Shown: positions 1 to 33,165 of the stretch, piece after piece | Position numbering within the stretch: position 1 is the stretch's first letter | How the letters are laid out: each line of letters starts with the position of its first letter | NCBI RefSeq assembly: GCF_001746855.1 | Contig: NZ_CP017298.1 | Coordinates: 240,220-273,384 of the forward strand | Direction: 5' to 3' | Source: Pauljensenia hongkongensis | Lineage (GTDB): Bacteria; Actinomycetota; Actinomycetes; Actinomycetales; Actinomycetaceae | Length of the DNA: 33,165 nucleotides | Notes under the pieces: generated by a model | What the model saw: only the letters and a program-made list of their open reading frames with translations | Told to the model about the DNA's origin: nothing | Database searches by the model: none | Program-made: the position numbers and the translations under genes

Positions 1-184
1 CCAGCGCGGGGGCGCTGTCCGCGGGCCGGACGGGCCCGGCCCCGTCATTGTCGGCCCCCTCGTGGGGAGCCGCGGTGACCGTGTCCGCCCCCCGGGGATC
101 CGCCGGGGCGGTGGTCGCGTCAAAGGGGGCCGCGGCTCCGCCGGGGCCGTCGATGGCGTCAGAAGTCATAGGGGTGTCGGGCAT
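1..184 (-). CDS. N-terminus of an unidentified Ala/Pro/Asp-rich protein (partial)
   Basis: An ATG at 182-184 on the minus strand follows a strong ribosome binding site (GGAGGAA, six bases before the ATG). It opens a frame that stays open to the window edge, about 61 codons. The translation begins MPDTPMTSDAIDG and is rich in Ala, Pro, Gly and Asp, with no hydrophobic segment and no recognisable domain, so it looks like a disordered N-terminal extension. The rest of the gene lies outside the window, so I cannot name it. It is divergent from the S41 peptidase gene at 460. Confidence 0.6.
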   Translation of the reverse strand, partial: MPDTPMTSDAIDGPGGAAAPFDATTAPADPRGADTVTAAPHEGADNDGAGPVRPADSAPAL

Positions 185-459
185 GTGTGTTCCTCCGTGT
201 TGATCGTGGATTGCAGAACCGTCTCGGGTGGGCCTGCGTCGGGCCCCGCGCGGCCCGCCTTGTCCACAACACATTCCGGTCGACCCGGGCACCATATTCA
301 GGAGGCTGCGCCTCTTCGCTCCCCCACCCTATCGGTTGGACCGCGTCCAGGGCCCCAACCCGCCGGTGACTTCTCTCACCGGTGGTGTGCGGGGAATCAG
401 GGCCGGACCGGGGCCCTTCCCTGATGCAACGACGGGGTCGGCGTCCGTAGGATGGCGTT
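185..459. other. Divergent intergenic region
   Basis: This is 275 bases between two divergent genes. It has the ribosome binding site of the minus-strand gene at its left edge and a likely -10 element for the plus-strand gene at 448-453. An inverted repeat (ATCAGGG ... CCCTGAT, roughly 397-426) and a smaller one (CACCGGTGAGAG-like, around 362-384) are visible. I see no open frame with coding character on either strand. Confidence 0.5.
448..453 (+). promoter_or_regulatory. Putative -10 element (TAGGAT) for a leaderless S41 peptidase transcript
   Basis: TAGGAT fits the actinobacterial TANNNT -10 consensus and ends six bases before the ATG at 460. That is the spacing expected if transcription starts at the start codon itself. 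The same arrangement is seen before rel. No convincing -35 is visible. The AGGATGG overlapping it could instead act as a weak ribosome binding site. Confidence 0.35.
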
Positions 460-1464
460 ATGAGCGACGAGAAGCCCCTGGACGAGGAACCCCCGAAGAA
501 GCGCCGCCGCTCCGCCCGCGCCATCGGCGCCGGAGTGGTCGTGGCGGTCCTCGTCGTCACGGGCGCGATCGGGTGGGCCCTGCACGCCTACGGACCGCAC
601 TTCGGGATCTGGTTCCCCCCGCCCTCGGCGCGCGACTACGGGCGCACCGCGCTGGGGCTCCTCGACGACGGCCTGTACGCGGACACCCCCCAGTGGGCCG
701 GGGCCCGCGCCGACGCCGCCACCCGCATCGACGCCGCCACCACCCACGACGAGGTCGACGCCGTCCTGGGCGATGCCATCGGAGTCGCCGGCGGCAAGCA
801 CTCCTTCCTCGCGGACGCCGACTCGGACGAGCAGGGGGCCGACTCCTACGAGGCGCCGACCTGGTCGATGAGCGGCTGCGTGCTCACGGTCGCCCTGCCC
901 GGCTACATGGGCACGCCCGAGCAGGGCAGCTCCTACGCCAATTCCATCGCCGACGCCCTCAGCCAGGACGACCTGTGCGGTGTCGTCGTCGACCTCCGCG
1001 ACAACGACGGAGGGGACATGGGCCCCATGATCGCGGGCCTCTCCCCGCTGCTGCCCGACGGCGTCGTCGCGACTTTCACCATCGGCGACCGGCGCACCCC
1101 TGTCGCGCTGTCCGACGGAAGGGTCTCCGGAGGGGGCACCCCGACCTCGGTGGGCCAGAGGGCGAAACTCGCGGTGCCCGTGGCCGTCCTCACCTCCGAG
1201 CGGACGGCGTCGTCGGGCGAGCAGGCCCTCCTGGCCTTCAGGGGGATGGCCAATGTCCGCACCTTCGGCCAGCCGACCGCGGGGTACGCCTCGGTGAACA
1301 CCGCGATCCCCCTGTACACGGGCCGCACGATGGTCCTCACCGTCGGCACCACCACCGCGCGCACGGGCGAGGAGTTCGGGGACGACCCCATCGCGCCGGA
1401 CGAGATCCGTGAGGCCGACGAGGCGCCCACCGCCGCCCAGGAGTGGATCGCGAACAACCAGTGA
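460..1464 (+). CDS. Membrane-anchored S41 family peptidase (S41B-like)
   Basis: A 334-residue protein with an acidic then basic N-terminus (KKRRR at 13-17), one transmembrane helix at about 21-42, and the rest predicted outside the membrane. The S41 core is recognisable from VVVDLRDNDGG (about 175-185), the nucleophile region TASSGE (249-254, Ser251 or Ser252) and GQPTAGYASVN (270-280). GGKHSF (His114) matches the catalytic-His position of tricorn/S41B-type enzymes. The Lys used by CtpA/Tsp-type members is absent: the FGKGSV-equivalent reads AGYASV. No PDZ domain is evident, so this is a short form of the family. The gene is convergent with hisS across a long GC-rich hairpin. The family assignment is fairly secure; the substrate is unknown. 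Confidence 0.8.
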   Translation: MSDEKPLDEEPPKKRRRSARAIGAGVVVAVLVVTGAIGWALHAYGPHFGIWFPPPSARDYGRTALGLLDDGLYADTPQWAGARADAATRIDAATTHDEVDAVLGDAIGVAGGKHSFLADADSDEQGADSYEAPTWSMSGCVLTVALPGYMGTPEQGSSYANSIADALSQDDLCGVVVDLRDNDGGDMGPMIAGLSPLLPDGVVATFTIGDRRTPVALSDGRVSGGGTPTSVGQRAKLAVPVAVLTSERTASSGEQALLAFRGMANVRTFGQPTAGYASVNTAIPLYTGRTMVLTVGTTTARTGEEFGDDPIAPDEIREADEAPTAAQEWIANNQ

Positions 1465-1482
1465 CCACGGGCGGCGCGCTCG

Positions 1483-1517
1483 GACCGGGACGGCCGGCGC
1501 AGGCCGAGCGCCCGGTC
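1483..1517. terminator. GC-rich stem-loop between convergent genes
   Basis: GACCGGG at 1483-1489 pairs with CCCGGTC at 1511-1517. Inside it, CGGCC (1491-1495) pairs with GGCCG (1502-1506). It lies in the 78-base gap between the stops of the convergent S41 peptidase gene and hisS, so it could terminate both. There is no T-tract, as is common in high-GC actinobacteria. Confidence 0.45.
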
Positions 1518-1542
1518 GCCGACCGCCTGGGGCGGGGAGCGC

Positions 1543-2886
1543 TCAGACCGGGACGACCCCGGGGGCGAGGTCCTGCGCGGGCGGCGCCCACGTGGCGGAA
1601 TCGGCCTCCACCTGCTCGCCCGAGCGGATGTCCTTGACCGTGTCCGCCCCGTCGGAACCGGGGAACCACACGAAGGGGATGGCGCGCCTGTCGGCGAACT
1701 TGATCTGCTTGCCGAACTTCGCGGCACTGGGCGCGACGTCCGTGGGGATGCCCCGTGCCCGCAACGCGCGGGCGACCGCCTCGGAGCGCTCCCGCTCCTC
1801 CTCGCTGGCCACGGCGACGACCACGGCGGTCGGCACCGGGCGGGTCGCGCGCACCAGGGGCGCCGAGATCATCCGGGACACCAGGCGCGAGACGCCTATA
1901 GACAGGCCGACGCCCGGGTAGGAGCGCTTGGAGTCGCTGGCCAACGAGTCGTAGCGCCCGCCCGAGCAGATAGAGCCCAGATCCTCGTGGCCCTCCACCT
2001 CCGACTCGTAGACCGAGCCCGTGTAGTAGTCCAGGCCGCGGGCGATCCGCAGATCCGCGACGAGCGCGCCCGGCATGCGGGAGCCCGCGGCATCCAGCAG
2101 CGCGCACAATTCGCCCAGGCCCTCCTCCAGGAGGGGCCCAGACAGGCCCAGCTCCGCCACCCGGGAGCGGACCTCGGAGGACGAAGCGCTGCGGATGCGC
2201 GCCATCTCCAGCAGCGCGCGCGCCTGCGCGGCTCCGATGCCACTGGCGGCGAGCTCCCCGGCGACGCCCTCCGCGCCGATCTTGTCGAGTTTGTCCAGGC
2301 CCCGCAGCGCGGCGTCCACGTCGCCGACCCCCAGGCACTCGCACGCGCCCTGGACGACCTTGCGGTTGTTCACGAGAACCCTCACAGGCGGGATCGGCAG
2401 GGAGTTGAGCGCCTCCGCCATGACCAGGGGCAGGTCGACCTCGAAGTGGAACGGCAGCTGCCCGTTGCCCACCACGTCGATGTCGGCCTGCGTGAATTCG
2501 CGGAAGCGGCCCTCCTGCGGGCGCTCACCGCGCCACACCTTCTGGATCTGGTAGCGCTTGAAGGGGAAGTCCAACTCGTTGGCGTTCTCGACGACGTAGC
2601 GCGCGAAAGGGACCGTGAGGTCGAAGTGGAGGCCCATGCGGCGCTCCTTGCCGGGGCGGCGGCCCCCCTGCTCGGCCTTGAGGGCCTGCAGGCGGTCGAG
2701 GACGTAGATCTCCTTCGAGGTCTCGCCCTTGGCCTCCAGCTGCTCCAGGGTCTCGACGGCGCGCGTCTCGATCCCGCAGAACCCGTGCAGTTCGAAGACG
2801 CGGCGCAGGGCGTCGAGCACGTACTGCTCGACGACGCGCCCGTCGGGCAGCCACTCGGGGAATCCGGACAGGGATGTGCGGGCCAT
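1543..2886 (-). CDS. hisS: Histidine--tRNA ligase
   Basis: A class II aminoacyl-tRNA synthetase that charges tRNA-His. Seen in the 447-residue product are motif 2 (VWRGERPQEGRFREF, about 117-131), the HisRS-specific histidine-binding motif (ARGLDYYTGSVYE), motif 3 (GVGLSIGVSRL) and a C-terminal anticodon-binding domain of about 95 residues. I chose the ATG at 2884-2886 (MARTSLSGFPEW). The longer frame starts with a GTG at 2896-2898 that directly abuts the AGGAA sequence, which is too close for initiation, whereas the ATG sits about 12 bases beyond it. The gene follows the metallo-hydrolase gene by 28 bases and is probably co-transcribed. Confidence 0.95.
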   Translation of the reverse strand: MARTSLSGFPEWLPDGRVVEQYVLDALRRVFELHGFCGIETRAVETLEQLEAKGETSKEIYVLDRLQALKAEQGGRRPGKERRMGLHFDLTVPFARYVVENANELDFPFKRYQIQKVWRGERPQEGRFREFTQADIDVVGNGQLPFHFEVDLPLVMAEALNSLPIPPVRVLVNNRKVVQGACECLGVGDVDAALRGLDKLDKIGAEGVAGELAASGIGAAQARALLEMARIRSASSSEVRSRVAELGLSGPLLEEGLGELCALLDAAGSRMPGALVADLRIARGLDYYTGSVYESEVEGHEDLGSICSGGRYDSLASDSKRSYPGVGLSIGVSRLVSRMISAPLVRATRPVPTAVVVAVASEEERERSEAVARALRARGIPTDVAPSAAKFGKQIKFADRRAIPFVWFPGSDGADTVKDIRSGEQVEADSATWAPPAQDLAPGVVPV

Positions 2887-2914
2887 GGAGGGATCCACTT
2901 CCTTTCGCGGCGCC

Positions 2915-3631
2915 TCAGCCGATGCGGCGGGCGCGGATCAGGTACTCGTTCGCCGCGATCTCCTCGGCCATGGTGGTGGCCGGCCCGTGACCGGGGATCA
3001 GGACGGTCGCGGGGTCGATCGCGTTGGACACGGTGCGCAGGCTGTGGCGCATCTGCGTCTCGTCCCCGCCGGGCAGGTCGGTGCGCCCGACGCTGCCGCG
3101 GAAGATCACATCGCCGCTGAGGGCCCACGGCACCGGGCCGTCGGAGTGGTAGAACGAGGTGTTGTCGACGCGGATGTCCAGCTCGCACTCGCCCAGGAAC
3201 AGGGCCGACCCCTCCGAGTGGCCGGGCGCGGGCAGCATGCGCAGCCGCACGCCCTCCACGATCTCGAAGGCGCCCGCGGGCACGGGCTCCACGCGCTCGG
3301 GCTTGACCCACTCCCCCGCGAAACCGGGGGCGGGCAGGGGGACGTGGGCCGCGGGGTCGTCCATGCGGTATACGTCAGGGCCGGGCAGGTACACGGGCAG
3401 CTGCGGCCCGTCGGTCCACCCGGCGACCGCCGCGCAGTCCCACACGTGGTCGGGGTGCCCGTGGGTCGCCAAGACGCCGCCCACTCCGACGCCCTCGAGG
3501 TCGAGGACCTCGCGCAGCAGGTGCTGGACGCCGGCGGAGGGGTCGACGACCAGGGCCGCCGAGCCCTGGGCAGGGACGAGGACCAGGGCGTTCGCCGCGT
3601 AGTACGGCGAGGGGATGACGTGCAGGCGCAT
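2915..3631 (-). CDS. Metallo-beta-lactamase-fold hydrolase (glyoxalase II-like)
   Basis: A 238-residue protein with a complete metal-binding set for a binuclear zinc hydrolase: THGHPDH (His57, His59, Asp61, His62), His138 in APGHSEG, Asp173 in SGDVIF and His214 in IPGHGP. The GSVGRTDLPGGD signature (about 179-190) is typical of the YcbL/hydroxyacylglutathione hydrolase-like branch that sits next to hisS and rel in many actinobacteria. Substrate specificity cannot be read from the sequence; actinobacteria lack glutathione, so a true glyoxalase II role is doubtful. It has no signal peptide and is cytosolic. It starts three bases after the DUF349 stop, suggesting one transcript. Confidence 0.85.
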   Translation of the reverse strand: MRLHVIPSPYYAANALVLVPAQGSAALVVDPSAGVQHLLREVLDLEGVGVGGVLATHGHPDHVWDCAAVAGWTDGPQLPVYLPGPDVYRMDDPAAHVPLPAPGFAGEWVKPERVEPVPAGAFEIVEGVRLRMLPAPGHSEGSALFLGECELDIRVDNTSFYHSDGPVPWALSGDVIFRGSVGRTDLPGGDETQMRHSLRTVSNAIDPATVLIPGHGPATTMAEEIAANEYLIRARRIG

Positions 3632-3634
3632 GGG

Positions 3635-4969
3635 TCAGGCGATCGTGGAGGAGATCTGGTCGAGCCAGGCCCTCTTGGTGGTGAGGGCGTCGCGCACCGA
3701 CTCGGCCCTCTTCTTGTCTCCGGAGGCCTCGGCGCGCGCCAGTTCGGCCTCGAGGTCGGCGATCTGCCCCTCGAGCTGGCCCAGGACCCCGGCCGCGCGG
3801 GCGCGGGTCTCGGGGTTGGTGCGCTGCCACTCGCGCTCCTCCGCCTCGCGCACCGCGGCCTCGACGGCGCGCAGCCGGCCCTCGACGCGGTGCAGGTCGG
3901 AGGAGGGGACGCGCCCGACCTCCTCCCAGCGGTCCTGGATGCGGCGCAGTTGGGCCTTCGCCTTCTCCAGGTCGGTGACGGGCAGGATCGCCTCGGCGTC
4001 CACCAGGATCTCCTCCTTGGCGGCCAGGTTCTGCCGGTACTCGGCGTCGGTGGCCTCGTCCTTGGCGCGGCGGGCGTCGAAGAAGACCTGCTGGGCGGCG
4101 CGGAAGCGCGCCCACAGGGCGTCGTCCTCCCTGCGCGAGGCGCGGGGGGCGGCCTTCCACTGGTTCATGAGGTCCCGGTAGGCGGCGGTCGTGCGCCCCC
4201 AGTCGGTGGAGGCCTGCAGGGCCTCCGCCTGTGCGATGAGCCGCTCCTTGATGCGCTTCGCCTCGGACTGGGCCTGGTCGAGCTGCGAGAAGTACTGGCG
4301 GCGGAGGCGGTCGAACTGGCTGCGGGCGGAGGAGAAGCGCTTCCACAGCTCGTCCTCGGTGCTCTTGTCCAGGCGCGGGCCCCGCCGCTGGAGGGTCTTC
4401 CACTCCTCGAGGAGCTCGCGCAGGGCCTGCCCGGAGTTCTTCCAGTGGGTGCGCGCCGGATCCTGGGCGACGATGGCCTCGGCGCGCTCGACGACGCCGG
4501 TGCGCTGGTCGAGGGCCTGCGCCTTGGCGGCCTTGCGCTCCTCGCGGGCGGTCTCCTTGCGCGCCTGGGCCGCCTCGGCGACCCTGTCCACGCGACGGCG
4601 CAGCGCCGCGAGGTCGCCGACGACGTTCGGCTCCGCGATCTGCTCGCGGATGGAGGCCAGGGTCGTGTCGATCTCGCGGGGCGCGAGCTGGGCGAGGCGG
4701 TCCTCGAAGAGGCGCACGGAGGCCTCGAGGTCGGCGTAGCGGCGCTCGTAGAGGGCGTAGGGCTGGGCGGGGATCCCCTCGGGGTAGGCGCCGATGGCGC
4801 GCTCCGAGTCCCCGTCCTTGACGTACACGGTTCCCTCCGCGTCGATGCGGGCGAAGGGGTGGGCGGGCACCTCCGGGGGCGTGCCCGCGGACGGAGCACC
4901 GCCGACCGGGACCGTGGCGGCCGTGTCGACGGGGTTGTTCTCTTCGGATGGAATCGGCGTCGTAGTCAC
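3635..4969 (-). CDS. DUF349 domain protein
   Basis: A 444-residue, highly charged, mostly alpha-helical protein. After a disordered N-terminus (1-38) there is a short beta-rich segment (39-75), then long coiled-coil-like helices. Repeated DUF349-type units with a conserved Trp pattern occur at about 175-220 (HWKNSGQALRELLEEWK, then LWKRF), 257-300 (WGRTTAAYRDLMNQWK, then LWARF) and 335-390. The molecular role of this family is not established. It is commonly found beside rel and hisS in actinobacteria, as here. The start is a GTG at 4967-4969 with AGAAGGAAAATC upstream, a good ribosome binding site. A TATTAG sequence just before that could be a -10. Confidence 0.85.
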   Translation of the reverse strand: MTTTPIPSEENNPVDTAATVPVGGAPSAGTPPEVPAHPFARIDAEGTVYVKDGDSERAIGAYPEGIPAQPYALYERRYADLEASVRLFEDRLAQLAPREIDTTLASIREQIAEPNVVGDLAALRRRVDRVAEAAQARKETAREERKAAKAQALDQRTGVVERAEAIVAQDPARTHWKNSGQALRELLEEWKTLQRRGPRLDKSTEDELWKRFSSARSQFDRLRRQYFSQLDQAQSEAKRIKERLIAQAEALQASTDWGRTTAAYRDLMNQWKAAPRASRREDDALWARFRAAQQVFFDARRAKDEATDAEYRQNLAAKEEILVDAEAILPVTDLEKAKAQLRRIQDRWEEVGRVPSSDLHRVEGRLRAVEAAVREAEEREWQRTNPETRARAAGVLGQLEGQIADLEAELARAEASGDKKRAESVRDALTTKRAWLDQISSTIA

Positions 4970-5093
4970 GATTTTCCTTCTAATACGAGGGCGTTCGCCC
5001 GGGCGCTGCTGCGCGCCTCATTAGGCGCACACGCCCCAGTGTGTCACATCTAACGCCGCTGACGGAAGCGGATGGACGCATTAGGACGGAGAT

Positions 5094-5113
5094 AACACCG
5101 CTGCACCGGTGTT
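5094..5113 (-). terminator. Stem-loop downstream of rel
   Basis: AACACCG (5094-5100) and CGGTGTT (5107-5113) form a perfect 7-bp stem with a 6-base loop, 24 bases beyond the rel stop. On the rel strand it is followed by ATCTCCGTCC, not a true T-run. It probably separates rel from the DUF349-hydrolase-hisS group. Confidence 0.4.
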
Positions 5114-5137
5114 CTCACCGTACAGGACGACGCGCCC

Positions 5138-7432
5138 CTAGTCCGACAGCCGCACCGCCTCGAAGACCCCGTCCACGCGCCGCAGCGCCGCCAGCACCGC
5201 GTTGAGGTGGCCCAGGTCCGCCAGCTCGAAGCTGAACCGCCCGCCGGCCACCTGGTCGCCGGAGGTGTTGAGCGAGGCGGAGAGGATGTTGACCCCGTAG
5301 TCGGAGAGCACGCGGGTCAGATCCGACAGCAGGCCGCCCCGGTCCAGGGCGCGCACCTCGATCTGCACGCGGAAGGGCGCGCCCACCCCCTCCCCGCTCC
5401 AGCTCACGTCGACGAAGCGCTGCGGCTGCAGCTCGCCGAGGCGGACCGCGTTGGCGCACGTCGAGCGGTGGATGGAGACCCCCTGGCCTCGCGTGATGAA
5501 TCCCACGATTTCGTCGCCGGGCACCGGGGTGCAGCACTTCGCGAGCTTCACCCAGATCTCGTTGGGGCTCATGCCCGCCACCACGATCGCGCCCTCGCGG
5601 GCCGGGTCCTGGCGGATCTTGGGCTGCCCCGGCGTCACCGCCTCGGAGAGGGTCTCCTCCGTTCCGTCGCCGCCGCCCAGGTTGTCGACCAGCCTCGTCA
5701 CGACGCTCTGGGCGGACACGTGCCCCTCGCCGAGGGCCGCGTACAGCCCCGACACGTCCGGGTAGCCGAAGGACGTGGCCACCGACAGCACCGACTCGTG
5801 GCTCATGAGGCGCTGCAGCGGCAGGTTCTGCTTGCGCATCGCGCGCGCCAGCGCCTCCTTGCCCGACTCGATGGCCTCCTCGCGCCTTTCCTTGGAGAAC
5901 CACGCCTTGATCTTCGAGCGCGCGCGCGGCGAGGCCACGAACGCCAGCCAATCGCGCGACGGCCCCGCCTTGTCCGACTTCGAGGTCACGACCTCGACCG
6001 TCTCGCCCGACTCCAGCCTGGTGTCCAGCGGCACCAGGCGCCCGTTCACCTTCGCGCCCACTGTGCGGTGGCCGACCTCGGTGTGGACCGCGTAGGCGAA
6101 GTCCACGGGCGTCGCCCTGGCCGGCAGGGTGACGACCTCCCCCTTGGGGGTGAAGACGTAGACCTCGTCGCCGGCGATCTCGTAGCGCAGCGAGTCGAGG
6201 AACTCCTCGGGGTCCCCGGTCTCGCGCTCCATCTCCACCAGGGCGCGCAACCAGTTCGCCTGCTCGTCGGCCCCCATCTTGTCGGTCTCGCCCTGGGCGT
6301 TGGGGTTCTGCTTGTACTTCCAGTGCGCCGCCACGCCGTGCTCGGCGCGCTCGTGCATGTCGAAGGTGCGGATCTGGATCTCGACCGGCTTGCCGCCCGG
6401 GCCCACCACCGTCGTGTGCAGCGACTGGTAGAGGTTGAACTTGGGCATCGCGATGTAGTCCTTGAAGCGGCCCGGGATCGGGTTCCACCTGCCGTGCAGC
6501 GAGCCGAGGACCGCGTAGCAGTCCTTGATGGACTGCACGAGCACCCGCACGGCCACCAGGTCGAATACCTCGTCGAAGGCCTTGCCGCGGACGATCATCT
6601 TCTGGTAGATCGAGTAGTGGCTCTTGGGCCGGCCGCTCACCGTCCCCTTCGTGCCCGAGCGGCGCAGGTCCTCCTCGATCTGGTCGATGACGTCGCGCAG
6701 GTACTCCTCGCGCTGGGGGGCGCGCTCGGCCACGAGGTGGTCGATCTCCTCGTAGATCTGCGGGTACAGCGTCTTGAAGGACAGCTCTTCCAGCTCCCAC
6801 TTCACCATGTTCATGCCGAGGCGGTGGGCCAGGGGCGCGTAGATCTCCAGTGTCTCCTGCGCCTTCTTCGCCGCCGAGGCGGCCGGGACGAAGCGCCACG
6901 TGCGCGCGTTGTGCAGCCTGTCCCCCAGTTTGATGAGCAGCACCCGGATGTCGCGGCTCATGGCGACCAGCATCTTGCGCAGCGTCTCGGACTGGGCGGC
7001 CGCCCCGTAGTGGACCTTGTCGAGCTTGGTGACGCCGTCCACCAGGTCCGCGATCGCGTCGCCGTACTCCGCGCGCAACTGGTCGAGGGTGTAGTCGGTG
7101 TCCTCCACCGTGTCGTGGAGCAGGGCCGCCACCAGCGTGGGGGTCGTCATGCCCATCTCAGCCAGGATCGTGGCCACGGCCACCGGGTGCGTGATGTAGG
7201 GCTCCCCGCTCTTGCGCGTCTGCCCGCTGTGGCACGCCTCGGCCGTGCGGTACGCCCTTTCGACCACCGCGATGTCGGCCTTGGGGTGGTTGGCCCTGAG
7301 CGCCCGGACCAGGGGCTCGATCTGGGGGATCGTGGCGCGCGAGCGCGCGCCGAACCACAGCAGGCCCGAACGCACCCGCGAGCCCGCCGCGGGCAGCGCA
7401 GCGCCCTGTCCGGAGTTGTCATCGCCGCTCAT
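5138..7432 (-). CDS. rel: Bifunctional (p)ppGpp synthetase/hydrolase
   Basis: Long RelA/SpoT homologue, 764 residues, controlling the stringent response. Order seen: an HD hydrolase domain with ITHPVAVA and HDTVEDT (about 80-110), the synthetase domain (SGRPKSHYSIYQKM, about 266-279, to HGVAAHWKYK, about 365-374), a TGS domain (VYVFTPKGEVVTLPARATP onward), a central helical region, the conserved KCCTPVPGD, and a C-terminal ACT domain. RFKD (about 322-325) is the RXKD motif of bifunctional Rel/SpoT enzymes rather than the EXDD of RelA. I chose the ATG at 7430-7432. There is no ribosome binding site, but a TATCAT -10 lies six bases upstream, so the mRNA is probably leaderless. A GTG two codons upstream (7438) is the alternative. 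Confidence 0.95.
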   Translation of the reverse strand: MSGDDNSGQGAALPAAGSRVRSGLLWFGARSRATIPQIEPLVRALRANHPKADIAVVERAYRTAEACHSGQTRKSGEPYITHPVAVATILAEMGMTTPTLVAALLHDTVEDTDYTLDQLRAEYGDAIADLVDGVTKLDKVHYGAAAQSETLRKMLVAMSRDIRVLLIKLGDRLHNARTWRFVPAASAAKKAQETLEIYAPLAHRLGMNMVKWELEELSFKTLYPQIYEEIDHLVAERAPQREEYLRDVIDQIEEDLRRSGTKGTVSGRPKSHYSIYQKMIVRGKAFDEVFDLVAVRVLVQSIKDCYAVLGSLHGRWNPIPGRFKDYIAMPKFNLYQSLHTTVVGPGGKPVEIQIRTFDMHERAEHGVAAHWKYKQNPNAQGETDKMGADEQANWLRALVEMERETGDPEEFLDSLRYEIAGDEVYVFTPKGEVVTLPARATPVDFAYAVHTEVGHRTVGAKVNGRLVPLDTRLESGETVEVVTSKSDKAGPSRDWLAFVASPRARSKIKAWFSKERREEAIESGKEALARAMRKQNLPLQRLMSHESVLSVATSFGYPDVSGLYAALGEGHVSAQSVVTRLVDNLGGGDGTEETLSEAVTPGQPKIRQDPAREGAIVVAGMSPNEIWVKLAKCCTPVPGDEIVGFITRGQGVSIHRSTCANAVRLGELQPQRFVDVSWSGEGVGAPFRVQIEVRALDRGGLLSDLTRVLSDYGVNILSASLNTSGDQVAGGRFSFELADLGHLNAVLAALRRVDGVFEAVRLSD

Positions 7433-7438
7433 GCACAC

Positions 7439-7444
7439 ATGATA
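7439..7444 (-). promoter_or_regulatory. Putative -10 element (TATCAT) for a leaderless rel transcript
   Basis: On the minus strand TATCAT is followed by six bases and then the rel ATG. That places the expected transcription start at or next to the start codon and explains the missing ribosome binding site. No clear -35 is visible, because the upstream bases belong to the hairpin at 7456-7491. Confidence 0.4.
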
Positions 7445-7455
7445 GGCGAATGCGC

Positions 7456-7491
7456 GGGGCCGACGGCCACTGCAACGCGGTCGTCGGCCCC
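7456..7491 (-). terminator. Strong stem-loop between apt and rel
   Basis: GGGGCCGACG (7456-7465) and CGTCGGCCCC (7482-7491) form a perfect 10-bp GC-rich stem with a 16-base loop. It begins 20 bases after the apt stop and ends just before the rel -10. It most likely terminates the yajC-secD-secF-apt transcript. There is no T-tract. Confidence 0.5.
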
Positions 7492-7510
7492 GGGGCGGGC
7501 GCGCGAGCCC

Positions 7511-8050
7511 CTACACCTTGAGCGCGGTCTCCACCGTGATGCCCCTGAGGCGCTCCCTGCCCTTGAGATCCGTGAGCTCGAGCAGCACCGCGACCGCGGC
7601 CACGTCGGCGCCGCACTGGCGGATGAGCTCGACCGCGGCCCCGGCCGTCCCGCCTGTGGCCAGGACGTCGTCGATGACGAGAACCCGCGAGCCGGGGACG
7701 ACCGACTCAGGGTGGATCTCCATCCGCGCGCTGCCGTACTCCAGGGAGTAGTCGACGCCGATGACGTGGCCGGGCAGCTTGCCCGCCTTGCGGATCGTGA
7801 GCATCCCCAGACCGAGCTCGGTGGCCACCGGGGCGCCCAGGATGAAGCCGCGCGACTCCAGTCCGGCGACGGCGTCGATGCGCCCCTCGTAGCGCGAGCC
7901 GATCAGCTCGACGAGCTCCTTGAAGGCCGGTCCGTTCGCCATGAGCTCTGTGATGTCGCGGAAGAGGATCCCGGGCTCGGGGAAGTCGGGCACCTCCACC
8001 AGGTTGTCGCGCACCAGTTCGGCGATGCACTCTCCGAGTTCTCCGATCAT
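7511..8050 (-). CDS. apt: Adenine phosphoribosyltransferase
   Basis: Converts adenine and PRPP to AMP in purine salvage. The 179-residue product has the usual length and the PRPP-binding motif VLVIDDVLATGGT (123-135), plus the family's N-terminal FPEPGILFRDIT (23-34) and GLESRGFILGAPVA (63-76). The ATG at 8048-8050 has GGAGG eight bases upstream and overlaps the secF stop by four bases (ATGA), so translation is probably coupled to secF. The longer frame reading upstream through secF is a shadow. Confidence 0.95.
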   Translation of the reverse strand: MIGELGECIAELVRDNLVEVPDFPEPGILFRDITELMANGPAFKELVELIGSRYEGRIDAVAGLESRGFILGAPVATELGLGMLTIRKAGKLPGHVIGVDYSLEYGSARMEIHPESVVPGSRVLVIDDVLATGGTAGAAVELIRQCGADVAAVAVLLELTDLKGRERLRGITVETALKV

Positions 8051-9123
8051 CGCTGCCTCCTGCGCCGGGGCTGGGCCGCCTGGCCGAGGTGGCGGCCCGG
8101 CTTGATGGGGGCGACCTTGACCCGGGCGGGCTCCGCGTCGGGGCCCTCGGCGCTGGCGCGCTGCTTGGCGACCGCCTTGTTGTGCTCCTGGGTCCTCCTG
8201 CTCATCTCCTGGAAGGTGACCAGCAGCGGCGAGGCGATGAAGATCGAGGAGTAGGTGCCGGCGATCATGCCGATGAACAGGGCCAGCGAGATGTCGGTGA
8301 GGGTGCCCGTGCCCAGCAGCACCGACCCGATGAGCAGGATCGAGCCGACCGGCAGCAGCGCCACCACGGAGGTGTTGATGGAGCGCACCATCGTCTGGTT
8401 GACGGCCAGGTTCACGAACTCGGCGAAGGTGTAGTGCTTCTGGTCGTAGACGTCCGCGGTGAGCTCGCGGACCTTGTCGAAGACCACGACGGTGTCGTAG
8501 AGCGAGTAGCCGAGGATCGTCAGGAAGCCGATGACGGTGGCCGGGGAGACCTCGGCCTGCGCGATGGCGAAGACCCCCACGGTGACGGCGATGTCGTGCA
8601 GAAGCGCCAGCAGGGCGGACGCCGCCATCCTCCACGACCGGAAGTACACGGTCATGAGGAGCGCCACCAGGGCCATGAAGATCGCCAGGGACTGCGCGGC
8701 CTTCGTGGTCACCGCCGAGCCCCACGAGGGGCCGATCGAGGAGGAGGCCACGTCGGCCGAATCGACGCCGTAGGCGCCGGCCAGGGCGCTGCGCACCGTG
8801 GCGGTCTGCGCGGTGTCCAGCGAGTCCGTCTGGATGCGCACGCCGGTGGAGCCCACGCGCGTCACCTTCGCCGAGGACACGAGGCCCGTGCCCGTCACCG
8901 CGCGGGTGGCGGTCGACTCGGACTGGTCGGCGACGTTGGTCACGTCGAACTGGGAGCCGCCGGTGAACTCGATCGAGCGGTTCAGGCCGAGCAGGCCGGC
9001 CAGCGCGAAGCACACGACGATCACAGCGGCGGCGACGCCGACGAACGCCTTGCGCCTGGGGACGACGCGGTAGGACTTGTCACCCGAGTACAGGGCGTTG
9101 CCCCACTGAGCGAAACTCATCAT
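8047..9123 (-). CDS. secF: Protein translocase subunit SecF
   Basis: Membrane subunit of the SecDF complex, which uses the proton gradient to help pull secreted proteins through SecYEG. The 358-residue product has a first transmembrane helix (about 25-47), a periplasmic-side loop beginning SIEFTGGSQF (the SecF counterpart of the SecD DLQGGT motif), and then five membrane helices including the conserved GYSLYDTVVVFDKVRE. The C-terminus is basic. I chose the ATG at 9121-9123, after GGAAGGGGAACG and one base from the secD stop. A second in-frame ATG follows immediately. Confidence 0.93.
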   Translation of the reverse strand: MMSFAQWGNALYSGDKSYRVVPRRKAFVGVAAAVIVVCFALAGLLGLNRSIEFTGGSQFDVTNVADQSESTATRAVTGTGLVSSAKVTRVGSTGVRIQTDSLDTAQTATVRSALAGAYGVDSADVASSSIGPSWGSAVTTKAAQSLAIFMALVALLMTVYFRSWRMAASALLALLHDIAVTVGVFAIAQAEVSPATVIGFLTILGYSLYDTVVVFDKVRELTADVYDQKHYTFAEFVNLAVNQTMVRSINTSVVALLPVGSILLIGSVLLGTGTLTDISLALFIGMIAGTYSSIFIASPLLVTFQEMSRRTQEHNKAVAKQRASAEGPDAEPARVKVAPIKPGRHLGQAAQPRRRRQR

Positions 9124-9124
9124 T

Positions 9125-11059
9125 TCAGCGTTCCCCTTCCTGCTCGGCGGCGCCCGTCCGGACGGCATCGGCCCCCGCCTCGTCGGCGCTGGCTCGCGCG
9201 GCCAGGCGGGCCTCCCTGCGGCGCTGGGCGATGGACTTGCTCTCGTCGGCGCCGTCCGCTCCCCCGGACGCCGCCGACCCGCGGGACACGACCCTGCCGC
9301 GCCCGGCGTAGACGAGGGAGTTCTTGGCTCCCAGGTGCTCGGGGTCGAGGCCGGAGAGCTTGTGGCCCTGGCCGAAGAAGCGCGTGCGGATCAGCAGCTC
9401 CATCATCGGGTGCGTGAAGAGGAAGATCACCGCGAGGTCGATGACTGTCGTGACGCCGAGCGTGAAGGCGAAGCCCTGGACGCCGCCGACGGCCAGCAGG
9501 TAGAGGACCACGGCCGCCACCAGGTTCACGGCGTCGGAGACGACGATCGTGCGCTTGGCGCGGTCCCAGCCCTCCTCGACGGCGGCCCGCAGCGGCCGGC
9601 CCTCGCGGACCTCGTCGCGCACGCGCTCGAAGTAGACGATGAAGGAGTCCGTGGTCACGCCGATCGCCATGATGAGGCCGGCGACGCCCGCCAGAGAGAG
9701 GCGGTAGCCCATCAACCACGACAGCAGCGCGATCACCTGGTACGTGATGACGGTCGCGATGATGAGCGAGCCGGCGGAGATGACCGCCAGGCCCCGGTAC
9801 TGCCAGATCAGGTAGAGGATGACCAGGGCGAAGCCGATGACGGCCGCCCACAGGCCCTTCTCCAGGTGGTCCGAGCCCAGGGTCGCCGAGATCTGCTGCT
9901 CGGACTCGACCTCGAAGTTGAGGGGCAGGGAGCCGAAGCTGAGCTGGTTGGCCAGCGACGCGGCGGAGGTGGCGGTGAAGTTGCCGGTGATCTGCGCCTG
10001 GCCGTTGGGGATGACCGCGTTCATGGAGGGCGCGGTGATGACCGTTCCGTCCAGGACGACCGCGAAGTGGTTGCGGTCGGGGCTTCCCCTGTAGAAGCTG
10101 GAGCCCTGGGCGTCCTGGGAGTGGAAGCCGTAGAGGATCGTGGAGGACTCGGAGAACGCCTGGGTGCCCGCGTCGTTGAACTGCAGGTCCACTCCCCACT
10201 CCCCCGTGGTCTGGCCGGTGGAGTTGCGGACCTGGCCGGCGCTGGCGGCCTTGAGGTCGGAGCCGGGAACGGTCACGGGGCCCAGGATGTACTTGATCTG
10301 CCCGTTGGAGTCGCACGCCGCGTAGGGCTTGTCGGCCGCGCCCTCGGTGCGCGAGGCGTCAGCGGCCGCGGAGCAGTCGAGGGTGAGGAAGTCGTACATG
10401 ACCTGCTCGGTCACCCAACCCAGGTCCGAGGCGTTGGGGGGCGTGGAGGCGGGGGCGTCGGAGAGCCGGCCGTCCTTGTCCTGGTCGGCCGTGGCCAGCG
10501 CGGTGGCCGGGTCCATGGCCGTGGAGACCTGCTGGCCGGACTGCGCGTCCTGCTGATCGGGCTCCTGCGCCGACTGGCCGGCCCCGGACTGGGAGTCCGA
10601 TCCGGACTGGGAGCCCGACGGATCGTTCGCCTGGGTCTGGGAGGCGTCCTGGCGTACGCCCGTCGCGGCGCCCATGCGCAGCACCGGGCGGAAGTTCATC
10701 TGCGACGAGGAGCGGATGAGGTCGAGGGTCTCCTGCGAGGGCGTCCCGGGGATCGACACTGTGATGTTCGAATTGCCCATCGACGTGATCTCCGACTCCG
10801 CGACGCCCGAGGCGTCGATGCGGTTGCGGATGATGCTGATCGCCTGCGTGATGTCGTTCTCGGTGATCTCGCGCTGGCCCTCGGCCGTGGCCTTGGGGGT
10901 GAGGATCAGCTGGGTCCCGCCCTGCAGGTCGAGCGCGAGGTCGGGTACGTATGAGACGCCCTTGGTCACGTGCCCGATCACGAGTGCCGCTCCGGCCGCG
11001 ACCATCGCGACCAGCAGCACCACGAGCGAGCGCACAGGGCGGCGCTTCTTGGTTGCCAC
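9125..11059 (-). CDS. secD: Protein translocase subunit SecD
   Basis: Partner of SecF. In the 644-residue product I see an N-terminal membrane helix, the SecD motif LALDLQGGTQLILTP, the P1 head region, and a C-terminal block of five transmembrane helices with GVTTDSFIVYFERVRDE. Between them, around residues 140-180, is a low-complexity Gln/Ser/Gly/Asp-rich stretch inserted in the extracytoplasmic domain, followed by a DKDGRLSDAP segment resembling a calcium-binding loop. The start is a GTG at 11057-11059 with GGAGAG upstream. The longer frame would overlap the yajC stop and lacks a ribosome binding site. It lies 31 bases after yajC. Confidence 0.93.
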   Translation of the reverse strand: MATKKRRPVRSLVVLLVAMVAAGAALVIGHVTKGVSYVPDLALDLQGGTQLILTPKATAEGQREITENDITQAISIIRNRIDASGVAESEITSMGNSNITVSIPGTPSQETLDLIRSSSQMNFRPVLRMGAATGVRQDASQTQANDPSGSQSGSDSQSGAGQSAQEPDQQDAQSGQQVSTAMDPATALATADQDKDGRLSDAPASTPPNASDLGWVTEQVMYDFLTLDCSAAADASRTEGAADKPYAACDSNGQIKYILGPVTVPGSDLKAASAGQVRNSTGQTTGEWGVDLQFNDAGTQAFSESSTILYGFHSQDAQGSSFYRGSPDRNHFAVVLDGTVITAPSMNAVIPNGQAQITGNFTATSAASLANQLSFGSLPLNFEVESEQQISATLGSDHLEKGLWAAVIGFALVILYLIWQYRGLAVISAGSLIIATVITYQVIALLSWLMGYRLSLAGVAGLIMAIGVTTDSFIVYFERVRDEVREGRPLRAAVEEGWDRAKRTIVVSDAVNLVAAVVLYLLAVGGVQGFAFTLGVTTVIDLAVIFLFTHPMMELLIRTRFFGQGHKLSGLDPEHLGAKNSLVYAGRGRVVSRGSAASGGADGADESKSIAQRRREARLAARASADEAGADAVRTGAAEQEGER

Positions 11060-11090
11060 GGTAGTTCTCTCCAGAGCCTGTTCGGCTAGT

Positions 11091-11528
11091 TCAGTTCTTG
11101 TCGTCCGCCTCGTCGGCGGCCCCGGTCGCGGCACCGGCGTCCTCCGGCCCGTCGGACTGGTCGGCCGAGGTCTCCAGGCCCAGCACGGCCTCGTCCTCCT
11201 CGGGGGCCTCGTCGTCGTCCTCGGCCCCCTCTTGCGCGCCAGCGCCCTCGAGCGGGGGCTCCCCGCCGATCTCGCCGATCATCTGGCGGTCCCAGTACAT
11301 CTCGTGCCCGTCGGTGGTCTCCAGGACGACGATGTCGCCGTCGAGGTCCACGAAGCGCCCCCAGAAGCCCACCCGGGTGTGGACCCAGGCGCCGGGGGTC
11401 ACGGTGCGGAGCTGCTCGCGTTTCTCCTCTTCCATTTTTGCCATCTGCTGTTTGCGGGAACGGCCGGAGTACCACATGACGCCGACGGCCAGCACGAGCA
11501 TGGCGATGAGCAGAAGGTTCTGGTCCAC
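11091..11528 (-). CDS. yajC: Preprotein translocase subunit YajC
   Basis: Small single-span membrane protein that accompanies SecDF. The 145-residue product has a membrane helix near its N-terminus (about 4-21), the YajC core (RSRKQQ, then VTPGAWVHTRVGFWGRFVDLDGDIVVLET) and a long acidic, disordered C-terminal tail of roughly 60 residues. I chose the GTG at 11526-11528 (VDQNLLLIAM), which puts the helix at the N-terminus as in the family and follows AAAGAGAAC. The 14 upstream codons look non-coding. A promoter is visible about 50 bases upstream. Confidence 0.88.
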   Translation of the reverse strand: MDQNLLLIAMLVLAVGVMWYSGRSRKQQMAKMEEEKREQLRTVTPGAWVHTRVGFWGRFVDLDGDIVVLETTDGHEMYWDRQMIGEIGGEPPLEGAGAQEGAEDDDEAPEEDEAVLGLETSADQSDGPEDAGAATGAADEADDKN

Positions 11529-11578
11529 GAGTGTTCTCTTTCGTTGCGGAGGGGCGTGCGAAAAACACACGCCAGCAC

Positions 11579-11608
11579 AGTCTAGTGCGTGAACACGCCC
11601 AGGTCTAA
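11579..11608 (-). promoter_or_regulatory. Promoter of the yajC-secD-secF-apt operon
   Basis: On the minus strand, TTAGAC (11603-11608) and TAGACT (11579-11584) are separated by 18 bases and match the -35 and -10 of a housekeeping sigma factor. The predicted start near 11572 would give a leader of about 45 bases before the yajC GTG. Confidence 0.5.
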
Positions 11609-11643
11609 GCGGTAATCGTCACGGCGCGCCGCATGGCGGATCC

Positions 11644-12685
<1,042 letters not shown>

Positions 12686-12693
<8 letters not shown>

Positions 12694-13285
12694 GTCCGCC
12701 CCCCAGGCTCACGAGCGCGGAGCGGAGCATGTCCGAGGCGCCCAGCCCCTGGCCCGAGAGGGCGTCGACGGCCTTGGCGGCCTGCGCCTCGGACCAGCCC
12801 AGGCCCACCAGCGCGGCCCTGACCTCGGCCTCCACCTCCCCGGCGGGCGCGGCGGCCGGGCCGCCCTGTTCGGGCAGCTGCGCGGGCGCCCCCAGTTTGC
12901 CGCCGACCTCCAGGGCCATCCTCTGGGCGGATTTGCGCCCCACTCCGGGGATCTTCTGCAGGGTCGCGATGTCCTGGTCGCGCACCGCGCGGCGCAGGTC
13001 GTCGGGGCGCAGCACGGCCAGGGCGGCCAGCGCGGTCTTCGGGCCGATCCCCGTCACGCCCATGAGGCGCTCGAAGACGTCGCGCTCGTCGGCGGACGCG
13101 AAGCCGTAGAGGGTCAGGGAGTCCTCGCGCACCACCATGGCGGTGTGGACCACGGCCTCGTCGCCGCGGGTCAGCGACTGGGCGTGGGCGGGGGTGACGC
13201 GCACGCCGAAGCCCACTCCGCCCGCGCTCACGACGACCTGGTCGAGCCCGATGGACTCGACCACCCCACGAAGCAGTGCGATCAC
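12686..13285 (-). CDS. ruvA: Holliday junction DNA-binding protein RuvA
   Basis: Forms the tetrameric platform that binds four-way junctions and loads RuvB. The 199-residue product has an N-terminal OB-fold ([13 protein letters not shown]), two helix-hairpin-helix motifs ([16 protein letters not shown] and [16 protein letters not shown]) and a C-terminal RuvB-contacting domain after an Ala/Pro linker. The start is a GTG at 13283-13285 behind GGGAGGGGA. A 16-bp perfect palindrome of CCCCGCGG/CCGCGGGG (13310-13325) and a LexA-like box lie in the 57-base gap to ruvC. Confidence 0.96.
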
Positions 13286-13325
13286 GCGATTCCCCTCCCG
13301 TCGGCAGGTCCCCGCGGCCGCGGGG

Positions 13326-13339
13326 CGAACATGTGTACG
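13326..13339. promoter_or_regulatory. LexA (SOS) box upstream of ruvA
   Basis: CGAACATGTGTACG matches the Gram-positive/actinobacterial LexA operator pattern CGAAC-N4-GTTCG with one mismatch in the right half. It is 40 bases upstream of the ruvA GTG, and a TAGTAT -10-like hexamer on the minus strand (13340-13345) abuts it. Repression of ruvAB by LexA would fit known SOS regulons. Confidence 0.55.
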
Positions 13340-13342
13340 ATA

Positions 13343-13972
13343 CTAGCCGCGCCTGCGCGCCGGATCGACCGCTCCGGTGCGGCGTTGCGCGGCCTGCGCC
13401 TGGGCCCACGCGCGCTGCGCGGGCGTCATCTCGGTGCGGGCGGTGAGGCGGCCCGACAGGGACACCGCGATGGAGGAGTCGGCGGGCGCGCCCAGCAGCC
13501 CCGTCCCCCGCCACGCGTGGCAGATCGCGATGGCCAGGGAGTCGGCGGCATCGGCGGGCCTGGGCGCCTCGGCCAGGCCGAGGATGCGGGCGACCATGGT
13601 CTGCACCTGGGCCTTGCCCGCGTTGCCGTTGCCCGACACGGCGGACTTGACCTCGGAGGGGGTGTGGACGGCCAGGGGCAGCCCGGCGCGGCCCACGCAC
13701 GCCATGGCCGCGCCCATCACCTGCATGGTGGTGGTCACCGATTGGAGGTTGTCCTGGGCGAAGACGCGCTCGATTGCGACGACCTCGGGGCGGTGGCGCT
13801 CGATGACGGCGTCGATGGCGTCCGCGATGGCCGTGAGGCGGAAATGGGTGGCCAGGTCCTTGTCGGAGCGCGCCACCCCCACGTGCACCAGGGTGGCCCT
13901 GCGGGAGGGGTCGACGTCGATGACGCCCAGCCCGCACCGGGTCAGGCCCGGGTCGATGCCCATCACGCGCAC
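13343..13972 (-). CDS. ruvC: Crossover junction endodeoxyribonuclease RuvC
   Basis: Resolves Holliday junctions by paired nicks. The four catalytic acids are present and at near-canonical positions: Asp7 ([11 protein letters not shown]), Glu68 ([12 protein letters not shown]), Asp141 and Asp144 ([15 protein letters not shown]). The product is 209 residues with a basic, Gln/Ala-rich C-terminal tail longer than the E. coli form. I chose the GTG at 13970-13972, six bases after GGGGGAG; an ATG three codons in is the alternative. It overlaps the pdxT stop by ten bases. Confidence 0.93.
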
Positions 13973-14568
13973 TGCCCGCTCCCCCTGACGGCGTCGACGA
14001 AGAGCGCGTGGAAGCGGTGGTCCCCGCCGATCTCGGGGTGGAAGGAGGTGGCCATGACGGCCCCCTTGCGGACCGCGACGATGGGGCCGTCCTCCCGGTT
14101 GCCCGAGCGCGCGATGACCCGCACCCCGGGGCCCACCGACTCCACCCAGGGGGCGCGGATGAAGACGGCGCGCAGGGGGCCCCCGGCGATGCCCTCGACC
14201 CGCAGGTCCTCCTCGTGGGAGTCGATCTGGCGGCCGAAGGCGTTGCGCCTCACCACCATGTCGAGGGCCCCGAAGCACAGTTGGTCGTCCCGCCCGTCCA
14301 CGATGGTGGAGGCGAGCGCGATCATGCCCGCGCACGACCCGTAGACGGGCATGCCCGCGCCGATGCGCCGCGCCAGCGGGTCGAAGAGGCCGAAGGACAC
14401 GAGCAGTTTGGACATGGTGGTGGACTCCCCGCCCGGGACCACCAGGCCGTCCACGCCGTCGAGCTCCGGCTCCCTCCTCACGACGCGGGCGCGGGCGCCG
14501 GAGGCCTCCAGCGCCCGCACGTGCTCGGCGACATCGCCCTGCAGGGCGAGGACGCCGATGGTCACCAT
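13963..14568 (-). CDS. pdxT: PLP synthase glutaminase subunit PdxT
   Basis: Class I glutamine amidotransferase that releases ammonia from glutamine for PdxS in the DXP-independent vitamin B6 route. The 201-residue product shows VPGGEST (44-50), the nucleophile Cys79 in YGSCAG and the His177/Glu179 pair in SFHPE, so the triad is complete. The ATG at 14566-14568 overlaps the pdxS stop by seven bases, with GCGGAGCGCGG upstream, consistent with coupled translation of the PdxS-PdxT complex. Confidence 0.95.
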
Positions 14569-15464
14569 CCGCGCTCCGCGAGGCGGTGGCCGACGGGCAC
14601 GTCGTCGACGTTGATGCCCACCATCGCCTCGCCCAGGCCGCGCGACACCTCGGCGATGACGGCGGGGTCGTCGTGGAAGGTCGTGGCCTTGACGATGGCG
14701 GCAGCGCGCTTGGCGGGGTCGCCGGACTTGAAGATGCCCGACCCCACGAAAACGCCCTCGGCGCCCAGTTGCATCATCATGGCGGCGTCGGCGGGGGTGG
14801 CGATGCCGCCGGCGGTGAACAGGACGACGGGCAGGCGCCCCTCGCGGGCGACCTCGGCGACCAGTTCGTAGGGGGCCTGCAGTTCCTTGGCCGCGACGTA
14901 GAGCTCGTCGGCGGGCAGGGAGGTGAGGCGGCGGATCTCGTCGCGGATCTTGCGCATGTGGGTCGTGGCGTTGGACACGTCGCCGGTGCCCGCCTCGCCC
15001 TTGGAGCGGATCATGGCCGCGCCCTCGTTGATGCGCCGCAGCGCCTCGCCCAGGTTGGTGGCGCCGCACACGAAGGGGACGGTGAAGGCCCACTTGTCGA
15101 TGTGGTGCTCGTAGTCGGCGGGGGTGAGCACCTCGGACTCGTCGATGTAGTCCACGCCCAGGGACTGCAGGACCTGCGCCTCGACGAAGTGCCCGATGCG
15201 GGCCTTGGCCATGACGGGGATCGACACGGCGTCGATGATCCCGTCGATCAGGTCCGGGTCGGACATGCGGGCCACGCCCCCCTGGGCGCGGATGTCCGCG
15301 GGGACCCGCTCGAGGGCCATGACGGCCACGGCGCCCGCGTCCTCGGCGATCTTCGCCTGGTCGGGGGTGACGACATCCATGATGACGCCGCCCTTGAGCA
15401 TCTGGGCCATGCCGTGCTTGACCCTGGGGGTGCCGACCTCGCGCTGGGCGGTGGTGTCGCTCAT
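14562..15464 (-). CDS. pdxS: Pyridoxal 5'-phosphate synthase lyase subunit PdxS
   Basis: TIM-barrel enzyme making PLP from ribose 5-phosphate, glyceraldehyde 3-phosphate and ammonia supplied by PdxT. The 300-residue product is highly conserved: GGVIMDVV (25-32, with Asp30), the Schiff-base lysine Lys87 in [10 protein letters not shown], and Lys155 in SKGEAGTG (equivalents of Lys81 and Lys149 in Bacillus by a constant offset). The ATG at 15462-15464 lies two bases from the yebC stop, with GGAG five bases ahead. Confidence 0.96.
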
Positions 15465-15466
15465 GC

Positions 15467-16228
15467 TCACTCCGCCTCCTCCAGCTGGGCGCGGACCTCG
15501 TCCGACAGCGACATGTTCGTGTAGATGTTCTGCACGTCGTCGGAGTCCTCCAGCGCGTCGATGAGCTTGTTGACCTTGAGGGCGCCCTCCAGGTCCAGTT
15601 CGACCTCGGTGGAGGCCACGAACTGCACTTCGGCGGAGTCGTAGTCGATGCCGGCCTCCTGCAGGGCGGTGCGCACGGCGACCACGTCCTGGGGCTCGGT
15701 CTCGACGACGAAGCCGTCGCCCGTGTCCTCGACCTCCTCGGCGCCCGCCTCGATGACCGCCTCCATGATGGCGTCCTCGTCGATGCCGTCCGCGGGGGGC
15801 ACCTCGACGACGCCGCGGCGCGAGAAGAGGTAGGACACGGAGCCGGGGTCGGCCAGGGACCCGCCGTGGCGGGTGAAGCCCAGGCGCACGTCGGAGGCCG
15901 CGCGGTTGCGGTTGTCGGTGAGGCACTCGACCAGGAAGGCGACTCCGCTGGGGCCGTAGCCCTCGTACATGATGGTCTCGTAGTTGGCGCCCCCGCCCTC
16001 GGCGCCGGAGCCGCGCTTGACGGCGCGGTCGATGTTGTCGGAGGGGACGGAGTTCTTCTTCGCCTTCTGGATGGCGTCGTACAGTGTCGGGTTGCCCGCG
16101 GGGTCCCCGCCCCCGGTGCGCGCGGCCACTTCGATGTTCTTGATGAGGCGCGCGAAGAGCTTGCCACGCTTGGCGTCGATAGCAGCCTTCTTGTGCTTGG
16201 TGGTCGCCCACTTAGAGTGTCCCGACAT
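15467..16228 (-). CDS. YebC/TACO1 family translation or transcription factor
   Basis: A 253-residue protein with the family's diagnostic start [22 protein letters not shown] and later [15 protein letters not shown] and the GSLA loop. Family members have been described as transcriptional regulators and, more recently, as factors that relieve ribosome stalling; which applies here cannot be told. The ATG at 16226-16228 follows GGGAGAA. It is the first gene of the yebC-pdxS-pdxT-ruvC run, with a TAAACT hexamer on the minus strand (16264-16269) as a possible -10. Confidence 0.93.
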
Positions 16229-16380
16229 CAGTTCTCCCTTTGGGGATGGATACGTACCGCCCCAGTTTACAGTCCGGCCCGGCCCCTTCCCACTCAGGAC
16301 GCGCGCCCCGGGCCCGGGCCGACGAGGCGGGGGCCGGCCTCGCGGAACCGGGGCCAGGCGGCCGCGGTCCCCGGGCGGCG

Positions 16381-16872
16381 CTACAGCGCGGGGTCATTCA
16401 GGAGGACGTCGCGCACGCGGCAGCCCGCCTCGCCCAATCCCTCCCAGGGGCCGTCGAAGGCGAGGACGATGGCTGTGGCGGTGGGGATCCCCCAGCCGAT
16501 GAGGTCCCGGTCCCCCTCGCGCGCCAGGTAGTGGCCGGTGGCGCTCATGGTCGGCTCGTGCCCCACGATCAGGGCGGACGCTGCCCCGGGGTCGAATGCG
16601 CGCGCCAGGGCGACCGCGTCCTCCGTGTCCGCGTAGTACAGGCCCTTGTCCGCCCAGTGCTCCCCCACTGCGAGGCGGGCGCGCACGCGCTCGAAGGTCT
16701 GTGTGGTGCGCCGCGCCGCCGAGTGGACGGCGATGTCGACGCTGCCGATGCGGCTGGCCAGTGCGGCGCCGAGGCGGTCGGCCTGGCCGCGGCCTGCGCG
16801 GGTGAGGGGGCGGTCGAAGTCACGGAAGCCGTGGCCGGCTTGGGCGTGGCGGATGAGGACCAGTGTTGGCAT
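16381..16872 (-). CDS. SixA-type histidine phosphatase
   Basis: A 163-residue member of the histidine phosphatase superfamily. LIRHAQAG (RHA motif, catalytic His9) and the second His in VGHEP (about 104) are present, and the short length without the large insert matches the SixA (phosphohistidine phosphatase) branch. The target is unknown. The ATG at 16870-16872 lacks a ribosome binding site. A TATCCT hexamer (16881-16886) eight bases upstream suggests a leaderless mRNA. The frame remains open upstream, but that part lacks family similarity. Confidence 0.85.
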
Positions 16873-16880
16873 ACTGCTAA

Positions 16881-16886
16881 AGGATA
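16881..16886 (-). promoter_or_regulatory. Putative -10 element (TATCCT) for the sixA-like gene
   Basis: TATCCT on the minus strand lies eight bases before the ATG and fits TANNNT. With no ribosome binding site visible, transcription starting at or near the ATG is plausible. A GGGGC/GCCCC hairpin (16887-16899) sits just upstream. Confidence 0.3.
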
Positions 16887-16975
16887 GGGGCTCCGCCCCG
16901 CCGACGGTAGGGCGGTGCCTCCGTGGGCGGCGCGCCGTGCCCGCCTGCGACCGGTTCCACCATGAGGAGAGCGTC

Positions 16976-17197
16976 ATGGCATTGGCGAAAGGGCCCGAGC
17001 AGGGCGTGTGCTCCGCGCGCGGATGCACCCGGCGGGCGACACTGGCGATCATCTGGCGCAACCCCGCCATCCACACGGGGCGCACGAAGACGTGGTTGAG
17101 TTGCCCGGAGCACTTGGACCACCTCAAGCGCTACTTCACGTACAGGTCCTTCCCCTACGAGGTCAAGCCCTTCCCCTTCGAGGACGGCCCAGGGTGA
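16976..17197 (+). CDS. Small conserved actinobacterial Cys/His protein
   Basis: A 73-residue protein with Cys12, Cys17, Cys43 and His46, spaced like a small zinc-binding module, and a conserved core (WRNPAIHTGRTKTWLSCPEH). Short proteins of this type are widespread in actinobacteria and are sometimes mislabelled as acetone carboxylase; their function is unknown to me. The ATG at 16976 has GAGGAG seven bases upstream. The frame is open further upstream, but that stretch overlaps the start of the sixA-like gene and reads as a shadow. Confidence 0.8.
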   Translation: MALAKGPEQGVCSARGCTRRATLAIIWRNPAIHTGRTKTWLSCPEHLDHLKRYFTYRSFPYEVKPFPFEDGPG

Positions 17198-17257
17198 GGC
17201 GGTAGGCCCGGGCAGGGCGCCGACTGGGGGTACCGTTGTTCCTTTTCCCCTCCCCCG

Positions 17258-19368
17258 TCACTTGAACCAGTCGCGGAGGTCCGCGAAGGCCGGGGGGCAG
17301 TCTTTGGTGTGCAGGGCCACATCTACGAGTGCCTCGACGAGCCTGCGGTCGACTGCGTCCAGCTTCTCGCTCGCGTAGTCCATGAGTTCGCGCATCCGGC
17401 CACCGGGGTCGTCGCGCGCGGCCGCGGCGAGCACGGCGGCGACCCGTCCGTAAGGCGAGTCTCCCATTCCTGGGCGCACTTCGAGAACGGTGATCATCGC
17501 GCGCCAGTTCCTGGCTATGAGGAACTCCTTGAGCGCGTCTTCGGCTCCTTCGTCGCTGGTGCGCGCGGCGTAGGCGGTTCCAGGATCCGGTAGCTCGGTG
17601 AGTGCGAGGATTCTCCTCATCTCATCCGCTGCGGCTTCGGGAAGCCCGGACGCCAGTACTTGGAGCACCTCGGCTCTCACACTGGGATCGTACAGCCCCT
17701 TCTCCCATTCCTTGGGTTCTTCCTTGCTCCCTTCGTCGCTCCCACTGTCTCGTTGTGGCGCGTCGGAGCCTCTCATCATGTGTTCGTGCAGGTACTGGGC
17801 TCCCCGCCCGTTCATGTGCGCGTTGTACCAGTCGGCTGCGAGAACCTGAGAACGGTGGAGGCAGCGAAGGCGGGTGACGACTGCCTCAAGGCCGTCTTCA
17901 GCGATACCGTCCACCAGGGCAGTGAGTTCACGGAGGGGCGGAACGTCCACGTACAACTCCGCGGCTGCTGATAGTGCCACGCGCTCGGAGTCCGACGGAG
18001 ACGAGTACGTCGTCTCCACAAGGTCCGCCTGCTCGGATCGGTCGCTGCAATCCAGCCATGCGTTGAGTCTCCCGCGCATTGTTGAATTGATTGTCACAGT
18101 AGCCCACGGGGGGAGTCCTTCGAGTTCCAGCTCCGAGTCCGCAACGGCGTGTGCGATCATTCGACGCACGGGGCCCAGGAACGTAGGGGCGTCTGCCGCG
18201 TTTGCCTCATGGGCAGCCGCCTTGAGGTCTTCCTCCTGACCGCCGTTGCGCCAGGTGGCTCTGGTCAGTAGCAGGTAAGCGCGGGTTGCGGGTGGAAAAC
18301 GATCGAAGTCCTCGATGAAAACTGCGAGTGATTCTTCCCTCTGTCCTGCCTCCGACAGCGATGCGGCCAGGACGTGCAATGATGCGGCAAGATCCGAAGT
18401 ATGGGATGCCGGATACTTCACGGCCAAGGCCCGGTACAGGCCCACCGCCTCCCGGGCCGCCCCCAGCGCCCCCTCCCAGTCCCCCACCGCCGACAGACGA
18501 ACGGACAGACTATTGGCCCAGCGCGCCTGCTGCTCGGGGTTGCGTTCAGCGAAATCGGCCAAGCGCTTCGTCGCAGCCAAGGCAACCCCTCGCAGTGCTC
18601 CGTGTCCGAGCGGAATCGCATTTTCGATCTCAGCGAGCGGTAAGTCAGCACCAGATGCGATGACTTCTTCCAAGGCGTGAGCGAAGGGGCCCCCTGAATG
18701 AGCGCCACATCCAGGGCACAGCCCCACAGGTACGGGCGCGCTCTCAAAGCCAGCCCGGCCAGACGGCGTACCCTCGTCGGATCGAGGGGAGCCGCGCGAG
18801 TGAGCGCCACGCATACGTTCTGCGACTGCTGTCCCAGTAACAACGCCCGCTGAACCACGCTTTCGTCGGAGTCGGGATCTTCAATGCCAGGAACCTCGAG
18901 CGGATCCGAGGGAAGCACCTGGTCCAATAGGTCCGGTTTCTTGCCGAAGACCTTGAGAACGAGGTACTCAGCCACCGGGTCCGGCCGTACACTCACTGTG
19001 TCCCCGCTGTCGCCGTGCAACAGGGTGTGAACAAGAAGCTCTGCGAAACGACTACGGCGCAGGTGCTCGTGCTCCCACTCCGGCAGCCGACTCAGGACTT
19101 CGTCGATCTCATCCTCGTCCTGGTTCGGAGCGAGTAGGCTGAGAGTAGCCGCAGCCCGGCGCATGTGATTGGTGCTGATCTTCGTCAGTACTGGGGCTTT
19201 CTTCCATTGAGAGAACTCGATTTCCAGAACTTTGTCGTAGAGATCGCTTCGAGTCGGAATCCCCTCCCCAGTATCCGCTTGTTCGTCGCACACCGCGAGC
19301 CATGCCCTCAGCACCACATCAAGAGCAGTGTCCCCCAGATCCTCGGGAAGGCCGACGCTTCGGGGAAT
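17258..19368 (-). pseudogene. 3' part of a STAND-like NTPase gene, split by the transposon and frameshifted
   Basis: This is the C-terminal part (about 700 codons) of the gene whose first 446 codons lie at 29284-30621. It begins directly at the left target duplication and continues in exactly the frame in which the N-terminal half stops being host sequence. Visible features are a helical region after the ATPase domain, RPDPVAEYLVL (a motif common after STAND ATPase domains), and TPR-like helical repeats such as NPEQQARWANSLSVRLSAVG and ALGAAREAVGLYRAL. The C-terminus is unrecognised. A single base is missing in a GGGGCCCCC run (18686-18694); adding one restores the frame. An ATG inside the left inverted repeat (19426-19428) could start an N-truncated product, but the frameshift would cut it short. 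Base composition looks less GC-rich than in the flanking core genes. Confidence 0.85.
18686..18694 (-). other. Frameshift site in the STAND gene remnant
   Basis: Upstream of this GGGGCCCCC run the protein reads LRARPYLWGCALDVALIQG in one frame. Downstream, the sensible sequence (PFAHALEEVIASG, then the TPR region) is in the neighbouring frame. One extra base in the run would join them. It may be real decay of an already inactive gene or a sequencing error in a homopolymer. Confidence 0.75.
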
Positions 19369-19376
19369 GGAATGAT
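19369..19376 (+). repeat. Left target-site duplication (GGAATGAT)
   Basis: GGAATGAT directly precedes the left end of the transposon and is repeated exactly at 29284-29291 directly after its right end. Eight bases is within the range of duplications produced by IS21-family elements. Confidence 0.92.
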
Positions 19377-19426
19377 TGGCTCTGTCAACTTCGATTGGCC
19401 CCATGGTGACGGTCTGTTCTGGCCCC
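19377..19426 (+). repeat. Left terminal inverted repeat of the transposon
   Basis: Reading inward: TGGCTC, then TGTCAACTTCGATTGGCCCC (19383-19402), a 4-base spacer, then TGACGGTCTGTTCTGGCCCC (19407-19426). The two units share the GGCCCC ending and are probably IstA-binding subsites. The right end has the same arrangement in inverse orientation. Confidence 0.9.
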
Positions 19427-19446
19427 ATGTCTACCTGGAGACCGGC

Positions 19447-19463
19447 TTGACCGAATCTTCACA
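19447..19463 (+). promoter_or_regulatory. Copper box 1: putative response-regulator operator
   Basis: TTGACC-N5-TTCACA, two half-sites with an 11-bp period, 44 bases upstream of the first cargo gene. It matches boxes 2 and 3. An 11-bp direct repeat is the usual binding pattern for OmpR/PhoB-type regulators such as the one encoded at 20259. Confidence 0.6.
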
Positions 19464-19507
19464 TTCCCTTGCCCCGACCTCGGTGTGGGGCTTCGAGGCT
19501 TGTGGCC

Positions 19508-20227
19508 ATGACCTCGAACGAGAACTCTTCCCGTACCGTGCCGCTGGTTGCCCTGGGTGTCGGCACCATCGCAGCTGCCGCCCTGGCCCTGGCCGCCCCT
19601 GACCTGACCTCCGGGTCGGGGATGGAGGGCATGCCGATGACCCACTACATGGGGCTGTTGGCCGTGCGTCAGCCGTGGAACCTGCTGTTGTTCATGGCGC
19701 TTCCGGTCGTGCTGGCCGAGACGCTCGCGATCACCGAGTTGGTGATGCTGTTGGCTCGTCGGGGTGAGCGTCCGGCGCCGGGATGGGTGACGAAGGTGGG
19801 CCACTGGGCCGGGTTGCTGGCCGGGCCGGTGTGGGTGTTCATCGGCCTGCACCTGCTTATCACTGCCGTGGTTCCGCTGACGGTCAATGGTGGCTGGCGT
19901 GGCCCCGCGGACGTGATCGCTGTCCTGTCGTACCTGGCCGGTGGCGTGCCGATGCTGGTGATCAGCCTGCTGGAGGCCGAGCTCTTGGGCCGCGACGAGA
20001 CCGGGCGCCTGCGCCTGCACGTGGCGATGGTGGCCGTGTTCCTGGTGGTGGCCCACGTCGCGATGATCTTCGGCATGCTCGACCCTGCCGTCATGGGCTA
20101 TTCGCCGAAGGCGCCGGCCTCGGTGCAGCACGACATGGGCAGCATGTCCGGCATGAACCACGACATGGGTGGCATGACGGACATGGACCACTCGACGATG
20201 ATGCCCAGCTCCGCCCCGTCGAATTGA
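19508..20227 (+). CDS. Polytopic membrane protein with Met/His-rich C-terminal tail
   Basis: A 239-residue protein with about five transmembrane segments (approximately 12-32, 55-82, 98-124, 134-159 and 170-192). It ends in a tail in which HDM, GM, NHDM and DMDH units repeat (about 208-232), as expected for Cu(I)/Cu(II) coordination outside the cytoplasm. I do not recognise a characterised family with certainty; similar proteins occur in actinobacterial copper clusters. The ATG at 19508 follows GAGGCTTGTGGCC; thirteen upstream codons remain open but have no support. A copper box lies just upstream and the response regulator gene starts 31 bases downstream, so it is probably the first gene of a copper-induced operon. 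Confidence 0.75.
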   Translation: MTSNENSSRTVPLVALGVGTIAAAALALAAPDLTSGSGMEGMPMTHYMGLLAVRQPWNLLLFMALPVVLAETLAITELVMLLARRGERPAPGWVTKVGHWAGLLAGPVWVFIGLHLLITAVVPLTVNGGWRGPADVIAVLSYLAGGVPMLVISLLEAELLGRDETGRLRLHVAMVAVFLVVAHVAMIFGMLDPAVMGYSPKAPASVQHDMGSMSGMNHDMGGMTDMDHSTMMPSSAPSN

Positions 20228-20258
20228 TCCCCGGCCGGGTCCGTGGTGAGGTGGTGTC

Positions 20259-20975
20259 ATGAACAGCGCTTCTGTTGCGGTTGTACCGAGTGTCCTGGTC
20301 GTCGACGACGAGCCGGTGCTGTCGGGCACAGTGAAGAACTACCTCGAGCGGGCCGGCATGTCGGCCCAGACCTGCGGGGACGGGCTGGCCGCGCTTGACC
20401 TTGTCCGGGCCACGGCCCCCGACGTGGTGGTGCTGGACCTGGGCCTGCCGGGCATGGACGGGGTGGAGGTGTGCCGCCAGCTGCGCACTTTCAGCGACTG
20501 CTACGTGTTGATGCTCACGGCCCGCGCCGACGAGGTCGACAAGCTGATCGGGTTGTCGGTCGGCGCGGACGACTACATGACCAAACCGTTCAGCCCGCGT
20601 GAGCTGGTGGCTCGCATCCAGGTGCTGCTGAGACGCCCCCGCGCCGGAAGTACGGGCGCCACGGCCGCGGTGGTGCACCGCATCGGCGCCCTCACCCTGG
20701 ACCCGTCGTCGCGTCGGGTGGAGCTCGACGCGTCACCGGTGGAGCTGACCCGTACCGAGTTCGACCTGTTGCAGGCCCTGGCGGAACACCCCGGCTGGGT
20801 GCTGAACCGCCGCCAGCTCACCGACGCCGTGTGGGGCGAGGACTGGGTCGGCGACGACCACCTGGTCGACGTGCACATCGCGCACCTGCGCAAGAAGCTC
20901 GGTGACGACCCCTCCCAGCCCCGGTTCGTGCAGACGGTGCGCGGCGTCGGCTACCGGATGGGCAAAGGGCAGTGA
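20259..20975 (+). CDS. OmpR/PhoB-family response regulator (CopR-like)
   Basis: A 238-residue two-domain regulator. The receiver domain has the acidic pair Asp16/Asp17 (VVDDEP), phospho-acceptor Asp60 (VVLDLGLPGMDG), Thr87 and Lys109 (MTKPFSP). The C-terminal winged helix (about 140-235) carries the family's LTRTEFDLLQ, NRRQL, VDVHIAHLRKKLGDD and RGVGYRM. Its position between a Met-rich membrane protein and a sensor kinase, multicopper oxidase and Cu-ATPase indicates control of the copper genes, probably through the TTGACC boxes. The ATG has GAGGTGG upstream, and the gene ends in a TGATG overlap with the kinase. Confidence 0.93.
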   Translation: MNSASVAVVPSVLVVDDEPVLSGTVKNYLERAGMSAQTCGDGLAALDLVRATAPDVVVLDLGLPGMDGVEVCRQLRTFSDCYVLMLTARADEVDKLIGLSVGADDYMTKPFSPRELVARIQVLLRRPRAGSTGATAAVVHRIGALTLDPSSRRVELDASPVELTRTEFDLLQALAEHPGWVLNRRQLTDAVWGEDWVGDDHLVDVHIAHLRKKLGDDPSQPRFVQTVRGVGYRMGKGQ

Positions 20976-22081
20976 TGCCGCGCAACCCGCGCGGCAGTTG
21001 GGGACGCCGACTGCTGTGGACCCAGATGGCCGTGGTGGCGGCGATGGCCGCCACCACGGTGCTGACGGCACTGCTGGTCGGCCCGGCATGGTTCCGGATG
21101 CACATGCTCGAAGCCGGCCACGCCCAGCCCGATGTCGTCGAGCACGCTCAGCAGGCGTTCCACGACGCGGGCCTGGTGTCACTGGCCGTGGGCCTGGGCA
21201 CCGCGATGCTCGCCGCCCTCGGGGTCGCCACCGTCCTCAACCGGAACCTGTCGCGCGGGGTCGAAGCCCTCGTGGACGGCGCCCAACATGTCGCCGCCGG
21301 ACACTACGACCAACCCGTCATGATGACCTCGGCCAGCCCCGAGCTGGCCCAGGTCGCTGACGCCTTTAACCACATGGCCAGCCAGATCGCCTCCACGGAG
21401 CAGACCCGACGACGCATGCTCACCGACCTGGGCCATGAGCTGCGCACCCCGCTGGCCGCCACCCAGGTCACCCTCGAAGGACTGCAGGACGGTGTGGTCG
21501 ACTTCACCCCCGCAAACATCGAGATCCTGATACGGCAGAACCAGCGGCTGGCCGCCCTGGCCGCCGACATCTCTGAGGTCTCCCGCGCCGAGGAAGGCCG
21601 CATCCCACTGTCGCTGAGCCACCAGGACCTCGACCAGATCGTGACGGCCAGCGTCGCCGCAGCCCGGCACGCCTACGACGCCACCGGGGTGACGCTGCAC
21701 GCCCAGACCGTTCCCGGCCTGCGCGTCGACGTGGATGCCGCTCGCATCGGGCAAGTCCTGGACAACCTGCTGCGCAACGCCCTGCAACACACGGTGGGCG
21801 GCAACCGGGTCGAGGTCGCGATGAGACACGAGCACGACCGGGCCGTGGTCCGCGTCACCGACAACGGCGTCGGCATCCCCACCGAGGCCCTCACCCACGT
21901 CTTCGAACGCTTCTACCGCGTCGAGGACACCCGCACTCGCGACGTCGACAGTGGAACCGGTGTCGGCCTGGCGATCTCCAGGGCCATTGCCCGCGCCCAC
22001 GGCGGTGACCTGACGGCCCACAGCGACGGCCCCGGCCACGGCGCAACCTTCGCGCTGACCCTGCCCACCGTGACTTCTTGA
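20975..22081 (+). CDS. Sensor histidine kinase (CopS/CusS-like)
   Basis: A 368-residue membrane kinase: TM1 at about 16-37, a very short extracytoplasmic loop of about 29 residues containing MHMLEAGH (possible metal ligands), TM2 at about 67-88, HAMP, HisKA with His154 (GHELRTPLAATQ), and an HATPase domain with N (LLRNALQH), G1 (DNGVGIP), F (FERFYR) and G2 (GTGVGLAISRAI) boxes. The ATG at 20975 overlaps the regulator's stop (TGATG); a GTG one codon earlier is equally possible. The signal is inferred to be copper from the neighbours. Its stop codon overlaps copper box 2. Confidence 0.92.
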   Translation: MPRNPRGSWGRRLLWTQMAVVAAMAATTVLTALLVGPAWFRMHMLEAGHAQPDVVEHAQQAFHDAGLVSLAVGLGTAMLAALGVATVLNRNLSRGVEALVDGAQHVAAGHYDQPVMMTSASPELAQVADAFNHMASQIASTEQTRRRMLTDLGHELRTPLAATQVTLEGLQDGVVDFTPANIEILIRQNQRLAALAADISEVSRAEEGRIPLSLSHQDLDQIVTASVAAARHAYDATGVTLHAQTVPGLRVDVDAARIGQVLDNLLRNALQHTVGGNRVEVAMRHEHDRAVVRVTDNGVGIPTEALTHVFERFYRVEDTRTRDVDSGTGVGLAISRAIARAHGGDLTAHSDGPGHGATFALTLPTVTS

Positions 22082-22094
22082 CCAGATCTTGACC
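22078..22094 (+). promoter_or_regulatory. Copper box 2: putative response-regulator operator
   Basis: TTGACC-N5-TTGACC, a perfect 11-bp direct repeat, 44 bases before the multicopper oxidase start and overlapping the kinase stop. It is the best of the three copies. Confidence 0.65.
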
Positions 22095-22138
22095 AACCCC
22101 TGCCGGGGGCTTCATCCGGGCCCGACAGGCTCAAGGAC

Positions 22139-23623
22139 ATGAACACACTTTCCTGCCGCCACGTGCTGTTCACCGGTCTCGGCCTGGCCTCGGCAGGGGC
22201 CTTGAGCGCCTGCGGCGCCAAGAACACCCCGGCCGCAGCACCCGCCGCGCCGAACTCCCCATTGACAATCCCCAGCCAGACCCCGCTGGTCGCAGCCCCC
22301 GGCACGAAGACCGTCAACCACGTTCTCACGCCCCGGCCGGTCACCCTCGATCTGGGCGGCGTCACGGCCAGGACTTGGGCCTACGACGAGACCCTCGACG
22401 CCCCCGTCCTGCGGGCCCGCGCCGGAGACCTGCTGCAGGTCCGCGTCGAGAACAAGCTTCCCACCAGCACCTCCGTCCACTGGCACGGCATCGCGCTGCG
22501 CCAGCCAAGCGACGGCGTGCCCGGCGTCACCCAGCAACCCATCGAGGCCGGCAGCAGCTTCACCTACCAGTTCGTCGCCCCCGACCCCGGCACCTACTTC
22601 TTCCACCCCCACACCGGGGTGCAGATCGACCGCGGCCTGTACCGGCCGCTGGTCATCGACGACCCCGCTGAACCCGGCCGCTACGACCACGAGTGGATCA
22701 TCACCCTCGACGACTGGGCCGATGGCGTGGGCACCTCACCCGATGACATCCTCGCCGCGTTCAAGGCCCAGAACGGCACCGTGTCCAGCGGCATGAACCA
22801 CGACATGGACGGCATGGACCACGGCATGTCACCCTTGGGTGACGCCGGGGACGTCACCTACCCCCACTACCTCGTCAACGGCCGCGTCCCCGCCGCGCCC
22901 CGCACCCTGACCGCCAAGCCCGGGCAGAAGGTACGACTGCGCGTCGTCAACGCCTCCTCCGACACCATCTTCAAGCTCGCCCTGCAGGGCCATCGACTCA
23001 CTGTCACCCACACCGACGGGTTCCCTGTGACTTCCACCCAGGCCAGCGCCGTCTACCTCGCGATGGGAGAACGACTGGATGCGACCATCACCCTCGGCGA
23101 CGGCGTGTTCGTGCTGCAGGCCGCGCCCGAGGGCAAGAAGGGCACCCCGGCCCGCGCCATCGTGCGCACCGGCTCCGGCAACGTCCCGGCCCCGGACACC
23201 CGCATCGCAGAACTCGACGGCAAGGCCCTGCTGACCACCCAGCTCAAGCCCGCCGACAGCGCCCGACTGCCCGACCGCAAGCCCGACACCACCCTCGACG
23301 TGGCACTCAACGGCCAGATGAAGCCCTACGCGTGGGGCCTCAACGGCAAACGCTTCGGCGAGGACACCCCACTGGCGCTCAGCCGCGGCCAGCGCGTGCG
23401 GCTGCGGATGACGAACATGACGATGATGGCCCACCCCATGCACATCCACGGCCACACTTGGGCCCTGCCCGGCAGCGACGGGCTGCGCAAGGACACCGTC
23501 CTGATCCGCCCCATGGAGACCGTCGAGGCCGACCTGCAGGCCGACAACCCCGGCACCTGGATGCTGCACTGCCACAACATCTACCACGCCGAACTCGGCA
23601 TGATGACGACCCTGCGCTACTGA
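22139..23623 (+). CDS. Multicopper oxidase, probable lipoprotein (CueO/CopA-like)
   Basis: A 494-residue oxidase that probably converts Cu(I) to less permeant Cu(II) outside the membrane. All copper-ligand motifs are present: HWHG (114-117), HPH (156-158), HPMHIHGH (432-439) and HCHNIYHAELGM (477-488, Cys478 as type-1 ligand with axial Met488). The N-terminus has a hydrophobic signal ending in the lipobox LSAC (Cys25). The preceding sequence has only one Arg, so a Tat route is uncertain even though many relatives use it. A Met/His-rich loop (GMNHDMDGMDHGM, about 218-230) resembles the tail of the membrane protein at 19508 and is a likely copper-recruiting site. It is preceded by copper box 2. 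Confidence 0.93.
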   Translation: MNTLSCRHVLFTGLGLASAGALSACGAKNTPAAAPAAPNSPLTIPSQTPLVAAPGTKTVNHVLTPRPVTLDLGGVTARTWAYDETLDAPVLRARAGDLLQVRVENKLPTSTSVHWHGIALRQPSDGVPGVTQQPIEAGSSFTYQFVAPDPGTYFFHPHTGVQIDRGLYRPLVIDDPAEPGRYDHEWIITLDDWADGVGTSPDDILAAFKAQNGTVSSGMNHDMDGMDHGMSPLGDAGDVTYPHYLVNGRVPAAPRTLTAKPGQKVRLRVVNASSDTIFKLALQGHRLTVTHTDGFPVTSTQASAVYLAMGERLDATITLGDGVFVLQAAPEGKKGTPARAIVRTGSGNVPAPDTRIAELDGKALLTTQLKPADSARLPDRKPDTTLDVALNGQMKPYAWGLNGKRFGEDTPLALSRGQRVRLRMTNMTMMAHPMHIHGHTWALPGSDGLRKDTVLIRPMETVEADLQADNPGTWMLHCHNIYHAELGMMTTLRY

Positions 23624-23668
23624 CATCTCCCGGCCGATGTCGGCCACCCACGCCTGCCCTGATGGCGC

Positions 23669-23689
23669 GGCTGCCCCCTTGCGGCAGCC
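23669..23689 (+). terminator. Stem-loop after the multicopper oxidase gene
   Basis: GGCTGCC (23669-23675) pairs perfectly with GGCAGCC (23683-23689) across a 7-base loop. A shorter palindrome, GGCCGA-TG-TCGGCC, lies at 23632-23645. Both are between the oxidase stop and copper box 3; neither is followed by a T-tract. Confidence 0.4.
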
Positions 23690-23711
23690 TCACCATCGCC
23701 GTCTGCAGAGC

Positions 23712-23728
23712 TTGACCAGACCTTCACC
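23712..23728 (+). promoter_or_regulatory. Copper box 3: putative response-regulator operator
   Basis: TTGACC-N5-TTCACC, 83 bases before the start of the small membrane protein gene that leads the ATPase operon. The flanking bases (CTTGACCAGA, CCAAACC) also resemble box 2. Confidence 0.6.
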
Positions 23729-23810
23729 AAACCTCGCGAGATCATTGACCTCGCCCCGTCATCGTGGAAGTGGAAGGAAAACCCCTTCCCCGAGCATACA
23801 AGGACACGCC

Positions 23811-24107
23811 ATGTACACGAGCCCCGACCAGGCCCCCCGCTCCTTCGGCGAGGCCCCCCGCCAGCCCCTTACCGGCCCAATGACCGACCAGGACCCCACC
23901 AGCACCACCCACCAGCACGGCAAGTCCCACCACTGGATGCACCTGCTGATGTGCGCACCGATGCTGCTCGTGGTCGCCGGCTACCTGTGGGCCGGACGTG
24001 CCAGCCTCGCCGCCGGCGGTGTCCTGGCCGCCCTCGTGCCCGCCATCAGCTGCATGCTCATGATGTGGCTGATGATGCGCATGATGGACCACGGATCCCA
24101 GCACTGA
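23811..24107 (+). CDS. Small His/Met-rich membrane protein
   Basis: A 98-residue protein with a hydrophilic N-terminus containing HQHGKSHHW, then two closely spaced hydrophobic segments (about 42-60 and 65-82) and a Met-rich end (CMLMMWLMMRMMDHGSQH). This composition suggests copper binding at the membrane and resembles small DUF2933-type proteins found beside Cu-ATPases, though I cannot confirm the family. The ATG at 23811 has AAGGA upstream; an internal ATG (MTDQDPTS) is a possible alternative. It lies 45 bases before the ATPase gene and probably shares its transcript. Confidence 0.65.
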   Translation: MYTSPDQAPRSFGEAPRQPLTGPMTDQDPTSTTHQHGKSHHWMHLLMCAPMLLVVAGYLWAGRASLAAGGVLAALVPAISCMLMMWLMMRMMDHGSQH

Positions 24108-24152
24108 CCACCGCCCGCCATCCACCGGCAGCACCGTCTCGAGGAGCAACCC

Positions 24153-26630
24153 ATGAACCACCCGGCAGCCACCGCCACCCACGACCACACCACCCGCTAC
24201 ACGTGCCCGATGCACCCCGAGGTGACCAGCGACCAGCCCGGCCGCTGCCCCGAGTGCGGCATGTTCCTCGTCGATGCCGACGCTGCACCCGCCACCCACC
24301 AGCACGGACACGGCCGCCAGAACGGACATGCCCAGCAGCACGACACCCACGACAAGGGCACGTGGCTCTGCCCGATGCACCCCGAGGTGACCAGCGACCA
24401 CCCGGGACGCTGCCCCAAGTGCGGGATGTTCCTGCAACCCGCCGACGGTGGGGACGCGCCGGCCGCACAGCACCACGACCACCAGCACCCCACCGGCGAG
24501 CCGGCGGTGGTGGCCGGTGCGGTCGCTGCAGGGGACTGGACCTGCCCGATGCACCCCGAGGTCCGCAGCGACGGCCCCGGTGACTGCCCGATCTGTGGCA
24601 TGGCGCTGGAGCGGGTCTCGGCCGGGCTCGACGACGGCCCGAACCAGGAACTCGTCGACATGCGTCGCCGGTTCCGGGTGGCGGCGGTGCTGAGCGTGCC
24701 GCTGGTGGCGATGGTGATGGTTCCCATGGTGCTGGGGCGTGCGCTGCCCGGCAGCGTCGCGCCGTGGCTCGAGCTGGCCCTGTCGACGCCGGTGGTGTGG
24801 TGGGCTGGGTGGCCGTTCTTCGTGCGCGGCGCGAAGTCGGTGGTCAGCCGTCACCTGAACATGTTCACCCTGGTGTCGTTGGGTGTCGGTGCCGCGTGGC
24901 TGTACAGCGTGGTCGCGGTGCTGGCGCCGGGGTTGTTCCCGTCCGGGATGCGGGCGATGGACGGCCGGGTCGGCACCTACTTCGAGGCCGCGGCAGTCAT
25001 CATCACCCTGGTGCTGCTCGGCCAGGTCCTCGAGCTGCGGGCCCGCGACCAGACCTCCGGTGCGATCCGCACCCTGCTCGACCTGTCACCGGCCACCGCG
25101 CACCGCATCGGGGCCGACGGCACCGAGACCGACGTGCCGGCCGCCGAGCTGCAGCTGGGCGATCGGTGCCGGGTGCGGCCGGGCGAGAAGGTGCCGGCCG
25201 ACGGCACCGTGGTCGATGGTCACGCGTATGTGGACGAGTCGATGATCACCGGCGAGCCGGTTCCGGTCGACAAGAGCCCCGGTGACCGGGTCATCGGCGG
25301 CACGATCATCCAGGGCGGCAGCCTGGTGGTGGAGGCCACTGGCCTGGGCGCCGACTCGACCCTGGCCCGGATCGTCGACCTGGTCTCCCAGGCGCAGCGG
25401 TCCCGTGCTCCGATCCAGGGACTGGTCGACAAGATCTCGGCGGTGTTCGTGCCGGTCGTGATCGCCGTCGCCCTGGCCACCTTCGGGTTGTGGCTGGCGA
25501 TCGGGCCGCAGCCGCGGCTGCCGTTCGCGATCGTGGCCGCCGTCAGCGTGCTGATCATCGCCTGCCCGTGTGCGCTGGGTCTGGCCACGCCAATGTCGAT
25601 CATGGTCGGGGTCGGGCGCGGCGCCAGCGAGGGCGTGCTGGTCAAGAACGCCGAGGCCCTCGAACGACTGCAGAAGGTCGACACCCTCGTCGTCGACAAG
25701 ACCGGTACCCTCACCCAGGGCCGCCCCAGCCTGGTCGACCAGCAGGGCGTCGACGGCCACGAGGATGCCCGGACACTGCTGCTCGCCGCTGCTGTGGAGG
25801 CCGGCTCCGAACACCCCCTCGCCAGGGCGGTGGTCGATGCTGCCCGCCAGACGGGACGCACGGTGCCGGCGGCCAGCGATTTCGCCGCCCACCCGGGTGG
25901 CGGTGTCAGCGCCACCGTCGACGGTCAGCACGTGCTCGTCGGCAGCCCCGCCTTCCTGGGCAGCCAGCACGTCGACACCCATGCCCTGGACGCCGTGGTG
26001 GAGGCCTACCGTCGCCGTGGCGCGACCGCGATCGTCGTGGCCGTCGACGGCAGGCCCGCCAGTGTGCTGGCCATCGCCGACCCGCTCAAGGCGACCACCG
26101 CCGGCGCGATCGAGGACCTGCGTCGGCGCGGGATGAAGGTCGTCATGCTCACCGGCGACAATGCCACCACCGCCCGGGCCATCGCCGACGAGCTGCGCAT
26201 CGACCAGGTCGTCGCCGACGTCCTGCCCGACCAGAAGCACGGCCACGTGCAGGCCCTGCAGGCCCAGGGCCACACGGTCGTTATGGCCGGCGACGGCGTC
26301 AACGACGCCCCCGCCCTCGCCGTGGCCGACGTGGGTGTGGCCATGGGCACCGGCACCGACGTGGCCATCGAGAGCGCCGACGTGACCCTGCTCGGCGGTG
26401 ACCTGGCCGCCCTGGTCAAGGCCCGCGACCTGTCGGTCGACACGATGCGCAACATCCGCCAGAACCTGGTCTTCGCGTTCGTGTACAACGTGGTCGGTAT
26501 CCCGCTGGCCGCCGGCGCCCTCTACCCGGCCTTTGGCTGGCTGCTGTCGCCCGTCATCGCGGCCGCCGCCATGGCCCTCAGCTCGGTCAGCGTGATCACC
26601 AACTCGCTGCGGTTGCGCCGTCACCGCTGA
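24153..26630 (+). CDS. Copper-translocating P-type ATPase (P1B)
   Basis: An 825-residue copper exporter. Instead of the usual GMTCxxC domains, its N-terminus has three copies of a short Cys/His module (CPMHPEV...CP.CGM.L) at about 18-39, 73-94 and 131-152, joined by His-rich linkers. Then come the membrane helices, the actuator loop (TGEPVPV), the transport-site motif Cys471-Pro-Cys473 in [12 protein letters not shown], the phosphorylated Asp515 in [10 protein letters not shown], the HP motif (SEHPLA), MLTGDN and [10 protein letters not shown], and the last helices with [11 protein letters not shown] and [15 protein letters not shown]. These fit the CopA/CopB group that exports Cu to the cell exterior. 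The ATG follows GAGGAGCAACCC. It ends 25 bases from the convergent istB. Confidence 0.95.
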
Positions 26631-26655
26631 CCCCAAGAGCCCAGCCGGTCGTTGT

Positions 26656-27471
26656 TCACCCCATCACAGATGCCCGGGCTCGGGTGTGGGCGAGGCGGTA
26701 GGAGTTTGTGCCGGTTTCGATGATGGTGGCGTTGTAGGTGAGGCGGTCGACGATTGCTGCGCACAAGCGGGGGTCGGTGAAGGTGTCGGTCCAGGCGGAG
26801 AAGGACTGGTTGGAGGCGATCGCGATGGCGTTCTTCTCCTCTCGTTCGGTGAGGACCTGGAACAGCAGTTCGGCGCCTCGCCGGTCGAGTTCCAGGTAGC
26901 CGAGCTCGTCAATCACGAGGAGGTCGACGCGGCCGTAGCGGTTGATGGTCTTGGTGAGTTGTTTCTCGTCGGCGGCTTCGACGAGCTCGTTCACGAGCCG
27001 GGTGGCGAGGGTGTATCGGACGCGGTAGCCCTGCTCGGCGGCGGCGGTGCCGAGCGCGATGAGCAGGTGGGACTTGCCGGTGCCGGAGTCCCCGATCAGG
27101 CACAGCGGGTCGCCGCGGCGGATCCAGTCGCCGGTGGCGAGCTCGTTGATGGTGGCCGGGTTGATGTTGGGGTTCGCGGTGAAGTCGAAGTCGGCGAGCC
27201 ATTTCTCGCGGGGAAAGCCGGCGCTCTTGATGCGACGCAGGGTGGAGCGGCGGTCGCGGTCGTCGACCTCGGCCAGGAGGAGTTCGGCGAGGAAGCCCTG
27301 GTAGGTGAGTTGTTCCTTGGTGGCGGCCGTCACGGCGTCGTCGACGACGGCGCGGATCGTGGGCAGCCGAAGCCGGCGGCAGGCTTGGTCGATCGCGGCC
27401 TGCGCGGCTTGCTCGGTGAGGCCCTGACGACGGCGAAGGCTCTCGGGACGGCTGGTGCTGGTGGTGGTCAT
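26656..27471 (-). CDS. istB: IS21-family helper ATPase IstB
   Basis: A 271-residue DnaA/DnaC-like AAA+ protein that assists the IstA transposase in target selection. Walker A is GDSGTGKS (about 127-134) and Walker B LLVIDELGYL (about 184-193); the region after SNQSFSAW carries sensor residues, and DRLTYNATII is a standard IstB ending. The ATG at 27469-27471 overlaps the istA stop (ATGA), the usual coupled arrangement. It appears intact. Confidence 0.95.
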   Translation of the reverse strand: MTTTSTSRPESLRRRQGLTEQAAQAAIDQACRRLRLPTIRAVVDDAVTAATKEQLTYQGFLAELLLAEVDDRDRRSTLRRIKSAGFPREKWLADFDFTANPNINPATINELATGDWIRRGDPLCLIGDSGTGKSHLLIALGTAAAEQGYRVRYTLATRLVNELVEAADEKQLTKTINRYGRVDLLVIDELGYLELDRRGAELLFQVLTEREEKNAIAIASNQSFSAWTDTFTDPRLCAAIVDRLTYNATIIETGTNSYRLAHTRARASVMG

Positions 27472-29135
27472 GGGGTTCCTGTCGGGGTGTGGTGGTGAGT
27501 CTCGGCGGGGGCCGGGGCGGGATCGGGTTGGCGTCGGCACAGGAGTTCGTCGTAGGCGGTGACGGTGGGCAGGGGCCGGGTGTCTTCGGGCAGGTGCGCG
27601 ATGACCTGGTGCGGGTTGGTGGAGCGTCGGGGTGGCAGGTTCACGACCGTCCCGCCCCTGGTCTGGCTGGCTGGGGCGGGTGTGTGGGTGGTGGCATGGC
27701 GGCGGGCTTCGACGGCGACGACGTCGGGGCTGATCGCGCCCACCGACAGGGCCGAGGTGATGCCGGCGATCGCCGCGTCGGACGGGAGGGATCGGTGGAA
27801 CAGGAGCACGTCGATCAACGCTTGGGTCCCGGCCACGTCGCCGCTGGTCTTGCGGGCCGCGGCCCAGAACGCGTCGTGGGCCGCGGTGAATGCTCCGGCG
27901 GCGCGGGCCTGCGCGAGGGCGGTGGAGCCGGGGAACGCGCCGGGCTTGTGCCGCAGCACTTCGAGGTAGTGGTCCAGCTCGACCCGGGTCACGCCACGGG
28001 TGCCGAGGCGAGGGTGGGTGGCGAGGACGGTGCGGCCCTCGAACACGACCACACACGAGGCCCGCAGGGACACGCGGACGCGTTGGCCGATGAGGTGCGC
28101 GGGGACGGAGTACTTGACCATGCGGACGGTGATCAGGGCGGAGCGGTCGACGCGGGGGTGGAGGATCAGGCCGGGGTCGAAGTCGTCGGCCGGCAACGGT
28201 GCCAGGTGGGGCAGCTCGGCGTGGTGGTCCTGCCCGATCGTGTTGGCGTGGCCGGTGATGCGGCGGGTGTTGTCGTCGTGCTCCCAGGCGCGGATCTTGT
28301 CGTTGAGTTCGTCCAGGGTGGCGACTTCGGGCATGGGGGTGAGGTGGTTGCGGCGGAACCATCCGACCTCGCCCTCGACGCCGCCTTTCTCGTGGGCGCC
28401 GTCGATGCCGGGCTGGCAGTAGAACGCGTCGAAGCCGTAGTGGGAGCGGAACAGCACCCAGCGTTCGTTCTCGTCGCGTAGCCGGTCGCCGCCGTGGATG
28501 ACCTGGACGACGGCGGAGGTGAGGTTGTCGTAGCGGATGTGGCGGGTGGGGATGCCGCCCAGGGCGTGGAAGGCCTCGATGTGCCCTTCGAGGAAGGCCT
28601 CCTGTCCGCCGGTCGGGTAGACGCGGTGGATGGCCTTGCCGGAGTGGGACAGGCGGTAGACGAACATGTGGCACTTGGTCTTGACGCCGTCCAGGATGAC
28701 GTAGACCTCGCCGAAGTCGACCTCGGCCTCCGCGCCGGGGGCATGGTCCTGCGGCACCATCGCCTCCACCCGGCGCCCGGCCTCCAGATCGATCTGCGCG
28801 CGCCTGACCCGGACGTAGTCCCGCACCGTGGAGTAGGACAGGTCGGTGGCGCCGTGCTCGTCGCGCAGCCGGGCCAGGATCCTGGTCGCGGTATGGCGCT
28901 GCTTGCGCGGCGCGGTCAGGTCATAGGTGAGCATCTCGTCGATCGCCGGCTTGTACGGGTCCAGGCGCGGTGCTGTGCGGACCGGTTTCTTGCGGGGTGG
29001 GGGTTCGGCTGCGGCGAGTGCCTGGCGGACGGTGCGGCGGTGGACTCCGTGTTTGCGGGCGAGCTCGCGGATGGACAGGCCATCGACTCGCGCGTCGTGG
29101 CGGATGTCGGCGTACAGCTGCACTCGTGATCCCAT
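27468..29135 (-). CDS. istA: IS21-family transposase IstA
   Basis: A 555-residue DDE transposase. It has an N-terminal helix-turn-helix (GLSIRELARKHGVHRRTVRQAL, residues 19-40 region), a second DNA-binding part, and the catalytic core with Asp140 (EAEVDFGEVYV), Asp203 (IRYDNLTSAV) and Glu254 (EKGGVEGEVGW). The C-terminal region includes the typical KYSVPAHLIGQRVRV beta-domain. The ATG at 29133-29135 has GGGAG upstream. All three catalytic residues are present and there are no internal stops, so the element may still be mobile. Confidence 0.95.
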   Translation of the reverse strand: MGSRVQLYADIRHDARVDGLSIRELARKHGVHRRTVRQALAAAEPPPRKKPVRTAPRLDPYKPAIDEMLTYDLTAPRKQRHTATRILARLRDEHGATDLSYSTVRDYVRVRRAQIDLEAGRRVEAMVPQDHAPGAEAEVDFGEVYVILDGVKTKCHMFVYRLSHSGKAIHRVYPTGGQEAFLEGHIEAFHALGGIPTRHIRYDNLTSAVVQVIHGGDRLRDENERWVLFRSHYGFDAFYCQPGIDGAHEKGGVEGEVGWFRRNHLTPMPEVATLDELNDKIRAWEHDDNTRRITGHANTIGQDHHAELPHLAPLPADDFDPGLILHPRVDRSALITVRMVKYSVPAHLIGQRVRVSLRASCVVVFEGRTVLATHPRLGTRGVTRVELDHYLEVLRHKPGAFPGSTALAQARAAGAFTAAHDAFWAAARKTSGDVAGTQALIDVLLFHRSLPSDAAIAGITSALSVGAISPDVVAVEARRHATTHTPAPASQTRGGTVVNLPPRRSTNPHQVIAHLPEDTRPLPTVTAYDELLCRRQPDPAPAPAETHHHTPTGTP

Positions 29136-29192
29136 CTCGGCTCCCTTGCCCTCGCGACTGGTTCCCAGTGATGGGGACCAGCGTGAAGGGGT

Positions 29193-29212
29193 GGGGCCAG
29201 TTCAGACCGTCA
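29193..29212 (-). repeat. Extra internal copy of the end repeat (right side)
   Basis: GGGGCCAGTTCAGACCGTCA is a third unit at the right end, nearly the exact inverse of the left unit at 19407-19426 (TGACGGTCTGTTCTGGCCCC). Arrays of such subsites near the transposase promoter are typical of IS21 ends. Confidence 0.8.
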
Positions 29213-29233
29213 ACACCCCGGCAAGTCGCACGC

Positions 29234-29283
29234 GGGGCCAGATCAGGCCGTCACAACGGGGCCGAACCAAGTTGCCACAACCA
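29234..29283 (-). repeat. Right terminal inverted repeat of the transposon
   Basis: Reading inward on the minus strand: TGGTTG, then TGGCAACTTGGTTCGGCCCC (29258-29277), a 4-base spacer, then TGACGGCCTGATCTGGCCCC (29234-29253). This matches the left end position for position apart from about ten substitutions. Confidence 0.9.
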
Positions 29284-29291
29284 GGAATGAT
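29284..29291 (+). repeat. Right target-site duplication (GGAATGAT)
   Basis: Exact copy of 19369-19376, immediately after the right end of the element. In the interrupted gene it encodes the last host codons (His-Ser) before the insertion. Confidence 0.92.
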
Positions 29292-30621
29292 ACAGTCTGG
29301 CGGAGAAGCCCCTCACAGCCCGGATGTAGATCCTGTTGAGCAGCCCCTGGTCCTCCTCCTGCCGGGCCTTCCCCAAGTTCGAAACAACCAGTGTGTTACT
29401 CAGCTCTAGTCCGTCCTGCTCCACCTCCTCACGGAACTCGTCCCACCACGCATCTGCGCCCCGTGCGGTCAGCACGATCCGCGTAGGGGCTCGCCGTACC
29501 AGCAACGCCCGGAACACTTCGGCCAACCGACCCCGCTGGGCCTCCTCGGCGTAGTCCACCACCACCATCAGCTCGGTCGCAAGATCCTCGAGAGCGGCGA
29601 GCTCCTGGTCCGTCACGTCGGTCGTCGTCCGCAGGAACCCGGTGTACCAGCCGGTCGAGGACAAGTCACCGCACAACTCGACGGCCATACGAGTCTTCCC
29701 CGAGCCGCCCTTGCCCGTCACCACGGCCACGGCGATATCGGCACCGGCGCCATTCGCGGTGTCCGTGGAAGTGCGGGCAGGGGTCGTTGCCCACTGGCGG
29801 AGCTTGCGGTACTCGGATCGCTCTTCGAAGGAGACGACGGCGTGCCTGGCCTTGATGAGTTGCAGGGGCGTGAAATCCTGAGGCAATGGAGTACGGGCCG
29901 GGGCAAGTATCCGCTCAAGATTGCCTCCCGGAGGAACGGCGTCGTCGGCTTTGTGGCTGCGTTGACCACCGACGTCGACGCACACGTCCCACTTCCATTC
30001 CTGGAGGTAGTCGGCGCCCCGGGAAAGAGCAGTGCCCCAATCGCCCTTCGGCATCATCGCCTGTTGAACGTCGATGGCCAGCCACGTGCCCGTCGGATCG
30101 TCGGCGTACTCCGCCACAACACCGGCGAGCGCGCACCCGTCCACCGCCAGTGGCTCACGGCTGAACCCCGACTCGATCACGGCGTCGCACCCGGTGGACC
30201 ATGTCCGCCCCAAAGGCACTACGACAATCGAGTGCCGTTGCTTCCCGTTGGCGGTGGTGAGTGTGACTATGAGGGGGTAGATCCCGGCGTCCAGCGCGGC
30301 GCAGCAGAAGGTCACGCACAAATCCACGCACGTCGCCTGTCTGAAGCCGAGCACCTCGGTGACGGGCCTGATCCATTGTGCCCCCGGAACGCTATCCGGC
30401 GGCTCGTGGACATACTCAATACCCAGATCCACTAGCTTTTCGAATATTTTCTTCGCCTGAGCGCCAACGCGCGTTTGCCCGTTCTTCACCAGGTCGGGCT
30501 CAGGGCCCGGGAACCCGCTCCAATCCGCTGCGAGCAGTAGGCGCTGCACCCAGCCAGCGTGGACCATATCCACCAAACCCACAGGATTGTGGGTCGAGTC
30601 CCACTTCACTCGCTCACGCAT
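29284..30621 (-). pseudogene. 5' part of a STAND-like NTPase gene with a Cys-protease/transglutaminase-like N-terminus
   Basis: These 446 codons are the N-terminal part of a protein that would be about 1,149 residues when joined to 17258-19368 (one base restored). Residues 92-190 resemble the transglutaminase/papain-like domain seen in some helicases and conflict proteins: QATCVDLCVTFCCAALDAG (Cys98), a His at 130 (RHSIVVVPLG) and WLAIDVQ (Asp184) could form a catalytic triad. A P-loop NTPase domain follows: TGKGGSGKT (302-310), Walker B-like LMVVVDYAEE (Asp356) and RIVLTAR. After the target site the frame runs on into the transposon and stops at 29251. The ATG at 30619-30621 overlaps the lipase stop by 16 bases, so the two were translationally coupled. 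Residual expression could give an isolated protease-plus-P-loop fragment. Confidence 0.85.
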
Positions 30622-31997
30622 GATGCTGCTCCCACTCGCGTGTTGAAAAGAATACGGTCAGCGCCGGGCACACCAGTCGCTATAACCGTCAGCTGGTGCA
30701 CGCCCTCCTCCAATGCGGGCAGGCGGGCGGACCACCACCCGTCCTCGCGGCGCTCGGCGCGGAACCTCTGGCCGCCGACGTTGCCGCCGACGCCACTCAC
30801 TTCCAGGATCTGGTCGCGGGAATCGACGACCCGCATCCGGATCGCCTGGGATTCACCGATCGGCAGCACGTCATCAAGGTCGAGCTGCACATACGCTCCC
30901 CCTTCATCACGCGCACCACCCTGGGCCGCAGGGGGCAGACGGTCCCGCAGGTGCTCGGAAACGTGATCGAAGATGGGTTTCTCCTCCACCAGGTCCTGGT
31001 GTTTACCGACCAGTCGGCGCCTCCTGTTCACGTCGTCTTCCAAGGAATCAGGGATCGTCGAGAACACGGGAACCGTCCCGTCTCCGCCGTCCCAGCTCGG
31101 CGGCAACTCCTGCGGATTGCCCTTCGCCACTTCCAACTGGCCCGACGCCGCGTCCACGATGGCGCGCCCCAGGGTCGCGTGCCCCTGCGAGTAGTAGGAA
31201 GTGAACGGATTCCCTCCACTCCCGGCTTTCTCCACCAACGCCCGATGCATGTCCCTATTCGCCCGGTACGCCTTGAGCGCCCTGGCTGAGAAGTCCGGCA
31301 CCGCCTCAGTCACCGTAGATGGGAGTTGATACGGGTACGGCCCTCCCCCGCCGTCCTCAACGACCTGGTAATGGGGCAGCAAGTCGAAAACCGAGTCCCA
31401 CGTCCGCAGCACCCCGGTGAGACCCGACAACTCATGGCCTCCGACTCTGACTCCGTTCACGAGAACGTTCAAAGCCTTGGCGGCCCCGCGGTAGGGCGTG
31501 CCCAGGGTGATGATGTCGGCGACCTCGACGCCCTCGCTGAGGAACGCCCACCACCACGCAGCGACCAGGCCGCCCATCGAATGCGCCACCAGGACAACGC
31601 GCCTCCCCTGCGCGCGGCGGCGCACTTCGCGGTCCAGGTCATGGGCGATCCGCTCCACCGGGCGGCGGAAATCGTAGGGGAAAGCAACAAGGGCGGCGTC
31701 CGCGGAGGCCAAGTCGGGCCCCGCCGTCGCCACCTGCGCCTCGGACAGTCCCAGAGCCCGCCCCAACCCGCGGATCAGCCCGTCGTAACCGGTCACGAGC
31801 TGCTTGAAAACCACAGAGCAGGGGCCGATGAGCCCAACGGGACGCAAATCGTTGCCGATATCGAGCGCACCCGGATCCAGTGCCGAGCCGACCAGGCGGC
31901 GGACGCCGCTCCCGTACACCACGCGCCCTGCCTCGTCCGCGAGTTCGCTCCCACCGATGCCGGGAATCACAACAACCAGGGGCAGGGAACGGGACAG
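30606..31997 (-). CDS. LCAT-like alpha/beta-hydrolase (phospholipase/acyltransferase type)
   Basis: A 463-residue protein of the lecithin:cholesterol acyltransferase-like lipase family. Evidence is the opening strand and oxyanion motif VVVIPGIGGSEL, the nucleophile elbow VAHSMGG (Ser140), LGTPYRG, and the GGDGTVPVFST motif (Asp306), with His333 or His345 completing the triad; a small beta-rich domain follows (about 360-463). There is no signal peptide, so it acts inside the cell, unlike most secreted lipases. The uninterrupted frame from a GTG at 31970 would remove the first beta strand. A CTG at 31995-31997 keeps it and lies eight bases after a perfect AGGAGG, so I prefer that start. It is the first gene of an operon with the STAND-like gene. 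Confidence 0.8.
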   Translation of the reverse strand: MSRSLPLVVVIPGIGGSELADEAGRVVYGSGVRRLVGSALDPGALDIGNDLRPVGLIGPCSVVFKQLVTGYDGLIRGLGRALGLSEAQVATAGPDLASADAALVAFPYDFRRPVERIAHDLDREVRRRAQGRRVVLVAHSMGGLVAAWWWAFLSEGVEVADIITLGTPYRGAAKALNVLVNGVRVGGHELSGLTGVLRTWDSVFDLLPHYQVVEDGGGGPYPYQLPSTVTEAVPDFSARALKAYRANRDMHRALVEKAGSGGNPFTSYYSQGHATLGRAIVDAASGQLEVAKGNPQELPPSWDGGDGTVPVFSTIPDSLEDDVNRRRRLVGKHQDLVEEKPIFDHVSEHLRDRLPPAAQGGARDEGGAYVQLDLDDVLPIGESQAIRMRVVDSRDQILEVSGVGGNVGGQRFRAERREDGWWSARLPALEEGVHQLTVIATGVPGADRILFNTRVGAASCVSE

Positions 31998-32024
31998 TAG
32001 GAGTACCTCCTCATCGCGGTGTCC

Positions 32025-32039
32025 GGACGATTACCGTCC
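32025..32039. promoter_or_regulatory. Inverted repeat just upstream of the lipase gene
   Basis: GGACG-ATTAC-CGTCC, a 5-bp stem with a 5-base spacer, 28 bases before the proposed CTG start. It could be part of the 5' leader or an operator. Confidence 0.3.
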
Positions 32040-32060
32040 ACGACCGCAGCGTACCGCACA

Positions 32061-32076
32061 TCACATGGTTATGTGA
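32061..32076. promoter_or_regulatory. Perfect palindrome upstream of the lipase-STAND operon
   Basis: TCACAT-GGTT-ATGTGA is an exact 6-4-6 inverted repeat in an otherwise GC-rich gap, positioned as an operator for the operon. No adjacent regulator gene is present in the window. Confidence 0.45.
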
Positions 32077-32086
32077 CCGATCGGAC

Positions 32087-32100
32087 ATTGCGACCGCAAT
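32087..32100. promoter_or_regulatory. Second perfect palindrome upstream of the lipase-STAND operon
   Basis: ATTGCG-AC-CGCAAT, an exact 6-2-6 inverted repeat ten bases from the previous one. Together with the repeat at 32025 it makes this 175-base gap unusually rich in dyad symmetry. Confidence 0.4.
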
Positions 32101-32172
32101 AGCCGCAACGCCGGCCCGCGCCACCGCAACGCCGCCGCGGTGCGACCACCCGAACCGGTCCTGCCGCCGGGG

Positions 32173-32853
32173 TCAGAGAGCCCCTTCGTAGTCACCCACC
32201 GGCCGGTCGTCCCAGGTGAGGGCGTGGAGCCCGCCCACCAGGTCGTCGGCCGTCGCGGGGGCGAAGTCCGGGGCCCACTCCATGACGATGGTGCCCGTGT
32301 TGCCCACGAAGTGCGTATTGACCAGCGTCTCGTCCAGGTTGTCCGCCAGTGCCGTGGACAGCAGGCGGGTGAGGCCACCGTGGACGACGAAGACGACGAC
32401 GGCCCCGGGGCCGTGCTCGGCCCGGGCGCCCAGGGCGATGGAGTGCACCGCGCCGACGGAGCGCGCCAGGGCCTCGCGCCCGCTCTCGCCACCGGGCATG
32501 CGCGCCGCCAGATCTCCGGCGCACCACCGCAGGACCGTGCGCACGTACGTGATCTGGGAGCACACGTCCGAGGCCATCTCCACGTCCCCGCTGCGCAGCT
32601 CCCGGATGCCCGGGTGCACCACGGGCACCAGCCCGTACTCGCGCGCCAGGGGCGCGGCGGTCTGCCGCGTGCGCGTCAGGCCCGACACGGCGATCACGTC
32701 CGGGGGGCCGCAGACCTCGGACTCCCACCGCGCCGCCAGGCGCTCGGCCTGCTCGCGGCCCTCGGCGGTCAGCGGCAGCCCCGGGCGGACGGTGTCGAGG
32801 GCCCCCGCCGTGTTGGCGGCGGTCTGTCCGTGGCGGACGAGGACTATTCTCAT
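32173..32853 (-). CDS. Histidine phosphatase family protein
   Basis: A 226-residue phosphoglycerate mutase-like enzyme with the RHG motif (VRHGQTAANTAG, His8), the second Arg region (SGLTRTRQTA), a Glu-rich loop (IRELRSGDVE) and the second His (VVHGG). Length and motifs fit the broad-specificity phosphatase branch rather than SixA; the substrate is unknown. The ATG at 32851-32853 overlaps the glnE stop (ATGA), with GGGAG eight bases upstream inside glnE. The upstream extension of the frame reads glnE out of frame. Confidence 0.9.
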   Translation of the reverse strand: MRIVLVRHGQTAANTAGALDTVRPGLPLTAEGREQAERLAARWESEVCGPPDVIAVSGLTRTRQTAAPLAREYGLVPVVHPGIRELRSGDVEMASDVCSQITYVRTVLRWCAGDLAARMPGGESGREALARSVGAVHSIALGARAEHGPGAVVVFVVHGGLTRLLSTALADNLDETLVNTHFVGNTGTIVMEWAPDFAPATADDLVGGLHALTWDDRPVGDYEGAL

Positions 32854-33165
32854 GAATCCGACTCCCAGAAAACGTGTTCCATCACTGCGCGGGCGCGGCG
32901 CGCGCTCTGGCGCCACCGCTCCTCCAGGGCGCCCTCGTTGCCGCGCGGGTACCCGAGGATGCGGGCCAGGGGGGCCAGGTCCCTGGCGTCACGTCCCAGG
33001 ATATCGAGTTTGTCCCCCGTCATCCTCCCCGAGGCCAGCGCGTTGCCCGCACGGATCCGCGACGCCAGCTCCCACGCCCCGAGCAGGGTGGCGGCGTCCT
33101 CGTCGCTGAGCAGCCCGGCGCCGCGGGCAGCGCCGACCGCCGCGCGCGTGCCCGTGACGCGGAGG
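32850..33165 (-). CDS. glnE: 3' end of glutamine synthetase adenylyltransferase/deadenylase
   Basis: The last 104 codons of a gene that runs out of the window. The translation (AWELASRIRAGNALASGRM, later LARILGYPRG and RRARAVMEHVFWES at the end) matches the C-terminus of GlnE, where the second nucleotidyltransferase domain ends in a helical segment; the ILGYP...RRAR.V.E..FW pattern is characteristic in actinobacteria. GlnE adjusts glutamine synthetase activity to nitrogen supply. It is translationally coupled to the phosphatase gene. Confidence 0.88.
   Translation of the reverse strand, partial: LRVTGTRAAVGAARGAGLLSDEDAATLLGAWELASRIRAGNALASGRMTGDKLDILGRDARDLAPLARILGYPRGNEGALEERWRQSARRARAVMEHVFWESDS

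Follow-up and report, generated by a model that had tools for sequence, protein, structure and literature searches.

We identified three direct-repeat boxes in the window (the whole 33,165-nucleotide stretch of Pauljensenia hongkongensis DNA analysed here) that, with high likelihood, serve as operators for the CopR whose gene lies between them, in a regulon carried by an IS21-family transposon. Through these three boxes, one copper-sensing regulator very probably switches on a whole copper-detoxification kit.

Copper genes and their boxes

The genes and boxes of the copper cluster are as follows.

19446..19463, + strand: predicted CopR box 1, CTTGACC-N4-CTTCACA; identical in the diverged G145 copy
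19468-19474, + strand: weaker, in-phase CTTGCCC beside box 1
19508..20227, + strand: DUF6803 membrane protein with a Met/His-rich tail (PF20617, E 8.6e-60)
20259..20975, + strand: CopR-like OmpR-family response regulator (PF00072, PF00486)
20972..22081, + strand: CopS-like sensor kinase with a short His/Met-containing outer loop (HAMP, HisKA, HATPase_c; loop by eye)
22077..22094, + strand: predicted CopR box 2, CTTGACC-N4-CTTGACC, overlapping the copS stop codon; identical in G145
22139..23623, + strand: multicopper oxidase, likely a lipoprotein (PF07732, PF00394, PF07731; four HxH motifs, LSAC motif)
23711..23728, + strand: predicted CopR box 3, CTTGACC-N4-CTTCACC; one spacer change in G145
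23811..24107, + strand: small Met/His-rich membrane protein of no family (domain and family profiles, sequence reading)
24153..26630, + strand: P1B copper-type ATPase with a CPC motif (TIGR01511, 581.6 bits against a cutoff of 397)

The OmpR-family regulator adjoins a kinase with HAMP, HisKA and HATPase domains, as is typical of the Corynebacterium glutamicum-type CopR/CopS pair, and the outer loop of the kinase lies, by eye, between hydrophobic stretches at ~18-38 and 68-88. Three N-terminal CPMHP metal-binding repeats (PF19335, 3 stretches) are found in the ATPase. Placement of CopR in the heavy-metal regulator subfamily cztR_silR_copR (TIGR01387) was rejected at 166.3 bits against a cutoff of 279.2.

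An earlier note, made from the sequence alone, had described the boxes as TTGACC-N5-TTSAC at 19447, 22078 and 23712, and all three are real and lie on the + strand; 100 shuffles gave the pattern 0.01 times on average and never as often as the 3 times seen in the window. The distances of 44 and 44 bases that it gave from box end to start codon were borne out for the first two, while the third is 82 rather than 83 (ATG at 23811). Promoters 1 and 2 have identical geometry, with 62 bp from box start to ATG. Random occurrence of the boxes elsewhere in the genome had been named as grounds for abandoning the regulon, and a genome scan had been proposed. When run, that scan gave exactly 3 matches to CTTGACCNNNNCTTSAC in the whole assembly (2,141,493 bases in one contig), all in the window, and CTTGACC-N4-CTTSAC likewise has all 3 of its occurrences in the 2.14-Mb assembly inside the window, where 0.01 would be expected. 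The looser pattern CTTSAYCNNNNCTTSA returned the same 3 matches alone. The operator is thus restricted to its own copper cluster (3/3 genome matches) in an assembly that is 70.5% complete, so that a fourth box could be missing from it. Seven congeners, in which no CopR match was found, have 1-7 matches to CTTSAYCNNNNCTTSA per genome, with 2 of the 27 beginning with CTTGACC.

Box conservation around CopR homologues

The CopR operator mapped in C. glutamicum has an 11-bp period and a CTTSA core, and the predicted operators are a variant of it. The published site is TGAAGATTTgaTGAAGATTT (PMC3140484), and its reverse complement contains a pair of CTTCA cores at the same 11-bp spacing as in the window, so the likeness to Corynebacterium that the earlier note had drawn holds. 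The window has an 11-bp-period direct repeat near copR with the core CTTSA, as against CTTCA/TGAAG, and we regard it as a variant of the C. glutamicum type because its first halves are CTTGACC-type. The exact 9-bp half-site TGAAGATTT is absent from the window, where the best half-sites match it at 7-8 of 9 positions (by eye). On a Corynebacterium marinum plasmid, the published C. glutamicum site itself lies upstream of copR.

We compared the cluster with other CopR clusters, as had been suggested, using 63 distant loci around CopR homologues (52-69% identical), which are not phylogenetically independent. A scan of genome contigs supplied ten of the actinobacterial relatives used (L060-L069), out of 80 loci kept among the matches listed; L062 was left out of the counts (same length and match position as L038), and L207 and L208 lie outside the 63-locus counts. 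CTTSA pairs at period 11 numbered 91, in 43 of the 63 loci, against 0-9 at each other spacing from 6 to 30; absence of the boxes from homologous clusters, the other outcome held to count against the regulon, is therefore not what we see. A 5-mer scan without a preset target placed CTTCA at the top for period 11, with 60 occurrences where six other spacings averaged 0.8. No strict box was found in the remaining 20 of 63 loci, where a one-mismatch search gave 40 at period 11, 17-25 at 7, 8, 10, 13 and 16, and 42-83 at 9, 12, 14 and 15. Half-sites were counted in the 88 of 91 boxes with full context and a distinct core (also used for the -10 offsets below): the commonest is CTTCATC, and CTTGACC of the window is uncommon (first half 2/88, second half 8/88). 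The C-terminal region of CopR is strongly conserved among the homologues.

Binding of CopR to the boxes is what we infer, and among 15 first-look candidates for regulators of the same type in the host genome only one is this CopR; another, host-encoded regulator might thus own these operators. We consider this unlikely, given that the pattern tracks CopR homologues across Actinobacteria and shows 0 pairs at period 11 in ten control loci around regulators 44-49% identical (hand-picked actinobacterial loci among the matches listed, 7/10 from Streptomyces with a nearly identical regulator), that the host assembly has no further copy of it, and that five copies of the element in a second genus keep all three boxes.

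The IS21-family transposon and its copies

The earlier note had called the regulon self-contained, and it is so beyond that claim, because all three operons and their boxes lie inside one transposon. What had been termed the element is one IS21-family transposon at 19377-29283 (9.9 kb), bounded by inverted ends and flanked by an 8-bp target duplication.

19369..19376, no strand: target-site duplication GGAATGAT, copy 1; identical to 29284-29291
19377..19426, + strand: far terminal repeat (TGG...GGCCCC, second GGCCCC 24 bp on); inverted match to 29283-29234
26656..27471, - strand: istB, IS21 helper ATPase (PF01695, E 8.2e-64 on ORF 26656-28674; start 27471 by eye)
27468..29135, - strand: istA, IS21 transposase, 4-bp overlap with istB (Mu-transpos_C_2, PF22483; 555 aa, no internal stop)
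29234..29283, - strand: istA-side terminal repeat; inverted match to 19377-19426
29284..29291, no strand: target-site duplication GGAATGAT, copy 2; identical to copy 1
29292..30621, - strand: 5' part of a STAND-NTPase-like host gene broken by the element, continuing at 19376 downwards

The broken host gene has a weak PF25199 match (27.3 bits, under the cutoff of 34), and its homologues are uninterrupted in two congeners (G042 and G125). Target duplication is a trait of the IS21 family, and here it accompanies a Mu-type C-terminal domain in IstA, the AAA+ helper IstB, and inverted ends with internal repeats and a terminal CA. The ends do not enclose istA and istB alone; six copper genes also lie within them, which makes the transposon a cargo-bearing IS21 derivative, its passenger genes enclosed by a single pair of IS ends. 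The same far end was found in L031-L035 and L149.

Since a standard IS21 comprises istA-istB between two ends (PMC10122671), such cargo is unusual, and the copper genes might simply sit beside an IS21 copy and not move with it. This is very unlikely to be so: the same outer end points bracket the copper genes and istAB in the window, in six further copies of full length and in one more, the eighth, that is split over two contigs, at seven sites in eight genomes, with exact 6-9-bp target duplications at 5/7 sites (none exact at the other 2/7). The copies at other sites belong to seven genomes of a second genus, and six are ~99% identical. Related IS21 backbones repeat the layout of the copper element with arsenic genes in one genome and with oleate-hydratase genes on a Gordonia plasmid, where the far end was also found. 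A Tsukamurella relative (L217) has one good end alone and was set aside.

The copper element would accordingly move as one unit, possibly in the present day, and the kit with its switches appears to have moved between bacterial genera. Autonomous movement may have been lost in some copies, because the IstA match carries a stop codon in 4/9 genomes. We see about an even chance that these elements form an actinobacterial IS21 lineage, a modular, self-regulated platform spreading between genera, in which istAB and the istA-side end stay constant while a module of cargo and far end is exchanged, with the CopR-controlled copper regulon, the arsenic operon or the oleate-hydratase operon as its cargo, or a sigma-factor gene in a relative further removed.

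Promoter geometry and proposed regulation

All three window promoters have a -10-like hexamer that begins 49 bases from the box start.

19495..19500, + strand: -10-like hexamer GAGGCT, 49 bases from box 1 start, start codon 7 bases on (predicted leaderless); kept in G145
22126..22131, + strand: -10-like hexamer CAGGCT, 49 bases from box 2 start and 7 bases before ATG; kept in G145
23760..23765, + strand: -10-like hexamer CATCGT, 49 bases from box 3 start; CACGGT in G145, A and T kept

Among the 88 homologous boxes, 38 have NANNNT at offset 50 and 10 have it at 49, its offset in all three window promoters, compared to 0-11 (mostly 1-4) at other offsets from 20 to 99, and 40/88 have it at neither 49 nor 50. 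The G145 copy, 88-90% identical in this part, retains the boxes and the A and T of the -10-like elements, which persist there even where AAGGA ahead of the oxidase ATG is absent.

The hexamers TTGACC and TTCACC lie upstream of start codons, and TTGACC is one base from the -35 consensus TTGACA, as if they were ordinary sigma -35 elements, alike as promoters are alike. We dropped TTGACC as a -35 on its spacing to the -10-like element, 42 or 31 bases from either hexamer instead of ~17; a strict 11-bp paired repeat is not a -35 property either, CTTCATC does not resemble a -35, and the pattern has no match elsewhere in the genome, leaving this explanation highly improbable. That the boxes match merely as recently duplicated promoters with no regulatory role is the least probable of all, for although they are very alike and CTTGACCAGA is common to boxes 2 and 3, the stretch from box to -10-like element differs freely among the three, box and hexamer positions survive in the diverged G145 copy, and the arrangement recurs, between other flanking sequences, at loci in other families.

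With the boxes taken as CopR operators, copper outside the membrane would be sensed by CopS, leading to phosphorylation of CopR, a dimer of which would occupy the 11-bp CTTSA repeat in head-to-tail orientation, ~62 to 45 bases ahead of the transcription start. Bound CopR could then recruit RNA polymerase to promoters with a fixed -10-like element and no clear -35, activating three transcripts in response to copper: DUF6803-copR-copS (autoregulation), the multicopper oxidase, and the small protein with the copper ATPase. For the first two transcripts the mRNA is probably leaderless, as judged from start codons placed where a leaderless transcript would begin. With the transposon, each new host would receive both the switches and the regulator that goes with them.

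Comparison with known systems

The cluster resembles the CopRS regulon of C. glutamicum (cg3281-cg3289), which combines an OmpR-type CopR, a short-loop kinase, a multicopper oxidase and a copper ATPase (PMC3140484, PMC3353115) with a direct repeat of period 11 and a CTTCA core (PMC3140484); its sensor loop has ~30 residues (PMC3353115), a length with which the by-eye reading of the window kinase would agree. With CopR of the related plasmid pLEW279b, the window CopR shares 55.7% identity over 89% of the query. In C. glutamicum, two divergent operons share one box, seemingly the sole one in that genome (PMC3140484, PMC3353115) and distant from the cg3286 start (PMC3140484), whereas the window has a box for each of three transcripts that run in one direction, and the distance from box to start is identical in two of them; the box-to-start geometry is therefore not universal. 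The window also differs in its CTTGACC first half-sites and its DUF6803 gene, a description given to no cg3281-cg3289 gene in the available parts of that report (PMC3140484). One experimentally mapped C. glutamicum CopR site is here extended to ~90 predicted sites around CopR homologues, and the spacing tendency would help predict CopR promoters across Actinobacteria.

The transposon shares with IS21 elements such as IS5376 the 4-bp istA-istB overlap, the AAA+ protein IstB and target duplications, as well as ends of repeated motifs with a terminal CA (PMC10122671). It differs in its 9.9 kb and in the six copper genes between istB and the far end, and a literature search, mostly without full texts, found no IS21-family transposon with copper cargo. 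With its cargo, the transposon is like the transporter IS (tIS), IS derivatives in which the transposition genes of a single IS and one pair of ends surround passenger genes (PMC9330008). The IS21 family is usually described as carrying its two transposition genes only; here, an IS21-type transposon appears to move a metal-resistance regulon together with the sensor, regulator and operators that belong to it.

Three probable CopR boxes and their counterparts at homologous loci

Three direct repeats, all on the forward strand, lie where the earlier note had placed them, and its box-to-start distances hold for the first two, whereas the third is 82 bases rather than 83.

Candidate CopR boxes in the window
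19446, forward strand: box 1, CTTGACC-N4-CTTCACA, period 11, before DUF6803-copR-copS
22077, forward strand: box 2, CTTGACC-N4-CTTGACC, period 11, before the multicopper oxidase gene
23711, forward strand: box 3, CTTGACC-N4-CTTCACC, period 11, before a small Met/His-rich protein and the ATPase

Shuffled sequence predicts 0.01 matches in the window, against the 3 present. When the whole assembly (2,141,493 bases in one contig, 70.5% complete) was scanned for occurrences elsewhere, we found exactly three matches, all of them these boxes, and a looser pattern again returned only these three. In seven congeners without a CopR match, the loose pattern occurred 1-7 times per genome (27 in total), with only 2 of 27 beginning CTTGACC. 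As a separate observation, CTTCATCAGCTCTTGA is absent from the assembly and present three or more times in six of seven congeners searched; repeated regions may be missing from this single-contig assembly. By eye, each box also has a weaker in-phase half-site, namely CTTGCCC at +22 from the start of box 1 (19446-19490), CTTCATC at +33 in box 2 (22077-22120) and ATTGACC at +33 in box 3 (23711-23755), which might leave room for a second CopR dimer.

The CopR target in Corynebacterium glutamicum is TGAAGATTTgaTGAAGATTT, within which three-base changes abolish binding, according to the part of PMC3140484 that describes it. The likeness to this repeat suggested in the earlier note is real for the site as given there: its reverse complement holds two CTTCA cores 11 bases apart. 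To compare other actinobacterial clusters, we assembled 63 loci (915,703 bases) with regulators 52-69% identical to that of the window: 23 belong to the same GTDB family and 22 to the class, while named contigs and plasmids supplied 9 each; these are not phylogenetically independent, several coming from one genome. Same-strand CTTSA pairs (S is C or G) at spacing 11 number 91, in 43 of the 63 loci, against 0-9 at any other spacing between 6 and 30. None was found at spacing 11 in ten control loci (131,344 bases, regulators 44-49% identical), seven of which are Streptomyces with nearly the same regulator. An unguided scan of all 5-mers at period 11 ranked CTTCA/TGAAG first, with 60 occurrences, whereas six other spacings average 0.8. 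Intergenic bases make up 19.1% of the 11 annotated plasmid loci. Of the 13 boxes found there, 11 fall between genes and 9 are no more than 250 bases from the start of a gene on their strand; one of these loci, from Streptomyces mirabilis, has no box. The C. glutamicum motif itself occurs upstream of copR in the C. marinum plasmid locus, and pLEW279b has the motif with one change. Speaking against a universal box, the strict form is absent from 20 of the 63 loci, in many of which the C-terminal region of the regulator is nearly the same. With one mismatch allowed, these 20 loci give 40 hits at period 11, compared with 17-25 at spacings 7, 8, 10, 13 and 16 and with 42-83 at 9, 12, 14 and 15. The window boxes are additional members of the CopR-site type, with a variant first half-site.

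Promoter geometry

In an alignment of 88 distinct homologous boxes, two positions stand out besides the repeat: an A at offset 51 and a T at offset 55 from the box start. The hexamer NANNNT begins at offset 50 in 38 boxes and at 49 in 10, compared with 0-11 (mostly 1-4) at the remaining offsets from 20 to 99; the other 40 boxes lack it at both positions. All three window promoters carry it at offset 49 (GAGGCT, CAGGCT and CATCGT for boxes 1 to 3). A standard TANNNT hexamer does not describe these sites, being found at offsets 49-51 in only 2 of 88. Since no prominent -35 signal appears in the aligned boxes, we infer that CopR replaces the -35 function. In the first two window promoters, 7 bases separate the hexamer from the start codon, as in leaderless mRNAs. 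The diverged element copy in genome G145 (88-90% identical in this region) keeps boxes 1 and 2 with their hexamers. Its box 3 differs by one change, which falls in the spacer separating the half-sites, and the hexamer there reads CACGGT instead of CATCGT, with A and T retained. Loss of the AAGGA before the oxidase ATG in the same copy argues that the oxidase mRNA starts without a leader.

An IS21-family element carrying the regulon

The copper genes are cargo of an IS21-family element (19377-29283), with istA and istB overlapping by 4 bases at one end. Five genomes of a second genus in the same GTDB family match this interval in pieces 97.4-99.5% identical with the same two end points; the IstA search gave a sixth full copy (G205), and in a seventh genome, G145, the element is split over two contigs at 88-95% identity. 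Inverted repeats (TGG...GGCCCC...GGCCCC) form its ends. The far end is identical among these copies, and the istA-side end carries one to three substitutions within its first 26 bases. The eight genomes, including the window's, represent seven insertion sites, one of them common to G100 and G172. At five sites (the window, with the 8-base GGAATGAT, G131, G199, G205 and G145) the element is flanked by exact duplications, 6-9 bases long; flanks at the shared site agree at 5 of 6 bases, and no flanking duplication was found in G138. IstA at E <= 1e-150 is present in 9 of 213 family genomes, which fall in 2 of 36 genera; in the genus of Pauljensenia hongkongensis the window's own genome alone has it. 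Not every copy looks intact, with a stop codon within the IstA match in four of the nine genomes (G138, G205, G038 and G100) and the G199 oxidase matching in two pieces; the window istA is open throughout.

The element splits a STAND-NTPase-like gene (29292-30621 and 18418-19376), possibly a defence-type ATPase. In each of two congeners a homologue is uninterrupted and the matches to the two flanks are exactly collinear along it, separated by 18 and 6 unaligned bases, fitting a single duplication copy. On this comparison together with the insertion evidence, we conclude that the copper regulon arrived by transposition, and near-identity across genera suggests a recent arrival. In G042, one of these two congeners, two related genes lie about 4.7 kb from each other.

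Related backbones carry other cargo. That of genome G038 is 97.5-97.7% identical to the window element's, and istAB plus the istA-side end on the Gordonia sihwensis plasmid NZ_CP121249.1 are 91.4% identical. Among 394 genomes of the class, a threshold of E <= 1e-230 gives one further match alone, the more distant relative G470 (IstA 69%).

Related elements with other cargo (coordinates within each locus)
L150 6214-14618: G038 arsenic element, 8,405 bases, 6-base duplication; acr3, disulfide-reductase-like gene, arsD, arsA
L216 4943-14004 and L218 1349-10410: Gordonia element, 9,062 bases, 6-base duplication, within the ends of the istAB relative; oleate hydratase, 3-hydroxyacyl-CoA dehydrogenase, MerR, TetR, Vsr and sulfate-permease genes
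L219 3097-8529: G470 element, 5,433 bases, no duplication found; brackets a sigma-70-type (ECF-like) sigma-factor gene and unassigned ORFs

The far end of the arsenic element differs from that of the copper element. Because far ends vary with cargo while istA-side ends are alike in the copper, arsenic and Gordonia kinds, the alignments suggest that a cargo-plus-far-end module may have been swapped. The Gordonia plasmid holds its element twice, in a larger repeated stretch, possibly through tandem duplication or an assembly effect. On the Cutibacterium modestum plasmid NZ_CP017041.1 (locus L175, 3488-4653), istB and a short upstream stretch are 95% identical and adjoin arsD-arsA, with a cadmium transporter gene near; it appears to be a decayed, arsenic-bearing form of this element.

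Proposed regulation and comparison with known systems

The window regulator has receiver and winged-helix domains and falls below the cutoff of every NCBIfam regulator model among the best 25 of 98 matched, the highest of those listed being MtrA (227.7 bits, cutoff 300); the cztR_silR_copR model gives 166.3 bits (cutoff 279.2). The ATPase is of the P1B copper type with three CPMHP metal-binding repeats. CopR binding, phosphorylation and induction are carried over by analogy from work on C. glutamicum: CopS would detect copper via an apparently short outer loop containing His and Met, and phosphorylated CopR on the repeats would switch on all three transcripts, copR's own included. The ATPase would then export copper, the oxidase would detoxify it outside and the small proteins would probably bind it.

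No IS21-family copper transposon turned up in the literature searched, which lies largely outside subscription journals. Passenger-bearing IS belong to a known kind, the transporter IS, as set out in part of PMC9330008; the IS21 transposon described here, with its cargo, represents a variant of that kind. By eye, the outer loop of the window CopS appears short, with His and Met; for C. glutamicum CopS a loop of about 30 residues is described (PMC3353115). The window CopR site differs from the C. glutamicum site in its first half-site.
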